64,000 nucleotides of DNA, taken from Syntrophorhabdaceae bacterium (GTDB taxonomy: Bacteria > Desulfobacterota > Syntrophorhabdia > Syntrophorhabdales > Syntrophorhabdaceae). The stretch is taken from the NCBI GenBank assembly GCA_036504895.1, contig DASXUJ010000054.1, positions 1 through 64,000 of the forward strand, given 5' to 3'. The notes under the pieces were generated by a model. The model was not told where the DNA came from. It saw nothing but the letters and a program-made list of their open reading frames with translations, and made no database searches. The translations under genes were made by a program, and so were the position numbers. This document shows, piece after piece, positions 1 to 64,000 of this stretch; within the stretch, counting starts at the first letter, position 1; each line of letters opens with the position of its first letter.

Positions 1-85
1 ACTCCTCACCGGCTATGCCGTCTCTTTTAACAGGCGTCATACCCGTTCAGGCCATCTCTTTCAGAACAGGTATAAATCCATTTTG
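1..85 (+). repeat. Partial duplicate of the RAYT transposase gene
   Basis: Bases 1-85 are identical to 387-471, inside the transposase gene at 154-1155. The two copies diverge abruptly after the shared ATCCATTTTG. The fragment runs off the left edge of the window, so it may be the truncated end of a second transposase copy or an assembly duplication. It has no start codon of its own here. Confidence 0.9.
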
Positions 86-94
86 AGGTATCTA

Positions 95-1210
95 GGGGGA
101 CGCCCTTTACTTTTTCACTTTCGTTCCTTTTCCTCCCATGATATACTCCCTTCATGCCCAGGAGATCACGCATTGACGCGGAAGGTGCCCTTCATCATAT
201 CATGGTGAGGGGAATAGATCGGGGGGTCATCTTTGAGGATGATATTGACCGGGACCGGTTTATCGATCGACTTTCTCATATTCTGTCGGAAACAGCTACT
301 TCATGCTATGCCTGGGCCCTTATTCCCAATCATTTTCACCTGCTCCTGAAGACCGGTACAATGCCGGTAAGTCATGTGATGCAGAAACTCCTCACCGGCT
401 ATGCCGTCTCTTTTAACAGGCGTCATACCCGTTCAGGCCATCTCTTTCAGAACAGGTATAAATCCATTTTGTGTCAGGAGGAGCCCTATCTTCTCGAACT
501 GATGCGATATATCCACCTGAACCCTATCCGTGCCAGCATTGTCTCTTCTATTTCGGAACTCGACCAATACCCCTATTGCGGCCACGGCACCCTTATGGGC
601 TCATATAACCACGACTGGCAGGATACCAAAGGGGTGCTGCGCCTCTTTTCGGATAAGATACACATCGCCCGGAATCGATACCGTAACTTTCTTAGTAAAG
701 GCCTCTTCTTGGACAATAAAAACGGTTTTACGGGCGGCGGACTCATCCGTAGCAGCGGAGGATGGAAACAGGTAATCTCGGACCGCCGGGACAAGGTATT
801 CCAAAAGTCCGATGAGCGTATACTGGGAGACGGTGAATTCGTTGACCGGGTCCTTTTGCACGCAAAAGAAGAGAAGGAGAGAAGATATAGCCTAATGGCC
901 GCTGGTATCGATCTCGACGCCGTGGCCCGGCGCGTCTGCGAGGTGCTTCATGCTGAGATGGAGGATCTTTTTGGCGCGGGGAAAAACCCGGACCGGGTAA
1001 GAGCCCGAAGCCTCTACTGCTACTGGGCCGTCAGGGAATTAGGGGTGAGCCAGACCGAGCTGGCACGGCAATTCAGCCTTTCTCCCGCAGCCCTTACGAA
1101 AACAGTGAGAAGAGGAGAAGCTCTCGCGAAGGAGAGAGAGTATACCCTCTTGTGATTATGGAAAAAAATGAAAGTGAAAAAGTAAAGGATGTCGCTTTCG
1201 GCCGTCCCCC
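95..1210 (+). mobile_element. RAYT transposase element with 19-bp inverted repeats
   Basis: The transposase gene is bracketed by a perfect 19-bp inverted repeat. The left arm at 104-122 begins CCTTTACTTTTTC and the right arm at 1170-1188 is its reverse complement. Just outside lie GGGGGACG (left, about 95-102) and CGTCCCCC (right, about 1203-1210). RAYT (IS200/IS605-like HUH) genes are typically flanked by palindromic REP-like sequences, which fits. Outer limits are inferred from these matches only. Confidence 0.65.
154..1155 (+). CDS. REP-associated tyrosine transposase (RAYT, Y1/HUH family)
   Basis: This encodes a 333-residue protein of the Y1_Tnp superfamily, single-strand DNA transposases that act on hairpin-forming repeats. 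The N-terminal half carries the family opening (ALHHIMVRGIDR), the HUH metal motif as NHFHLLL near residues 59-65, and the helix ELMRYIHLNPIRA that typically follows the catalytic Tyr. The C-terminal third (about 250-330) resembles the DnaA-like helix-turn-helix extension found in many RAYTs (ARSLYCYWAVRELGVS). The frame looks intact, so the protein may be active. The flanking inverted repeats are its probable substrate. The start is the first in-frame ATG; no good ribosome site precedes it. Confidence 0.9.
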   Translation: MPRRSRIDAEGALHHIMVRGIDRGVIFEDDIDRDRFIDRLSHILSETATSCYAWALIPNHFHLLLKTGTMPVSHVMQKLLTGYAVSFNRRHTRSGHLFQNRYKSILCQEEPYLLELMRYIHLNPIRASIVSSISELDQYPYCGHGTLMGSYNHDWQDTKGVLRLFSDKIHIARNRYRNFLSKGLFLDNKNGFTGGGLIRSSGGWKQVISDRRDKVFQKSDERILGDGEFVDRVLLHAKEEKERRYSLMAAGIDLDAVARRVCEVLHAEMEDLFGAGKNPDRVRARSLYCYWAVRELGVSQTELARQFSLSPAALTKTVRRGEALAKEREYTLL

Positions 1211-1296
1211 TCACAATCTATTTGTATTCCCATACTCTGGGACTCTGCTATGCGCAATGTGCGGGAACTTCAATGGCGGAAATCAGGGGAAAATAA

Positions 1297-1701
1297 TTAT
1301 TTCATCTTGATTATCCGCTCCGTCTCTGAAGTATGCTCGAATATGTGACGTAACTCTTCTCCAAGCTCAGTTTTTGATAGACCCTTCGGTATCACGGCAT
1401 GAATTCCATCTAACCGCATTTCACCAGAAAAAACAAGGTCATCGCCTGTATGCAAGGCAAACAAAACATCTGGACGTATCCCTGCAAGTTCCCCGCAAAG
1501 TTTCCTGCCGCTGGCATCTGGAAGATGTTCATCCACCATAGCCAGATCGAGTGTAAAGCGTTTGTTCAGGAATAGTTTACGTGCGTCTTCGCCTGTCGTG
1601 GCTACTACTACATCATAACCGAGCTTTTTCAAGCTGAATTCTACTACTGTGCAGATCATAAAATCATCATCGACAACTAGAATCTTTCGCTTGGCCGACA
1701 T
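1297..1701 (-). CDS. Stand-alone CheY-like response regulator
   Basis: The product is about 134 residues and consists of a single receiver domain with no output domain. The acidic pocket is visible near the N-terminus (VVDDD), the likely phosphoacceptor Asp lies in MVDEHLPD, the switch Thr in LHTGDD and the conserved Lys in IPKG. It probably relays phosphate from a sensor kinase to a partner protein in the cytoplasm. No kinase gene adjoins it; the nearest kinases in the window are beyond 55 kb. The ATG at 1701 is preferred over the TTG one codon earlier because AAGGA lies seven bases upstream. Confidence 0.85.
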   Translation of the reverse strand: MSAKRKILVVDDDFMICTVVEFSLKKLGYDVVVATTGEDARKLFLNKRFTLDLAMVDEHLPDASGRKLCGELAGIRPDVLFALHTGDDLVFSGEMRLDGIHAVIPKGLSKTELGEELRHIFEHTSETERIIKMK

Positions 1702-1900
1702 CAATAATCCTTTTCAGGGCCTTATCGGACGGATCGTGTATATATTCCAAAAGCGGAAAATTTAAGCCTTTTTAAGTAGAAATGGGTAACTGTAAGAAAA
1801 AATCTTACAAAACAAGATTGTTATTGTCAACAATAAAACATAATTGATGACTGTTTGGTATAATTTTTGCCTAGAGATGGCGTCACCATTACCATTACTT

Positions 1901-2001
1901 GGTTCTTTTGCATGCAAAAGAAAAGAAGGAGGGAAGAACCGCCTTATGGCCGCAGGGATCGATCCTCACCCAGTGGCCCGGCACGTCTGCGAGGTGCTCA
2001 C
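1901..2001 (+). pseudogene. Decayed C-terminal fragment of a RAYT transposase
   Basis: About 100 bases closely resemble 850-950 of the intact RAYT gene. The translation LMAAGIDPHPVARHVCEVL matches LMAAGIDLDAVARRVCEVL of the intact protein. Nothing else of the gene is present, and the match stops where the truncated vapC copy begins near 2002. Confidence 0.75.
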
Positions 2002-2005
2002 ATCT

Positions 2006-2218
2006 TCACCAGAACCTGAGCGGGATGACCTTTGATATTGCATTAAAATCGTCATCGCTGTGAAGGAGTATGAGATTGTGCTCCAGGACGGTCTGGGCGA
2101 TGAGACAGTCGATTGTGCTCCTGATGGTGATTCCCTTCTTACGGCATTCCATGCAAAGTTTCGCAGGTTCCGCGAAAGAATCGACAGGGTCTTTCAGGTG
2201 ATAGAAACGTGGTGAGGA
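2006..2218 (-). pseudogene. Truncated vapC 3' fragment (PIN-domain toxin)
   Basis: This reading frame encodes only the C-terminal part of a PIN-domain ribonuclease toxin and is a close paralogue of the vapC at 2996-3392. It lacks the N-terminal VDxS strand and so cannot make a complete toxin. It keeps the central Asp of the PIN active site (STIDCLIAQ), which the more complete copy has lost to Gly. No antitoxin gene adjoins it. Confidence 0.75.
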
Positions 2219-2239
2219 CGGCTGAGGGGACATCCATAA

Positions 2240-2971
2240 CTATATCACTATCTTGTCAGAACCTTCCGGGGGCTGCTTCGGACCGCTCACGAACGGGTTG
2301 TCGGACTCAAAAAAGCGGAGCATGCGCTCCACCTCCCGCGTTAAACCAATGCGCACGCTTTTTCCGATTGGGCGGGTCGGCTGCGATGCCGGACCGAGCC
2401 ACAGCGACCTGTCCGTGCATAGGTCTACACCGTCGTATCCCGCGTCGATCCACATCGCCTTGGATAGCCGGCCCGGCCCTCTCGCGAGGTCACGTAACCG
2501 CGTTGAACCACGACGAGCTTGCATCAACGCGATTCCTTCCAGCGGTTCGAGTGCGCGCAGCAGCACCCCTGCGCCGATCCCGGGCAACTCACTTGTGACG
2601 TTGAGTAAATACGACGAACCATATACTAAGTAGACGTACGCATGGCCGCGTTCAAGATATAGCGAGCGATTGCGTGGCGTCCGTCCGCGAAAGGCATGCC
2701 CGCTTGCATCGTCGATGACATAGGCTTCCGTCTCAACGATGCGTCCCCTTATCCTGCCCTTTCCGAGATCATGGACCAGCGTCTTGCCAATGAGATAACG
2801 CGCCAGCTCGACCGTGTCGACCGGCAGCTCCGCGCGACGAAGATGACGGATGCGGCCCTTATCCAATGGGACCTCACGCCATTCGCTCAACCCGCTGAGG
2901 CCGCCGGACGGGGGCCTCAAATGGATCGGCAAAATACTGCGTCTCGTGGAACACCTTCCCCCGGAACCCAA
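2240..2971 (-). CDS. mpg: DNA-3-methyladenine glycosylase (AAG/MPG family)
   Basis: The product removes alkylated purines such as 3-methyladenine from DNA in base-excision repair. Family hallmarks are ARYLIGKTLVHD, the catalytic segment GRIVETEAYV, the region HAYVYLVYGSSYLLNV and the ARGPGRLSKAMWI block. The longest frame is 243 residues, but the family homology starts around residue 40, so translation probably begins further in, perhaps at a TTG codon in LSEWREVPL or at VPLDKG. It lies between two copies of a vapC 3' end, on the same strand as the vapBC remains, suggesting it arrived or was trapped by recombination there. Confidence 0.9.
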   Translation of the reverse strand: MGSGGRCSTRRSILPIHLRPPSGGLSGLSEWREVPLDKGRIRHLRRAELPVDTVELARYLIGKTLVHDLGKGRIRGRIVETEAYVIDDASGHAFRGRTPRNRSLYLERGHAYVYLVYGSSYLLNVTSELPGIGAGVLLRALEPLEGIALMQARRGSTRLRDLARGPGRLSKAMWIDAGYDGVDLCTDRSLWLGPASQPTRPIGKSVRIGLTREVERMLRFFESDNPFVSGPKQPPEGSDKIVI

Positions 2972-2995
2972 TGGCGCTTAGTATCTCCTCCATCC

Positions 2996-3392
2996 TCACC
3001 AGAACCTGAGAGGGACGACCTCTGATATCGCATCAAAATCATTATCATTGTGAAGGAGTATCAGGTTGTGCTCCAGGGCGGTCTGCGCGATGAGACAGCC
3101 GATTGTGCTCCTGATGGTGGTTCCTTTCTTACGGCATTCCATGTAAAGTTTCGCAGCTTCCGCGAAAGAATCTACAGGGTCTTTCAGGTGATAGAAACGT
3201 TGTGAAGACAAATAGCGTCTGAGAAGGGAAAATTCTTTCTCCGAAGCGGCCCCTTGAAGCACCTCTTGCAAGATAAAGGAGGTTATTCCGAAGGGTATCT
3301 TTCGTTCCAGGATATCCTGGAGTTTCCGGCTGCCCTTCGGTTTTTGAACCCCTCAAAAAGTCAATGAGAACCGACCTATCGACAAGAATCAT
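2996..3392 (-). pseudogene. vapC: Frameshifted vapC toxin (PIN-domain RNase)
   Basis: The first frame starts with MILVDRSVLIDFLRGSK, the usual VapC N-terminus, but runs out of frame. The second frame continues with SRKLQDILERKIPFGI and reads to the stop at 2996. Removing one A from the A5 run (plus-strand T5 at 3341-3345) would restore one open frame. The conserved Thr of VDTS is Arg, and the central Asp is Gly (STIGCLIAQ). The start overlaps the vapB stop as ATGA. The toxin is probably inactive even if the frameshift is a sequencing error. Confidence 0.8.
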
Positions 3393-3589
3393 CTCCCTTC
3401 ACGCAGAGCCTTATAATCGTAGTCCCCGGCGAACTTAATCTTACCTGCAAGGTCAAGGAGGTCGAGACGTTTACGGCTTTCAACAAATTCCTCCAGCGCC
3501 TCATGGACAAGTTCTTTCTTCGTTCTTGCTTTGCTGAGCTTAAAAGCCTCAGCCACCAACTCCTCATCGAGGACTGTGTTTGTTCTCAA
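3389..3589 (-). CDS. vapB: VapB-type antitoxin
   Basis: This is a 66-residue antitoxin of the VapB family with an N-terminal DNA-binding segment (MRTNTVLDEELVAEAFKLSK) and a C-terminal tail (AGDYDYKALREGR) of the kind that wraps the VapC active site. Translation most likely starts at TTG: GGAGGT sits five bases upstream and the protein then begins exactly where the family does. The stop overlaps the vapC ATG. Since the adjoining toxin is broken, the antitoxin may survive only as an orphan. Confidence 0.85.
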   Translation of the reverse strand: MRTNTVLDEELVAEAFKLSKARTKKELVHEALEEFVESRKRLDLLDLAGKIKFAGDYDYKALREGR

Positions 3590-4039
3590 TATACACCTCC
3601 ATGTATGTATCGCTATACACCGCAAAGGGGAGGCTGTCAAGATCCGTATGACATGCCGGCGGAATGGTCGAGACGAGGGAGCGGTGAGATGGCGGTCTCT
3701 CGTTTCAGTGACAGGAAGCAGATAGGAACATCTATAAAGTATTTCAGGGGAAAAGGGAAGAGTGGCCACAACTCCTTAATTCTGCACGATAAATATTTCC
3801 GGACCCACGAGTTACATCATGAATGATGACGAAATTTTTGTCGTTTACGTGACATATAAACGAGCATATCGTGTGGTAAATTTCAAAAGTGGCACAATGA
3901 GGGGAGAACGGTCGCCCCTGAGACTTCATATACAGGATTCAAAAGATTGAACGTCTGGCCATTCCGGTTGGGCGCGCACGCGCCGCAGCATTTTGCCCGG
4001 TCATGACGATATAGCCCACAAAAGGTAAAGGATTAATCT
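3590..4039. other. Intergenic region upstream of the sigma factor
   Basis: This 450-base stretch separates divergently read vapBC and the sigma-factor gene. I see no credible gene. It contains a perfect GC-rich palindrome (GGCGCGCACGCGCC) near 3970-3985 and must hold the promoters for both directions, but I cannot place a convincing -35/-10 pair. Confidence 0.5.
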
Positions 4040-5023
4040 ATGATTGATGATTTATTTCCCGCCAATGGAAAGAAGGAAGGAGAGCCCAATGAAGACAAGG
4101 GCTTGGCCGTTCCTTTCGATGCCCTAAAGACCTATCTCGCCGAGGTATCGAAGTGCCCGTTAATGACGCGGGAAAAAGAGCATGCGGTTTCCCTGCTCGC
4201 GTTCGACCACAAGGATCCGGATGCGGCCCGGGAGCTCGTCACGGCAAATCTCAGGCTTGTCGTAAAGATCGCGCTCGGATACTATGGTACATACCTCAAT
4301 CTCCTCGACCTTATCCAGGAAGGGAATTACGGGATACTCCGCGCGGTAAAGAAATATAATCCCCATAGAGGCACGAAATTTTCGAGCTATGCCTCATACT
4401 GGATCAGGGCCTACATGTTGAAGTACATCATGGATTCATGGAGCATGGTCAAGATAGGCACCACCCAGGGTCAGAGGAAGCTTTTTTTTGGTCTGAAAAA
4501 GGAAACGAGAAGGCTCGAAGCCCTCGGCATCTATCCCGAGCCGCACATTATCGCCACCTCCCTCCAGGTGGAGGAAAGGGATGTGGAAGAGATGCAGCAG
4601 AGGGTACTGTCGGGCGACCTCTCTCTTGAGACCCCCGCCTATGCCGACAGTGACGACACGGTCATGGACACGCTACGGAGCAATGATGATGTATTCGAAA
4701 TAGTGAACCGCAAAGAGGAGAAGGAGCTGTTCTCAAGAAAAATCACGAATTTCAGGGATTCGCTGAACGTCAAGGCGGCCTTCATTTTCGATCACCGCAT
4801 CATGTCGGAAGAACCTCAAACCCTCCAGGAGATCGCAATTGTCTTCAACATTTCCCGGGAGCGGGTGAGGCAGATAGAAAGGAAAATCCTGGGAAATTTG
4901 AAGGAGCATTTCATCGCGGAGGCCGCAGATTCCTTCGGGCTCATGAAGAGAATAAAAAAACCTGTTTTTCATACCCGCCCCAAGGAAGAGTCCTATCCCG
5001 CACGCCATATGGTGCAAGGGTAA
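4040..5023 (+). CDS. rpoH: RNA polymerase sigma factor, RpoH (sigma-32)-like
   Basis: The 327-residue protein has the layout of group 2/3 sigma-70 factors. Region 1.2/2.1 is seen as TYLAEVSKCPLMTREKEHAV, region 2.2-2.4 as NLLDLIQEGNYGILRAVKKY and FSSYASYWIRAYML, and region 4.2 as FNISRERVRQIERKIL. The segment QGQRKLFFGLKKE after region 2.4 matches the RpoH box typical of sigma-32 proteins. It probably directs RNA polymerase to stress promoters. A C-terminal extension of about 40 residues after region 4 is unusual. AAAGGA lies upstream of the ATG. The next gene starts two bases after the stop, so the two are probably co-transcribed and translationally coupled. Confidence 0.85.
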   Translation: MIDDLFPANGKKEGEPNEDKGLAVPFDALKTYLAEVSKCPLMTREKEHAVSLLAFDHKDPDAARELVTANLRLVVKIALGYYGTYLNLLDLIQEGNYGILRAVKKYNPHRGTKFSSYASYWIRAYMLKYIMDSWSMVKIGTTQGQRKLFFGLKKETRRLEALGIYPEPHIIATSLQVEERDVEEMQQRVLSGDLSLETPAYADSDDTVMDTLRSNDDVFEIVNRKEEKELFSRKITNFRDSLNVKAAFIFDHRIMSEEPQTLQEIAIVFNISRERVRQIERKILGNLKEHFIAEAADSFGLMKRIKKPVFHTRPKEESYPARHMVQG

Positions 5024-5025
5024 TC

Positions 5026-5655
5026 ATGTTCCGTTTCGCTATCGTGGATGACCATCCCATCGTGCGCATTGGTTTGAAGGAGATTATACTGGAAAGCTTT
5101 TATGGCGCGACAATCGATGAATTTGCAGCGGGTTACGAGCTCATATGGAATGCCCGCAAAAATCGCTACGATATAGCCCTCCTCGGTATCGATCTTCCCG
5201 ACATAAGCGGTATTGAAGTGCTTGAGGAGATCAAGAAGAAAAATACCAAACTCCCCGTTCTTATTGTAAGCATGCACCCCGAGGAAGACTACGCAACCCG
5301 CGCACTAAGGGCCGGCGCGTATGGATACGTCTCCAAACAAAGTGCCACCGAAGAGTTGCTGGAAGCCATGCGTAAAGTCCTGTCCGGCAAGAAGTATGTG
5401 AGTCCGGCCTTTGCGGACAAAATGCTGTCCGACTTCGAAACGGGTGCCGAGCAGGCCCCTCACGACAAACTCTCCGTCCGTGAACTTCAGGTGCTGGTCA
5501 TGATTGGCAGAGGAAAGACGGTAAACCAAATGGCGGAGGGTTTCCATTTAAGTGCGGATACTTTGAGAACCTGCCGCGCCATTATCTTACAGAAACTGGG
5601 CATGAAAGGAATCAGCCAGTTGATGCACTATGCCATAACACGCGGATTGATATAA
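5026..5655 (+). CDS. LuxR/NarL-type regulator with degenerate receiver domain
   Basis: The protein is 209 residues, with an N-terminal receiver domain (1-120) and a C-terminal LuxR helix-turn-helix (about 147-209, LSVRELQVLVMIGRGKTVNQ). Aligned with NarL, the phosphoacceptor position 54 is Gly (IALLGIDLPD, codon GGT) although the acidic pair DD at 8-9 and the distal Lys are kept. Phosphorylation at the usual site is therefore not possible. In the HTH the common THR is TCR. It follows the RpoH-like sigma gene by two bases, so it may tune expression in concert with that factor without needing a kinase. Confidence 0.85.
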   Translation: MFRFAIVDDHPIVRIGLKEIILESFYGATIDEFAAGYELIWNARKNRYDIALLGIDLPDISGIEVLEEIKKKNTKLPVLIVSMHPEEDYATRALRAGAYGYVSKQSATEELLEAMRKVLSGKKYVSPAFADKMLSDFETGAEQAPHDKLSVRELQVLVMIGRGKTVNQMAEGFHLSADTLRTCRAIILQKLGMKGISQLMHYAITRGLI

Positions 5656-5755
5656 TAAATGCCTCATATATAATCCCCCCGATTCTGCCATCTGGGCCCC
5701 CGGGCTTTCAGGCGGCATTCAGTAACGATCCCATCCTTTTTTTAAGCTGCCCTGG

Positions 5756-7057
5756 TTATTTGGTTCCCCCCTGAGGTTCCGCCTGCCGGCTTGCCACCAG
5801 CCGCCACTCGGTGCCGTGGAGGGCTACTGTGGTCCAGAATGCCTCCTGTGTCACGGCCTTGTCGGTGTCGCCCGTAGAGAAGCGGTAAAACCCGTGTCCT
5901 TCCTTCTCCTTTGCGATCCGCTCGGCGAGAGAGAGGAACTCCGAGTAGGGTTTGTATAAGTCATCCTTGAAAAGTACGGTGCCTGTTCTCTTCCTGTTTC
6001 GGTCATAGAGGACTCGACCGTCGGTCTGCATCGCCCATATTTCGAAGGATGGGGCCTTTTTCATTTCATCGGCGACAGCCTTCGAAAAGACAGTTTCCGG
6101 GTTGAGAAGGATGCTCGCCGATCCGAGAAGCTCGTTTTTTTGCGAGAACACGGGGTACTCCAGGTCCACCGCCGCGAAACCTTCAACGGAGAGAAAGACC
6201 GGGCTGAATACAGGCTTGCCCGTGGCATGGAGCCTTTTCATATGCTCCTGGCCGCTTATATCGGCGCCTTCGAATTTTCTGTACCCCTGGGGCTCTACTA
6301 TCACCATCTTTCCTTTCCCGTCTATGGCGGCGCAGTCAACCGCATAGGCGCTTTTCTTGCAGAGGCCTTCGATCATCTTTCGCGCCTCGTCCCCCGAGAT
6401 ACCCGTTTTCGATAAACGGGATGCAGTGTCGCCGAGCTCGGCGTCCATGAGATTGAGCACGGTGGAGAGCTTTTTCTGTATCCTGCCCAGGACTGCGGGA
6501 GGCAGGGCGTAGAGTCCGGCTTTTCCCGGGTCCCCGGGAAGGGAGAGGTGGGTCTGGGCAAAGAGCCACTTTTTGTCCTGTTTCATGAGGACACCGGTCA
6601 GTCGTGCCGAAAAGGTCATGGCCGCGCCGCCATTGAGGGCGGTCGTCTGCATCCGGGCGGCGAACCAGGCGGTTTTTCCCGAGTAGGAGGTGGCGAAAGG
6701 GATTATTTCTACGGACTTGATCTCCCCAAAGTCTGCGAAGGTCCTTTCCAGGCCCTCCCGTATCTTCTGAGAGCCCACCAGCCTTTCATCCTCTCCCATG
6801 CCGATGGCGAGGGCGCCCTTGTCCCTCGAATAGAGGGCCGTGAGACCTTTCGCGTCTTTCTTTTTATAGAGATCGGCCATCTTTTTCACGATCGCCGCCA
6901 CTTCCCCCTCGGTCCCGGAGGGTGTCTTGCCCGTGGCCTTCTTCGCGGCAAGGGCCGGGGAGCAGAAAATTCCCGCGACGAGAATTGAAATGACGATAAA
7001 TGACGGGACTTTTCTCCTCCACGGTCCTCCGGAACACAAGGCCCTTCCCTTCTCCAT
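5756..7057 (-). CDS. Secreted SnoaL-like and Cache-domain protein
   Basis: The 433-residue product begins with a hydrophobic export signal (about 16-37, ending ALA). Residues 50-175 look like a SnoaL/DUF4440-type cone fold (IVKKMADLYKKKDAKGLTAL and DKKWLFAQTHLS). Residues 180-430 resemble an extracytoplasmic Cache sensor domain, with AYAVDCAAIDGKGKMVIVEP and VDLEYPVFSQKNELLGSASI. There is no transmembrane or signalling domain after it, so it is likely a soluble periplasmic ligand-binding protein. AAGGAGGG four bases before ATG supports the start. It converges with the upstream LuxR gene. The exact ligand is unknown. Confidence 0.7.
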   Translation of the reverse strand: MEKGRALCSGGPWRRKVPSFIVISILVAGIFCSPALAAKKATGKTPSGTEGEVAAIVKKMADLYKKKDAKGLTALYSRDKGALAIGMGEDERLVGSQKIREGLERTFADFGEIKSVEIIPFATSYSGKTAWFAARMQTTALNGGAAMTFSARLTGVLMKQDKKWLFAQTHLSLPGDPGKAGLYALPPAVLGRIQKKLSTVLNLMDAELGDTASRLSKTGISGDEARKMIEGLCKKSAYAVDCAAIDGKGKMVIVEPQGYRKFEGADISGQEHMKRLHATGKPVFSPVFLSVEGFAAVDLEYPVFSQKNELLGSASILLNPETVFSKAVADEMKKAPSFEIWAMQTDGRVLYDRNRKRTGTVLFKDDLYKPYSEFLSLAERIAKEKEGHGFYRFSTGDTDKAVTQEAFWTTVALHGTEWRLVASRQAEPQGGTK

Positions 7058-7394
7058 TGCACCCTCCTTCTTTCAGATATATGGTGAGATAGCGACTTCA
7101 GTTTACCAGAAGAAGGGTCGGGATGAAAGCACTTCGGCGGGAACTTTGGCCTCTGAACCGCTCCCCGCAGATAAGTGTCGGTAAATGATGACTTGTTTCA
7201 GGCGAATTATTTTGAGCGACTTCATCACCCTTATAGATATGCCGATCCCGGGCGTGGCTGGTTTCTTCCGGAGGCGGACTCGAGATAGCCTCGGTCCGAA
7301 AACTGATTTGGCCATTTCGCCTGCCCTTAAGTTTTCGCTCCTCTCGCCGATAATATTGTAAAATGGTGTGGTGCTACTACAGGGGCATGTCTCT
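7058..7394. other. Intergenic region between divergent genes
   Basis: This holds the divergent promoter region for the Cache protein (minus) and the HExxH protein (plus). Open frames here have no recognisable protein character. I see no repeat or RNA gene. Confidence 0.5.
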
Positions 7395-7997
7395 ATGGGT
7401 ATGAGTGTGCCGGCCGTCGGCCGGGGGACGCTGCATGCCCATGGCTTGACAGACAGGACGCCCGATCCGCGGACGGGTGGCTCCGGTGATCCCGGGGGCG
7501 GGTCATTCGTCGGGAAGGACCTATATATCCCATCTGCTCCGCAATCCCCTTCTTTCACTCCTTCTTATGGTTCTTCGCCATACGGGTCGCCCGGTGCGGG
7601 CGGCGTCGCTGCGCCTTCGGGACATTCTTCCCAAGCTGTGGTCGGCCCGTCTTCGGCGCCGGATTCCCGCGAAATAGGGTCCCGTGAGTGTACGACATGT
7701 GATGCAAGGACCTATCAGGATGAATCAAACGACCCCGGGGTCTCTTTCAAATCAGCGGCCCACGTGTCGCCTGAGGCGGCAGCGTCCGCGGTCAGCACCC
7801 ATGAAGGAGAGCATGTGGTGCGGGAGCAGTTGAAGGCGGAGGCAGATGGCAATACGGTGGTGAGGCAGAACGTGCAGATCCACACGGCGGTGTGTCCGGA
7901 ATGCGGCAGGGTCTATGTATCGGGAGGCACCACGACCACTGTCACGAGAAGCGAGCCCCCGACGAGGAGGGGGCGAAATATCGAGATCGAAGTATAA
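7395..7997 (+). CDS. Cys-rich protein with HExxH motif, possible zincin
   Basis: The 200-residue protein has a low-complexity Gly/Ser/Pro-rich first half and a compact conserved-looking second half. The latter contains a CTTC pair, the segment SPEAAASAVSTHEGEHVVRE and a second pair CPEC before RVYVSGGTTTTVTR. HEGEH satisfies the HExxH zinc-protease motif, and the two CxxC pairs could bind a structural metal. I recall similar uncharacterised proteins in other anaerobes but cannot name a family. No signal peptide is obvious. The ATG at 7395 is chosen because AGGGG lies nine bases upstream; an ATG nine codons earlier is possible. Confidence 0.6.
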   Translation: MGMSVPAVGRGTLHAHGLTDRTPDPRTGGSGDPGGGSFVGKDLYIPSAPQSPSFTPSYGSSPYGSPGAGGVAAPSGHSSQAVVGPSSAPDSREIGSRECTTCDARTYQDESNDPGVSFKSAAHVSPEAAASAVSTHEGEHVVREQLKAEADGNTVVRQNVQIHTAVCPECGRVYVSGGTTTTVTRSEPPTRRGRNIEIEV

Positions 7998-8020
7998 TCC
8001 AATAACGTATTTTGAGAATC

Positions 8021-8815
8021 CTATCGCGACAGCCGCAGGATCCTGTAGGCCCCTCTTCCCACTAAAAGAAAGATTATTGTCCCTGTGATCAGGTCGGGAA
8101 GATTCGAAGCGCTGAGGTAGACGAGGATGCCGGCGACGATGACGCCGGCGTTTACGATTACATCGTTCGAGGTAAAGATCATGCTCGCCTGCATATGGGC
8201 TTCACGGCTTTTCGCCTTTTGGAGGAGATAGAGGCAGACCGTATTTCCCCCAAGGGCGAGGCATGAGATCACGATCATGAGAAGAAAATCCGGGGCCTCG
8301 CCATGCCCCAGAAAGCGCCTGATCACCTCCGCGAACCCCACAATGGCAAGGCCCAGCTGAAAATACCCTGCAATCCCGGCTACCTTCTTTTTCCGGGAGA
8401 TCGCGGTGCCCACCGCGCCCAGGGATAATCCATAGACGATGCTGTCGGCGAGCATGTCGAGGCTGTCGGCGACGAGGCCCATGGAGCCTGCGATTAGGCC
8501 TGTAATGATTTCAAGGGCGAAAAAGCCGAAGTTGACGGCGAGGACCTGAAGAAGCACGTGCCTTTCCTTGTGGTGATCTTCCTGCACGAACTGCAGATCG
8601 GCCTCTTCGGAAGAAAGAAGCTTCGTATCGAGGTCGAGGCAGTCGAGGGCGGCAAGGAGGCCGTCGTAGTTGTCCTGGTGATTGATTTCGAGCGTGCGCC
8701 CGGGTATATCGAAATGAAGTGATTTTACACTGTCTATAGCCTCCAGCTTCATCCGGATCATTTGTTCTTCCGAAGGACAATCCATTTTGGCTATTCTGAA
8801 TACTGTCTTCCTCAT
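8021..8815 (-). CDS. CDF-like cation efflux transporter with N-terminal HMA-like domain
   Basis: The 264-residue membrane protein has an N-terminal ferredoxin-like domain (1-70) similar to HMA heavy-metal domains, followed by five or six membrane segments of the cation diffusion facilitator type. The metal-site helix is GSMGLVADSLDMLADSIVYG, with paired Asp residues as in CDF members. The HMA motif MxCxxC is reduced to MDCPSEE, leaving one Cys. A second acidic/His site is less clear (MIFTSNDVIVNAGV). It lacks the usual C-terminal cytoplasmic domain. The substrate is probably a divalent metal such as Zn, Co or Cd, which is inference. ATG at 8815 follows GGGAAGG closely. Confidence 0.75.
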   Translation of the reverse strand: MRKTVFRIAKMDCPSEEQMIRMKLEAIDSVKSLHFDIPGRTLEINHQDNYDGLLAALDCLDLDTKLLSSEEADLQFVQEDHHKERHVLLQVLAVNFGFFALEIITGLIAGSMGLVADSLDMLADSIVYGLSLGAVGTAISRKKKVAGIAGYFQLGLAIVGFAEVIRRFLGHGEAPDFLLMIVISCLALGGNTVCLYLLQKAKSREAHMQASMIFTSNDVIVNAGVIVAGILVYLSASNLPDLITGTIIFLLVGRGAYRILRLSR

Positions 8816-8963
8816 CACCTTCCCCGCCCCGGCTTTCTATAGCAGTCACAATTTATAACACATCCTGAAGTCGTGCTCCAGATGAGCCGGAAATCCTCGT
8901 CCGCTCTTCCGACTTCGGTTCTTGCCACGTCCATTGAAAATCCCGACTTTACAAGGAAATCGG

Positions 8964-8992
8964 TTGACAGAAGGGACCTGTTTGATTAGTAT
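8964..8992 (+). promoter_or_regulatory. Sigma-70 promoter of the gap-pgk-tpiA-secG operon
   Basis: TTGACA at 8964-8969 is followed after 17 bases by TAGTAT at 8987-8992. The gap start codon is 24 bases downstream, with a strong AGGAGG site between. Confidence 0.75.
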
Positions 8993-8995
8993 TAA

Positions 8996-10012
<1,017 letters not shown>

Positions 10013-10051
10013 GGATCTCCCGGTTCCGTTAATACCAGACAGGAGCAAAAA

Positions 10052-11230
10052 ATGAAAAGCATAGATCAGATAGATTTGGCCGGTAAGAGGGTGTTCATCC
10101 GCGTCGATTTCAATGTGCCCACGGATGACGCGGGCAACATTACGGACGATACGAGAATAAAAGCCCATCTCAAGACCATCGGGTACGCAGCCGAAAAGGG
10201 CGCAAAAGTCATCCTCGCGTCCCACATGGGCAGGCCCAAAGGGAAGAGGGACGACAAATTTTCTCTGAAACGGGCTGCGGCAAGGCTTTCGGAGCTCTCG
10301 GGAAAGCCGGTCCTCTTCGTAAACGACTGCGTAGGCCCCGAGGCGGAGAAGGCGGTGGCCTCTATGAAGCCTGGAGACGTCATACTCCTTGAAAACCTCC
10401 GGTTCTACATAGGAGAGGAGAAGAACGACGAAGGTTTTGCAAAACAGTTGGCAGCCCTTTCCGACGTCTACATAGACGACGCCTTTGCCGTCTCCCACAG
10501 GGCGGCAGCGTCGAACACGGCCATTACGGCCCTGGTGAAAGAGTGCGCCGCGGGGTTCCTCCTCAAGGACGAGATCGATTATTTCAATAAAGCCATGGGG
10601 AACCCGGTAAGGCCGCTGGCCGCGATCATCGGAGGGGCAAAGGTTTCCGACAAGATCGGCGTCCTCGAGAAGATCATCGAGAAGGTGGACATGCTCCTTA
10701 TCGGCGGCGCAATGGCATTTACTTTCCTTAAAGCAAAGGGATACGAGATCGGGAAATCGAAATGCGAAGAGGATATGCTCGATACGGCCCGGGGAATCAT
10801 GGAGAAGGCAGCGGCCCGGAACGTGAAACTCTACCTGCCCGTCGACACGGTGATCGCTCCCGAGCCTTCGGCAAGCGCGGAAATGAAGGTGGTGACCGTG
10901 GAAGCGATGCCAAAGGACTGGATGGGCCTCGATATCGGACCCGCCACGACCTCTCTTTTCTCCGATGCCGTTAAAACCGCAAAAACGATCGTATGGAACG
11001 GGCCTCTCGGCATGTTCGAACTCGAGCCTTTCAGCAAGGGGACTTTCGGCGTGGTCCGGGCGGTAGCCAATTCCGGCGCCCTCACCATAGTGGGCGGAGG
11101 AGACACGGACACCGCGGTCCATCAGGCGGGTGAAAGCGCGAAGATCTCCTACATCTCTACAGGCGGAGGCGCCTTCCTCGAACTCCTCGAGGGTAAGACA
11201 CTTCCCGGAGTCGCCGCGCTCGGCGCATAA
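10052..11230 (+). CDS. pgk: Phosphoglycerate kinase
   Basis: The 392-residue enzyme transfers phosphate from 1,3-bisphosphoglycerate to ADP. It shows the family start RVFIRVDFNVPTDD, the substrate-binding segment ASHMGRPKG, LENLRFYIGEEKND, and the C-terminal nucleotide region VWNGPLGMFELEPF and GGGDTDTAV. Length is normal for bacterial Pgk. It lies 39 bases after gap and ten bases before tpiA, clearly within one operon. Confidence 0.98.
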   Translation: MKSIDQIDLAGKRVFIRVDFNVPTDDAGNITDDTRIKAHLKTIGYAAEKGAKVILASHMGRPKGKRDDKFSLKRAAARLSELSGKPVLFVNDCVGPEAEKAVASMKPGDVILLENLRFYIGEEKNDEGFAKQLAALSDVYIDDAFAVSHRAAASNTAITALVKECAAGFLLKDEIDYFNKAMGNPVRPLAAIIGGAKVSDKIGVLEKIIEKVDMLLIGGAMAFTFLKAKGYEIGKSKCEEDMLDTARGIMEKAAARNVKLYLPVDTVIAPEPSASAEMKVVTVEAMPKDWMGLDIGPATTSLFSDAVKTAKTIVWNGPLGMFELEPFSKGTFGVVRAVANSGALTIVGGGDTDTAVHQAGESAKISYISTGGGAFLELLEGKTLPGVAALGA

Positions 11231-11240
11231 GGAGGCCACA

Positions 11241-12002
11241 GTGAGAAACTGGATGATTGCGGGGAACTGGAAGATGCATACCACGATTTCCGATGCGAGG
11301 ACTCTCGCTGCCGCGGTGGCGGAGGGGACAGGCGGGCTCGATCAGGGCGAGGTGGTAATCGCGCCCCCCTTTACCGCCCTCAGTGCGGTCAATGAGGTAA
11401 TTAGGGGCACCAGGGTTTCTCTTGCCGCCCAAAACATGTTCTACGAGGACAAGGGCGCCTTCACCGGCGAAATCGCCCCCTCCATGCTCAGGGACGCAGG
11501 GTGCGCCTATGTAATTATCGGTCATTCGGAGCGGAGGAAATACTTCCATGAAACGGACGAGACCGTAAACCTCAAAGTCAAGAAATGCCTTACCGAGGGT
11601 TTGAAGCCGATCTTCTGTGTGGGCGAGACGCTCGAAGAGCGGGAGCAGGGGGTGACGGAGTTCGTGATAGGTGGGCAGTTGAAAAAGGGCCTCTACGGCG
11701 TAGCCTCCCTCGACAATGTGGTCATCGCCTATGAGCCGGTCTGGGCCATCGGAACAGGTAAGACCGCCCTGCCCATCGAGGCGGAGGAGGTCCACCGCTT
11801 TATCAGGCAATTGATCGCCGATATGTATGGAGATTTCGATCAAAACGTGCGTATACTATACGGCGGAAGCGTCACAGGGGAAAATATCGGCGATCTCATC
11901 GGCATGGAAGATATCGACGGCGGCCTTGTGGGCGGCGCATCCTTGAAAGCCGAAGGCTTTCTGGCTATAATTAAAAACGCAGCGGAGAAGAAGAAATGTT
12001 GA
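11241..12002 (+). CDS. tpiA: Triosephosphate isomerase
   Basis: The enzyme (253 residues) interconverts dihydroxyacetone phosphate and glyceraldehyde 3-phosphate. The substrate Lys is in AGNWKMH, the catalytic His in VIIGHSERR, the catalytic Glu in AYEPVWAIGTGKTA, and phosphate-binding loops in LYGGSVTGEN and GGLVGGASL. Translation starts at GTG 11241, four bases after GGAGG; a longer in-frame extension overlapping pgk does not match the family. The final bases overlap secG by seven nucleotides. Confidence 0.97.
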   Translation: MRNWMIAGNWKMHTTISDARTLAAAVAEGTGGLDQGEVVIAPPFTALSAVNEVIRGTRVSLAAQNMFYEDKGAFTGEIAPSMLRDAGCAYVIIGHSERRKYFHETDETVNLKVKKCLTEGLKPIFCVGETLEEREQGVTEFVIGGQLKKGLYGVASLDNVVIAYEPVWAIGTGKTALPIEAEEVHRFIRQLIADMYGDFDQNVRILYGGSVTGENIGDLIGMEDIDGGLVGGASLKAEGFLAIIKNAAEKKKC

Positions 12003-12229
12003 CAGCAATCGGTATAATACACGTATTAGCGTCCATAGCCCTCGTATGTATCGTCCTCCTCCAGACAGGTCGTGGCTCGGAGATAGGGGCAGCCTTCGGG
12101 AGCGGTTCGAGCCAGACCCTTTTCGGTAGCTCGGGCTCAACAGTCTTCATGACCAAACTGACCACGGCCACGGTCGCGATCTTCATGGTCACGAGCATGC
12201 TCCTTGCATATTTTTATAGCCATAGATAA
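11996..12229 (+). CDS. secG: Protein translocase subunit SecG
   Basis: This 77-residue inner-membrane protein is the small subunit of SecYEG. It has two hydrophobic helices (about 4-20 and 52-73) joined by the Gly/Ser-rich loop TGRGSEIGAAFGSGSSQTLF that is diagnostic of SecG. Its ATG overlaps the end of tpiA, which suggests translational coupling. The tpiA-secG-tRNA-Leu order recurs in many bacteria. Confidence 0.95.
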   Translation: MLTAIGIIHVLASIALVCIVLLQTGRGSEIGAAFGSGSSQTLFGSSGSTVFMTKLTTATVAIFMVTSMLLAYFYSHR

Positions 12230-12260
12230 TGGTTTTGTGGTAAATAGAAACACACCTGAT

Positions 12261-12345
12261 GCCGAAGTGGTGGAATAGGCAGACACACCATCTTGAGGGG
12301 GTGGCGGGGCGACTCGTGCGGGTTCAAATCCCGCCTTCGGCACCA
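12261..12345 (+). tRNA. tRNA-Leu (anticodon GAG)
   Basis: The 85-base gene folds as a class II tRNA: acceptor GCCGAAG/CTTCGGC, a D arm with GGCAGAC, an anticodon loop TTGAGGG carrying GAG, a long variable arm, and the T arm GCGGGTTCAAATCCCGC. The terminal ACCA is encoded. It follows secG by 31 bases and may share its transcript. Confidence 0.97.
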
Positions 12346-12788
12346 TTTTTCTCATATAACTTCAAAGGTTCGTAAGCTCTTTCCTGCCCTACCAACTCCA
12401 AATCCTGTTTCATTCGTTATTTTAATCGTCTATTATTAATATGCGAAAATGGTTCTACTCCGACATATGCCCGGGTCGGCATAAGAGAGGGTAATTTAGG
12501 TGCTGCACCTGAGAATGCACCTACGAGTCGACACCAGGGCTTCCTCTATGTAGCCGCTGTTACCACAAAAAAGCTGGTACATTATGCACTATCCGGCCCG
12601 CTCGACAAACCTTACAAAGAGCGCTAAGAATATTTATTATCTTGCGGTCGTCCCTAATATCAAAAACTACGTACTTATTTGCGGCTGTTCCCTTATGACT
12701 ACTTTTCCCTTCCTTATTGGAGGGTTTTTTGACTTTACAACTTGACTGTGTAACAATTTTTGTGCAAATTCCCGGGGAGGTACTTTGA
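12346..12788. other. Intergenic region after tRNA-Leu
   Basis: No credible gene is seen. A hairpin can form near 12496-12523, where TAGGTGC faces GCACCTA across 12 bases. No clear terminator T-tract is recognisable. A ribosome site (GGGGAGG) at the right end serves the next gene. Confidence 0.45.
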
Positions 12789-13451
12789 ATGAAGAGTGGC
12801 GGGCGTTTCGGAGGAATACCAGGAAAACTGATGCTTTTCGCTTTTACTGCCGCTATGTTGTGGTGCGGTGTGCCGGGGCTGTGCCACGGCGCTGCGGCAG
12901 ACGCTCCTTATTACGCGCCAAAGAAGCCGATTGATCTGGGAGGCAGATCCGTTCAATTCGTATTTACCGACCTAAGAGGGGAATATACCCAATTAGCATG
13001 CTCGGATGCTGCTCCGGCAGGGGGCACTGAATTTGACGATAAAGACGGATTTGATTTCTTCAAGAATTATCTCCTGCGAATGGCCAAGGAATCGTCCGCC
13101 TCAATTGAACATTCGTCTGACAATGTGATCCAGGTCCAACTTGAAGTCTTGAGCCCCAGAATTTTTGGATTCCTTTTTCTTCGGGTCCATGGCCTGACTC
13201 AATTTAGCGTGAAGTCGAAGTCCCTCAACAACAGATATTGCTCTGACATGAAAGATGGGGATCCTGACTCACCGCTAAGCCTCACGTCGGTAGGCACGAG
13301 AAAGAGCGCCATGAGGACGATGGTTTCCGGATCCACGACCAAAACCGTGGAAGCCTTCCTCGCTGACCTTAGCAAATCCCTTGTTGAGCAGCCACCTCAC
13401 GGAGAACAGGAGAATCCTGAGGTCAAAACGCCTGACCAGCCCAGTCGATGA
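12789..13451 (+). CDS. Secreted protein of unknown function
   Basis: The 220-residue product starts with a clear signal peptide (basic MKSGGRFGGIPGK, hydrophobic to about residue 32, cleavage near CHGAAA). The mature part has two or three Cys and the segments FVFTDLRGEYTQLACSD and VFLSPRIFGF-like beta-rich stretches, ending in a Pro/Glu-rich tail. I do not recognise a family. GGAGG lies nine bases before the ATG. A WD40-type secreted protein follows about 290 bases downstream on the same strand. Confidence 0.6.
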   Translation: MKSGGRFGGIPGKLMLFAFTAAMLWCGVPGLCHGAAADAPYYAPKKPIDLGGRSVQFVFTDLRGEYTQLACSDAAPAGGTEFDDKDGFDFFKNYLLRMAKESSASIEHSSDNVIQVQLEVLSPRIFGFLFLRVHGLTQFSVKSKSLNNRYCSDMKDGDPDSPLSLTSVGTRKSAMRTMVSGSTTKTVEAFLADLSKSLVEQPPHGEQENPEVKTPDQPSR

Positions 13452-13738
13452 CGAAGGAAGATGGGTTTGGTACTTACACCCGGAAGGCAACGTTGGCTAC
13501 GCCGTCGGCGGAGTGAAGGAATGCGCCGCCGGTTCGGACGCTCTTCCACGAAGTCGCCCGGGGGGACGCCCGCGGCTCGTTCAGGATACTTCTCGGAATG
13601 GTTGTAATGCGTCGGGATTTATAGGACAATAGGGTAAGAAAGAAGCCACCTACCCGCCACCCTCAGGTCATGAGGCTTTATTGACGCTGTCAGGCCCGTT
13701 AAGGGTTCAAACTAATTCTTGTTGAGGAGGTCTTCCTT

Positions 13739-14764
13739 GTGAAAAAGTTCATTTCGTTCTCCGTCCTCTGTATCGTCATATCAGTGGTTTTTGCAATACC
13801 CCACGGTGTGGCTGACACGAACCAGGGAAAAATTGAGATAGTTTCCGGGTCCGCCGTAAATTCGCTCGCCTTCAGTCCCGACGGCAAGCTCCTTGCGTCG
13901 GGACATAATGCCAGAAACGTCGAGATTTGGGATGCTACCACTGGAAAAAAACTTGTGGCCCTCGAGGGCCATGGCGACATTGATTCGTGGGGGGGTCCGG
14001 CAGGTAAAGGCTCGGTTAATTCAGTAGTCTTCAGCCCTGATGGGAAGGTCCTCGCATCGGGCGGCAGCGACTCTCGCATCATTCTGTGGGATACCGGGAC
14101 ATGGAAACAGACCAAGAGCCTCCAAGCAGGGTCCTCCTGGGTCAGTTCTTTGGCCTTTAGTCCTGATGGAAAACTCCTCGCGTCCGGAGGAACCGATTGT
14201 TTAATCACTCTTTGGGATGTTGCGACATGGCAGAAGGTGAAAGAACTTAAAGGTCACGACCGCGCGATCAACAGCGTTGTGTTTAGTAAGGACGGCAGGG
14301 TGCTTGCTTCAGGCTCCGAAGACAGGTTGGTCATTATGTGGGACCCCTCCACGGGGAACAGAATAGCCACCCTTGACGCCCGTTCCCGCAGGGTTTGTTC
14401 GATCGATTTTGCGCCGGACGCCAGGGTCCTCGCGTCAGGTGGTAATTTTCCCAATATTGTGCTCTGGGATGTGGCTGCAGCATCTCGCTTGAAACTGATA
14501 CCGACCACCCAACGGTCTATGGTGCTCTCCCTCAAATATGCCGCCGATGGCAAGACGCTCGCCTCATCGTACTACAATGGGCGAATCGATCTATGGGAGA
14601 CGGAAGCCCCTTTTCGAAGGAAGATGCTCAGTGTCGAAAGTAGCCCGGTGAATTTCCTGACTTTTAGACAGGACGGCAAAGTGCTGGCCTCCGGCGATCA
14701 AGCCGGCAAAATTATCGTATGGTTGAACGGAGTCAGCCCCTGGGGACCCCCCAATATTCCGTAA
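13739..14764 (+). CDS. Secreted WD40 beta-propeller protein
   Basis: The 341-residue product has a signal peptide (MKKFISFSVLCIVISVVF, cleavage near residue 25) and then roughly seven WD40 repeats with the recurring pattern SPDGKLLASG...I.LWD. The propeller fills nearly the whole mature chain, so it is probably a soluble extracytoplasmic scaffold rather than part of an enzyme. The start is GTG with GAGGAGG upstream. A strong terminator follows about 90 bases after the stop. The binding partner is unknown; bacterial WD40 proteins usually mediate protein interactions. Confidence 0.85.
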   Translation: MKKFISFSVLCIVISVVFAIPHGVADTNQGKIEIVSGSAVNSLAFSPDGKLLASGHNARNVEIWDATTGKKLVALEGHGDIDSWGGPAGKGSVNSVVFSPDGKVLASGGSDSRIILWDTGTWKQTKSLQAGSSWVSSLAFSPDGKLLASGGTDCLITLWDVATWQKVKELKGHDRAINSVVFSKDGRVLASGSEDRLVIMWDPSTGNRIATLDARSRRVCSIDFAPDARVLASGGNFPNIVLWDVAAASRLKLIPTTQRSMVLSLKYAADGKTLASSYYNGRIDLWETEAPFRRKMLSVESSPVNFLTFRQDGKVLASGDQAGKIIVWLNGVSPWGPPNIP

Positions 14765-14853
14765 TATAAAGACCGCGTCGACTACTGGAAGGGCCAGGGA
14801 AAGGCTAAGAACGTGCCTACGGCGTACAATTATTAAGAAAGTCTAAGACCGAC

Positions 14854-14890
14854 AAAGGGGCCGCGTTCCGAAAAGGACGCGGCCCCTTTT
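14854..14890 (+). terminator. Rho-independent terminator
   Basis: AAAGGGGCCGCGT pairs with ACGCGGCCCCTTT across the loop TCCGAAAAGG, and a T-run ends the right arm. It closes the WD40 gene transcript. Confidence 0.9.
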
Positions 14891-14986
14891 CATTAATAAC
14901 GAGCGATAAAGAGTCGATCTCCGCCGACGCGGCAGTTCATATGGAACCGATCACAGCCCTTCCCATTGGAGTGGGGATTTGGTGGC

Positions 14987-15187
14987 CACGGGAACGGGAG
15001 GGCCCTATACTCCCCGCTTCGGCTGCGCCCGTTACCCACTAAAAGACGGTTCGTCCGGCACTCAGCCACCAAACTCGTCGTACTTCCTCAGGCACGGCTG
15101 GCTATCCTTCGGAGCGTTTCTCCTCCCCGAGTGGGTCCCGACGGTGCTCGCAAGGCGCAGGGAGTATAGAACCCTCCCGTTCCCGTG
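14987..15187. repeat. Fold-back (MITE-like) element, 28-bp inverted ends
   Basis: The terminal arms at 14987-15014 and 15160-15187 are 28 bases each and match at 26 of 28 positions as inverted repeats, starting CACGGGAACGGGAGGG. Inside lie further facing segments (CCCGTTACCCACT against AGTGGGTCCCGACGG), so most of the 201-base element can fold on itself. It has no coding capacity. This is typical of a miniature inverted-repeat element. Confidence 0.75.
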
Positions 15188-15914
15188 AAGCATGAGAGGC
15201 ATGAAACTCAGCGCGAGAGAGAAGAATACTATGGGCTCTCTTTCAGGAAGTTAGAAACGGTTCTCCTTTCCATGAGTTATTACTTATTTACGACCGTCTC
15301 CCACACCTCTTACCTACTTTGCGGGCTCACGTTCAGCAACAAGCTTTGGTCTAAAAGGGTACCCCAGCGCATCAGTCCCCGCCATAGGTATAACAAAAAA
15401 CATGCCTACTCCCGAGTCTCTGACTTGGACAACTTGATACCCGTCCCTGCTTTTCATAAAACGACGCACACCCCATTCCGCACCTGCAATGAATTTGTTC
15501 TCGGACCGATGCGTTGATTGGTCAATTGATATATATCTTGATTTGCAAACAAAATCATCTCTTTGTCTGAAATATGTTGGATTTCCAAATCTCTTCAGGC
15601 TCCTTCACTTCTCATTCAGAAATAGCTCATCGCCGTAAGCCTTGTTACCGTACCAGCGGAAAGACCGGCGAGGAAAATGGCGTGATTTGAAAGCTGGAAG
15701 TGCCTAAAACCCTACAGTTGATTCCAAGGTATCCAATGATTAGCGTATTGTCATGATGATCGACGGGACGCGGGCGGTATTGCGGGCCGGCTCGGATCTT
15801 ACCATCAATTGGCAATTTTCCTGCTCTTTTCTCTATTCCCCGTAACGAAAAGAAGAAAAGGAAGTCCGGTTCTCCAACGTGACTGTCCGGTAACAGGCAC
15901 CATAAGGAGTAAAT
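15188..15914. other. Non-coding stretch upstream of the molybdenum hydroxylase operon
   Basis: A 727-base stretch has only short open frames without protein-like character. I see no RNA gene. AAGGAG just before 15915 belongs to the next gene. Confidence 0.5.
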
Positions 15915-16451
15915 ATGAAGAGCGATCAAATGACTGACACTGCGGCCAAGGCATCCCCTTCTCCGGCTGCCAAAACCGGGATCACCCTGAAGGTTAACGG
16001 GGTCATGAGACAGTTGGAGGTTGCCCCCTGGACGAGCCTGCTCGATGTCCTGCGCGAAGACCTCGATCTGACGGGCACGAAGAAGGGGTGCGACCACGGT
16101 CAGTGCGGCGCCTGCACGGTGCTGCTGAACGGCGTGCGGATCAATTCATGCCTGACCCTCGCGATCATGCATGACGGAGCAGAGGTGACGACCATCGAGG
16201 GGTTCGCCAAAGGGGAGGCGCTCCACCCCTTGCAGGAGGCATTCATCGCGCACGATGCCCTTCAGTGCGGATACTGCACCCCGGGGCAGATCTGCTCCGC
16301 CGCCGGATTACTGAAGGAAGGCAGGGCGAAATCACCGACCCACATCCGGGAGCTGATGAGCGGGAACATCTGCCGCTGCGGGGCCTACCCTAATATTGTC
16401 GCGGCAATCGAACAGGTCATGGGGATGAAGGAAAAGGGAGGCGGACAATGA
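15915..16451 (+). CDS. paoA: Molybdenum hydroxylase 2Fe-2S subunit (PaoA/YagT-like)
   Basis: The 178-residue small subunit carries two [2Fe-2S] clusters that pass electrons from the molybdenum site to FAD. The plant-type cluster is seen as GCDHGQCGACTVL plus a later Cys (INSC), and the second as CGYCTPGQ and ICRCGAYPN. Sequence and neighbours resemble periplasmic aldehyde oxidoreductase PaoABC of E. coli. The twin-arginine signal of PaoA is missing here: the N-terminus is only a short Ala/Ser/Pro-rich tail. The complex is therefore probably cytoplasmic. The stop overlaps the next start (ATGA). Confidence 0.9.
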   Translation: MKSDQMTDTAAKASPSPAAKTGITLKVNGVMRQLEVAPWTSLLDVLREDLDLTGTKKGCDHGQCGACTVLLNGVRINSCLTLAIMHDGAEVTTIEGFAKGEALHPLQEAFIAHDALQCGYCTPGQICSAAGLLKEGRAKSPTHIRELMSGNICRCGAYPNIVAAIEQVMGMKEKGGGQ

Positions 16452-17443
16452 ACCCCTTTACCTACACCCGCGCCGAAGACGCGGCGGACGCGGTGCGTGA
16501 AGCGACTACGGACCGGGCCGCCAGGTTCATCGCCGGCGGCACGAACCTCCTCGATCTCATGAAGGAGGGCGTCGAGCGGCCGGACCGGCTGATCGATATC
16601 TCGCGCCTGGCCCTCAAGGAGATCCTTCCCAACCGGGAAGGTGGTTTGAGACTCGGCGCGCTCGCGACCAATACGGACGTCGCCTATAATGAGGAGGTAG
16701 GGCGCCGCTATCCGCTGCTCGCGAAGGCGATCCTCGCGGGGGCCTCGCCCCAGCTGCGCAATATGGCGACCCTGGGCGGCAATTTACTGCAGCGGACCCG
16801 GTGCTGCTACTTCTATGACATTATTACCCCCTGCAACAAGCGGATACCGGGAAGCGGCTGCTCCGCCCTCAACGGGTTCAACCGCGCCCATGCAATACTG
16901 GGCACGAGCGAGCGCTGCATCGCCTCCCACCCGTCGGACATGTGCGTTGCCCTGGCCGCTCTTGGAGCGAAGGTCCACGTGAGCGGGCCTGAAGGCGACC
17001 GTTCGATGCCCTTCGCCGACTTTCACCGTCTTCCCGGAGACACCCCGCACATCGAGACAAATCTCCATTTCAATGAGATTATCACGGCAGTGGATCTGCC
17101 CGTGAAAGGCTTTGCGGATCACCACTGTTACCTTAAGGTCCGCGACCGGGCATCATACGCCTTCGCCCTCGTCTCCGTGGCGGCTACCCTCGATCTGGAC
17201 GGCGACAGGATCAGGGAATCGCGCATCGCCCTGGGCGGCGTCGCGCACAGGCCATGGCGCGATCCCCAGGCGGAGAGTCTGCTCGACAACCAGCGTGCCA
17301 CCGGGGAGACGTTTGAGCGGGTCGCCGAAGCGCTCCTTCGGGAAGCGAAAGGTTTCGAATACAACAGCTTCAAAATCGAAATGGCCAGACGTGCCGTGGT
17401 TCGGGCATTACACACGGCCGCCTTCGGGGAGGTACTCTTATGA
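16448..17443 (+). CDS. paoB: Molybdenum hydroxylase FAD subunit with extra Fe-S site (PaoB-like)
   Basis: The 331-residue middle subunit binds FAD (FIAGGTNLLDLMKEG and MATLGGNLLQRTRC). Like PaoB of E. coli it has an insertion with several Cys (RCCYFYD, PCNKRIPGSGC, SERCIASHPSD) that in PaoB holds an additional [4Fe-4S] cluster. The C-terminal half is the usual CO-dehydrogenase flavoprotein C domain (YAFALVSVAATLDLDG). Start and stop both overlap neighbouring genes by four bases, so the three subunits are made as one coupled unit. Confidence 0.9.
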   Translation: MNPFTYTRAEDAADAVREATTDRAARFIAGGTNLLDLMKEGVERPDRLIDISRLALKEILPNREGGLRLGALATNTDVAYNEEVGRRYPLLAKAILAGASPQLRNMATLGGNLLQRTRCCYFYDIITPCNKRIPGSGCSALNGFNRAHAILGTSERCIASHPSDMCVALAALGAKVHVSGPEGDRSMPFADFHRLPGDTPHIETNLHFNEIITAVDLPVKGFADHHCYLKVRDRASYAFALVSVAATLDLDGDRIRESRIALGGVAHRPWRDPQAESLLDNQRATGETFERVAEALLREAKGFEYNSFKIEMARRAVVRALHTAAFGEVLL

Positions 17444-19659
17444 AGACCGCCTACATCGGGAAGCCCACGAGCAGGGTAGACGGTCGCGCCAAGGTGACGG
17501 GGGTTGCAAAATATCCCGCCGAGATACACATCCCGGACCTGGTCTATGGCTGGGTCGTGTCGAGCGCGATCCCCAGGGGAAAGATCCGGACGATCCATGA
17601 CTCCGCCGCCCTTCAACTACCGGGTGTACTGCGGGTATTCACTCACCATAACAGTCCTCGCCGGGGAGAGACCGATGAGGATTACATCGACGAGGTGGCG
17701 CCTCCCGGCTCTCCTTTCCGACCCCTTTTCAACGACGAGATCAGGTTCAGCGCCCAGCCGATCGCGCTGGTAGTCGCCGAAACCCTGGAGCTTGCCCGAT
17801 ATGCGGCCTCTCTCGTCCGGGTCGAATACGAGCCCTCGGCCCATGCCACGGACCTCTGCGAGGAGATGGAGAGGGCGTACGAACCGAAACCGCGAGAGTT
17901 TATCGTGCTCCAGGGACAGAGGGGCGATGCCGCAAGAGCGATGAATGAAGCGGCGATACGGATTGAAGCGGAGTATCTCGCGCCCTGCGAGCATCACAAT
18001 CCTATGGAGCTCTTCGCCACCACCGTATTCAGGGACGAGACAGGCCGGCTCTTCGTCTACGATAAAACGCAGGGGGTGCAGAATGTCCGGAACTACCTCT
18101 GTAACGTATTCGGCTATTCCCACGACGATCTTCGGGTCATCTCTTCTTTTGTCGGCGGGGCATTCGGCTCGGGGCTGCGCCCCCAGTACCAGGTATTTCT
18201 GGCCGTGCTGGCGGCACGGGAGCTGAAGCGCTCCGTCCGGGTCTCCCTTACCCGTCAACAGATGTTCAGCCTCTCCCGCCGTCCAGGGACCTGGCAGCGC
18301 GTCGCCCTCGGCTCCAAGTCCGATGGGGTGCTCCAGGCGATCACCCATGAGGCGATAGCCGAGACGTCGCGATACGAGGATTACAATGAGACGGTAACCA
18401 ACTGGTCCGGCCTGCTTTACCAATGCGATAACATCCATCTCCGTCAGAAGGTCGTGCCCCTCGACCTCTCGACACCGGGTGATATGCGTGCCCCGGGCGC
18501 CGTGTGGGGCTTCTTTGCCCTCGAATGTGCCATGGACGAGCTCGCCCATAAATGCGGCATCGATCCGGTCGAGCTGAGACTGAGGAATTACGCGCAAAAG
18601 GACCAGATCAACGACAAGCCATGGTCGAGCAAGGCGCTTCGCTCCTGTTATCGCCTCGGCGCCCAAAAATTCGGATGGGCGGCACGTAAGCGCGAGCCGC
18701 GGTCCATGCGGCAGGGCAGCGCGTTGATCGGCTGGGGAATGGCCGGAGGCATGTGGGACGCCTTTCACGCGCCGGCGGATGCGAAAGCCGTCCTTACTCC
18801 GGATGGAAAACTCACGGTCGGCAGCGCGACGTCCGATATCGGCACCGGCACCTATACAATCATGACCCAGATTGCCGCGGAGATGCTCGGACTGCCTTTG
18901 GAAAATGTGACTTTCAGACTCGGCGATTCGTCTTTGCCGAATGCGCCGGTCGAAGGAGGCTCCTTTACCGCCTTGTCGGTGGGATCGGCGGTCAGGGCCG
19001 CGTGTGGAAAGATACGGGAAAGGCTGTTCCAATCGGCGCGGAATATTGCCGGCTCGCCCTTTGCAGATGCCGGAATAGAGGACGTGGAGTTTGCCGAGGG
19101 ACAGATAAGGCTCGGGAGCGACCGCTCCCGCACCCTGCCTCTCATGGACGCGATCCGGCATAGCGGCCCCCGTACTATCGAGGCGGAGGTGTCGGCGGGA
19201 CCGGCGCCGGATATTGGCAAGTCTTCTCACTTTACCCACTCGGCAGTCTTCGCCGAAGTGAGGGTCGACCGGGACCTGGGCACGACCCGTGTGACTCGGC
19301 TCGTCAGCGCCCTCGCCCTCGGCCGGATTTTAAACCCGAAGACGGCGCGAAGCCAGGTGCTCGGAGGGATGGTTATGGGTATCGGCACGGCCCTGGAAGA
19401 GGAGAGCGTAATCGACCGGAATTTCGGCCGCTTCATGACTCATAACCTGGCGGATTACCACGTGCCGGTAAATGCCGATGTGTGCGACATGGAGGTGATC
19501 TTTGTGGAAGAGCAGGACGACGCGGCAAACGCTCTCGGCATCAAGGGGCTTGGCGAGATAGGCATCGTCGGCGTGGCCGCGGCAATCGCCAACGCCGTCT
19601 TCCATGCGACGGGAACACGGATACGGGACCTGCCGATCACACCCGATAAGCTGCTCTGA
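17440..19659 (+). CDS. paoC: Molybdenum hydroxylase catalytic subunit (PaoC-like)
   Basis: The 739-residue subunit belongs to the xanthine dehydrogenase / aldehyde oxidase molybdenum-binding family. N-terminal Ald_Xan_dh_C-type residues (SRVDGRAKVTGVAKYPAE) precede the Mo-binding domains. Molybdopterin contacts appear in SFVGGAFGSGL, MRAPGAVWGFFALE and EGGSFTALSVGSAV, and the active-site Glu is in KGLGEIGIVG near residue 706. The substrate is probably an aldehyde or N-heterocycle, but it cannot be read from sequence. No gene for the maturation chaperone adjoins it; an XdhC-type candidate lies at 35319-36425. Confidence 0.9.
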   Translation: MKTAYIGKPTSRVDGRAKVTGVAKYPAEIHIPDLVYGWVVSSAIPRGKIRTIHDSAALQLPGVLRVFTHHNSPRRGETDEDYIDEVAPPGSPFRPLFNDEIRFSAQPIALVVAETLELARYAASLVRVEYEPSAHATDLCEEMERAYEPKPREFIVLQGQRGDAARAMNEAAIRIEAEYLAPCEHHNPMELFATTVFRDETGRLFVYDKTQGVQNVRNYLCNVFGYSHDDLRVISSFVGGAFGSGLRPQYQVFLAVLAARELKRSVRVSLTRQQMFSLSRRPGTWQRVALGSKSDGVLQAITHEAIAETSRYEDYNETVTNWSGLLYQCDNIHLRQKVVPLDLSTPGDMRAPGAVWGFFALECAMDELAHKCGIDPVELRLRNYAQKDQINDKPWSSKALRSCYRLGAQKFGWAARKREPRSMRQGSALIGWGMAGGMWDAFHAPADAKAVLTPDGKLTVGSATSDIGTGTYTIMTQIAAEMLGLPLENVTFRLGDSSLPNAPVEGGSFTALSVGSAVRAACGKIRERLFQSARNIAGSPFADAGIEDVEFAEGQIRLGSDRSRTLPLMDAIRHSGPRTIEAEVSAGPAPDIGKSSHFTHSAVFAEVRVDRDLGTTRVTRLVSALALGRILNPKTARSQVLGGMVMGIGTALEEESVIDRNFGRFMTHNLADYHVPVNADVCDMEVIFVEEQDDAANALGIKGLGEIGIVGVAAAIANAVFHATGTRIRDLPITPDKLL

Positions 19660-19728
19660 AGCGTACCGGGAAAGTTCCCGGTCATAGAAGCCTGCGTGCA
19701 TGTGCGAAGATGCCCCGGACAGTTGGGC

Positions 19729-21060
19729 CTACCGGCCTGATATCGATTCGCGGAGCACATGGTCGAAGATCTCGAGGCAGACGTCGATCTCATCCGCACT
19801 CGCGGTGAGGGCGGGACAGAAGCGGATCGTATTCTCTCCTGCGCCGAGGAGGAGGAGCCCTTTCCGGAAGGCCTTCTGCACGATCTCATTACGGAGTTCT
19901 CCTGCCCTTTCCTTCCTCTCCCTGTCTTTTACCAGCTCGACTCCCACCATGAGCCCCCTGCCACGCACGTCTCCCATGGATTCGCATGTTTTTTGGATTG
20001 TTTTCAAGCCTTCCATGAGACGCTCCCCCTGAATCGCCGCATTTTCCATCAGCTCCTCTTCGAGAAGGGCAATCGTGGCGAGTGCGGCCTCGCATGAGAC
20101 GGGATTGCCCCCGAAGGTCGATGCATGGGAGCCTGCCTCCCAATCCATGATATCTCCATCGGCGATCATCGCGCCGAGCGGCATGCCGGAGGCGATGCCT
20201 TTGGCAAGGGCGATGATGTCGGGGGAGACGTCGAAATGCTCGATGGCGAACATCTTTCCTGTCCTGCCCATGCCCGATTGTACCTCGTCCGCCACCAGGA
20301 GAATGCCGTGCTTTCTCGCGATCCTCGAAAGCTCCGGGAGAAACTCCGGGGGCGGCACCACGTAACCCCCTTCTCCCTGGATCGGCTCCACGAATATGGC
20401 GGCCACCTCTTCGGGGGGCATGACCGTGGTAAAAAGGGTCTCCTCGATCCAGCGCACGCATTCGAGGCCGCACTCAGGCGCGCAAAGCCCGTAGGCGCAA
20501 CGGTAGCAGTATGCGTAAGGCACATGGGTTATGCCCGGGACGAGGGGGTTGTAATGCCTCTTTTGTATCGATTTACTCGCCGTCAGAGAAAGGGCCCCCA
20601 TAGTGCGGCCATGGAAAGCGCCGAAAAAGGCGATATTGAGCTCCCGCCGCGTATGCCATCGGGCGAGCTTGAACGCCGCTTCCACGGCCTCGGCGCCCGA
20701 ATTTCCGAAAAATATCTTCTTCTGCCCCTTGCCCGGCGCAAGGGACGCGAGCTTCCGGGCAAGGGAAATCTGGGGGGTATAGTAAAAATCGGTGCCCGAC
20801 ATGTGGAGGAGGCGGTCGGCCTGCCTTTTGATCGCGTCGACCACCCGGGGATGGCAATGGCCGGTGGCGCACACTGCGATGCCGGCGGTGAAATCGAGAA
20901 ACTGGTTCCCGTCAGGGTCCTCGACCCAGAGCCCGCTGGCCTTCTCCGCCACGAGAGGGTAAATCCTCGTGTAGGAAGGGGATACAAAATTGTGGTCCAT
21001 CCTGATTTGCTCTGAAGCGACGGGTCCCGGAAGGGCCGTAAGGATTGAAGGATATCTCAT
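19729..21060 (-). CDS. Class III PLP aminotransferase (4-aminobutyrate / ornithine type)
   Basis: The 443-residue cytoplasmic enzyme belongs to the acetylornithine/4-aminobutyrate aminotransferase group. The fold signature runs through FLDFTAGIAVCATGHCHP, FGNSGAEAVEAAFKLAR, AFHGRTMGALSLT, ILLVADEVQSGMGRTG, and the PLP Lys in IIALAKGIASGMPLGA. A Cys-rich insert (YCYRCAYGLCAPECGLEC) near residue 180 is seen in some GabT-like proteins. The amino donor is not decidable. It converges with the molybdenum hydroxylase operon and is followed upstream by the divergent membrane-protein gene. Confidence 0.9.
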   Translation of the reverse strand: MRYPSILTALPGPVASEQIRMDHNFVSPSYTRIYPLVAEKASGLWVEDPDGNQFLDFTAGIAVCATGHCHPRVVDAIKRQADRLLHMSGTDFYYTPQISLARKLASLAPGKGQKKIFFGNSGAEAVEAAFKLARWHTRRELNIAFFGAFHGRTMGALSLTASKSIQKRHYNPLVPGITHVPYAYCYRCAYGLCAPECGLECVRWIEETLFTTVMPPEEVAAIFVEPIQGEGGYVVPPPEFLPELSRIARKHGILLVADEVQSGMGRTGKMFAIEHFDVSPDIIALAKGIASGMPLGAMIADGDIMDWEAGSHASTFGGNPVSCEAALATIALLEEELMENAAIQGERLMEGLKTIQKTCESMGDVRGRGLMVGVELVKDRERKERAGELRNEIVQKAFRKGLLLLGAGENTIRFCPALTASADEIDVCLEIFDHVLRESISGR

Positions 21061-21174
21061 TGCGCGTTCTCCCCGGTTGTCATGTGGTGTCAGAAAACAG
21101 GTACCCTTTTATAACTTATAGCATAGAGAAGAGATGTCAAACAGAGGGACTCTGACGGGCAGGACTCATAATTA

Positions 21175-21203
21175 TTGACCGCCTGAATAGTTCATTTTAT
21201 ACT
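21175..21203 (+). promoter_or_regulatory. Sigma-70 promoter for the 21384 gene
   Basis: TTGACC at 21175-21180 is followed after 17 bases by TATACT at 21198-21203. The fold-back element 21222-21368 lies between this promoter and the start codon, so it would be transcribed as a structured leader. Confidence 0.6.
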
Positions 21204-21221
21204 GGTCAAGGAAAAGCAGGC

Positions 21222-21368
21222 GTTAGTCGATAGCTTAACATACAGTCATTAGTCGATAGTGAAAGACCAGGACGCGATTTTTGCATCTGGAATTATTTCT
21301 TTGTCCTTGTCGTTACTAACGACTAGAGACTAACGACCAACGACTATCTGTTAAGCTATCTGTTAAGC
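21222..21368. repeat. Palindromic element, family with 27492-27598
   Basis: GATAGCTTAACA on the left (21229-21240) faces TGTTAAGCTATC on the right (21349-21360). The inner part repeats variants of TTAGTCG and GACTAGAGAC. The reverse complement of about 21304-21335 resembles 27493-27520 (GTCTCTAGTC...AGTAACGNCAAG), so both belong to one family in opposite orientations. Confidence 0.7.
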
Positions 21369-21383
21369 GTGCCGGGGGGAGAG

Positions 21384-22010
21384 ATGAACAGGATTATGGC
21401 GGTCGTAAGCCTCTGCATTTCCGGATATTATGCATGCAATGTGCTACGCCATATGATCAGCCCCGGTATGAATGTGGGCTACACGCGCATGCTTCTCTTC
21501 GCCTGTCTGGCCACCATTCCACTCGTTTTTCTTCTCCTCATGGTAGGAGGGAAAGACCGTCTGCTTTTCTTTTTCACCCACCGACGGGAAATGATCGGAG
21601 GCGGCCCGGCGGCCATATTACTCCTGGCGGGTCTCGTCCTCGTCCTGATCTTCCTGCCGGTGGGAATGCTCGTGGGGATCTGGTTCGGTATGGGATTCCA
21701 TTTCGGCTCCCTTTTTCTCCTCTACTTTGTTCCCCTCATTATTCGTCTCATCTTCGGTTCGACAAAGGATTCAATACTGGCCGCCATAATCCAGGGGCTA
21801 ACCTTTTTCTTCTCATTTTTTCTGGGCATATGCCTGGTCGCCATTCTTGAACGGTATTTCTGGGGAGCGGACACTTATGGCGAACATTTTCAACTCCTGT
21901 GGCCCGGCTACCGCGATGCCGCCAAAGTCTTCTTTAGTGTGTCCATTTTTGCCCTTCTCAATCAATTGATGGAATTCCGGCACGCCCTCGTCTCCCTGTT
22001 TGCCAGGTGA
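21384..22010 (+). CDS. Multi-pass membrane protein of unknown function
   Basis: The 208-residue protein has about five hydrophobic segments (near 32-48, 72-92, 98-120, 127-150 and 180-197) separated by short loops, with no recognised motif. The chosen ATG has GGGGGGAGAG directly upstream; an in-frame GTG five codons earlier is weaker. Its promoter at 21175 and the fold-back leader are noted separately. I do not recognise a family. Confidence 0.65.
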   Translation: MNRIMAVVSLCISGYYACNVLRHMISPGMNVGYTRMLLFACLATIPLVFLLLMVGGKDRLLFFFTHRREMIGGGPAAILLLAGLVLVLIFLPVGMLVGIWFGMGFHFGSLFLLYFVPLIIRLIFGSTKDSILAAIIQGLTFFFSFFLGICLVAILERYFWGADTYGEHFQLLWPGYRDAAKVFFSVSIFALLNQLMEFRHALVSLFAR

Positions 22011-22059
22011 TGAAGGGGAGGGTGCGCGTCAATCGGATCCCTTGGCGTTTTTTAAGAAC

Positions 22060-22088
22060 TTTACATTTAACAGGGGGTATATTATCAT
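22060..22088 (+). promoter_or_regulatory. Possible sigma-70 promoter for the lipoprotein gene
   Basis: TTTACA at 22060-22065 and TATCAT at 22083-22088 are separated by 17 bases, about 150 bases before the lipoprotein start. Confidence 0.4.
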
Positions 22089-22236
22089 CTGTAGCAGGAT
22101 GTAGTGCAGCATTTTTCACTGAAAGACAGTGTGAATTTCTTCCGCCCATGGTCAGTGGCCGCGGGCGAAGAGTGCCTCGGGGGAGAGATCCTTGCCGTCA
22201 GAACCGATACGACGTTTAATTGAAGAGGTGTTTAAA

Positions 22237-22857
22237 ATGAAAAAGGGTATCTTTTTTGCTATCATCGCTTTTATTCTGACTTCATGCACGGTAGGCCCCG
22301 TTCATATGGCGAAGACGGAAGAGGAGAGCTTCAAGAACTCTTACGATGAAGTCCAGCTCAAAAACCTGTATGACAGGAATAAGCCCCTTTTACGAGATAT
22401 TTATGCAAGGCTCAGGGCATCCCAGATAAATATCTACCGAGAAGGGATCGGCTTCACCACTTTGAAAGACCCGAAGAATAACGGCCATTATTACTTGATG
22501 GTGAATGTGAGGCCCCCGGAGATCGTCTTCGACGAGAGTACATCCAAACCGGAGCAGCGGTTTTCGAAGGTGATGGGCGCCTATTTTGAGAAATACCTGC
22601 TCTACATCAAGAAATCGGATATCGAGGCTGCCGGCGTCGAGGGCCTCTCTTTCGGCGTCTACTGGCCTGTCCGTGATTATTCCCAGTGCAGGGAAAACGG
22701 CGGATTTCTCGAGTATGTCATCCTCCACCTGTCGAAGGATGACCTCAACAGCCTGTACGCCCGGAACAAAACCTTTGCGGAGCTTGCCGCCCAGTCAGAG
22801 GTGATCGCAAGCCTCGACCTCAAGGCACCGACCCATATGAAAGCCGTCTATAAGTGA
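22237..22857 (+). CDS. Lipoprotein of unknown function
   Basis: The 206-residue product begins MKKGIFFAIIAFILTSCTVG, a lipoprotein signal peptide with lipobox LTSC, so the mature protein is anchored at the lipid-modified Cys. The rest is soluble, with charged segments YDEVQLKNLYDRNKPLL and IYREGIGFTTLKDPKN. No family is recognised. The internal ATG at 22237 is chosen because it produces the signal peptide and has GAAGAGG upstream. A strong hairpin terminator follows the stop. Confidence 0.75.
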   Translation: MKKGIFFAIIAFILTSCTVGPVHMAKTEEESFKNSYDEVQLKNLYDRNKPLLRDIYARLRASQINIYREGIGFTTLKDPKNNGHYYLMVNVRPPEIVFDESTSKPEQRFSKVMGAYFEKYLLYIKKSDIEAAGVEGLSFGVYWPVRDYSQCRENGGFLEYVILHLSKDDLNSLYARNKTFAELAAQSEVIASLDLKAPTHMKAVYK

Positions 22858-22862
22858 TCCGT

Positions 22863-22899
22863 GCCGGAGGGGCGTGCGGCGCCCCTCCGGCGCCTTTGC
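22863..22899 (+). terminator. GC-rich terminator hairpin
   Basis: GCCGGAGGGGCG pairs perfectly over 12 bp with CGCCCCTCCGGC across the loop TGCGG, just after the lipoprotein stop. The T-tract is short (GCCTTTG), so it may act as a hairpin or with Rho. Confidence 0.7.
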
Positions 22900-22939
22900 C
22901 CGCCGAACCTGCATTGTCTACCTTCTCTAATGGATTTTT

Positions 22940-23662
22940 TTGTCGAAATATCTTAATTTATTCAGTTTAGGAGACGATGAACAGAATATGACTTTTCGAC
23001 CTGGAATAAATACGCGGATAGTCACGGAGATCGATCTCATGAAAGAGATCATCCATGTGAAGAATTCGATCGTCTACGAGGTGAACGGCCGGACCGTGAT
23101 CATGGCCCAGACCGACCCTCCCATATTGAAATCGATGCTGAACAGGGAGTTCATCGTCACCTACCTTATTCATGAGAAGGGCGAGGCCGTCCGCTACGGA
23201 TTTCCTGCCGTGCTCGTCAGGTTCCTCGAGGGGTATAAACTTAATTCATCCCAGGAAGTGACGGCCCTCGAGGTCTCCATGAGGGTGGAGCCTTCGCCCT
23301 ACAGTATACGGATGTTCTATCGGGTGGAGCCGACCGGAAGGAGTAACCTGGCCTTAAGCGTCTTTCATAAACAGGTCAATATCCTCGATATCTCCCTGGG
23401 GGGCGCGCGTTTCAGCCACGACAAGCGTTTTGTCTTTGAGCCGGACCGCAAAGTGGAGCTTTACATGACGCTGGAAGGAAAAACATATAATCTGGACGGC
23501 CGGATTCTTAGGACCTGGGAAGGAGAAAACGAGCGCTTTAAGCATGAGCTCGGTTTCGCGTCGGTCGAATTCCTGAATATGACGAGGACCCTCGAGCATG
23601 CGTTATCGCGAAAAATAAGAGAGATAGAGAGGGATAACCGTTTCAACGAAGTCTTCCCTTAG
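22940..23662 (+). CDS. PilZ-domain protein (YcgR-like), putative c-di-GMP receptor
   Basis: The 240-residue protein has an N-terminal YcgR-type flagellar-brake domain (about 15-110, MLNREFIVTYLIHEKGEAVR) and a C-terminal PilZ domain. The PilZ c-di-GMP signature is present as an Arg-rich stretch (RMFYRVEPTGR) followed by DISLGGARFS. It likely senses c-di-GMP and adjusts motility or surface behaviour in the cytoplasm. The TTG at 22940 lacks a good ribosome site; the ATG at 22988 is an alternative that gives a protein 16 residues shorter. Confidence 0.85.
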   Translation: MSKYLNLFSLGDDEQNMTFRPGINTRIVTEIDLMKEIIHVKNSIVYEVNGRTVIMAQTDPPILKSMLNREFIVTYLIHEKGEAVRYGFPAVLVRFLEGYKLNSSQEVTALEVSMRVEPSPYSIRMFYRVEPTGRSNLALSVFHKQVNILDISLGGARFSHDKRFVFEPDRKVELYMTLEGKTYNLDGRILRTWEGENERFKHELGFASVEFLNMTRTLEHALSRKIREIERDNRFNEVFP

Positions 23663-23728
23663 CCCGCCGGAATGACCCGGATGCCCTTCCCGCTACTTCC
23701 TGAAGGCGATCTTATAGAAGGAGAATCA

Positions 23729-24319
23729 ATGGCGTTACGAAAAATTGCACCCTTGGGCTGTCCCACCCTGCGGATGAAGGCATCTTCCGTAGACGACGGG
23801 GGGTCGCCGGAGGTCCGGAGCCTCATCGAAGATATGATGGAGACCCTTGCCGATTCGGGCGGCGTAGGTATCGCCGCGCCCCAGGTGGACGTCTCTTTGC
23901 GGCTCTTTATTATGGTAATAAATCTAAATGATCCCGATCCCGGCACACCCGGGCCGGAGGCGGTAGTCATGATTAATCCCCTCATCACCGGCCACTCCGA
24001 CGAAATCGAAAAGGACTGGGAAGGATGCCTGAGCATTCCGGGTATTCGGGGAGTAGTCCCCAGGTTTACCTCGATTACGATAAAATATACGGGTGAGGAG
24101 GGCGCTGAGGAAGAACGGGAATTTCACGGTTTTGCTGCACGGGTATGCCAGCATGAATACGATCACCTGGAAGGGCTCACCTATCTCGACCGACTGGAAG
24201 GGGTGGAAGATATCGTATCCGAGCTTTGGCTGGAGGAGCGTTCTTCTCAGGACGGGTCGTCCGAAGTTGTGGAAGTAGGAGAGATTGCGGGAATGGCGTC
24301 AGGAAAAACCGATGTTTGA
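23729..24319 (+). CDS. def: Peptide deformylase
   Basis: The 196-residue metalloenzyme removes the N-formyl group from nascent proteins. All three motifs are present: GVGIAAPQV, EGCLSIPG with the metal Cys, and QHEYDHLEG with the metal His pair and catalytic Glu. The C-terminal tail after the domain is longer than usual and acidic. ATG 23729 follows GAAGGAG; an upstream ATG adds about 19 residues but no homology. The next small gene overlaps its 3' end by eight bases. Confidence 0.92.
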   Translation: MALRKIAPLGCPTLRMKASSVDDGGSPEVRSLIEDMMETLADSGGVGIAAPQVDVSLRLFIMVINLNDPDPGTPGPEAVVMINPLITGHSDEIEKDWEGCLSIPGIRGVVPRFTSITIKYTGEEGAEEEREFHGFAARVCQHEYDHLEGLTYLDRLEGVEDIVSELWLEERSSQDGSSEVVEVGEIAGMASGKTDV

Positions 24320-24530
24320 GAGTATATTCTCCGGTTTGTCGGAACACGATAAGTATGAGATCACCGGGTGGGCTTTCAGCTACCTGATGACGACCAACCT
24401 CACCGTAGCGGATTGCGTGGTGAAAGCCGTCAAGCATTGCAAACCGAAGAAAGTAAGGGAGGACGGCTCTCTCAAGATATCGAGGTCGACATTCATCGAG
24501 CTCCAGCTGCGGGTCAAAAATATGCTGTAA
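24312..24530 (+). CDS. Small conserved-looking protein of unknown function
   Basis: The 72-residue product begins MFESIFSGLSEHDKYEITGW, is rich in Lys and helix-formers, and ends in KNML. It overlaps the end of def by eight bases and has AGGAAA before its ATG, so it is probably co-translated with def. No family is recognised; a small helical partner is all that can be said. Confidence 0.55.
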   Translation: MFESIFSGLSEHDKYEITGWAFSYLMTTNLTVADCVVKAVKHCKPKKVREDGSLKISRSTFIELQLRVKNML

Positions 24531-24654
24531 TTCCAATTCCAAATCAAAGATGAAATCGAGGCGCTGAGGAAGGAGCGACGCAGGTGTACTTTACAGTACA
24601 CCGAGGAACAGATGACGAGTGCAACGAAGAGAGCGCTTTGAGTTGGAATTGGAA
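24531..24654. repeat. Fold-back element with internal hairpin
   Basis: TTCCAATTCCAA at 24531-24542 and TTGGAATTGGAA at 24643-24654 are perfect inverted ends. Inside, GGTGTACT and AGTACACC form an 8-bp stem with a TTAC loop (24583-24602). A second pair, GCGCT and AGCGC, also faces inward. Total length is 124 bases, with no coding capacity. Confidence 0.75.
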
Positions 24655-24665
24655 TAAAGCGAAAG

Positions 24666-25064
24666 TTACGCCCTGGGGTTGTTCCTGTCCAGCCAGATCC
24701 CGATATGCCTGCATTCGCGGGGAAGAGTGCGGCAGTAACCTGCTTCATCCTTGCTTTCAGTGCAGTTTGCACAGATCTTCCAGTGGCCGCATGTCACCGT
24801 GGAGATGAGATGGGTCTCACATTCGAGGCACCAAAGATATCCGCATGCCACGCAGAGGCCCACCGTCGGATCGGCAATTCCCTTTACCCCATTACAATCT
24901 ATTGTCCGGGAGCCGCCGCACCGGGGACATTGCTTTGCCTCGGGGTCGTGAGCGCCTGCCTCGGAAAGAGGCTGGTTTTCTACAGAACGGTCCAGCGCCT
25001 TTTGGACCTTCGGAGGAAGGAGGTCCCACATGTTTCGAAGATGGGTTCGGTCGGATTTAGCCAT
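24666..25064 (-). CDS. Zinc-ribbon-like Cys-rich protein
   Basis: The 132-residue protein has many Cys pairs: CPRC, then a CVAC-GYLW-CLEC cluster, then CGHWKICANC, plus single Cys and His near the C-terminus. Such spacing suggests two or more zinc ribbons. The N-terminal helix (RNMWDLLPPKVQKALDRS) may bind a partner. I do not recognise a family. The frame is intact and codon use looks ordinary. AAAGGA is upstream of the start. Confidence 0.65.
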   Translation of the reverse strand: MAKSDRTHLRNMWDLLPPKVQKALDRSVENQPLSEAGAHDPEAKQCPRCGGSRTIDCNGVKGIADPTVGLCVACGYLWCLECETHLISTVTCGHWKICANCTESKDEAGYCRTLPRECRHIGIWLDRNNPRA

Positions 25065-25112
25065 TGGTGCTCGTCCTTTTTCTTTTAATATGTGCGCCTG
25101 AAGGCGGCTGCA

Positions 25113-26021
25113 TCAGGGCGGGCATTTGGCGCAGACCGATCTGAACTGCATGGTGCTGAGGTACCGGTCTCCCCGGTCGGGCAGTATGACCACGATAATA
25201 CCGTGTTCCAGCTCTCTCGCCTTTTTAAGCGCTACCGCAACCGCGGCGCCCGCGGAGGTGCCGACAAAAAGTCCTTCTTTCTGGGCGAGAAGGCGTGTCA
25301 CTTCGAATGCCTCCCCATCCTCCACCATGACCTTCTCGGTCAGTTCCTCGGGGTGATAAATATGAGGGACCATAGACTCCGTCATATTCTTGAGCCCCTG
25401 GATGGTGTGGCCCATTACAGGCTCGACACCCACGACCTTTACCGCGGGTTTGACCGATTTCAGGTACCGGCCGGTACCCATGAGCGTGCCCGTGGTGCCC
25501 ATGCCGGCAATGAATACATCCACCTCGCCCTTTGTCTGACTGAAGATCTCCGGGCCGGTGGTCTCAAAATGGGCAAGGACGTTATCGTTGTTGTCGTACT
25601 GGTTGGGCATGAAGTATTTCTCGGGCTCCGTCTCAAGGAGCCTGAGCGCCTTTTTTATGGCCCCGTCAATATTCTCCTTTGCAGGGGTGAGGAATACATG
25701 GGAGCCGAGCCCCTCGAGGATGAGCCTTCTTTCACTGCTCACGCACTCAGGCATACAAAGCTCTACCGTATATCCCTTCGCCGCCCCTATCATCGCAATG
25801 GCGATGCCTGTGTTTCCAGAGGTGGCTTCGAGAATTATCTTATCCCGAGTAAGCTCTCCCCGTTCCTCTGCCTTCGTGATCATATAGAGGGCCGGCCTGT
25901 CCTTCACCGAGCCTCCGGGATTGCATCCTTCGAGTTTGCAGAGGACCTTCACCTCCGGGTTCGGAACGATGTTCATAAGCTCGACAAGGGGCGTATTCCC
26001 TATGGCCGAAAGTACATTCAT
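25113..26021 (-). CDS. cysM: Cysteine synthase (CysM-like)
   Basis: The 302-residue PLP enzyme makes cysteine from O-acetylserine (or phosphoserine) and a sulfur donor. The N-terminal IGNTPLVELMNI, PLP Lys in NPGGSVKDRPAL, Asn loop in TSGNTGIAIAMI and the phosphate loop GTTGTLMGTGRYL are diagnostic. The GGSVKDR form is closer to CysM than CysK. GGAGG lies six bases before the ATG at 26021; a longer upstream frame has no family similarity. It ends in an unusual Cys-rich tail (VCAKCPP). Confidence 0.92.
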   Translation of the reverse strand: MNVLSAIGNTPLVELMNIVPNPEVKVLCKLEGCNPGGSVKDRPALYMITKAEERGELTRDKIILEATSGNTGIAIAMIGAAKGYTVELCMPECVSSERRLILEGLGSHVFLTPAKENIDGAIKKALRLLETEPEKYFMPNQYDNNDNVLAHFETTGPEIFSQTKGEVDVFIAGMGTTGTLMGTGRYLKSVKPAVKVVGVEPVMGHTIQGLKNMTESMVPHIYHPEELTEKVMVEDGEAFEVTRLLAQKEGLFVGTSAGAAVAVALKKARELEHGIIVVILPDRGDRYLSTMQFRSVCAKCPP

Positions 26022-26142
26022 AAAAAGCCTCCACACTAATCCATCCGTGTCGTGTCGGAAAAGATTATCAGAATAAGAGAAGCGAAACAAGTGGCTGTCT
26101 CAAAACCGGTCAATCAGAGAAGCGAGCGAGAGCGGCCGCTCC

Positions 26143-26170
26143 TTGACAAGGACCTGATGAGAATTATACT
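26143..26170 (+). promoter_or_regulatory. Sigma-70 promoter for the 26224 gene
   Basis: TTGACA at 26143-26148 and TATACT at 26165-26170 are separated by 16 bases. GGAGG precedes the ATG at 26224. Confidence 0.7.
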
Positions 26171-26223
26171 AGATATTTAAGGTATTTTCAAATCCGGGAC
26201 CCCCGCGGAAAAGGAGGGTGAAT

Positions 26224-26538
26224 ATGAAGGATATTCACGAGATCTTCACCACTTTCAAAGAGGAATTTCCCCTTATCTATGACAAACATGAAGCCCTCGG
26301 GGCGGAGATCCATGAAAGGTCCGGCTCCTTGCCCGAGAAGGTCAGGTGGCTTGTGAAGATCGCAGTATCGGGGGCCACAGGTCACCGGGTAGCCTTAGAG
26401 ACCCATATTGCGAAGGGAAGGGAAGCGGGCCTTACGGATGAAGAGATGAAACATGCCCTCCTCCTCCTTATCCCCACCGTGGGATTCCCCACTTTCATGG
26501 AAGCCTATTCCACACTATGCAAAACCCGCGTGCCCTGA
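26224..26538 (+). CDS. Carboxymuconolactone decarboxylase / AhpD-like small protein
   Basis: The 104-residue protein fits the CMD/AhpD fold, with VKIAVSGATGHRVALETHI, then KGREAGLTDEEMKHALLLLIPTVG. The AhpD redox CxxC, which lies just before the conserved His, is replaced by ATGH, so peroxidase activity as in AhpD is not expected. The protein might instead act as a decarboxylase or binding protein. It has its own promoter. Confidence 0.75.
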   Translation: MKDIHEIFTTFKEEFPLIYDKHEALGAEIHERSGSLPEKVRWLVKIAVSGATGHRVALETHIAKGREAGLTDEEMKHALLLLIPTVGFPTFMEAYSTLCKTRVP

Positions 26539-26589
26539 AATGGGCTCCTTCGCGAAAGAGCCTTACCTGAAAATATCCAGGGGTGAGGA

Positions 26590-27489
26590 TTGCTGAAAGA
26601 GCTGAGCAGGGTGATCGATAAGCTGGGGTGGATGAGGGAGCATCACATCTGGCCCAACGGGCTCAGATATCTCTGGACCGATGCCTTCGGCGTGGCCCTC
26701 CTCACGTCCCTTTATAAGGAGACGGGGGAGGCACATTATCTTCACGAGGCGGAATGGGTGGTAAAGGAGGTCTATCGGGTCCTCGGCAGGCCGAAAGGCA
26801 TAAGGATCGGCGAGGAGCCGGACAGGGACGGTCAGTACTACCACTATCTTATCATGTGGATCTTCGCGCTCGGCGAGCTTGGGAAAGTGAAACCCGAGTA
26901 CAGGGAGATCGCCGTCGATCTTGCCTGGGAGATTCACCACGCATTCGTAATCCCTGAAAAGGGGGTCATATGGAAGATGAAGGAGGACCTGAGCGGTCCC
27001 TATCCTGGCTCCGGATTGGGTGGAATAGACCATTTCGACGGATATGTGGTCTACCGGCTCCTCGATCCTCACGGACTCGCACAGGAGATCAAGGAGATGG
27101 AAAAGCTGGTGGAAAAGACGTACCGGGACCTCGTGGTCACTCAGGACCTGGGCCTCGGCATGATGCTCTGGACCACGCATTTTTTCCCGGAGGAGCCGTG
27201 GGCTTTATTGCAGAAGGAGCGCTGTCTGGAGACCCTCGAAACCATGTGGGTAGATCCACCCGGCTACTTCTGCCGCGAACCCTATCTCCGCCACATGAAG
27301 TTCGCCTTCACCAACTACGGCGTCTCCCTGGGCCTCCAATCAGTAGGCAAAATGGCCGACAAGGTGGATAAGCTGAACAATTTCTTCGAGACCTACCATT
27401 CCGGGGACGAATACGACACCAACGCCATAACCCACGTAATGAGCTGCAACTCCCGGTTCCCGGGATGCCTTATAAGCGACGGCTTATAA
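26590..27489 (+). CDS. Putative alpha/alpha-barrel protein of unknown function
   Basis: The 299-residue protein starts at TTG and is predicted to be mostly helical, with Trp/His/Tyr-rich motifs WTDAFGVALLTSLYKETGEA, GQYYHYLIMWIFALGELG and GLGMMLWTTHFFP. The recurrent aromatic and acidic residues recall (alpha/alpha)6 carbohydrate-active folds, but I see no family signature and give no function. It lies about 50 bases after the AhpD-like gene and is probably co-transcribed. Confidence 0.55.
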   Translation: MLKELSRVIDKLGWMREHHIWPNGLRYLWTDAFGVALLTSLYKETGEAHYLHEAEWVVKEVYRVLGRPKGIRIGEEPDRDGQYYHYLIMWIFALGELGKVKPEYREIAVDLAWEIHHAFVIPEKGVIWKMKEDLSGPYPGSGLGGIDHFDGYVVYRLLDPHGLAQEIKEMEKLVEKTYRDLVVTQDLGLGMMLWTTHFFPEEPWALLQKERCLETLETMWVDPPGYFCREPYLRHMKFAFTNYGVSLGLQSVGKMADKVDKLNNFFETYHSGDEYDTNAITHVMSCNSRFPGCLISDGL

Positions 27490-27491
27490 GG

Positions 27492-27598
27492 CAGTCTCTA
27501 GTCTCTAGTAACGGCAAGACAATGAGAAGGCAGCCCCAGTTACAACCTGCAAAAGTCACCGTTTTTGTTTTTCACTAGAGACTAGCGACTAGAGACTG
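27492..27598. repeat. Palindromic element, same family as 21222-21368
   Basis: CAGTCTCTAGTC at 27492-27503 and GACTAGAGACTG at 27587-27598 are perfect inverted ends, with a second copy of TCTCTAG inside each arm. The interior GTAACGGCAAGAC resembles the reverse complement of the 21.3-kb element. It lies in the intergenic space before the MEMO-type gene. Confidence 0.75.
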
Positions 27599-27604
27599 GT
27601 TCTC

Positions 27605-27634
27605 TTGACTCCCGGATGATTCGCGGGTTATCTT
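27605..27634 (+). promoter_or_regulatory. Possible promoter for the MEMO-type gene
   Basis: TTGACT at 27605-27610 and TATCTT at 27629-27634, with an 18-base spacer. Confidence 0.45.
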
Positions 27635-27689
27635 AATTGCTCAAAGGTAGGGATGGATTTGCGGACATGCATGCATTATAGGAATAAAT

Positions 27690-28886
27690 ATGGAAAGACC
27701 GAAATTACGCTGGATTGAGGCGTCGCCCATCGTGCACGAAGGGGAGGAGATGATACTCTTACGGGACTCGGAGGGTATAGTCGAACAGGCCCTCATTGTG
27801 TCGAGGCCCACCGCCTTTCTTCTTTCTCTTATGGACGGCACGAGGACCCTGGAGGAGATTCAGGGCGATTACGGAAAGATCGCCGGCGGCATGATTGACC
27901 TGGAACGGATTCGAGAGGTGGTCCTCGCCATGGACTCGAACCTCTTTCTCATGAACCGGAAGTATCTGAGCCGGTTTGACGAGATAAAGAAGGCCTACGA
28001 GGACGCCCCGGTGAGAGAATCGTCCCTCGCCGGGAAAAGCTATCCCGGCGAGTCCGCCGATCTCCTCGCCTATCTTGACGATATGCTTACCCTCCCGTCA
28101 AAAAAGCCCGAGGGTTCGATTACGGGAATCCTCGCGCCCCACATCGATTACGGTCGGGGCAAAGAGGTATACCGGCAGGTGTACGCCTATCTCAGGGGCG
28201 CCCAAAGACCTTTAATAGTGATATTCGGCACGTGCCACGGTTACGCGGAAGGAATGCTCCATATTTCCACAAAAGGCTTCGCTACCCCCTTGGGCGTGGT
28301 CCCTGCCTGCGCGGGGGTGTGCGATCTCGTGCGGTCCCACCGGGACCTGAAAGGGTGCGTGAACGAATGGCCCCATAGAAACGAGCATTCCATCGAGCTT
28401 CAGCTTCCACTCATCCAGCACCTGTGTGCCGGCGCCCCTGTCGAAATCCTCCCTATCCTGACCGGTTCCATGCACGAGTACATTGTGGGTAATAAAGGAC
28501 TCGAGGAAGAGGAGATGAGCCGCCTGGTCGAAGGGCTGAGAGAGGTGCTCAAGGAGTACGGCAAACCCTGCCTTCTCCTTTCCGGTGCGGACCTCGCCCA
28601 CATAGGGGCACAGTTCGGAGACCCTTCGCCCCTCGACGGGGAGACCCTCGCCCGCTCAAAAGAAAGAGACGAAGCGATTCTCCGGCACGTGGAAAAGGTC
28701 GATGGCCGGGCATTTTTCGAAGAGGTCAGGGCGGAACAGGATAAAAGAAGGATATGCGGGCTCACGTCTATCTACATTCAATTGAAGCTCCTGGAAGGAC
28801 ACAGGGGTAAAATCATCGACTACGGACAGTGGAGCGACGGACGCTCATCAGTCAGCTTCGCGGGGGCGGTCTTTTACGCACCTTAA
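27690..28886 (+). CDS. MEMO1-family protein (AmmeMemoRadiSam B) with PqqD-like N-terminus
   Basis: The 398-residue protein combines a roughly 100-residue N-terminal domain resembling PqqD/RiPP-recognition folds (VSRPTAFLLSLMDGTRTLEEI) with a MEMO1 dioxygenase-like domain (about 110-396). The MEMO hallmarks are ILAPHIDYGRG, NEHSIELQLPL and LSGADLAHIG. In other bacteria MEMO proteins sit with AMMECR1 and a radical SAM protein (AmmeMemoRadiSam system); neither is next to it here. The recognition domain suggests it may process a peptide or small ligand, but this is inference. Confidence 0.75.
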   Translation: MERPKLRWIEASPIVHEGEEMILLRDSEGIVEQALIVSRPTAFLLSLMDGTRTLEEIQGDYGKIAGGMIDLERIREVVLAMDSNLFLMNRKYLSRFDEIKKAYEDAPVRESSLAGKSYPGESADLLAYLDDMLTLPSKKPEGSITGILAPHIDYGRGKEVYRQVYAYLRGAQRPLIVIFGTCHGYAEGMLHISTKGFATPLGVVPACAGVCDLVRSHRDLKGCVNEWPHRNEHSIELQLPLIQHLCAGAPVEILPILTGSMHEYIVGNKGLEEEEMSRLVEGLREVLKEYGKPCLLLSGADLAHIGAQFGDPSPLDGETLARSKERDEAILRHVEKVDGRAFFEEVRAEQDKRRICGLTSIYIQLKLLEGHRGKIIDYGQWSDGRSSVSFAGAVFYAP

Positions 28887-28951
28887 ATTCCATTATCAGC
28901 GGATGTTGAAATCGGAAGCCCGGCGAGGGCTTCGGGAAGGATGGAGATAAC

Positions 28952-29509
28952 ATGAAACCGGCGCTGATCCTCATCGATATTCAGAAGGATTATTTTCCCG
29001 GCGGGCGTATGGAATTATCGGGCCCCCTCGAGGCCGCACACGCGGCGAAGACTATCCTCGAGGTCTTCCGGGGGTCTAACCTTCCCCTCGTTCACATACG
29101 CCATGTTTCCCTCTCTGAGAGCGCGACGTTCTTCATTCCCCATACGACGGGCATCGAGTTTCATCCGTCGGTAGAACCCCTTCCCGAAGAAACAATCCTC
29201 ACAAAACATTATCCCAACAGTTTCAGGGAGACGGGCCTGGGTGCGCACCTAAGGTCCCTGGCGATCGATACAGTCGTGGTGACCGGCATGATGTCTCACA
29301 TGTGCGTCGATGCCACGGTACGGGCCGGTTTTGACGGAGGTTTCAGGTGCCTCGTGACACACGACGCCTGCGCCACGAAAGGGCTCAGCTTCAACGGCAT
29401 CGAGGTGCCTGCCCGGGACGTGCATGCGTCTTTCATGGCAGCCCTGGCCGCAGTCTATGCAGACGTTATGGAAAGCAGCAGAGTCATAAGTCTCTTAACG
29501 CGCCTTTGA
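28952..29509 (+). CDS. Isochorismatase-family cysteine hydrolase
   Basis: The 185-residue cytoplasmic protein has the three catalytic residues of the family: Asp near residue 9 (ALILIDIQKDYF), Lys in ILTKHYPNSF and Cys in MSHMCVDATVRAGFD. Nicotinamidases and ureidoacrylate or isochorismate hydrolases share this pattern, and the substrate cannot be assigned. GGAGA precedes the ATG. It follows the MEMO gene by about 65 bases. Confidence 0.88.
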   Translation: MKPALILIDIQKDYFPGGRMELSGPLEAAHAAKTILEVFRGSNLPLVHIRHVSLSESATFFIPHTTGIEFHPSVEPLPEETILTKHYPNSFRETGLGAHLRSLAIDTVVVTGMMSHMCVDATVRAGFDGGFRCLVTHDACATKGLSFNGIEVPARDVHASFMAALAAVYADVMESSRVISLLTRL

Positions 29510-29536
29510 TAAGGACTTAGACTATAGAGACTTCCC

Positions 29537-30634
29537 TCACTTGTATCCTTTGAATAGCCGTTCCATGACGTTCGGATGGCCATGGGTGCCGTCAAAGAAA
29601 TCCTCGCCCTTAAACCCATAGGGAGCGGGATCGTAGGAGCCGATCACGGTAATGCCTTTCTTACGGGCCAGGCCCCTCAGGTAATCCTCGACTTGCAGAG
29701 TAACGTGATATTTCGGAACCTCCAGGGCGGCACGGTATGCCCGCGGGTGAAAGGGCGGCAGGAGAAAAACGACTCGCACGCCCCGGCTCTGGAGGTATTG
29801 CACCAACCCTTCGAGGATCTCCGTACCATAAAAAGCATTGAAATTGTTGAAATATGAGTCGGGCATAAAGTTTGCCGGCCCTTCCCCGCCCATCTTCGAA
29901 TGCCTGCATTGATAAGGGAAATGGATACTCCCGTCCGGCTCCCGCACGAAATCATCTATTTCGGCGGTAGTCGTGGGCCTCATCCTTTTGCCCTTACGCA
30001 GCGCTTTCCAGTTTTGCAGCGTATAATCGAGGTTGATGAGCTGCCTCACGCGGGCGGTACGGTCGACTTTGGGCGGGGTATCTACCTTCCTTTCTTTCCC
30101 GTTGCCGTCCCTTTTATTCTCATCGATCACCTTCATCATATCGAGGCAATATTGGCTGAGGGTCTCCCATGGCCTGCCCAGTCCATTATCCGTGTTGAAT
30201 ATCCAGGGGTCTATACCCAGAATGACCGTTCCGGGGAGTACACCTTTACTCCTGTAGAGACCGATAACGGCCGCCATGTCGCCAAGCAAGGCGCCCGAGG
30301 TGGAGTGATTAAAGAAATTCGGCCTTCTCGGAAAAAATTTCTCTCGAAGCGACATGGTGCGGGACGATCCGATCGCAATGATATCTCTTCGGCCCTTGTA
30401 TTGCTCGACTATCAACCTTTGCAGCTCCCGCTCGTCAAAAGTGCTGAACCGGCCGGCCACCATCTTTCCCGCCAGGAGGTTCGTTGCCACCTGCTTGAGG
30501 CCCGCGTTGAGACGGAATATACCGACGCCGTCTGCAAGGAGGTTGAAAAGGGCCACCAAGGCAAGAAGAGAAAGGAAGAAGATGAAAAAGCGCTTCAGCC
30601 ATCTGTGATAGGAAATCCTCTTGTACCGGGCCAT
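29537..30634 (-). CDS. SGNH-like acyltransferase partner (AlgX/AlgJ-type)
   Basis: The 365-residue protein has one N-terminal membrane anchor (about 12-35) and a large extracytoplasmic SGNH-hydrolase-like domain. Ser is in the GSSRTMSL box, and the Asp/His pair appears in the DGTHGHP motif near the C-terminus. Such proteins transfer acyl groups delivered by an MBOAT membrane protein onto a surface polysaccharide or lipid. The MBOAT gene lies immediately upstream, with only one base between stop and start, so both act together. Confidence 0.75.
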   Translation of the reverse strand: MARYKRISYHRWLKRFFIFFLSLLALVALFNLLADGVGIFRLNAGLKQVATNLLAGKMVAGRFSTFDERELQRLIVEQYKGRRDIIAIGSSRTMSLREKFFPRRPNFFNHSTSGALLGDMAAVIGLYRSKGVLPGTVILGIDPWIFNTDNGLGRPWETLSQYCLDMMKVIDENKRDGNGKERKVDTPPKVDRTARVRQLINLDYTLQNWKALRKGKRMRPTTTAEIDDFVREPDGSIHFPYQCRHSKMGGEGPANFMPDSYFNNFNAFYGTEILEGLVQYLQSRGVRVVFLLPPFHPRAYRAALEVPKYHVTLQVEDYLRGLARKKGITVIGSYDPAPYGFKGEDFFDGTHGHPNVMERLFKGYK

Positions 30635-30635
30635 A

Positions 30636-32099
30636 TCAGAACCTGAAATAGAGGAATTCGGAATAAGAGCCGAGGTAAAGCACGGAAAGCGCGGCGATGC
30701 AGGAGAAGACGATTAACGGGATTGTCCCCGGCTGAAACTTCGCGGCGATTTGATTCGAATTCCTGAAGAGAAACGACAGGGGGAGAAAGAGGAAGAACAT
30801 GATCAGCATGATGTCCGGGTCGCCCATCCTTTGCACCACTTCTTTAAGGTCGGGTATAAATTCCTTCACCTTAACGATGAAAGGGGCCGTCGTCCCCGGT
30901 AGCCCCGACCCGTTCAGCCCGGCCATGCCTTTCAATATTTTAAGGGCGTCTGCGAAGGTGGGCGCCCGAAAAAATACCCATCCCACATTCACGAAATTGA
31001 ACGTGATGAGCCATGCCAGCCACTTGGGCATGGAGATATGGAGTCTATTCCACGCGCGGTAGACCACGAGGGCTGCGCCGTGCATGCATCCCCAGGCCAC
31101 GAACGTCCACCCCGCTCCATGCCAGAGGCCGACGATGAAAAAAGTGATCATGATGTTAAGCAGGATACGGCCTTCCGACGCCTTATTGCCCCCGAGAGGG
31201 ATATAGACGTAATCCCTCATGAACCTCCCCAGCGTAATGTGCCATCTTCGCCAGAATTCCTGGATATTGAGGGACCTGTAAGGACTGTCGAAGTTTATGG
31301 GCAGGATAATATTGAACATGCGCGAGGAGCCAAGCGCCATGTCGGTATAACCGGAAAAATCATAGTAGAGCTGCAGGGTATAGGAAAGGGAGATCACCCA
31401 TGCCTGAACCAGTGCAGGGTCGCCCAGGTTCTGGTAGCCCCCGTTTGCCCAGATGGCGAAAGTATCGGCTATCACGACCTTTTTGAAAAGCCCCGTGAAG
31501 AAGAGGACAGCCCCTCTCGTGAGGTTCTCCGAATCGAGAAGCTTATTTCTTCTCCTGTCGAACTGGGGCATCATTTCCGAGTGGTGAATGATGGGACCCG
31601 CAAGGAGATGGGGGAAAAAGGTCACGAAGAGGCCGTAGTTCATGAAACTGTACTCGGTCACTTTCCCCTTTGACCTGTCCACCAGGTATGCGATCTGAGT
31701 GAAGGTGAAGAAACTTATGCCCAGGGGCAGGGCAATATGGAGGAGCGAGAGGGAAAGCCCGCCCAGCCCGTTCACATTCGAAATAAAAAAATCGGTATAT
31801 TTAAAATAGCCCAAGAGGGCGAGGTTGCCTGCAATGCCCGTCCAGAGGAGCCATTTTGAGCGGGAGAGCGCCCCCCGGTCGCGAAACTTGGAAATCGACG
31901 TGCCCACGAGGTAATTAAAGACGATGCTCCCCGCGATGAGAGGCACGTAAATAGGGTTCCACCACCCATAAAATACGAAAGAGGCAAGAACGAGCCAGGC
32001 CTTGGAGGCCTTCGTCAGCCTCCTGTCGTTCAAGAGGAAGTAGACTATGAGGCACAGGGGAAGAAAGAGAAAAATATAGAAATATGAATTAAAGAGCAT
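30636..32099 (-). CDS. MBOAT O-acyltransferase (AlgI/DltB-like)
   Basis: The 487-residue integral membrane protein has about ten hydrophobic segments and the MBOAT motifs NYLVGTSISKFRDRG, SYTLQLYYDFSGYTDMALGS and LWHGAGWTFVAWGCMHG, the last carrying the conserved His pair. It probably carries acyl groups across the inner membrane for O-acetylation of a cell-surface polymer. It is the first gene of the two-gene operon with the SGNH protein. The polymer cannot be named. Confidence 0.9.
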   Translation of the reverse strand: MLFNSYFYIFLFLPLCLIVYFLLNDRRLTKASKAWLVLASFVFYGWWNPIYVPLIAGSIVFNYLVGTSISKFRDRGALSRSKWLLWTGIAGNLALLGYFKYTDFFISNVNGLGGLSLSLLHIALPLGISFFTFTQIAYLVDRSKGKVTEYSFMNYGLFVTFFPHLLAGPIIHHSEMMPQFDRRRNKLLDSENLTRGAVLFFTGLFKKVVIADTFAIWANGGYQNLGDPALVQAWVISLSYTLQLYYDFSGYTDMALGSSRMFNIILPINFDSPYRSLNIQEFWRRWHITLGRFMRDYVYIPLGGNKASEGRILLNIMITFFIVGLWHGAGWTFVAWGCMHGAALVVYRAWNRLHISMPKWLAWLITFNFVNVGWVFFRAPTFADALKILKGMAGLNGSGLPGTTAPFIVKVKEFIPDLKEVVQRMGDPDIMLIMFFLFLPLSFLFRNSNQIAAKFQPGTIPLIVFSCIAALSVLYLGSYSEFLYFRF

Positions 32100-32221
32100 A
32101 GGATTTGCCCGGACCGATCCTCATGTACATGGGTGCACTATTTTACTAGATGGACCGGCCTCTTGTAAAGGGCAACGACGACTCGAAAGTGACCCTTCAT
32201 CTAGATCAAAATCCTGTTTAG

Positions 32222-32398
32222 CCGCAGATAACTTGGGATAAAAACGGATGAAAGGAGAATGACTGCGATTTGCCCGGCCGACATTGGCCGGTCAAATACT
32301 CTCGGCGCTGCGGGCCGGAGAGTGTCCAACCTGTAGTGTCACCGGTTGGACGGAAAACACGCTTTCATCCGCCCTTTATCCGGTTTTATCTGCTGCGG
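32222..32398. repeat. Fold-back element that can form a cloverleaf
   Basis: Imperfect terminal arms (32222-32254, ending CGGATGAAAG, and 32362-32398, starting CTTTCATCCG) close the element. Between them lie three adjacent perfect hairpins: CCGGCC/GGCCGG (32274-32291), ACTCTC/GAGAGT (32298-32323) and GTCCAACC/GGTTGGAC (32324-32351). The whole could fold as a cloverleaf in DNA or RNA. It lies between the MBOAT gene and malQ and has no coding capacity. Confidence 0.7.
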
Positions 32399-32447
32399 GA
32401 AAAAGGGTTTGAACTGAAATTCTCGAAAAGAGTGGCCGGACCTCCTT

Positions 32448-35210
32448 CTAATACGGTCCAAGGCGCCCGGCATCGCGCACCATTTTGAGGATATTTTCGT
32501 TGAATTCATGTTCTTCCCTCAGCTTTTCAACACTAAGGTGAAGGCGGAAATTCCATAAATGGTGCGGGTCGGAGGGCATGTTGATCTGTTCGTCCTGGGG
32601 AGCGCCGGGCCGCCTGAGATCGGCACTCATGGCGAGGATATCCTGAAGGGGAAAAACCGCCCACATGGACGGCGACTCCAGGTGCTGCCTGATGATCTCC
32701 CGCGCCACGGGCGCTTCGCAGGTGAGAGGCGGCTCTCCTTCGCGGCCGAGCACTTTATGGTAAAACCTCTTCGTCCTCTCCTTGTCCTCTTCCCACCAGC
32801 CCCTGAGAGTGGACATATCGTGGCTCGACGTGGAGCAGACGGTCAGATACGAATAATCCCAAGGATAGCCGAATTCCCTGTCCGATTCCTTGGGCATCCT
32901 CTGAATTTGCAGTCCGAGGAGGCAAAGCTCCTCCATCACGCCGGGCACGCAATCCGGGATCATTCCCAGGTCTTCACCGCAGACGAGCATATTGGAGACT
33001 TTCTTGAGGACCGGCAGTTTTATCATCGCAGAATCGCGCCAGAATTCCTCCTGCCGGTGATAAAAATAGTCGTTGTAAAGACGATAGAGGCTCTCCCTCA
33101 TCCACCCTTCGAGGCATGCAAAGGAGGCGCTGTCCCGTATGTTGATGCGGGGATGGAGGGCCGGTCCTTCCGGGTCCTTAAGGAAAAGGACGTTCATGAT
33201 CAGGGTAAACAATCCCTCCTGCATCGCGTTGAGCCGCATATTCCAGGTTTCCGAGCTGTCCCGGAGGGAATCCACCGATTCCACGGCCCCCCTCTGGGTA
33301 GCGCAGGAGGACTTCAGGCGGAAGAACCCCTCCTTTGTCTCCTCCAGGAAGTGGACAGTCGCAAAATCCGTATCGGCGCCGAATATGGCGCGCACGAGCC
33401 AGCGCGGAATATAGGGCTCGGTGAGCCGCTCCAAATCCCGGAAACCCTGCCCTGCAAGCTCCTCCTCCGTCACCGGGATGACGGGGTTAAAATGTCCCAT
33501 GAGGCCGGAATAGTATTCATCGGGGATCTCCCAAATTCGAAAGAAGCCAAGGACGTGGTCGAGACGGATCATCTGGAAATAAAGGGACATGTGCCTCATC
33601 CGGCGCTGCCACCACGAATACCCATCCCCGGCCATCTTCTCCCAGTTATAGGTGGGAAAGCCCCAGTTCTGGCCGGAATCGGAAAAAGGGTCCGGCGGCG
33701 CGCCCGCAGATCGGTCCATATGAAAAAGCTCGGGCTTTATCCAGCATGAATCGCTTCGTTTCTGTATGCCTATGGGGATATCTCCCTTCAGGACCACGCC
33801 GCGCTCTTTCGCATAACGGGAAGCTTCCAGGAGCTGCAGGTGAAGGTGATACTGAATGAAATAGTAAAAAGAGACGAGCCCGTAAAATTCGGAGCCGGGT
33901 GAGGCGAGCTGTTCTATCTCTTCACTTTTCCCTTCATTCCAGGGACCCCACTGGGTGAAGTCGCCCGTCCGGAAATGGTCCCGCAATGAGGAAAAGACCG
34001 CATAGGGCTTGAGCCAGTGTCCGTGGTCCGTGAGAAAAAGGTTGAATTCGACGGACGAGAGAAAGGCCTCTTGTTGCGCCTCGAAAATGCGCATGAGAAA
34101 AGGCCGTTTAATTGCCATGACACGCTCGTATTCAAATACCGGCGAGTTATTGAGACTCGTCCTGTGGAGCGCGATCTCACCAGCCATCCCCGCCGGTAAA
34201 TCCCCTATCGCTTCGAGGTTCAGATAAAGGGGGTGGAGGGCAAAGACGGAAATGCAGCTGTAAGGGTATGAGTCCATCCAGCTCATGTAGGCGGACGTGT
34301 CATTGATGGGCAGCATCTGGATGAGCTGAAACCCGCTCGACCGCGCCCATTCGGCAAGATCCTTGAGGTCGCAGAATTCCCCCACTCCGAGCCCCTTTTC
34401 AGTGCGGATAGAAAAGACGGGTATGGCGATACCCGCGCCCTTCCATTTTTTTTCATAATGGAATTTATTGTCGGTCACCTGAATCAGGCCGGTGCCATCA
34501 CCCTTTTCAAGAGAAAGGTGGTCCGCGAGGTGAACGTTGCGCTCGGGACTCTCTTCCCGGGCAATGATCCGGCCGCCCCTCTCTTTGACAATATAGGTAT
34601 AAGAGAATTCCGCCACATCCGGCGAAACCGTCAGATCGAGCGTCCAATAGGGAAAGTGCGACGAATCCATAGGGACGGCTTTCGTCTTATCCCCTTCGCC
34701 GAGGGACGGGATACTGCCGATGACTGCAACCACATCATCGCCGCACACACGGGGATTCAGCAGCCGGAGCCTTATTTTGATCGGGGAGGACGAATCGCCG
34801 TCCCCGAGGTCGCTATTTTCATACAAGGCGCCGGGGGTGCGCTTGAATATGGTCTCCACAAACGGGGCAGTACGAAAAAGGGAGTCGGGGTCGGATGGGT
34901 CATCCCACGTATCGAGAAGGGCTATCGTGCCGGATATCTCCTGTCCCTGAAGAACGGACGCCACAGACCGCGGATAGGTCTCTTCCCGGAGGAAGCCCTT
35001 ATCTGCCTTAATTATGTATTTGTACTCAAAAGCACGTGCCGGACAATCGGGAATGGTGACAACCCCGGTCCAGATGCCGCCGGACGTATAGGCCATTTTT
35101 AAGGCCCGGTCGCGGTCCCACTCTCCCAGCTCCGGCCCGGAGCCGAGAACATAGACGTCCTGACCCCATTCGGTGTGGCAAAATACATTAAAGCGCACGC
35201 GCAATGTCAC
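32448..35210 (-). CDS. malQ: 4-alpha-glucanotransferase, DPE2-like, with two CBM20 domains
   Basis: The 920-residue protein has two starch-binding CBM20 domains at the N-terminus (about 1-115 and 145-250; FNVFCHTEWGQDVYVLG, then VVAVIGSIPSLGEGD) and a GH77 amylomaltase domain (about 265-915). The domain order matches plant DPE2-type enzymes. Catalytic residues appear in MIRLDHVLGFFRIWEIP (nucleophile Asp) and LVCGEDLGMIPDCV (acid/base Glu). It disproportionates maltose and glucans, probably in glycogen or maltodextrin metabolism together with the pgm gene at 38 kb. Confidence 0.92.
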   Translation of the reverse strand: MTLRVRFNVFCHTEWGQDVYVLGSGPELGEWDRDRALKMAYTSGGIWTGVVTIPDCPARAFEYKYIIKADKGFLREETYPRSVASVLQGQEISGTIALLDTWDDPSDPDSLFRTAPFVETIFKRTPGALYENSDLGDGDSSSPIKIRLRLLNPRVCGDDVVAVIGSIPSLGEGDKTKAVPMDSSHFPYWTLDLTVSPDVAEFSYTYIVKERGGRIIAREESPERNVHLADHLSLEKGDGTGLIQVTDNKFHYEKKWKGAGIAIPVFSIRTEKGLGVGEFCDLKDLAEWARSSGFQLIQMLPINDTSAYMSWMDSYPYSCISVFALHPLYLNLEAIGDLPAGMAGEIALHRTSLNNSPVFEYERVMAIKRPFLMRIFEAQQEAFLSSVEFNLFLTDHGHWLKPYAVFSSLRDHFRTGDFTQWGPWNEGKSEEIEQLASPGSEFYGLVSFYYFIQYHLHLQLLEASRYAKERGVVLKGDIPIGIQKRSDSCWIKPELFHMDRSAGAPPDPFSDSGQNWGFPTYNWEKMAGDGYSWWQRRMRHMSLYFQMIRLDHVLGFFRIWEIPDEYYSGLMGHFNPVIPVTEEELAGQGFRDLERLTEPYIPRWLVRAIFGADTDFATVHFLEETKEGFFRLKSSCATQRGAVESVDSLRDSSETWNMRLNAMQEGLFTLIMNVLFLKDPEGPALHPRINIRDSASFACLEGWMRESLYRLYNDYFYHRQEEFWRDSAMIKLPVLKKVSNMLVCGEDLGMIPDCVPGVMEELCLLGLQIQRMPKESDREFGYPWDYSYLTVCSTSSHDMSTLRGWWEEDKERTKRFYHKVLGREGEPPLTCEAPVAREIIRQHLESPSMWAVFPLQDILAMSADLRRPGAPQDEQINMPSDPHHLWNFRLHLSVEKLREEHEFNENILKMVRDAGRLGPY

Positions 35211-35318
35211 CTTCCCTTATTCGGTTTTTATCCTACGGCCCCTCGCTTTTTATACTAACTCCGCCCCGCCAAGTCAACACCGGAGCCGCCGAAAGAGAGA
35301 AAGATGCCTAATTGCGGA

Positions 35319-36425
35319 CTACACCTGTTTTATGTTGCCGCAGAATACGACTTCACTGTCCCGCTTCTTTTTTCCGCTGCCGCTTTTTTCGGACCTCACT
35401 TTGATCAATTCCCCTACGATGGAAACGGCCAGCTCCTCCGGAGTCTCCGCTCCGATATCGGTGCCGATGGGAGAAAAGACGCGTGCCAGCTCTTCCTTCG
35501 TAAAACCCCGGCCCATGGATTCCTCATAGATAAGATCTCTCTTGCGCCGGCTGCCGATCATGCCGACATATGCCGCCCCTTTCCTCAGTACCTGTTCGAG
35601 TACGTGCTTATCGAAAAGGTGGCCCCTCGTGACGATCACGAGATAACTGTCAGGACCTATGCCGAGGTCCGGGAGGGTCTTGAAGGAATTTATCACCTTT
35701 ATCTCCGTGGGCTCGGGAAAGCGTTCCCTGTTGGCGAAATCCTCCCGGTCATCGAGCACCACGGTCCTGAAACCGACGCTTGCGCTCAAAGGTGCGATCT
35801 TCTGCGACACGTGTCCCGCCCCGAAGAGAAAGACCGTACCCCCCTGTCGCAGGGGCTCCACAAGGAAACGGTGTGTATCGAAAGCCTCGGAATGGAGGGT
35901 GATCTTTGCGGGGCCCGAAATCAGCTTTTCAAGGAGATAAGGATCGCAGGTGACGGTGCCGATGACGCGTCTATCTTCCCCTATAAGACACTGCTCTCTC
36001 GACACGCCCTCTGCCCCGGTCTGCCTGTCCAAAACGGTGATGAGCCAGCCTTTCCTCCCTTGAGAGACGATCCGGGCGGCCTCCGAATAGATTTTCAGGT
36101 TGTTCTCCTCTCCTGCGTCGATATAATCGATCAGTATCTCTCCCGATCCTCCGCAGATCATGTCGGAGCCCGCGGCATCCGCGCTGGTAAGATCGAAGGT
36201 GTGGGTAATCGTCTTCTTTTTATCGATGACCTCCCGTGCGAGGCCTATGGCGTCCGCTTCGAGCCGTCCCCCTCCGATGGTGCCCGCGATGGAGCCGTCA
36301 GCCCTCACCACCATCTTCGCCCCTTCGGCACGGGGAGCGGAGCCCGCCTTATCAAAAATGGTGGCAACCGCAAAACTCTCCCCCCGGCTCAATAATTCCG
36401 CTATTTTTATGTAAAGTTCTCTCAT
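35319..36425 (-). CDS. xdhC: XdhC/CoxI-family molybdoenzyme maturation protein
   Basis: The 368-residue protein has an N-terminal XdhC/CoxI domain (TIFDKAGSAPRAEGAKMVV, IAGTIGGGRLEADAI, MICGGSGEILIDYI) and a C-terminal Rossmann-type XdhC domain (VFLFGAGHVSQKIAP, YVGMIGSRRKRD). XdhC-type proteins sulfurate and insert the molybdenum cofactor of xanthine-oxidase family enzymes. The likely client is the molybdenum hydroxylase at 15.9-19.7 kb, although it is not adjacent. The ATG at 36425 has AAAGGAGC upstream. Confidence 0.88.
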   Translation of the reverse strand: MRELYIKIAELLSRGESFAVATIFDKAGSAPRAEGAKMVVRADGSIAGTIGGGRLEADAIGLAREVIDKKKTITHTFDLTSADAAGSDMICGGSGEILIDYIDAGEENNLKIYSEAARIVSQGRKGWLITVLDRQTGAEGVSREQCLIGEDRRVIGTVTCDPYLLEKLISGPAKITLHSEAFDTHRFLVEPLRQGGTVFLFGAGHVSQKIAPLSASVGFRTVVLDDREDFANRERFPEPTEIKVINSFKTLPDLGIGPDSYLVIVTRGHLFDKHVLEQVLRKGAAYVGMIGSRRKRDLIYEESMGRGFTKEELARVFSPIGTDIGAETPEELAVSIVGELIKVRSEKSGSGKKKRDSEVVFCGNIKQV

Positions 36426-36807
36426 ACCCGCTCCTTTGAATGGTTTTCCCCCTTCAGTTTTATCATGTCTCTCCCCTAACAATCAATTCATGTCCTTTAC
36501 AGACAGAGTAGCCCTTTTTCAAAAAGAGGACCCCCTCGAAGGGCAGAGTCGCCTCAAGGAAGGTGCTCCTCTGTTCATCCTGGTGCGTTAAGCGCAGGGT
36601 AGCGAAGAAAACTCAGCGGAAAAAGGGGCGAGGTAGTATCCCCCGGGTCAAAGTGAGGGGGATGGGTGGGAAGCATTCGGCTTCCGCTCCGACCGATTAT
36701 GAAATGGGTTTTTTAAGAATTTTTTTGTGAGGTCTTCAAAAAGTCCCTTCTTCAGACAATTTTTAAGGCCTTGTCACAGGGCGGTTCGATAGGTTACTCT
36801 ATACCCC
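36426..36807. other. Intergenic region between divergent xdhC and rlmI
   Basis: No gene is seen. Two small hairpins can form: ATCCCCC/GGGGGAT (36638-36663) and GGAAGC/GCTTCC (36669-36685). A run of T near 36710-36730 follows. Promoters in both directions are expected but not identifiable with confidence. Confidence 0.45.
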
Positions 36808-37980
36808 ATGATTACACTAACCGTAAAACAGAAACGTATCGGACCTGTAGTAGGCGGCCACCCCTGGGTATTTTCCCAGGCCTTCGAGCCGATCCCCGAC
36901 GCGATTCCCGCGGGTGAGCCCGTCCGGCTCATGAGCAGCTCCGGGGAATTTCTCGCCCAGGGGTATTTCAGCTCCTATTCTCAGATCACCGTGCGCATCT
37001 GGGGACATGAGAAAGAGGAAGAGGTGGACGAGCAGTTTTTCATCCGCCGTGTGGAAAAGGCCTATAACCTGCGCCGGAAGTACGTGGAGAACGCGGAAAC
37101 CGACTCCTACCGGCTTATTAACGCCGAGAGCGATTTCCTGCCCGGCCTCGTTGTGGATAAATACGGCGACTATCTCGTAGTCCAGTTCCACACGCGGGGG
37201 ATCGAGGCCTGGAAGGTCCCTATTATCGCCGCCCTCGATCACGTGGTCCGGCCAAAGGGCATCTATGAGCGCTCCGACATCACCCAGCGCGCAATAGAGG
37301 GGATGGAGGCGAAGACCGGGACCCTGGCGGGCGATGTCCCGGACGTTTTCACCATCAGGGAGAATGGGTTTGCCTTTCTTGTAGACGTGAAGAAAGGGCA
37401 GAAGACGGGTTTCTTCCTCGATCAGCGGGACAAGAGAAAGGCCTTCCTCCGCTACACAAGAGACAAATCGGTCCTCAACTGCTTCTCCTATACAGGAGGT
37501 TTCTCCGTCTACAGCCTTGCAGGCGGGGCCAGGCGCGTGGTCAATGTGGATACCTCGGCGGCAGCCCTCGATCTCGCCAAAGAGAATATCAGGATGAACG
37601 GCTTTTCCGATAACCTGTGCGAATCGGTCTGCACCGATGTAAAGGGTTACCTGAAACAAGGTGGTGAGAAATTCGATGCCATCGTCCTCGATCCGCCGGC
37701 CTTCATCAAGGACAGAAGAAAGAAGAAGGAAGGCCTCGTAGGCTACAGGGGCATCAACGAGGCGGCGATGAGACTCCTCGCCAGGGAAGGCATCCTCCTC
37801 ACCTGCTCCTGCTCCACTCATCTGAGCGTCGAGGAGCTGAGATTCATCCTCTCCGAAGCGGGGGGCCGGACAAAAAAGAACTTCAAATTCCTCGAAGCCC
37901 ATACCCACGGCATCGACCATCCCGTTCTCGTGCCTTTTACCGAGGGCGAATACCTGAAGTGTTTTATCCTGAGCCTCTGA
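36808..37980 (+). CDS. rlmI: 23S rRNA m5C methyltransferase RlmI-like
   Basis: The 390-residue protein has an N-terminal PUA domain (about 1-80, VVGGHPWVFSQAFE) and a C-terminal Rossmann methyltransferase. SAM-binding motifs are LNCFSYTGGFSVYSLAGGA and FDAIVLDPPAF, and the catalytic Cys lies in LLTCSCSTHLS. This layout fits RlmI, which modifies C1962 of 23S rRNA. It has no strong ribosome-binding site before the ATG. Confidence 0.88.
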   Translation: MITLTVKQKRIGPVVGGHPWVFSQAFEPIPDAIPAGEPVRLMSSSGEFLAQGYFSSYSQITVRIWGHEKEEEVDEQFFIRRVEKAYNLRRKYVENAETDSYRLINAESDFLPGLVVDKYGDYLVVQFHTRGIEAWKVPIIAALDHVVRPKGIYERSDITQRAIEGMEAKTGTLAGDVPDVFTIRENGFAFLVDVKKGQKTGFFLDQRDKRKAFLRYTRDKSVLNCFSYTGGFSVYSLAGGARRVVNVDTSAAALDLAKENIRMNGFSDNLCESVCTDVKGYLKQGGEKFDAIVLDPPAFIKDRRKKKEGLVGYRGINEAAMRLLAREGILLTCSCSTHLSVEELRFILSEAGGRTKKNFKFLEAHTHGIDHPVLVPFTEGEYLKCFILSL

Positions 37981-38107
37981 CGCGTCCTTTACAGAAAGGC
38001 ACGAGGCAGATCGCACCCGGCGGGGAAAAAAAGGATAGCCTGACTTGCCTCTTCGCCGAACCCTGTATTATTATTGCTATAGATAAAGACACGTTGAGGA
38101 GGCCATA

Positions 38108-39763
38108 ATGGCATTGCACGAACTTGCCGGCAAACCCGTCCCCAGAAACCTGCTCGTAAATATACCAAGACTCGTGAGCGCCTATTATACGGAAAGCCCC
38201 GACCCTGCCGTCAACGCGGAAGCCATAGAGTTCGGCACCTCCGGCCACAGGGGATCGTCTTTCCGCAAGAGCTTCAATGAAGCCCACATTCTTGCCGTAA
38301 CCCAGGCGGTCTGCGATTACCGGGCGGGCCGCTCCATTGACGGGCCCCTCTTCCTCGGCATGGACACCCACGCCCTGTCGGAGCCGAGCCATGCCACGGC
38401 CATCGAAGTCTTCGCGGCAAACGGCGTCAACCTGATGATCCAGAAAGGCGGGGGGTATACGCCCACGCCCGTAGTCTCCCACGCGGTACTTTCCTACAAC
38501 CGCGGAAGATCGACAGGCCTCGCAGACGGGGCAGTGATCACCCCTTCCCATAACCCGCCCGAAGACGGCGGCTTCAAGTACGATCCCCCTCACGGCGGCC
38601 CTGCTGATGTGGCGGTGACCCGCTGGATAGAAGACCGGGCGAACGATCTTCTCCGCCGCGGCAACGACGGCGTGAAGCGCCTCTCCTTACGGGCAGCCCT
38701 TTCCTCGGGGACGGTGCACGAATACGACTTTATCCTGCCCTATGTTGCCGATCTCGCCCACATCATCGATATGGAGGCGATAAAGAATTCGGGGATCACC
38801 ATAGGCGTCGATCCCTTGGGCGGCGCGTCGCTCCCTTATTGGGAGCCCATTAGAGAGATGTACGGCCTCGACCTCACGGTCGTCAATCCGGCCCTTGACC
38901 CTGCCTTCGGCTTCATGACGGTCGATAAGGACGGCAAGGTGCGGATGGACTGCTCCTCTCCTTATGCCATGGCCCGCCTCGTGGGCTTAAGGGGTGATTT
39001 CGACATCGCCTTCGGGACCGACCCGGATGCCGATCGACACGGCATCGTGACGAGGAGCGCGGGACTCATGAACCCGAACCATTTTCTCTCGGTGGCGATC
39101 TGGTATCTATTCCAGCACAGGCCCCGATGGAGCGGGAGTTCGGCGGTGGGCAAGACCCTCGTGAGCAGCAGCATGATCGACAGGGTGGCGAGCCATCTCG
39201 ACCGCGCGCTCTACGAGGTGCCGGTGGGATTCAAATGGTTCGTAGATGGTTTGATCGACGGAAAATACGGATTCGGTGGCGAGGAAAGCGCGGGGGCATC
39301 GTTTCTCAAGAAAGACGGAACCGTGTGGACCACCGATAAAGACGGGATCATCATGGGTCTTTTGGCCGCGGAAATCACCGCGGTCACGGGAGAAGACCCG
39401 GGCGTCCATTACGAGGCCCTGACCGAGCTGTTCGGCGCCCCTGTCTACGAGCGCATCGATGCCCCGGCTACCCCGGAGCAGAAGGCCCTGCTGGGGAAAC
39501 TCTCTCCCGATCAGGTGAAGACCGATACGCTCGGCGGAGAGAAGATCCTTGCGAAATTAACGGAAGCACCGGGCAATGGCGCGGCCATCGGAGGCCTCAA
39601 GGTCGTCTCCCGAAACGGGTGGTTCGCGGCAAGGCCTTCGGGGACGGAAAATATCTACAAAATTTATGCGGAGAGCTTCCTCGGAACAGACCATCTCCAT
39701 ACCCTTCAGGAAGAGGCGATCGAGATGATCCGCCGGCTCTTTGAAGCGCAGGGAGTGGGGTAA
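38108..39763 (+). CDS. pgm: Phosphoglucomutase (alpha-D-glucose phosphate-specific)
   Basis: The 551-residue enzyme interconverts glucose 1-phosphate and glucose 6-phosphate. The phosphoserine loop is [16 protein letters not shown], the metal loop [11 protein letters not shown], the sugar loop [10 protein letters not shown] and the phosphate loop [11 protein letters not shown]. Length matches the Pgm family. AGGAGG lies before the ATG. It links glycolysis with glycogen or cell-envelope sugar metabolism, including the malQ gene nearby. Confidence 0.95.
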
Positions 39764-39850
39764 ACCATTTTTTGCGCAATTCCTTTGCGTACTACTCATT
39801 GAATAATATATATTTCTCTAATTCGAAAACTATCTCAGAGGAGGAAGTCG

Positions 39851-40324
39851 ATGCTGAAATTTGACGCTGCCGACATTTTGAAATTTGCCGTCCGTATCGA
39901 AGAGGACGGGGAGCTCTTTTATCTCAGGGCCGCCCAGATGGCCGGCGATAAAAAAGTGACCGATTTTTTTAACGACCTTGCCGCGGAAGAGGTCCGCCAC
40001 AAATCGTTCTTCCAGGGGCTCTTAAGCCTGGTCCAAAGGATCGATGCCCCGGAGAGCTATCCCGGCGAGTATATGGCCTACCTTCATGATTACATCGACG
40101 GCAAGGTAATTTTTTCGAAAGATAAAAAGGCGGTCCTCCAGGAGATTAGCGGCGTGGCGGAAGCGCTTGATTTCGCGATCCAGAGGGAAGTCGACTCCAT
40201 AACCTTTTACCAGGAGCTGAAGGCCTACGTGCCCGAGAAGGAACGTCCCGCCATCGAAAAGATCATTATGGAGGAACGGGGTCATTTTGCGCGCCTCTCC
40301 GCGATGAAGAGAGATCTGCCGTAA
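39851..40324 (+). CDS. Rubrerythrin-like ferritin-superfamily protein
   Basis: The 157-residue four-helix protein has the diiron ligands of the rubrerythrin/ferritin-like fold: an early Glu in RIEEDGELFYLRAAQ, EEVRHK in helix 2, EVDSITFYQ in helix 3 and EERGHF in helix 4. It lacks the C-terminal rubredoxin zinc ribbon. Such proteins handle peroxide in anaerobes. AGGAGG precedes the ATG. It converges with the glutamate-receptor-like genes. Confidence 0.85.
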   Translation: MLKFDAADILKFAVRIEEDGELFYLRAAQMAGDKKVTDFFNDLAAEEVRHKSFFQGLLSLVQRIDAPESYPGEYMAYLHDYIDGKVIFSKDKKAVLQEISGVAEALDFAIQREVDSITFYQELKAYVPEKERPAIEKIIMEERGHFARLSAMKRDLP

Positions 40325-40331
40325 GGACCGG

Positions 40332-41546
40332 CTACCTGGAAAAGCGGCTCTTCTTTCCCAGGCTCATCTGCTTCGGTTCGAGATTATTATCGAGGCCGTA
40401 GCGGGTCGCGAGTGCTTCCCATTCCGGCCTCTCCGCGATTTCGGTGAGGGCGAGGTTTACGGGCTTCCTTAAAGGGCTCCCCTTGGGAAAGGCAAAAGCG
40501 AAACGGTGGGGCTTGAATTCCGTGGGATGGATGCGCAGGGGCCTCGCAAACTCGTTGCCTGCGTAATAATGGAGGGTGAGCTCGCCCATAAAGAGGCCCT
40601 CTATCTTTTTCGCTCTCATGGCGGCCATGAGGGCGCTCTCGTCATTGAAGACCCGGTATTTTCCATTTATATCTTTGAGCAGAGTATGCTGCAGGCTGTC
40701 CCTCAAGACGCCGAGGCGCAGGCTCCGAAGTTTTTTCGCATCATAGATCTCCATGGACTGGCTTTGAATAAGAAGCGTCGAGGCAAGGGAGGCGGTAAAG
40801 GCGCTGAACGCCAATGCGCCGAGGAAGATCCAGATAAGACCTATAATGCGGGCCGGCAGCGTTTTGAGCGTCACATCATAGCACGCTCCCGCGGCTAAGG
40901 CCGAGCTCACCCAGTAGGTGCCCGTGCCGATCCCTTTGGCAGGGCGGCCTCCAAAATCTTCGGGATTCCGCTTCCTTTCGATGAGCCAGAGGATAAGCCC
41001 CACCCCCAAAAGCACCACCAGAAAAAGGGCGAGTATCTTTATCACACCCCAGGAAAAAAAAGTTTTCCCGGCGCCCAGTAAGGCATGAGAATCCTTGTCT
41101 GCCGGGACGGCCACTGCCAGGCGCTCCGTGCCGACCGTCGTGGAAAAATCGAAGAGCCGGTATCGGGCCGCGGTTTCATAAAGGGCTGCGATGGAGAGGT
41201 CGATCGTCCCGTTCCTGAGGCTGTCCTGAATTGTCTTGAAGGTCATCTCCCTGAATTCATAATCGATGCCAAGGTCGACGGCCATGTAGCGCCACAGGTC
41301 TACATTGAATCCCGTCCACTGGCCCCTCTCGTTCTTGATCGCAAAGGGGGGATCGTCTATCACTCCCACAATCAGCTTCTTATGGGGGAGGCTCGATGAA
41401 GCCTGCCCCTGCAGGGGAAGAGGCGTCAGGAGCGCCGCCAGCAGCACCACAAAGATAAGGAGAACACACATCTCCTTCATCATGAAACTGCCGATCTGCC
41501 CGATCTGGCCGGGGCCGCCTCCATGGCTTTTCAATTTCCCGACCAT
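40332..41546 (-). CDS. Ionotropic-glutamate-receptor-like channel, paralogue 1
   Basis: The 404-residue protein has the prokaryotic iGluR layout: a signal or anchor (about 27-46), SBP_bac_3 lobe S1 (about 55-160), TM1 (166-189), a pore loop with TM2 (about 205-260), then lobe S2 (270-390). The ligand carboxylate Arg of amino-acid binding proteins is kept (YETAARYRLFDFS, R128), and the gate helix has FSAFTASLAS, similar to the iGluR SYTANLAAF motif. In the potassium-filter position TVGYGD is replaced by GACYD. It overlaps the upstream paralogue by 16 bases. An ATG at residue 22 is an alternative start. Confidence 0.75.
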   Translation of the reverse strand: MVGKLKSHGGGPGQIGQIGSFMMKEMCVLLIFVVLLAALLTPLPLQGQASSSLPHKKLIVGVIDDPPFAIKNERGQWTGFNVDLWRYMAVDLGIDYEFREMTFKTIQDSLRNGTIDLSIAALYETAARYRLFDFSTTVGTERLAVAVPADKDSHALLGAGKTFFSWGVIKILALFLVVLLGVGLILWLIERKRNPEDFGGRPAKGIGTGTYWVSSALAAGACYDVTLKTLPARIIGLIWIFLGALAFSAFTASLASTLLIQSQSMEIYDAKKLRSLRLGVLRDSLQHTLLKDINGKYRVFNDESALMAAMRAKKIEGLFMGELTLHYYAGNEFARPLRIHPTEFKPHRFAFAFPKGSPLRKPVNLALTEIAERPEWEALATRYGLDNNLEPKQMSLGKKSRFSR

Positions 41547-42679
41547 GACGACCCTTTCGCCTCTTTTCTACCCAGCGGCTCGAGATCACGGGTGAGACCG
41601 TAGCGATGGGCGAGGCTGTCCCATTCAGGGCCTTCCATGAATTCCATGAGAGAAATATTGAGCCCTTCCCGTAGCGGGCTTCCCTGGGGAAGGGCAAAGG
41701 CAAGCCTCATCTTTTTGAGCGTAGTCAGGTGAAGGGAGAGCTTATTCCTATATTTGCTTTCCTCATAAGCCAGAAGCCGCTCGTTGCCGAAAAAGCCTTC
41801 TATTCTCCTTGCCAGGAGCGCCTCGATTACCTGGTCCGTCCTGTCGAAAAGGGTGAATTTCCCCCCCAGCTTCCCGAGGAGCGACGCCTGGGTGGTCCCG
41901 GTCACCGCGCCGAGGTGCATACCCCTCATGGCGTTCATATCATAGGTGTAGCCGAGGAGCTGCTGCCGCCCGATAAGGGAAGAGGCGAGCGACGCGGTAA
42001 GGGCGCTGAAGGCGATGGCCCCCGCCAATATCCATAGGAGCCCAATAATCCTGCCGGAAGTCGATTTGAGACTCACCCCGGTGCAAAACCCGGAGACGAG
42101 GGTGGAGCCGACCCAGTATAGCCCTGCCACGAGGCCTTTCACGGGATGGCCGCCGAAATGGTCCGGATTAGACTTCCTTTCGATGATCCAAAAGGTGAAC
42201 CCGGCAAGGAAGATCACGGCCAGGAAGAGAAGCCCCATCTCGATTATATTCCAGGAGAGAAGCACCTTGAGGGCGGCAAGGAAGGGATGGGGATCCCTGG
42301 TCGCAAGGACCGCGATAGCCGGCTCGATGGAGCCTATGGCGACGGAGAAATCCAAAAACCTATGGCGGTCCACCGTCTCGTAGAGAGGGGAAACAGAGAT
42401 ATCGGCGTTCCCCGATCGGAGCGTCCCCTCGATCTCCTTGAATTCCAATTCCCTGAATTCATAGGCCGAGCCCATCTTCAGGGCCATGTGACGCCACAGC
42501 TCGACGCAGAACCCCGTCCATTGACCTGTTTTGTCTTTGAAAGCCATTGGGGGATCGTTGACTATCGCCACCGTAAGCGGCCGCGTAACCGAAGGTGCAA
42601 CATTGCCCGATTGGGCAAAAACAAAGCCGCACTGCAGTACTATACATAGGGCAAGGATAAGACGGATGGGCCTATGCAA
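41531..42679 (-). CDS. Ionotropic-glutamate-receptor-like channel, paralogue 2
   Basis: The 382-residue protein is a paralogue of the next gene, with a signal peptide (1-22), S1 lobe (about 33-130), TM1 (about 145-168), pore loop and gate helix (about 188-238) and S2 lobe. YETVDRHRFLDFS keeps the ligand Arg (R105), and FSALTASLAS marks the gate helix. The potassium-filter position reads GFCTG instead of TVGYGD, again with Cys at the Tyr position. The gene is upstream in the operon, so the two may form a hetero-oligomeric receptor in the inner membrane, which is inference. Confidence 0.75.
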   Translation of the reverse strand: MHRPIRLILALCIVLQCGFVFAQSGNVAPSVTRPLTVAIVNDPPMAFKDKTGQWTGFCVELWRHMALKMGSAYEFRELEFKEIEGTLRSGNADISVSPLYETVDRHRFLDFSVAIGSIEPAIAVLATRDPHPFLAALKVLLSWNIIEMGLLFLAVIFLAGFTFWIIERKSNPDHFGGHPVKGLVAGLYWVGSTLVSGFCTGVSLKSTSGRIIGLLWILAGAIAFSALTASLASSLIGRQQLLGYTYDMNAMRGMHLGAVTGTTQASLLGKLGGKFTLFDRTDQVIEALLARRIEGFFGNERLLAYEESKYRNKLSLHLTTLKKMRLAFALPQGSPLREGLNISLMEFMEGPEWDSLAHRYGLTRDLEPLGRKEAKGSSWSGN

Positions 42680-42854
42680 CCCCGTTCACTCCATGGGGCG
42701 CACACACCTCCGAGCGCGAGAAGGGATAGACTGCGTAAGGGAGTCGCACGACCATTCTCCTCATTTTCTTACACTGAAGCGCAATTTGCAAGGGAAAAGG
42801 CGGCATTCCTCTTCCCTCTGGACTTCACCGCTCTTATCGTCCTAGAATAAGGAG

Positions 42855-43256
42855 ATGAAAAAGATAAGGCCCCAGTGCGGGCTTATAATCGAAAACGGAG
42901 AGGGGGAAGTGCTCCTTCAACTGAGGGACAATATTCCCGTCATACCCTGGCCCGATTGTTGGGGAACTTTCGGGGGCCAGGTCGAAGAAGGAGAAACGCC
43001 CCTGGAGGCTATTCGGCGGGAGATCAGAGAAGAGCTCGATCTCGAGATCCCCGCCCCGGAATATTTCGGCAATTTTCCCTATGACGGCTATGACATCTAT
43101 ATGTACCGGCTGGTGGCGGCCGACTTCACACTCGAGGAAGTGACGGTGCTCGAGGGGCAAAGGGCCGCGTTCTTTTCTCTCCGGGGCGTCGTCGAAAGCC
43201 CGTGCGCGGCAAACTGCAAGGAGATCGTCATCGCCTATTATCAGATGTTTCATTGA
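42855..43256 (+). CDS. Nudix hydrolase
   Basis: The 133-residue protein carries the Nudix box GGQVEEGETPLEAIRREIRE followed by EL and two hydrophobic residues. It probably hydrolyses a nucleoside diphosphate derivative in the cytoplasm, but the substrate is unknown. A further motif WPDCWGTF precedes the box. AAGGAG lies directly before the ATG, which is unusually close, so a later start cannot be excluded. Confidence 0.85.
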   Translation: MKKIRPQCGLIIENGEGEVLLQLRDNIPVIPWPDCWGTFGGQVEEGETPLEAIRREIREELDLEIPAPEYFGNFPYDGYDIYMYRLVAADFTLEEVTVLEGQRAAFFSLRGVVESPCAANCKEIVIAYYQMFH

Positions 43257-43282
43257 TCCCGGAGCTGCCGTTACTGTATGTC

Positions 43283-44125
43283 TCATGATAGTGCCAGCCT
43301 ATCCATAATGATTTTCTCCACCAGTGCGGTATTTACCTCATCGACACCCTTCCTGAGGAAGCGCCCGGCACCCCGGGGATGCCACACCACGGGGTCAAAA
43401 TCGATAAAGACCGTAACCGTGTAAAGGCCGCAGGCGCCCGCGAAATGGGCCATTCCCGAATCGTTCGATACGAAGATGCCCCCTTCCGAAAAGAACTCCT
43501 TCACGTCGGTGAGTTCGGTGAGGGTGATACTCTCCGGAAGCCCCAATCTGAGATCGAAAGGCTCCATGACCGCGGTCTCGATATCCCGCGATTTAAGTGA
43601 GTGATAGAGTTCGATGAAGTTATCCTCATGCCACTTTTCTTTCTTGAAGCCTTTCTCGGGATAGAGTATCACTCGTGAGCCGGGCCGGGGGGAGACCTCC
43701 TTCCTGAGGGCCCCTATCCCATGGCGCGCAAGCTGGGCCAGCTGGAAATCCTCCACATGAGTCGCCTGTGCCTGTAAGGAGATATTCCCGAAGGCGCCTT
43801 CCGGGTACATTTCAATAAAAAGAAGGGGCGACCGCGAGAAAGGCTGCCACCGCGACCTCAGGCTCCCTTCCCTGTCCTTGCCGATAAAGACGATCCGTTC
43901 CCAGGTAATCTCCGCAGGCCGGGAGGAGAAGAGATAGAGCCACCGGGCCGATTCGATTCCATGGACCCTGTCGAAATACTCCTGAAAGAGGCTGAGGAAG
44001 CGCTTGGTGCCGAGACCCACGAGGGGCGCGTGAAAGTGGTGGCGGAGGGATTGGAAGAGGGATTCGGAAAGGCACAGGTCGCCGAGCCCCCCGAGGTGAA
44101 TGCAGAGAATCTCTTCAGAATTCAT
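43283..44125 (-). CDS. Glycosyltransferase family 9 (heptosyltransferase-like)
   Basis: The 280-residue GT-B enzyme has the family elements HLGGLGDLCLSESLFQSL, a sugar-nucleotide site YPEKGFKKEKWHEDN and the signature FVSNDSGMAHFAGACG. Heptosyltransferases of this family add ADP-heptose to the lipopolysaccharide inner core. At 280 residues it is shorter than WaaC/WaaF. No LPS gene cluster adjoins it. Confidence 0.75.
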   Translation of the reverse strand: MNSEEILCIHLGGLGDLCLSESLFQSLRHHFHAPLVGLGTKRFLSLFQEYFDRVHGIESARWLYLFSSRPAEITWERIVFIGKDREGSLRSRWQPFSRSPLLFIEMYPEGAFGNISLQAQATHVEDFQLAQLARHGIGALRKEVSPRPGSRVILYPEKGFKKEKWHEDNFIELYHSLKSRDIETAVMEPFDLRLGLPESITLTELTDVKEFFSEGGIFVSNDSGMAHFAGACGLYTVTVFIDFDPVVWHPRGAGRFLRKGVDEVNTALVEKIIMDRLALS

Positions 44126-44182
44126 GAGCGGTTACACGATAAATCTTTTCGGGGGTGGAGCCTTTCGCCCTTACGCCCCCTC

Positions 44183-44800
44183 TCATTTGATGGCAGAGAG
44201 GGCCTTTATGATATCCGCGCCCCCCCGGTAGGTCTCTTTCTTGCCGCCGTCGGTTATGACGCAGGAAGGGGTCTGATTGATCTTGTCTTCCTGGATATAA
44301 CCCGCGAGCACGGCAAATACGGCGGCAGGGTCGTATGGCTGGAACCGCAGATAATTCTTGGAAAGATACTCCTCCAGTGCAGGGGGATTATTGATAACCG
44401 GGTTACCGTCCTTTTGCTGCTTCGCCGCTTCAAAGAGAATATTTCGCGCCTTGAGGAGATATTCCGGCTCTCTCCTGTCGCGGTAGATGAAGAGGAAATA
44501 TTTCGCATAAAGGGAGGAATAGGTATGAAAAGGCGCGTCAATAAAGGTGATGGTGATCGCGTTCCTTTTCACCAGGTCGGCAATAAGGGGCTCGATCTTT
44601 GGCTCCAGGGCCCTGCAGGGGCCGCAAAAATAGTCCGTATAAAACCGGACCTTCACCTTCCCGCTCCCAAGCACAGGGACAAGGTTGTCCTTTGCCAGAA
44701 AAGCAGTCTTGCCGTCCTGGGCAGTGGAATAGAGAGGGGCAAGAAGAAAGCCGAGGAGGACAAAAAGCGCAGTCAGTCGTGCGATAGATGGTGTTTTCAT
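44183..44800 (-). CDS. Secreted thioredoxin-fold protein (DsbA/DsbG-like)
   Basis: The product (about 205 residues) has a signal peptide (about 8-28) and the redox motif FCGPCRALEP, followed by helical DsbA-type insertions and a cis-Pro in QTPSCVIT. It probably catalyses periplasmic disulfide exchange. ATG 44800 gives a typical signal peptide; ATG six codons earlier is possible, and neither has a strong ribosome site. Confidence 0.82.
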   Translation of the reverse strand: MKTPSIARLTALFVLLGFLLAPLYSTAQDGKTAFLAKDNLVPVLGSGKVKVRFYTDYFCGPCRALEPKIEPLIADLVKRNAITITFIDAPFHTYSSLYAKYFLFIYRDRREPEYLLKARNILFEAAKQQKDGNPVINNPPALEEYLSKNYLRFQPYDPAAVFAVLAGYIQEDKINQTPSCVITDGGKKETYRGGADIIKALSAIK

Positions 44801-45025
44801 GTAGATTATTTTACTCATTGGGCGGTTTATTGTAAAGAGCAGGTTTGGGGAGGCGGGTGGTGTGTGGGGGGGAAGCCCCATTGAACCGACAGCCCGAAAA
44901 GCACCCTCCCGTAATCCCGGGGGTCTTGCCCATCGTGAGCGAACATGTCGTAGCGACTGACTACCGCTATTGAGTCAAGATGCGTATAGTTGGAATAAGT
45001 AAATGTCCGTCACGGAGTGAGCGCC

Positions 45026-46693
45026 ATGAGAGCGTTAAGAAGGAAGGGCCTTATGATCGCGGGCGGCGCGGTCGTCCCGGTCGTAATCATTGCGATTATT
45101 GCCGTCCTTTCGTTCAATATTAACACTCACAAGTCGAGGATCGAAGCCGCCGCCTCCAGGGAAACCGGCCTCACTGTCAGGATTGAGGGGAGAATGAGGC
45201 TCTCCCTCGTTCCCTTTGGCGTCTCGGCAAAAAATGTCCATGTCACCGGCAAGGGAGGCGAGATTCTCTCCCTTGAACGTCTCACATTGCGGGCAGAGTT
45301 GATGCCCCTGTTGCGAGGAAAGCTCTCTGTCACCGGCTGCGAGGTTGTCAAACCCGTGGTCACCGTCGTGAAGGACGCCTTGGGAAAATATAATTTCTGG
45401 ACTCATGAACTGGAATCCATAAAAGGGTGGCTGGGGCCGGGTTTCAGGTTGAATGATCTCAAGCTGTCCAAGGGGTCGCTATTTTATCTTGATCAGAAGA
45501 CGGGCGAAAAGACGGAGTTGAAAGAAGTCAATCTGACTATCAGGAGTATGGCGGTAGTGGATGGCCCGGGAAGTGTGGTGAAGAACATCTCATTCACGGG
45601 AACCATGGACTGCAAGGAGGTGCTGAAAAAGAATGTGAGGATGGAGAACCTCAAGGCGTCCGTGAAGGCAATTAGAGGGGCTTACACTTTCGAACCCTTT
45701 ACCATCGGCTCGATCGTCTACTCTGACAGAAAAAAGGGTGAAACGACGGAGTTTAAGGAAATAAGTCTGGCGGTAAAAGATATGACGGTGGTGGATATGA
45801 CGGAAGATATCATACGAGACATCTCATTTACGGGAACCATGGACTGTAAGGAACTGGCGAAAAAGAACCTCAAGGTCAACCGCATCAGAAGCAGTGTAAA
45901 GGCTGAGAAGGGGGTATTCTCGTTCAAGCCCCTCATCATGGATATCTTCGGAGCCGCGGGTGAAGGGGATATCACTGCAGACAAATCGAAAGGTAAGGCT
46001 GAATATAGAATTAATCTCAAAGTGTCGAAGCTGGATTTCGAAAAACTGGAGGAATCTTTCGACGTAAAAAAGCTGGTCGGGGGGAAGGGTGATCTTGTCG
46101 CATCCCTGACGGTGAAAGAAACAGGGGACCGCCCTTTACTGAAGGGCATGGAAGGCACTTTCTCTCTCCGGGGCGATAATCTCGTCACCTATACTATGGA
46201 CCTCGACAAAGTCCTCGCAAAATATGAAACGAGCCAGAAGTTCCACCTCGCCGATCTGGCTTCATACTTCTTCGTCGGTCCTCTTGGCACTGTCGCACTA
46301 AAAGGGTACCGTTACGGGGATCTTTACTACGAGACCCAGGGAGGACGAGGCGCCATCACCCAGTTTATCTCTCACTGGAAGATTAAAAACGGCGAGGCCG
46401 AGGCTACCGATTGCGCCCTCGCCACGCGCCATTTCCGGGTGGCCCTCAAAGGCAAACTCAATCTTGTGAGCCGGCGATTTAACAACGTGACAGTGGCACT
46501 TCTCGACGACAAAGGGTGCCCGACATTTAAACAAACCATTACCGGTTCTTTCGACAGTCCCCGTGCCGGCACAGTCAGTTCGGTCGAGTCTCTTGCCGGT
46601 CCGATCCTTGATCTTTACAGGAAGGCAAAACGATATGCTCAGTCCGGCAAATGTGAGGTGTTTTATAGCGGCGCCGTGCGGCAACCGCGTTGA
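45026..46693 (+). CDS. AsmA-family protein
   Basis: The 555-residue protein has one N-terminal membrane segment (about 12-33) and a long beta-rich extracytoplasmic part. The segment SRIEAAASRETGLTVRIEGR and later AsmA-like motifs (GAAGEGDITADKSKGKAEY, CALATRHFRVALKGKLN) are typical. Such bridge-like proteins are thought to support lipid transport or outer membrane assembly. An in-frame near-duplicate (ISFTGTMDCKE, twice) shows internal repetition. The ATG at 45026 follows GGAG. Confidence 0.8.
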   Translation: MRALRRKGLMIAGGAVVPVVIIAIIAVLSFNINTHKSRIEAAASRETGLTVRIEGRMRLSLVPFGVSAKNVHVTGKGGEILSLERLTLRAELMPLLRGKLSVTGCEVVKPVVTVVKDALGKYNFWTHELESIKGWLGPGFRLNDLKLSKGSLFYLDQKTGEKTELKEVNLTIRSMAVVDGPGSVVKNISFTGTMDCKEVLKKNVRMENLKASVKAIRGAYTFEPFTIGSIVYSDRKKGETTEFKEISLAVKDMTVVDMTEDIIRDISFTGTMDCKELAKKNLKVNRIRSSVKAEKGVFSFKPLIMDIFGAAGEGDITADKSKGKAEYRINLKVSKLDFEKLEESFDVKKLVGGKGDLVASLTVKETGDRPLLKGMEGTFSLRGDNLVTYTMDLDKVLAKYETSQKFHLADLASYFFVGPLGTVALKGYRYGDLYYETQGGRGAITQFISHWKIKNGEAEATDCALATRHFRVALKGKLNLVSRRFNNVTVALLDDKGCPTFKQTITGSFDSPRAGTVSSVESLAGPILDLYRKAKRYAQSGKCEVFYSGAVRQPR

Positions 46694-46874
46694 CATACTA
46701 TATGGCATGGGAACTGACGGAAGGTGACGGTAGGTATTATCCATCTCTTTGACCACAGGGCTTGACAATCTCTATGCCGGGCATACATTCGCGTGAAGCA
46801 ATTGGACCAGGAAAGCTCTATTTTTCAGGTATAACAGACCGCGAAGTACACAAGATTGTAGGAAGGGAGGAAAA

Positions 46875-48099
46875 ATGGCCACCGATGCCGCAGCCATATT
46901 TCAGCGCTGGAGATTCTCAGACATGGCTCACTACGGGATAAAAAAAATCGCAAGCCCTAATCCTCATAGCAACAGCGGGACAAGACTTATCCTCTATCTG
47001 TGTGCCCACCTTCTTACGGCACTTTTCATTCCGTTCGCAGCTTCAACTGCGGTGGCGGAGGTTCGCCTCGACAAGATCAAGCTCCCTCCCGGATTCGCCA
47101 TAGACACTTACGCCACGAATGTCGAAGGCGCCCGTTCCCTTGCGCTCGGACCCGAAGGGATCGTGTTTGCGGGAAGTCGTTCGTCCGGTAAAGTCTATGC
47201 CCTCCTGGACCGCAACAAAGATCATAAGGCCGAGGAAATAGTCATTATTGCCAAAGGTCTGAATTCACCTAACGGCGTAGCTTATTTCGGAGGGTCTCTG
47301 TATGTTGCCGAGATATCGAGGATACTCCGCTTCGATGATATCATAAAACAGTTGTCCCACCTGCCTAAACCGGTCGTAGTAAATGACACGTTTCCAAAGG
47401 AGACCCATCATGGCTGGAAATTCATCGGATTCGGTCCGGACGGCAAACTCTATGTGCCGGTAGGGGCCCCTTGTAACATATGTATGAGCCATGACCCTCG
47501 GTATGCCTCGATCATGCGAATGAACCCCGACGGAACCGACCTCGAGGTATTTGCCCAGGGGGTGCGCAATACGGTGGGCTTCGACTGGCACCCAAGGACG
47601 AAAGAGTTTTGGTTTACCGACAACGGGCGTGATTGGCTAGGGAATAATCAGCCTCCCGATGAGCTCAACTGCGCACCCCAAAAGGGAATGCACTTCGGCT
47701 TCCCCTTCTGCCATGGAAGCAATATTCCCGATCCGGAATATGGGGGCAAGAGGTCCTGCACGGAATTCGTTCCCCCGCGGAAGAACCTGGGACCCCATGT
47801 CGCAGCGCTCGGGATGAGGTTTTACACAGGCGCCATGTTCCCGCCGCAATCGCAACAATATATTCATTGCCGAACACGGCTCCTGGAACAGGATACCGCC
47901 CATCGGATACAGGATTACCCGCGCTATGGAAAAAGACGGAGCCATAACCGGTTATGAAGTCTTCGTAGAAGGCTGGCTGCAGGGCTTATCCTCATGGGGT
48001 CGTCCTGTCGACGTCCTGGTGATGCCCGATGGCGCCCTCCTCGTCTCCGACGACAAAGCCGACGCCGTCTATCGCATCAGCTACCGCTCTTCCGAATAA
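46875..48099 (+). pseudogene. Frameshifted sorbosone-dehydrogenase-like PQQ propeller protein
   Basis: The first frame (46875-47957) has a signal or anchor (about 38-62) and a six-bladed propeller of the soluble glucose/sorbosone dehydrogenase type (LPPGFAIDTYATNVEGARSL, GFDWHPRTKEFWFTDNGRDW). After MFPPQ near 47845 it goes out of frame. The correct continuation, RNNIFIAEHGSWNRIPPI ... YRISYRSSE, is read in another frame to a stop at 48099. A single inserted base or two-base deletion explains the change. The gene was complete before the shift, or this is a sequencing error. Confidence 0.75.
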
Positions 48100-48132
48100 C
48101 GGGACGGCTGCTGCGGGGTTGTTCCCGTAGCG

Positions 48133-51057
48133 TCAGTCCACAGGGACCGAGGGTTCCTCACTATCTCCCGTCTCCTCCCCGGCATCGGCTGCCCCGGCGC
48201 CCGCTCCTCCATTTCCGGCGAGATTCACGATTACGGTAGGCATATCAAGATCATTGGAGGGCACAATGAGATCTGTGGTCACGGGGAGCGTGGTAACAGG
48301 TATGAAGGTCACCGTCACCTGGCACGCGTGATTGAGAGGGAGGTTTTTCCCCGGGCATGTATTTCTCGTAACGACAAAGGAAGGATCGCCACTCAAAGAG
48401 ATCTCACCCACGGCCAGGGGTTTTTTTCCTGTGCTTTTTATTATGAAGGACGCAGCTTTCCGTCTTTTGACCTTTACCGTGCCGTAGTTTTTAACTGACG
48501 GAGTGACAATTATATGGGATTCGCTCTTAAAGACGGCGGTTACATAGGTGTACTCGTTCATCGTCACCGAACAGGTGGCTTTTGTCCCCGAACAGCCCCC
48601 TCCCGACCATCCGGCAAAAAGGGAGCTGCCGTCAGGCCGGGCAACGAGGGTCACCTTTTTTCCATCATTGAAACTGTAGGCACAGATAGAGCCGCAGTTG
48701 ATCCCCCGCGGATTGCTGATAACAGTGCCCGAGCCGGTGCCTGTCTTCTCCACCGACAGGGTGGCCGTGACCGAGAAGGTAACTACTACTGTATGGGCGG
48801 CGGTGACGTTGCTGATCGTGTAGGGGTTGGTTACTGTCACGGCTTGACCGTTATCGGTAATCCCCGCGATGTTATAGCCTGATTCGGGGGTTATGGCAAT
48901 CGAGGCGTTCGCTCCCCGGTTTACGCTCTGCGTTGCGGGAGCCACCGATCCGTGGCCGCCGGAGACGGAGGCATTGATCGGGTACGTGTCGGCGGAGAAG
49001 GTAACTACTACTGTATGGGCGGCGGTGACGTTGCTGATCGTGTAGGGGTTGGTTACTGTCACGGCTACGCCGTTGTCGGTAATCCCCGCGATATTGTAGC
49101 CCGATTCGGGGGTAATGGTAATCGAGGCGTTTGCTCCCCGGTTTATGGTCTGCGTCGCGGGAACCACCGATCCGTGGCCGCCGGAGACGGAGGCATTGAT
49201 CGGGTACGTGTCGGTGGAGAAGGTAACTACTACTGTATGGGCGGCGGTGACGTTGCTGATCGTGTAGGGGTTGGCCACTATCACGGCTACGCCGTTATCG
49301 GTAATCCCCACGATCTTATAGCCTGATTCGGGGGTTATGGCAATCGAGGCGTTTGCTCCCCGGTTTATAGTCTGCGTCGCGGGGGCCACCGATCCATGGC
49401 CGCCCGAGACGGAGGCGTTGATCGGGTACGTGTCGGTGGAGAAGGTAACTACTACTGTGTGGGCGGCGGTGACGTTGCTGATCGTGTAGGGGTTGGCCAC
49501 TGTCACGGCTTGACCGTTGTCGGTAATCCCCGCGATGTTATAGCCTGATTCGGGGGTTATGGCAATCGAGGCGTTTACTCCCCGGTTTATAGTCTGCGTC
49601 GCGGGGGCCACCGATCCATGGCCGCCCGAGACGGAGGCGTTGATCGGGTACGTGTCGATCGCGTAGGTGACCACTATGTTATGGTCCTCGGTAACGTTGC
49701 CGATCACGTAGGGATTGGCGACCATCGCGGCTTTTCCTGGAGCTGTCTGTGCGGGAGCAGCGACATGCCCGTTTTTTGTCCTGAAGCTTGAGACATTCGT
49801 GACTGACTGACCGTTATCAATAAGGCCGGCAATATGGTAGCCCGTGTCGGGGCTGAGAGTGATCGATGCGGAGGCCCCGTAAGAGACCGCCTGGGTGGCG
49901 GGACTTACACTGCCGTGACCTCCGGAAACCGAGGCCCCGACGGTATATATGGCGGCGGCGAAGCCTGCGGTTATGGCCGTATTAACCGTTGGGGTAACCG
50001 TGCAGGTCCCTGTTCCCGAACAGACGCCTCCGGTCCAGCCCGTGAAGGTGGAGCCCGTAGCGGCGGCAGCGGTGAGGGTGATCGATGCGCCCCGGGAAAA
50101 GGATCCGCTGCAGCTCGCGCCGCAGTTGATGCCTGTGGGGCTGCTTGTGACCGTGCCGGCGCCGGTGCCTGATTTGGTGACGGTGAGCGTCACGTTGTCA
50201 TTCACGATGGTGGCGATAAAGCCGTGGATCACAGGGTATTGGCCGCCATCGACGTCTTCTGAAATCACGGAATATCCCACGATCTTATCCCCGCTTATGC
50301 CGTATGCGTAGGTGAAGAAAGCGCCCGGGAAATCGAGGGTGGTAAAGGCGGCGCCGTCATAGAGAAAACCGTGGTAGATATTGTCGGCATCCGCGTATGT
50401 CCCCACGATCCTGGTCCCGCTTATGCCGTATGCAAACGTGTAGGCGGCTCCCGGAAAATCTAGGGTGGTAAAGGTGACGCCGTCATAGAGAAAACCATGG
50501 TAGACGTTATCGACATCCACATAGGTCCCCACGATCCTGGCCCCGCTTATGCCTTCGGCGGACGTATAGCTCGAACCAGGTACGTCGAGGGTGGTAAAGG
50601 CGGCGCCGTCATAGAGAAAACCATGGTAGGTATCGCTGTCCTCAGTCGAGGTCAGGTATGTCCCCACGATCTTATTTCCCTCTATGCCGTTAGGCGATGT
50701 CCAGCTGCCGCCGGGGAAATTGAGGGGGGTAAAGGCGGCGGCCTCGTAGATAAAACCCCCCAGGTAATCCTGGCCCTGGGTCGATCCCACGATCCTGTTC
50801 CCGCTTATACCGTTGGCCCAGGTGCCTTCCACGAATGTGTCCGGCCATTGGAAGGAGATAAAATTGGCGCCGTCATAAAAGAAGCCGAAAACTTCCATGG
50901 AATGGCTTCCCACGATCCTGTCCCCGTCTATCCCCCGGGGCATTGTGTCTATATGGTCAGGATAGTCAAAGACCCTGTAGGTGATGCCGGAATGAGAGAA
51001 ACCCGCAAAACCAATGATCACGCCAATCAAAAGAAGTGATGCAAAAATCCGTTTCAC
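48133..51057 (-). CDS. Large secreted repeat protein (HAF-like, SGGHGSV repeats, ASH-like end)
   Basis: The 974-residue product starts at GTG with a signal peptide (MKRIFASLLLIGVIIGFAG). Residues 25-290 hold five or six repeats of the type GISGARIVGTY...YHGFLYDGAAFTTLDFPG. Then comes a bacterial repeat domain (GTVTSSPTGINCGASC), tandem DTYPINASVSGGHGSV units of 74 residues, a second GTVISNPRGINCG domain, and near residues 850-955 an ASH-like domain (SVKNYGTVKVKRRKAASF). It is probably exported or displayed on the cell surface. No sorting motif is recognised. Confidence 0.75.
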   Translation of the reverse strand: MKRIFASLLLIGVIIGFAGFSHSGITYRVFDYPDHIDTMPRGIDGDRIVGSHSMEVFGFFYDGANFISFQWPDTFVEGTWANGISGNRIVGSTQGQDYLGGFIYEAAAFTPLNFPGGSWTSPNGIEGNKIVGTYLTSTEDSDTYHGFLYDGAAFTTLDVPGSSYTSAEGISGARIVGTYVDVDNVYHGFLYDGVTFTTLDFPGAAYTFAYGISGTRIVGTYADADNIYHGFLYDGAAFTTLDFPGAFFTYAYGISGDKIVGYSVISEDVDGGQYPVIHGFIATIVNDNVTLTVTKSGTGAGTVTSSPTGINCGASCSGSFSRGASITLTAAAATGSTFTGWTGGVCSGTGTCTVTPTVNTAITAGFAAAIYTVGASVSGGHGSVSPATQAVSYGASASITLSPDTGYHIAGLIDNGQSVTNVSSFRTKNGHVAAPAQTAPGKAAMVANPYVIGNVTEDHNIVVTYAIDTYPINASVSGGHGSVAPATQTINRGVNASIAITPESGYNIAGITDNGQAVTVANPYTISNVTAAHTVVVTFSTDTYPINASVSGGHGSVAPATQTINRGANASIAITPESGYKIVGITDNGVAVIVANPYTISNVTAAHTVVVTFSTDTYPINASVSGGHGSVVPATQTINRGANASITITPESGYNIAGITDNGVAVTVTNPYTISNVTAAHTVVVTFSADTYPINASVSGGHGSVAPATQSVNRGANASIAITPESGYNIAGITDNGQAVTVTNPYTISNVTAAHTVVVTFSVTATLSVEKTGTGSGTVISNPRGINCGSICAYSFNDGKKVTLVARPDGSSLFAGWSGGGCSGTKATCSVTMNEYTYVTAVFKSESHIIVTPSVKNYGTVKVKRRKAASFIIKSTGKKPLAVGEISLSGDPSFVVTRNTCPGKNLPLNHACQVTVTFIPVTTLPVTTDLIVPSNDLDMPTVIVNLAGNGGAGAGAADAGEETGDSEEPSVPVD
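48773..49660. repeat. Four 222-bp tandem repeats coding 74-residue units
   Basis: Starts of the marker GAGAAGGTAACTACTACTGT fall at 48773, 48995, 49217 and 49439, giving a constant period of 222 bases (74 codons). The units are nearly identical. A fifth, divergent unit follows at 49661. High identity suggests recent expansion or gene conversion. Confidence 0.9.
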
Positions 51058-52104
51058 GGCGCACCTTCCCCGGTTATCATGCGAGGGATGCCGTGCCGTT
51101 CAGAATGAATGACTGGCGGTGAGTTCAGATCCCTATCAAACAAACTTCGGACAGCCCGGGTGAAGACCTGTCTCCGATTCTAATTTGTCTTATTCACTAC
51201 CTATTATAGGTCCGGGAGAGGGTTCCTTGCAGTCGTTGAATCATCAATTGTTTCGTAATCGTTTTACAAGCATTAGGACGAGATATATTTCAGCTGCCGG
51301 CGACCCAGGGCGAAAGAGCAGGGACTTCAATAGTGCCGGACTGCGCCGGCCGTGGGTGTGAGCGGGATGTCCTTCAGTATTTCAATGCCGAGTGAAAAAC
51401 AGCCTGAAAAGGTGGGATAGGGGACGAAAACTCGATCTGAGGCACCCTGTATACGCTCGCGGCCTCAGCGATGTACGCCTACGGTCGCGATGCTCCCAAT
51501 GCGCCACATCCGGAGTTCTAATTGTGGTCATAAATTCACGTGATTAACAGACTTTACCTCCGTAAACATTCAAACCCATTCTGGAAAATGCCTTGAACAT
51601 TGGACTACCCCCTCTTCCCCCCGCACTTTTCTTGCGTCGCGCCGGCCTGTCGTTTCTCCCCAATATCTCCACGCGGGGCTTTTCCCCGGCACCTTATTAT
51701 TCATTCAATACTGCCGGGCTGCGCTGGCCGCTGAATCGAGGGGGATGTTCCAGGTTCGTCGTCAGGCGAGGATCGCTGGGCGCGTCGGCGTATATTGATA
51801 CATCCTATAATCCTCCCGTCAAACAAAATGTTGAGTCAATTAAAATATCTAATGATATCAGTAAGCTCAATTTACTCCCCTTCTCAAGGCGCACTTCTCT
51901 TATGGGTTAAGCTTCTTTAATTGGCGGTCTCTCTCACGTACTGCGAACCGGCACCTCAGCGTTAGTATTATCCGGTATATCCGTGGGATCACCTATCATC
52001 CCTTATCCAGGTTGCATAGTTCTTGTGAGAGGCCCAGAATTGTATGTATCGAGGTCATTTGCCTCAACGCCAGAGCTCGGACTCTCACGCCAGTAATAAT
52101 CTTC
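51058..52104. other. Non-coding region left of the IS110 element
   Basis: No credible gene is seen in about 1 kb. A segment near 51325-51390 (TGCCGGACTGCGCCGGCCG) recurs with changes near 51710-51770 (TGCCGGGCTGCGCTGGCCG). Open frames such as 51593-51910 lack protein character. Confidence 0.5.
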
Positions 52105-53374
52105 TTATTCAGCTATGCAATCCGGATTAAATACCTCCCTTTTCTTCATGAGGGTCCATGCGATCACCAGGAGCTTTGCAGAAAGCTTTACCCTCATCTT
52201 GAGCCTGATCCCCTTCTCCCGCTCCCTGCCTTTGAGCTTATTGGTGAAGTAGGCAACAAAGCGTTTATGTTTTATGGAAGCGCTTAGGGCTGCCAGATAA
52301 AGTCCATAACGGAGATCTCCCTTCCCTTTCTTGGAGATGACAGGAACGGTCTCGCTTTTCCCGCTCTGGCTCTTCGAGAGGTCGAGCCCTGCCATTTTGA
52401 GGACTTGTCTCTCATTCTCGAACCTATGAGGATTACCGAGGGCTCCCAAGACTTTGGAAGAGATATCGGGACCGAATCCGGGAATGGTGAGAAGGCAGGC
52501 ATACTCGGGGAAGCGCGTGCATACCTGTGCAATCTTTGCGTCCGTCTCTTTAATCATCCCATGGAGCTGGTCCAATGCATCGATAAGAATCTTGCCTTCA
52601 AAGGACGTAGCGGGCATTGTCTCACACCCTATAGAGGTCTTTGCCTTTGTATAGGTGGTCAATAACCGTCTTCTTTGTGGTTCGCTTACACGCTCCGAGG
52701 AGACCATGCGGACGAACTCTTCAAAGGTGAGGGAGGCAATTTCCTTAGGGTCGAGACACCACTTCACTATGGCAGGACCTTCCACATTCCCGAAGGACTC
52801 ATCCATCTCGGGGAAGTACTGGGCGAGGAGGTGGTTTCTTATTCTCGCCTTATAACCCTGCTCCAGCTTCTTGAATCTTCTTTTTAAGGAGAGGAGCGCT
52901 CGTAGTTCCCTAAGATCGGCGGAAGGGAAATCATAGAACTGGGCTTTCCCCTGGGAGACGAGATCGGCCACATTGGCGGCATCCTTGGTATCGTTCTTAT
53001 CCCATCGTCCGTCTAAAAGCTCACGTCTTTTTTACCGCGGCGCCCGATTCCATCACAAGAGTATGGCCCTGCCTCAGAAGGTACTCTGCAAGGGGCTTAT
53101 GGTAGTCTCCCGTGGGCTCCAGGCCGAAGACTACTTTTGTAAGGCCATTTTGCCTTCTTACTGCCTCCACATGAAAACAGAGAGACTCGAAGCCTTCACG
53201 GGTATTGGTGAAGGCGAGCTGCTTTCTCAGAGTCTTGCCTGCCGCGGTGCCGAGAAAGGCATGGTGCTTTTCTTTGGCAATGTCGATCCCGACCACCAGA
53301 TATTCTTTGGAACCCCGGATCAGACTCTTCAGTTGACGGAACTCCTTTAACCTGTTATCCTCGTGAGTATTCAT
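52105..53374 (-). mobile_element. IS110-family insertion element (disrupted)
   Basis: The element is represented by a transposase split by a frameshift. IS110 elements lack long terminal inverted repeats, so the ends cannot be set from sequence alone. The upstream non-coding segment up to about 53470 probably belongs to the element. The minus-strand orientation follows the gene. Confidence 0.75.
52105..53374 (-). pseudogene. IS110 transposase, split by one-base insertion
   Basis: The N-terminal part (53374-53021) is the RuvC-like DEDD domain (KEYLVVGIDIAKEKHHAF, EPTGDYHKPLAEYLL). The C-terminal part (52971-52105) is the Transposase_20 domain (LLTIPGFGPDISSKVLGALG, VISKKGKGDLRYGLYLAAL with the catalytic Ser). 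Deleting one A in the A6 run (plus-strand T6 at 53028-53033) joins them as AVKRRELLDGRWDKND. The gene is therefore either recently inactivated or contains a homopolymer sequencing error. AGGAGG precedes the ATG. Confidence 0.85.
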
Positions 53375-53470
53375 TAGAGAGGCCTCCTTGTATTGGTGTA
53401 GGGATGGGGCGCATCCCGTAATACCTTAACAGGAGGTCTCATTTTTTTGTAGACTGATAAAAAACTTTTT
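53375..53470 (-). ncRNA. Candidate IS110 bridge-RNA region
   Basis: IS110 elements encode a non-coding bridge RNA next to the transposase gene, upstream of it in the IS110 group. The region just upstream of this start contains a hairpin (GGGATG/CATCCC across CGCCC, around 53403-53419) and T/A-rich segments. I cannot verify the target and donor loops. This is a prediction from family knowledge. Confidence 0.25.
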
Positions 53471-53618
53471 TCTATAGTACGGCCCGGGGTCTGTGTTGAG
53501 TGCATGGAATTATATAACGCCAGAGCACGCGACCGGAGCATGGCGGCGAAGATGGGACACCCTCCTCGATTCAGCGGCGGTCCAAGTGTACGAAAGATAT
53601 CTCCCTGTTACCTCCCTG

Positions 53619-54956
53619 TCAATTCGTTACCTGGAATGTCTCTATTATTGCCCCGTCCTTGTCGATCACGGTAACCGTCATGGTATTGCCGGACACATCG
53701 AATCTCGCGAAATGGAATTTAAAGGCCGCAAAGGGGGGCCACATCTTGTTCGTTTCCTGAACACACGCCGCCTCGGGATTGATCGGGGCGCCGCCGCCGC
53801 CCAGGACGAGCCAGGTCATGCCCGCGTAGGGGCCTTCAGTCTCTGCGTGACTGTAATAGTGTGAGTGCCCCTGGAGGACCATATGGACCCCGCCCTCCTT
53901 CAATATGGGCGTGAGCTGGGCCTGCATGGCTGCATTACCCTGCAGGCATGCCCAAATAGGCGTGTGAAGCATGGCGATCTTCCAGGGCTTTCTGGAAGCC
54001 CTGAGGTCCCGCTTCAGCCAGTTCGCCTGCACGGCATCGATCGTCTGCTGCTCCGAAGAGGCGCCCTGGTATGACCACGTGTCGATTACGACAAAATGGA
54101 CGGGACCGTAATCGAAAGAATAATAAAAACGGTTATTGTTCGGATAATGATAGGGATAATATTTCCGGAAAAGATCGCCTATGTTCTCGTAATTCATCAC
54201 CGTTTTTTTCGCGGCGTAGGCATCGTACCCTTCGTGGTTCCCGAGAACTCCCATGAGCGGAAGTTTCGCGAAGGTGGAGTGCATGGCATCGTAGGCCGGC
54301 TCCAGGTTGAACTGTTGCACGTCCCACAGGAATTCATTCAACCCGTTATAGACATAGTCTCCCATGTGGACCAGAAGCGTCTGCCGCTGCTCGGGGTTCT
54401 GGTCCATGTCCGTCAGCAGTGCGCTCAGAACGGCGTTATGGTCAACCGGGGGGTTGAGATATTCGGCCCTCGTGTCTCCATACCCGTAAAAGGACAGAGA
54501 GGTCTCGCCGGGACGCGGTGCGGTGGTGAAAGAGCCGGTGTGAGAGAAGGTGTCGTTGGTAACACGGTAATAGTACTTCGTCGCGGGAAGGAGATTTGAA
54601 ATCGTATAAGAGAACTGGTGTTTATCCGATGAGTTGCCGTCCTCATGCACCGCGATTGGGCCTCTGCCGTAGCCCGTGGTAGTTCCCCATTCTATGGTCG
54701 ACATAGCGGGGGTCTGATAGGTCTGCCAGAGGACCGTCATGGCGGTGGGCCTTCCGCTGTAGATCAGGTACGGTCTTTTACGGATGTAGTCCGTGGTCCA
54801 GGGAGTGATGGACGAAGATTCTCCGGTTTCTCCACTTTTTAAAGCAGCTGCCGGCTCGCACCAGGCAGGCACGATTAAGCCCGTTGCGAGGAATACACAA
54901 AGGGCCGCAAAAATGGTGATGATACCTGATTTCAAATCTGTTCTGTTTAATGTCAT
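53619..54956 (-). CDS. Secreted purple-acid-phosphatase-like metallophosphoesterase
   Basis: The 445-residue product has a signal peptide (about 9-35). A fibronectin-like purple acid phosphatase N-domain follows (RKRPYLIYSGRPTAMTVLWQ), then a metallophosphoesterase domain with the metal motifs GYGDTRA, HMGDYVYNG, GNHEGYDAY and MLHTPIWAC plus LQGHSHYYS. It probably cleaves phosphate esters outside the cytoplasm. The internal ATG at 54956 is chosen because it has GGAG upstream and starts with a typical signal sequence. The right-hand neighbour is divergent. Confidence 0.88.
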   Translation of the reverse strand: MTLNRTDLKSGIITIFAALCVFLATGLIVPAWCEPAAALKSGETGESSSITPWTTDYIRKRPYLIYSGRPTAMTVLWQTYQTPAMSTIEWGTTTGYGRGPIAVHEDGNSSDKHQFSYTISNLLPATKYYYRVTNDTFSHTGSFTTAPRPGETSLSFYGYGDTRAEYLNPPVDHNAVLSALLTDMDQNPEQRQTLLVHMGDYVYNGLNEFLWDVQQFNLEPAYDAMHSTFAKLPLMGVLGNHEGYDAYAAKKTVMNYENIGDLFRKYYPYHYPNNNRFYYSFDYGPVHFVVIDTWSYQGASSEQQTIDAVQANWLKRDLRASRKPWKIAMLHTPIWACLQGNAAMQAQLTPILKEGGVHMVLQGHSHYYSHAETEGPYAGMTWLVLGGGGAPINPEAACVQETNKMWPPFAAFKFHFARFDVSGNTMTVTVIDKDGAIIETFQVTN

Positions 54957-55496
54957 AAAGCTCCATCTCCTATAGAAAAATTTACCGGCATTCGCAATAT
55001 ACCGTGCGTCCATTCCGATGGACCCGGGAGTTTCGCTTCCGCATCGGCTCCTTCACGGTATCCTGCAAGAAGGCTGCCGCCGGTTCGCCAGTATGGGGCT
55101 GTATGCGGCGCAAGGGCTCGGATGGAATCAGATTGTCAAAATCGTCATTCTCATGACGGTCCGCACCACAGGGGGTAGGGAAATGTATTTCAGTCGCCAT
55201 TGGTCATTAATCATTAAGCGTCGGATCAGGCTCCACAGGTTATATAATCATGGACTTCCTGACCGCCCTTCGACTGGAAATAGCAGATTGCTAATCTTGT
55301 TGACAAATTTCGGACGCACCAATATACTCCTCGGTAAGCTTCATAAGAAACTTCATAAAAAAGGTTTCGCTATAGGGAAAGAGGTATACATCTTCTATGT
55401 CTGCCGGTGAACGATCCAGGGCCTTCTGTCCCGCCCAAGGGGAACCTATGCCCTCCCTGACGGCGAAAAGGCTTTCTTATTTAGGGAATGTCTCTC
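54957..55496. other. Divergent promoter region before the sensor kinase
   Basis: This 540-base stretch has no credible gene. It holds a strong sigma-70 promoter at 55300-55328 and about 165 bases of leader. A short direct repeat CTTCATAA occurs twice near 55340-55362 in the leader. Confidence 0.55.
55300..55328 (+). promoter_or_regulatory. Sigma-70 promoter of the REC-PAS kinase gene
   Basis: TTGACA at 55300-55305 and TATACT at 55323-55328 are separated by exactly 17 bases. The gene starts about 165 bases further on. Confidence 0.75.
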
Positions 55497-57647
55497 ATGA
55501 GCGCTCAGGAACAGAAGACGATCCTTCTTGTTGAAGATGAGGCCCTTATCGCCATGGCCGAGGCCGAGGCGATAAGGCGGTTCGGGTACAACAAGGTCAT
55601 CATTGCAAATTCCGGCGAAAAGGCTGTCCGCCTCGCCACTGAAAATAGAGAGATCGACCTCGTTCTCATGGACATCAATCTCGGCAAAGGCATAGACGGC
55701 ACAGAGGCTGCGAGGCAGATCCTCTCCCGACGAACGATCCCCATCGTGTTTCTCACCTCCCACTCCGAGCAGGAATATGTGGAAAGAGTAAAGGAGATCA
55801 CCCGCTATGGTTATGTAACCAAGGACTGCGGGAACTTTGTGCTCCAGTCCTCGATCGGGATGGCCTTTGAGTTATTCGAGGCCCACGAGAGGACTAAGGC
55901 CAGCGAAACAAAATATCGTCGGCTCCACGAGACCATGACGGACGCCTTCGTGCTCGTCGATATGACCGGAAGGATCCTTGAAGCAAATCAATCTTTCATA
56001 CATATGCTCGGCTACTCGATGGAGGAATTGGCTTGTCTCACCTATCAGGATTTGACGCCTGAAAAATGGCACTCCATAGAATCGGTCATCATCGATGAGC
56101 AGATAATGGTGCGGGGTTTCTCGGATGTCTATGAAAAAGAATACGTCCGGAAAGACGGCGCCGTCTTTCCCGTCGAGCTGCGGACGTTTCTTATCGATGA
56201 CGAAGAAAGAAACCTCCTGGGTATGTGGGCCATTGTTCGCGACATCACCGACCGCAAGCAGTCGGAGACGCGCCTTCGGGAAAGCGAGGAAATGATGCGC
56301 TATATCGTCCGGCACGACCCGAACGCGATCGCGGTATACGACCGCGATCTCCACTACATTGCCGTGAGCGACCGGTACCTCCAGGATTATGATGTCAAGG
56401 AAGCGGACATCCTGGGAAAACATCACTACGAGGTATTTCCGGAGATGCCCCAGAAATGGAAGGATGTGCACCAACGATGTTTGGCGGGCGCCATAGAGCG
56501 CAACGATGACGATTATTTCGAACGGCCTGACGGCTCCGTTACGTACAACCGGTGGGAGTGCCGTCCCTGGTATCGGGCGGACGGACAAATCGGCGGCATG
56601 ATCACCTATACGGAAGTGACGACCGGACGCAAGAAAGCCGAAATGGCGCTTCGGGAAAGTGAAGAGAATTACCGGGGTCTTTTTCAAAACGCATCGATCG
56701 GCATATTCCACTCCCTGCCGGAAGGACGATTCTTGCGGGTGAACCCTGCGCTGGCTCAAATGATGGGGTATGCCTCTCCGGAAGAGATGGTTTCCGCCGT
56801 CACGAATATCAAAACCCAAATTTACGTCGACTCGGAAAAGCATTCGGACCTTCTCACCGCCACGCGAAAAAGCACCGGATGGGTTCACGCCGAGAGTCGC
56901 TACCGCCGCAAGGACGGCACTATTATCATTGCAAATGTGACGGTGCGCAAGGTGCTCAACGCCGACGGCGCAATAGCTTTCCTGGAGGGGTTTGTTGAGA
57001 ATATCACCGAGCGTAAGGAGGTGGAAGAACGGATCAAATCCGTCCTCTTCGAGAAGGAGCTCCTCCTCCATGAGGTGCATCACCGGATCAAAAACAACAT
57101 GAACGTGATCATGAGCATGCTGTTGCTGCAGGCAGAGACATTACAGGACCCGTTGGCAGTCGCCGCCCTTGCGGATTCGAGAAGCCGCCTGCAAGGCATG
57201 ATGGTACTGTATGACAAGCTCTACCGGTCTACCGATTTCAGGCAGATATCTACAAAGGACTACCTCGCGTCTCTGATCGATGAAATTCTCAGGAATTTTT
57301 CCACCCGGGGATCGGTTACCGTGGAGCCGCACATCGATGACGTAATCCTTGACGCGAATACGCTATCCTCTTTGGGTATGATTCTCAATGAATTGCTTAC
57401 GAACACAATGAAACATGCCTTTATCGGCCTGGATCGGGGATTGATAGGCGTCTCATTTTCAGTAAAGGAAAACCGTGCAACCCTGATTGTATACGATAAC
57501 GGCACGGGCATTCCGGAATCGGTTGACATCGCAGCCTCCACCGGGTTCGGGATGCAGCTCGTCGGCTTGCTCACGGAACAGCTTGACGGAACCATCCGGC
57601 TTGAACGCCGGCATGGGTCGAAATTCGTGCTGGAATTCGGGATATGA
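55497..57647 (+). CDS. Hybrid sensor kinase: REC, three PAS domains, HisKA_2, HATPase
   Basis: The roughly 716-residue cytoplasmic protein has an N-terminal receiver domain (1-120, ILLVEDEALIAMAEA and VLMDINLGKG), then three PAS domains with PAC-like ends (about 140-265, 270-390 and 395-515). The kinase is of the HisKA_2 type (LLHEVHHRIKNNMNVIMSML with phospho-His, then MILNELLTNTMKHAF and DNGTGIPE). No membrane segment is present, so PAS domains probably sense a soluble or redox signal. The ATG at 55497 is preferred because AGGGA lies nine bases upstream. Confidence 0.9.
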   Translation: MSAQEQKTILLVEDEALIAMAEAEAIRRFGYNKVIIANSGEKAVRLATENREIDLVLMDINLGKGIDGTEAARQILSRRTIPIVFLTSHSEQEYVERVKEITRYGYVTKDCGNFVLQSSIGMAFELFEAHERTKASETKYRRLHETMTDAFVLVDMTGRILEANQSFIHMLGYSMEELACLTYQDLTPEKWHSIESVIIDEQIMVRGFSDVYEKEYVRKDGAVFPVELRTFLIDDEERNLLGMWAIVRDITDRKQSETRLRESEEMMRYIVRHDPNAIAVYDRDLHYIAVSDRYLQDYDVKEADILGKHHYEVFPEMPQKWKDVHQRCLAGAIERNDDDYFERPDGSVTYNRWECRPWYRADGQIGGMITYTEVTTGRKKAEMALRESEENYRGLFQNASIGIFHSLPEGRFLRVNPALAQMMGYASPEEMVSAVTNIKTQIYVDSEKHSDLLTATRKSTGWVHAESRYRRKDGTIIIANVTVRKVLNADGAIAFLEGFVENITERKEVEERIKSVLFEKELLLHEVHHRIKNNMNVIMSMLLLQAETLQDPLAVAALADSRSRLQGMMVLYDKLYRSTDFRQISTKDYLASLIDEILRNFSTRGSVTVEPHIDDVILDANTLSSLGMILNELLTNTMKHAFIGLDRGLIGVSFSVKENRATLIVYDNGTGIPESVDIAASTGFGMQLVGLLTEQLDGTIRLERRHGSKFVLEFGI

Positions 57648-57724
57648 GGTGTGAGAGGGACAAATAAGGGGCGTCCGCAACTATGACTCCCCCATCGGCT
57701 CAGCGCCTCATGCAGCTGACGGCA

Positions 57725-60700
57725 TTATGGCTCGGTCTTCCCGTCCAATGCCCGCCTGACCGCTTTTCCCAGTTCCCGTCTGGCCAGCGGTTTCATGAGA
57801 AACTCTTTTATTCCCGCTGCCGTGGCCTTTTCCTTATTCACGCTCTCACTGTAGCCGGTGCAAAGAATGATCGGCAGATCTCCCCGTATCTTGAGGAGTT
57901 CTTCGGCAAGATGCAATCCGGTGAGCTGGGGCATGGTCTGGTCTGTGATCACGAGATTAAACTGAGCGGGGTCTTCGGAAAACATCCCGAGGGCCTTCAT
58001 GCTGTCCGTCATGGCGGTCACTTTATAACCAAGTCTTTCCAGGCTCGCTTTCGCGAAGGCGGTCAAAGTTTCTTCATCGTCGACAAAGAGGATGTGTTCT
58101 TTTCCATTAGCGATTGGCCCGGCTGTCGAGACTTTGGGCTCCTCACTTTCCGCGGCCTTTGGAATGAGTACCCGGAATGTCGAGCCTATCCCGGGGATGC
58201 TTTTGACGCTGATATCCCCCTTGAGGCTCTTCACTATCCCGTATGCCACGGCAAGGCCCATACCGGTCCCCTCCCCTCGTTTCTTCGTGGTAAAGAAGGG
58301 CTCGAATATTCTCTTCGTCAACTCCGTATCCATCCCTATGCCCGTGTCCTTCACCGTGAGCCTGACATACTCTCCGGGGGCCGGGTTATCGTGCCGTGTT
58401 CCTGATTTTATTACGGCATCAGCAACGGCTATGCTCAAAGTGCCGCCCTTTTCTCTCATTGCATAGGCCCCATTAGTGACAAGGTTCATGATTATTTGCT
58501 GTATTCCGGTAGCATTGGCGAAAACGATATCGGTCTTGGCGCTCGATTTCAGGTCCAGCCGAACTGTGGTGGGAATCGAGGCGCGAAGCAATTTAACCGT
58601 TTCATCGATAACGGGGGTCAGACGCAGGGGAGTGATCTTATATTCGGTCTTACGGCTGAAGGTGAGTAACTGTCGGATTAAATCCCGCGCTCTGAATGAT
58701 GACTTTACAATGTATCGAAGGTTCTTCGCCAGTAAGCTGCCTTCGGCCACCTCATCCAGCGACATTTCGGCGAATCCCAATATGGCGGCGAGGATGTTGT
58801 TGAAGTCATGGGCTATGCCTCCCGTCAATGTTCCTAAGGCCTCCATCTTCTGAGACTGCCGGAGTTGCTCCTCCAGGCGCCTGCGCTCCATGGTCTCCAA
58901 TTGAAGGCTGTCGTAGGCGCTTTGCAGCTCCGTAGTCCTTTCCTGCACCCGGAGCTCGAGCTCATAATGGGCTTTCCTCAGCGCTGCTTCAGCCTGTTTG
59001 CGGTCCTCAATGTCCGTATTCGATGTCAGCCATTTTTCAAGTTTTCCCTTTTGATCGCGAATCGGGACGGCGTTGGTCGAAAACCACCGGTAGCTGCCGT
59101 CGTGTCCCCTGATGCGGAATTCCATCGCACACGCCTGTTCGTTCCTGAGCGCTTCTTCCCAGATAGCGGTGACTACCGGAACATCTTCGGGATGCAAATG
59201 ATCAAGCCAGGCATGATCCAACCGGTCTGCCTCGGTGCTCCCGGTGAACTGGAGCCACTGCCTTCCCATGTAATCGGCCCGGCCGTCAGGATGGCACGTC
59301 CACACCAGGTGCGGCATCGCCTCGAGCATCTCGCGCTGCCGCCTGTTGCTCTCCCGGAGCTCCTGCTCTGCTCGCTTGAATTCCGTTATATCCGTCATGA
59401 TTGCCCCAAAAACCGATCCGCCCAAGTGAAATGCCGATATGAGCAAATGAATCCGGCGCGGCGCGAAGTACCGTTCTATTCTTATCGATTCACCCGTCTT
59501 GACGACATGTTCAAAAGGGCCGAGGAATGGCAGGGGAGCGCGGTCGTCATATATCTCGCTCATGCGCAGACCGATAATTCTATTTACCGGCCTGTCGGTT
59601 TGGCGCAGGAATGCGGGGTTTACCTCCAGCACACGCCAATCTACAGGGTTGCCGTGCTCATCGTAAAGAAGCTCGGCAATTGCCATCACCTCGTTCATGT
59701 TGTTAAACAGGGCGTGATAATTTTCTTCGCTCTTGCGGAGAGCGTCCTCCGCGAATGCGTGCTCGATCATGTCGCTTGCCAGGCGGGCGAGCATGTCCAT
59801 TCGCCTGAGACTATGCTCGTCAGGTACGTGAGGAGCACCGTATTGGGTGGTGAGGATACCGAGCAGGTCTCCTCTGCGGCTCACGAGAGGCGTTGACTGC
59901 ACTGCCCTCACCCCGGCATCCCTGAGCACGGCGAGTGATGACGTTCCGGCCAAAAAGGGGCTTGTCTCCACGTCCTCCACAATCACCCGTTCTCCTCTTG
60001 CGGTCGCCTCGCCGCACACGGAAGCGACGTTCCCGGCTGAACCAAAAAAGTCGAGGAATTGAGGGGTGTGGTTATAATGAGCCACAATGCGAAGCCTATT
60101 CCCGTCCATGAGCTGAAGCGTGCCCTTACGGGCATCCATAATAGCGATCGTCGCGTTCATGATCTCCTGCAACAAGGGCTCGAGTCCGTGGTGCCCCACA
60201 TTTTTGATGCTCAGGGCATGCATTTTAGTGAAAGTGCGCAGGTTCACCGCGAGACGCGCCTCAGCCTCCTCACGCTCGATAATTTCATTGCGGAGGTTTT
60301 CGAGGAGCCTTGCGTTATCAAGGGCAATCGAGATCGATACGGCAAGGTTTCGCGCGAAATCGAGATGAACCTCATTAAATAAGAAGGGGGTCCCGTAGTT
60401 GAAGAAACATACCCCGATGGCCTTCTGCCCTGACATGACGGGAACGACGAGAACGGAACGGACGTTCCGGTTGATCATGTGCCGGCGATTGACCCTCGGA
60501 TCGTCCCACGCATCATTGACCGCCACGATCTCACCAGCGTGGATCGCATGGACGGCGTGGGGCTCCGCCTCATCATTCATCTCCATACCCACAACGCTCT
60601 TCGGAAAGCCGTGCACGTGACTGACGACCCAGCTCCCGTTCCTGGGAAGGGATATTGCACCTGTCTCGCTCCCGAGGGCCGCGGCCGCCTCGGAGATGAC

Positions 60701-60898
60701 CGTCTGCATCACCTCGTCAAAGTTCGGGGCAGAATGTATCGATGTCTGAATCGATAGAATGGCCCGGGTAAGACGGGCGGCTTCCTTGCGCAATTCCGTC
60801 TCGGATCGAAGCGCCTCTTTTGCCTGTGTGAGCTCGCTGGTTAATTTTTCGACCACCGCATGAGGCTTCAGGTTTGGTTGATCGGTTTTTGTTCCCAT
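57725..60898 (-). CDS. Hybrid histidine kinase: two GAF, two PAS, HisKA, HATPase, REC
   Basis: The 1057-residue cytoplasmic kinase starts with two GAF domains (about 45-200 and 230-385), followed by two PAS domains (about 400-520 and 525-650), a coiled-coil (about 650-705), HisKA (GGIAHDFNNILAAILGFAEM with phospho-His), HATPase (NLVTNGAYAMREKGGTL, DTGIGMDTEL) and a C-terminal receiver (ILFVDDEETLTAF, VITDQTMPQLTG, FLMKPLA). The internal start MGTKTDQ is chosen because AGGGAA lies upstream; the longer frame adds only low-complexity sequence. It converges with the REC-PAS kinase, and both probably respond to environmental or metabolic signals. Confidence 0.92.
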   Translation of the reverse strand: MGTKTDQPNLKPHAVVEKLTSELTQAKEALRSETELRKEAARLTRAILSIQTSIHSAPNFDEVMQTVISEAAAALGSETGAISLPRNGSWVVSHVHGFPKSVVGMEMNDEAEPHAVHAIHAGEIVAVNDAWDDPRVNRRHMINRNVRSVLVVPVMSGQKAIGVCFFNYGTPFLFNEVHLDFARNLAVSISIALDNARLLENLRNEIIEREEAEARLAVNLRTFTKMHALSIKNVGHHGLEPLLQEIMNATIAIMDARKGTLQLMDGNRLRIVAHYNHTPQFLDFFGSAGNVASVCGEATARGERVIVEDVETSPFLAGTSSLAVLRDAGVRAVQSTPLVSRRGDLLGILTTQYGAPHVPDEHSLRRMDMLARLASDMIEHAFAEDALRKSEENYHALFNNMNEVMAIAELLYDEHGNPVDWRVLEVNPAFLRQTDRPVNRIIGLRMSEIYDDRAPLPFLGPFEHVVKTGESIRIERYFAPRRIHLLISAFHLGGSVFGAIMTDITEFKRAEQELRESNRRQREMLEAMPHLVWTCHPDGRADYMGRQWLQFTGSTEADRLDHAWLDHLHPEDVPVVTAIWEEALRNEQACAMEFRIRGHDGSYRWFSTNAVPIRDQKGKLEKWLTSNTDIEDRKQAEAALRKAHYELELRVQERTTELQSAYDSLQLETMERRRLEEQLRQSQKMEALGTLTGGIAHDFNNILAAILGFAEMSLDEVAEGSLLAKNLRYIVKSSFRARDLIRQLLTFSRKTEYKITPLRLTPVIDETVKLLRASIPTTVRLDLKSSAKTDIVFANATGIQQIIMNLVTNGAYAMREKGGTLSIAVADAVIKSGTRHDNPAPGEYVRLTVKDTGIGMDTELTKRIFEPFFTTKKRGEGTGMGLAVAYGIVKSLKGDISVKSIPGIGSTFRVLIPKAAESEEPKVSTAGPIANGKEHILFVDDEETLTAFAKASLERLGYKVTAMTDSMKALGMFSEDPAQFNLVITDQTMPQLTGLHLAEELLKIRGDLPIILCTGYSESVNKEKATAAGIKEFLMKPLARRELGKAVRRALDGKTEP

Positions 60899-60994
60899 AA
60901 GAAATTCCCTATCTGTATTTGTGACAAATGGTTGAGTACTGGGATTCTCTTCGCTTCTATGAATGATAAAGCAATCAGGGGATTTGTTAAAGTG

Positions 60995-61050
60995 TTTTTG
61001 TGCAAAAATTCTCTTCCGACCGGTTTTTTTGTGGAGAATTTTTGCAAAAA
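60995..61050. promoter_or_regulatory. A/T-rich inverted repeat upstream of the GAF-PAS kinase
   Basis: TTTTTGTGCAAAAATTCTC (60995-61013) faces GAGAATTTTTGCAAAAA (61034-61050), with one two-base mismatch. A plausible operator or terminator; the position is about 100 bases upstream of the kinase start. Confidence 0.45.
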
Positions 61051-61154
61051 GGCATCCCTTGAATTTTCCCCGGCCGGCGGCTTTAGCCTGCACTCCCGGG
61101 GAGGGGGCCTCCGAGAAAGGGAGAATTCCGTAACGGTCCGCGAAGGCAGTCCGA

Positions 61155-61191
61155 GTATGCATCTATTGAAGTAAAACCAATAGATGCATAC
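61155..61191. promoter_or_regulatory. Perfect 14-bp inverted repeat between divergent genes
   Basis: GTATGCATCTATTG at 61155-61168 and CAATAGATGCATAC at 61178-61191 are exact reverse complements separated by nine bases. It lies 80 bases before the VOC start. The size suits a dimeric regulator or a transcription hairpin. Confidence 0.5.
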
Positions 61192-61270
61192 ATATTCTAT
61201 GTGGTCCTCCCCGGCCATCTCGCCCGGTGTATGGGCCTGGGGAGCAAATATACGCATGAGGAGGTCCAAA

Positions 61271-61708
61271 ATGGCAAGAGTCAGCACCTATCTCAATTTC
61301 ACCCGTTCGACTGAAGAGGCGTTCATGTTCTACCAGTCCGTGTTCAAAACCGAGTTTTCCGGACCGATCGCACGCCTGAAAGATATGCCGCCTCAACCGG
61401 ATCAGCCTCCTATGGCGGAGTCGGACAAGAACCTCGTGATGCACATCGAATTACCCATTCTGGCCGGACATGTGCTCATGGGAACCGACGTCCCCGAATC
61501 TCTCGGATTCACGGTATCCCAGGGCAATAACATCTACATAAACCTCGAGCCCGACACCCGTGCGGAAACCGATCGTCTTTTCAAAGCCCTGTCGGAAGGC
61601 GGCAACATAGAAATGGCGCTGCAGGAGATGTTTTGGGGCGCCTATTTCGGCAGTCTTGTCGACCGGTACGGCATTGCCTGGATGTTCAATTGTGTCAGCA
61701 AGACCTGA
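61271..61708 (+). CDS. VOC-family protein (PhnB-like)
   Basis: The 145-residue protein has the paired beta-alpha-beta-beta-beta modules of the vicinal oxygen chelate superfamily. The N-terminal STYLNFTRSTEEAFMFYQSV and the C-terminal FWGAYFGSLVDRYGIAWMFN are typical of PhnB-like members. The enzymatic activity is uncertain. AGGAGG is six bases before the ATG. Confidence 0.85.
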   Translation: MARVSTYLNFTRSTEEAFMFYQSVFKTEFSGPIARLKDMPPQPDQPPMAESDKNLVMHIELPILAGHVLMGTDVPESLGFTVSQGNNIYINLEPDTRAETDRLFKALSEGGNIEMALQEMFWGAYFGSLVDRYGIAWMFNCVSKT

Positions 61709-61714
61709 GGCGCC

Positions 61715-61748
61715 GCCTATCAGCCGCGGCAGTCCCCGGCTGATAGGC
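61715..61748 (+). terminator. Hairpin terminator after the VOC gene
   Basis: GCCTATCAGCCG pairs with CGGCTGATAGGC over 12 bp with a ten-base loop. The T-tract is absent, so Rho-assisted or structural termination is more likely. Confidence 0.55.
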
Positions 61749-61837
61749 AGGGGCGAAACAAGGCGCCGTGAAGACCCCCTGCTTCGCGGCCGGTCTGTTA
61801 TCGCCTCTATATTCAAATATTCATCCGGAGCGCATGA

Positions 61838-62506
61838 ATGAGAGATGACCACTCCCTAAAATCGGTTCCCACCAGGGGCAGGACTTTGGATCACGCGGCT
61901 TTCGTGTATGATCTCCTTGAACCGGTGCTGATGTTGGGGAAGGCGGCCCAATATAACCAAAAGATCATCTCCCTCCTCGATCCTGCCGGTCCCGACCGGG
62001 TCCTCGACCTTGGGTGCGGCACCGGAGTGCTTACGTGCGCCATCGGAGAAAGGCTCGACCATGAAAAAGGCGGTATTTCAATCGGAATTGATGCCGCGGC
62101 AAAAATGATCAACCTGGCCCGGAAGAAACGGGAGAGCCGGACGTGCAGGTTCGAGGTCGCCGCGGCAGAGAGCCTGCCTTTTGAGAGCAGTTCTTTCGAT
62201 GCCGTCGTATCGAGTATGTTCTTTCACCATGTCCCCCTCGATCTGAAGAAGAAAGCCCTCGCGGAAGCCCGGCGTGTTCTGAAGACAGGAGGGAAGCTCG
62301 TGATCGCCGACATGCACGCACCTGTCACCGTGTTTGGCTCTCTCGTCTCCCACGTGTCCCGCTATTTTTTCATGCAGCCCCAGATAGGAGAAAACATAAA
62401 GGGCTTGTTGCCTCGCCTGATCGAGGAGGCCGGCTTCAACCCGCCCCTTCCGGCCGCTATGTACTTCGGCTATATTGCAATCTTTGTGTCGCAAAAAGAG
62501 GGCTGA
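61838..62506 (+). CDS. Class I SAM-dependent methyltransferase
   Basis: The 222-residue enzyme has motif I VLDLGCGTGVLTCAIG, motif II IGIDAAAKMINLARKK, VAAAESLPFESSSFDAVVSS and EARRVLKTGGKLVIADM, in the UbiE/ArsM-like group. The N-terminal segment DHAAFVYDLLEP suggests a small or lipid-type substrate. It overlaps or adjoins the next gene by six bases and is probably in one operon with it. The substrate is not known. Confidence 0.9.
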   Translation: MRDDHSLKSVPTRGRTLDHAAFVYDLLEPVLMLGKAAQYNQKIISLLDPAGPDRVLDLGCGTGVLTCAIGERLDHEKGGISIGIDAAAKMINLARKKRESRTCRFEVAAAESLPFESSSFDAVVSSMFFHHVPLDLKKKALAEARRVLKTGGKLVIADMHAPVTVFGSLVSHVSRYFFMQPQIGENIKGLLPRLIEEAGFNPPLPAAMYFGYIAIFVSQKEG

Positions 62507-62512
62507 ACCTGT

Positions 62513-63372
62513 ATGGACTTTTTTGAGCAGATTGAAGAGCTGAAGAATAAGGGCAGCCGGACGGACGATGGGCGCTTCTTTAACCTGATAGAGGGGGAAC
62601 TCTCTGAAGGACTGGGCATCTATTGGAAAACCGCGTCCCGGGTGCTCGAAGGCAGCGGCACCCATGTTCTCAGTCCGACCGACTCCTATTTCGCGTTAAA
62701 AAACAATTTCTTCTCCATGCTTTTCCTCTATTCCTATCACAAGGCTGGTATTTCAGGGGATCGGAGGATTATGTACGCCTCCATTAACCAGTGCCTGAGG
62801 GGCATGGTGACGGGCTGCGACAATATCCTGGACAATGAGTATAAAAAAACACTGGAAACGGATCTGCCCGAAGAGGGAACCCGTTTCCGGTCGGTCCTCG
62901 ATATAATGGTATCGGATCGCGTCATGTTCGATATCCTTCTCCGCGCGGCGGAAAGAGAGGGACTATCGCGGGACGCAATACTGGGCGCCTCCGCGCTCTC
63001 TTTACACGCTCTTTTGCAAAGCGGCGTACAGGAGGCACGCGAAGAGAAAGGGGTTACCGGCATCCTTTCCCCCGAAGACGTCCTTCAACTGGTGCACCAT
63101 TACAAGACGGGGTTATTGTTTCAGGCCCCATGGCATATTCCGCGGTTTCTCGAGTCTCTGCCCGAAAAAGAGATCGATTCGATGATGGGGGCTCTTTATG
63201 CCATAGGGATGGGGCCCCGGATGAGGGAGGGGGTATGCTTGCCTTATTCCCTGAAACCAGGGCTGCAGCCTCCGAAAAGGCACTCATCTTTCTGAACAGC
63301 GGGTTGGAAGCACTCTTCGAACCGAGGCACCATTTTCCTGATCAAACCCGCAATTTCCTTTATCGCTGGTAG
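62513..63372 (+). pseudogene. Polyprenyl-synthase-like gene with internal deletion
   Basis: The first frame (62513-63295) shows a terpenoid-synthase fold: a degenerate first Asp-rich motif DNILDNE, then YKTGLLFQAPW and ALYAIGMG. The family then continues with the second Asp-rich motif, which is missing. A different frame picks up LALFPETRAAASEKAL ... PDQTRNFLYRW, a typical C-terminus, to a stop at 63372. About 60 residues appear lost. The identification rests on recalled family motifs and is moderate. Confidence 0.5.
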
Positions 63373-63404
63373 GATCGGGATGGGGCTTATCCGGTCTCAG
63401 TAAC

Positions 63405-64000
63405 GTGGCTTCAACACCTTATTGCCTTTGGGTGAGATCGGCATTCCTTTTTCTGATCCGGTCGGGCAGGTCCACCTTCGCGCTAAGCCTGATGGTGATC
63501 GCAGCCGTCTCCACCCTCATATTCCTTTCCTCCCTGGCGGTAGGCGTAAATGACGCCATGGTCCGCAATTCGGTGGGGCTCTTTTCGGGCCACATTCTCG
63601 CCACGGGGCTCCCGTCGGACCTGACGCCGGAAAACTTGAAGATAAAAGGGGTAGAGCATGTGCTGAAGAGGATACATGTCCCGGGCGCCATATCCTTTGG
63701 AGACAAAACAGAGGCAATCGATATGGTCGGCATCGACCCCATATCCGAGGGCAAGGCGACCGCCCTGGCGAAGAAGATCGTAAAGGGGAGAAACATACGG
63801 GATGGTTTGCATGAAGTGCTGGTGAGCAAGGCAGTCTCCGATAAACTTGGAGTCGGGGTGGGCGAACTCCTGAGATTCGCAGCCATTGGTCTCGAAGGGC
63901 CTCTCGCCCTTAAAATATCGGGTATATACGACACCGGAATTTCCTCGATGGATATGGGCCTTGCCTTCTGCCCCTACAGTGCCCTTCCGTTAAACGCTTA
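63405..64000 (+). CDS. FtsX/MacB-type ABC transporter permease (partial)
   Basis: The frame runs to the window edge. The N-terminus has a membrane segment (LSLMVIAAVSTLIFLSSLAV) followed by a MacB-PCD-like periplasmic part (NDAMVRNSVGLFSGHILAT, VLVSKAVSDKLGVGVGELL). This matches LolC/E- and MacB-type permeases that move lipids or lipoproteins. The start is uncertain: GTG at 63405, or GTG at 63430 with RSAFLFLIRS. The remainder lies beyond the window. Confidence 0.75.
   Translation, partial: MASTPYCLWVRSAFLFLIRSGRSTFALSLMVIAAVSTLIFLSSLAVGVNDAMVRNSVGLFSGHILATGLPSDLTPENLKIKGVEHVLKRIHVPGAISFGDKTEAIDMVGIDPISEGKATALAKKIVKGRNIRDGLHEVLVSKAVSDKLGVGVGELLRFAAIGLEGPLALKISGIYDTGISSMDMGLAFCPYSALPLNA

Follow-up and report, generated by a model that had tools for sequence, protein, structure and literature searches.

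Among prokaryotic ionotropic glutamate receptors (iGluRs), the K+-selective Group 1, or GluR0 type, is recognised by a TVGYGD-type filter. An inverted pore orientation has been demonstrated for GluR0 (PMC13099474). Ger et al. 2010 set apart as Group 2 the 10 of 22 putative channels that have no recognised filter (PMC2950845), so that prokaryotic iGluRs without the K+ signature have been a known kind since 2010. Outside the receptors, the filter has been replaced in NirBac, a K+-channel family whose members tetramerise and for which non-selective cation flux has been measured (PMC4607889). Animal glutamate receptors came to pass Na+ and Ca2+, and the bacterial ancestor from which they arose is presumed to have been K+-selective.

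The stretch of DNA that we analysed (the window, 64,000 nucleotides from a Syntrophorhabdaceae bacterium) carries two tandem genes for iGluR-like subunits on its minus strand. P0002 is transcribed first and runs from 42679 to 41531 (382 aa, TTG start, signal peptide MHRPIRLILALCIVLQCGFVFA); P0001 follows and runs from its first ATG at 41546 to 40332 (404 aa). The products are 45% identical across 349 aa, a value low enough to rule out an assembly duplication as the source of the pair. It was originally predicted that the paralogous frames overlap, and both frames are indeed present, but the overlap of 16 nt exists only if P0001 starts at its first ATG. The alignment of P0001 homologues begins at MMKEM, corresponding to M22/M23 (ATG at 41483/41480), and a protein read from MMKEM has a good signal peptide at its N-terminus. 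M22/M23 is likely the true start, and the two genes may thus be separated by a gap of about 47 nt instead of overlapping. Scanning the locus for promoters and terminators brought up no signal clearly beyond chance; the two genes are probably co-expressed. Elsewhere in the window, a glucose/sorbosone dehydrogenase-like ORF (46875-47957, plus strand) seems out of frame or truncated at its C-terminal end, a possible frameshift, and a 974-aa protein with InlB B-repeat and HYDIN-like Ig domains (48133-51057, minus strand) is probably a large cell-surface protein.

By layout and homology, both products are members of the prokaryotic iGluR family. Pfam splits SBP_bac_3 over residues 58-384 of P0001 (E 3e-25) and 35-361 of P0002 (E 6e-18), with Lig_chan inside at 40.3 and 31.0 bits, respectively. 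Both domains exceed their curated cut-offs in both proteins, P0002 passing only just for Lig_chan (cut-off 30.8 bits). These are the only Lig_chan matches in the whole genome, and none of 14 control genomes has one. Whole-length profiles match plant GLR3.4, kainate receptors and AMPA receptors, and a profile of the pore segment only finds plant GLR3.4 best, then AMPA receptor pores. An AlphaFold model of the P0001 monomer, built with a 70-sequence alignment, is confident throughout lobes and pore (mean pLDDT 88.4) and places lobe 1, M1, pore helix, loop, M3 and lobe 2 in order. Alignments delimit lobe 1 (residues 57-150; 41097-41378, minus strand, as for all features below), the model gives M1 (residues 166-190; 40977-41051; pLDDT 90 or more) and the pore helix (residues 202-219; 40890-40943), and model and alignments together place the gate helix M3 (residues 230-263; 40758-40859, with SAFTASLAS) and, using a profile alignment, lobe 2 (residues 270-385; 40392-40739). 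Aligned to P0001, P0002 has its M1 at 42179-42253 and its M3, reading SALTASLAS, at 41960-42061. The gate motif FTASLAS, at first ascribed to both proteins, is therefore that of P0001, P0002 having LTASLAS, and M3 is 70% identical between the copies. The positively charged linker between M1 and the pore (RKRNPEDFGGRPAK) is consistent with a cytoplasmic linker and an inverted pore. In a Foldseek search of the PDB with the P0001 model, AMPA receptors came out best, with GluA4 at the top (E 4e-20 over about 380 aligned columns), and a kainate receptor was also listed; TM-scores were 0.4-0.5 with high rmsd, probably owing to differing lobe and membrane arrangements. The predicted prokaryotic iGluR layout, a binding domain split by a two-TM pore, is thus borne out by Pfam and the P0001 model, and the middle segment is a pore loop plus gate helix by Lig_chan, the pore-only profile and the same model.

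The alternative against which the original prediction had been set is that these are membrane-anchored substrate-binding proteins of the usual ABC-transporter kind, with no channel. In ncbifam, the highest-scoring matches are to amino-acid ABC binding proteins, albeit all far under cut-off. The binding domain is nevertheless interrupted, at the place expected for an iGluR, by two hydrophobic helices and a pore helix. The profile of the pore alone matches iGluR pores, and the adjoining genes (rubrerythrin-like, NUDIX, phosphoglucomutase and glycosyltransferase-9) include no permease or ATPase among those examined. Alignment of the pore segment already refutes this alternative, and Pfam, profile, structural and genomic-context results exclude it; we give it practically no credence.

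We found the K+ filter to be absent from both copies. In an ungapped alignment, TVGYGD of relatives is in register with SGVCFG of the closest family members, with SGFCTG of P0002 (residues 196-201; 42077-42094) and with AGACYD of P0001 (residues 219-224; 40875-40892). The missing TVGYGD, the Cys at the Tyr position and the motifs GACYD and GFCTG were thus predicted correctly. That the filter is peculiar to this pair was not upheld: the P0002 version fits a pattern, SGxCxG, common to single-copy orthologues across a clade, and P0001 is the outlier. S219, G220, C222 and G224 (P0001 numbering) are invariant in 16 of 16 clade members outside the window, which include close relatives, making the effective number smaller. 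Filter identity within the clade is 0.87, versus about 0.5 in the lobes, and pore helix and filter are among the top conserved blocks of the protein, the filter with block rank 4 of 323 and the pore helix as the clade's most conserved block. Conservation this strict is not what a decaying pore would show; this is an alternative filter. A second clade-invariant Cys, Cys243 in M3, is likewise present in 16 of 16 members outside the window and is Gly in both window copies (G243 of P0001, 40818-40820). Counting from a shared Arg, we take this position to be that of the KcsA hinge Gly99, presumably a gating hinge.

A K+-selective, GluR0-type channel despite the altered letters would fit the ungapped replacement and the position of the clade among TVGYGD-type bacterial iGluRs in the tree. 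However, the clade consensus keeps none of V, G, Y, G and D in register, and clade-versus-K identity in the filter is 0.02; we consider K+ selectivity very improbable. Judged from the filter residues, the cations that pass through the clade's channels, including the window pair, are probably other or mixed ones.

The clade has 100% support and a long stem in the tree, where it adjoins TVGYGD receptors. When pore-loop columns were removed, it was recovered again (100/100) with the window pair inside, P0001 and P0002 being sisters (100/99). Homologues occur in 10 of 39 genomes of the family, counting the window genome, and every other carrier has a single copy. A search for the same tandem pair thus found none in the rest of the family. 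An independent one exists in the order: a genome of another family, G044, has three homologues, of which two form a tandem whose frames overlap slightly. In the tree without pore-loop columns, these two form a separate sister pair (96/86), indicating two independent tandem duplications, and the window pair is a lineage-specific tandem duplication. The G044 pair lies at L055:1477-3985 and keeps SGxCxG in both copies. A scan of the GTDB genome set returned at least 13 clade records (the pattern used does not catch every member), in genomes that partly overlap those of the other search. Nearly all are labelled deltaproteobacterial, Syntrophus or Syntrophorhabdus, and one is Thermodesulfovibrionales; the clade is mostly one of Syntrophorhabdaceae-like bacteria. 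No further SGxCxG lineage turned up among genomes sampled from the same phylum, from the phyla to which L034 (Planctomycetota), L041 (Pseudomonadota) and L020 belong, or from the order of L029.

Outside the clade, the sampled genomes hold mostly TVGYGD receptors plus several unrelated non-K filters, and the latter rule out that loss of the K filter is a rare event. That the change went from a K filter to its replacement was read from midpoint rooting and from the commonness of TVGYGD outside the clade rather than from a true outgroup. Other bacterial iGluR lineages (L069, L070, L071, L119-L128 and others) have no K+ filter and each its own conserved replacement, for example ATSGK...RKN, VNGGFEERMP, TNASFTIFTP, TQAGAAQNAP and ITKGPFNYYEF, and loss looks recurrent in Pseudomonadota and elsewhere. 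Another iGluR tandem pair, in an alphaproteobacterial MAG (L040, 3794-6078), has the K-type filters QVGYGD and TVGYGD, its second copy lying inside a much longer open frame (754 aa).

At the ligand site of the window pair, the lobe-1 Arg predicted to bind the ligand carboxylate is kept in both copies (R128 in P0001), in agreement with the original prediction. The lobe-2 acid, D321, to which the amine of the ligand binds, is Asp in 15 of 16 clade members outside the window, Gly in P0001 (G321, 40584-40586) and Asn in P0002; the original prediction relied on the Arg and overlooked this loss. A profile alignment places it opposite the Asp of E. coli glutamine-binding protein, and we take it to be the position of Glu705 in GluA2. 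One copy of the G044 pair has also lost this Asp (Phe). Retention of the Arg with loss of the acid bears on the type of ligand and not on homology, the Arg-plus-acid site being a trait of glutamate-binding members and the layout definition of Ger et al. working without it. Since both copies have lost the acid, the window pair is unlikely to have kept the glutamate-type binding mode unaltered; amino-acid-like ligands may still be what the family senses.

These changes raise the possibility that the channel works in the clade at large but that conduction or ligand binding has been lost in the window pair, and most of all in P0001, the copies either drifting or serving as a non-conducting sensor or dominant subunit. 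P0001 retains only G220 and C222 of the clade's filter residues and departs at five pore-loop positions (I210, G214, T216, S219 and G224) that are invariant in the 16 other members; these departures and the loss of D321 from both copies fit relaxed constraint after duplication, and the branches are long (0.52 and 0.79). On the other hand, each copy has an intact, full-length frame in which codon-position GC resembles that of neighbouring genes, the P0001 model is confident, M3 has stayed similar between the copies, and the pore loop of P0002 keeps every clade-invariant residue except for I210L. We therefore regard decay or repurposing as unlikely, though a serious contender.

Departures from otherwise conserved columns are unevenly shared between the copies. 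P0001 alone departs at five such columns in the pore loop and P0002 alone at none, versus five and 11 elsewhere (Fisher p 0.012; 0.02-0.14 at other thresholds, in a test devised after the data were seen). That P0002 is the pore-keeping copy and P0001 the lobe-keeping one is only a lead.

Taken together, we favour, with a probability of about 0.6, tandem-duplicated prokaryotic iGluR subunits from a clade where SGxCxG took the place of the K+ filter on a single occasion, forming a ligand-gated, non-K-selective cation channel that is possibly heteromeric. The analyses above establish the receptor architecture, the clade membership, the filter replacement with its conservation and the separateness of the two duplications; for conduction, selectivity, gating, ligand change and heteromerisation, we infer the following. 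A periplasmic two-lobed binding domain would carry an inverted two-helix pore of the K+-channel type between its halves; closure of the clamshell on a ligand would open the gate by a pull on the M3 helix, in the manner of GluR0 and animal iGluRs, and cations would pass through the tetrameric pore without K+ selectivity. P0002 would contribute the clade filter and P0001 the divergent AGACYD and a better conserved lobe 1, neither with the lobe-2 Asp, potentially as heteromers whose ligand would be something else than a free alpha-amino acid. We hold a more specific proposal to be improbable: that, in an otherwise unchanged receptor, a conserved Gly-x-Cys filter convergent on or related to the AMPA-type QQGCD replaced the K+ filter and gave ligand-gated non-selective cation channels, and that the window pair is a subfunctionalised heteromer, with the pore kept by one subunit and the ligand lobe by its partner. 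This small bacterial clade, next to TVGYGD relatives, rebuilt its filter and has conserved it since, so the step can be tested by swapping filters among closely related bacterial receptors. The tandem pair is, in addition, a possible bacterial example of heteromeric channels of the glutamate-receptor-like kind.

The literature searched, which excluded most subscription papers, yielded no description of the conserved Cys filter, the clade or the tandem pairs and no electrophysiology or binding results for a clade member; several described systems come close. With GluR0 of Synechocystis and Group 1, the window proteins share the signal peptide, the S1-M1-P-M3-S2 order, the lack of an N-terminal domain and M4, a similar gate helix and a pore loop that aligns without gaps; they differ in having SGxCxG (P0002) or AGACYD (P0001) where those receptors have TVGYGD, and in the loss of the lobe-2 Asp from both copies. 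Group 2 (PMC2950845) has the missing K+ filter as its defining trait, and the window proteins, having the iGluR layout without the K+ signature, fit it as a descriptive group; the description of Group 2 that was consulted mentions neither the Cys filter nor its clade. Animal AMPA receptors (filter QQGCD) are the best PDB structural matches and the second-best pore-only matches after plant GLR3.4. The clade's Gly and Cys align with the G and C of QQGC, and the Asp of P0001 with the +4 Asp, in a filter alignment that takes two one-residue gaps; this resemblance may be convergence or chance, and unlike AMPA receptors the window proteins have no N-terminal domain or M4. NirBac is likewise a K+-channel-family protein in which the filter alone is replaced, but it has a Kir fold with a cytoplasmic domain, no ligand-binding clamshell and unrelated filter sequences (PMC4607889). 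That NirBac conducts with a replaced filter makes conduction by the window pair plausible.
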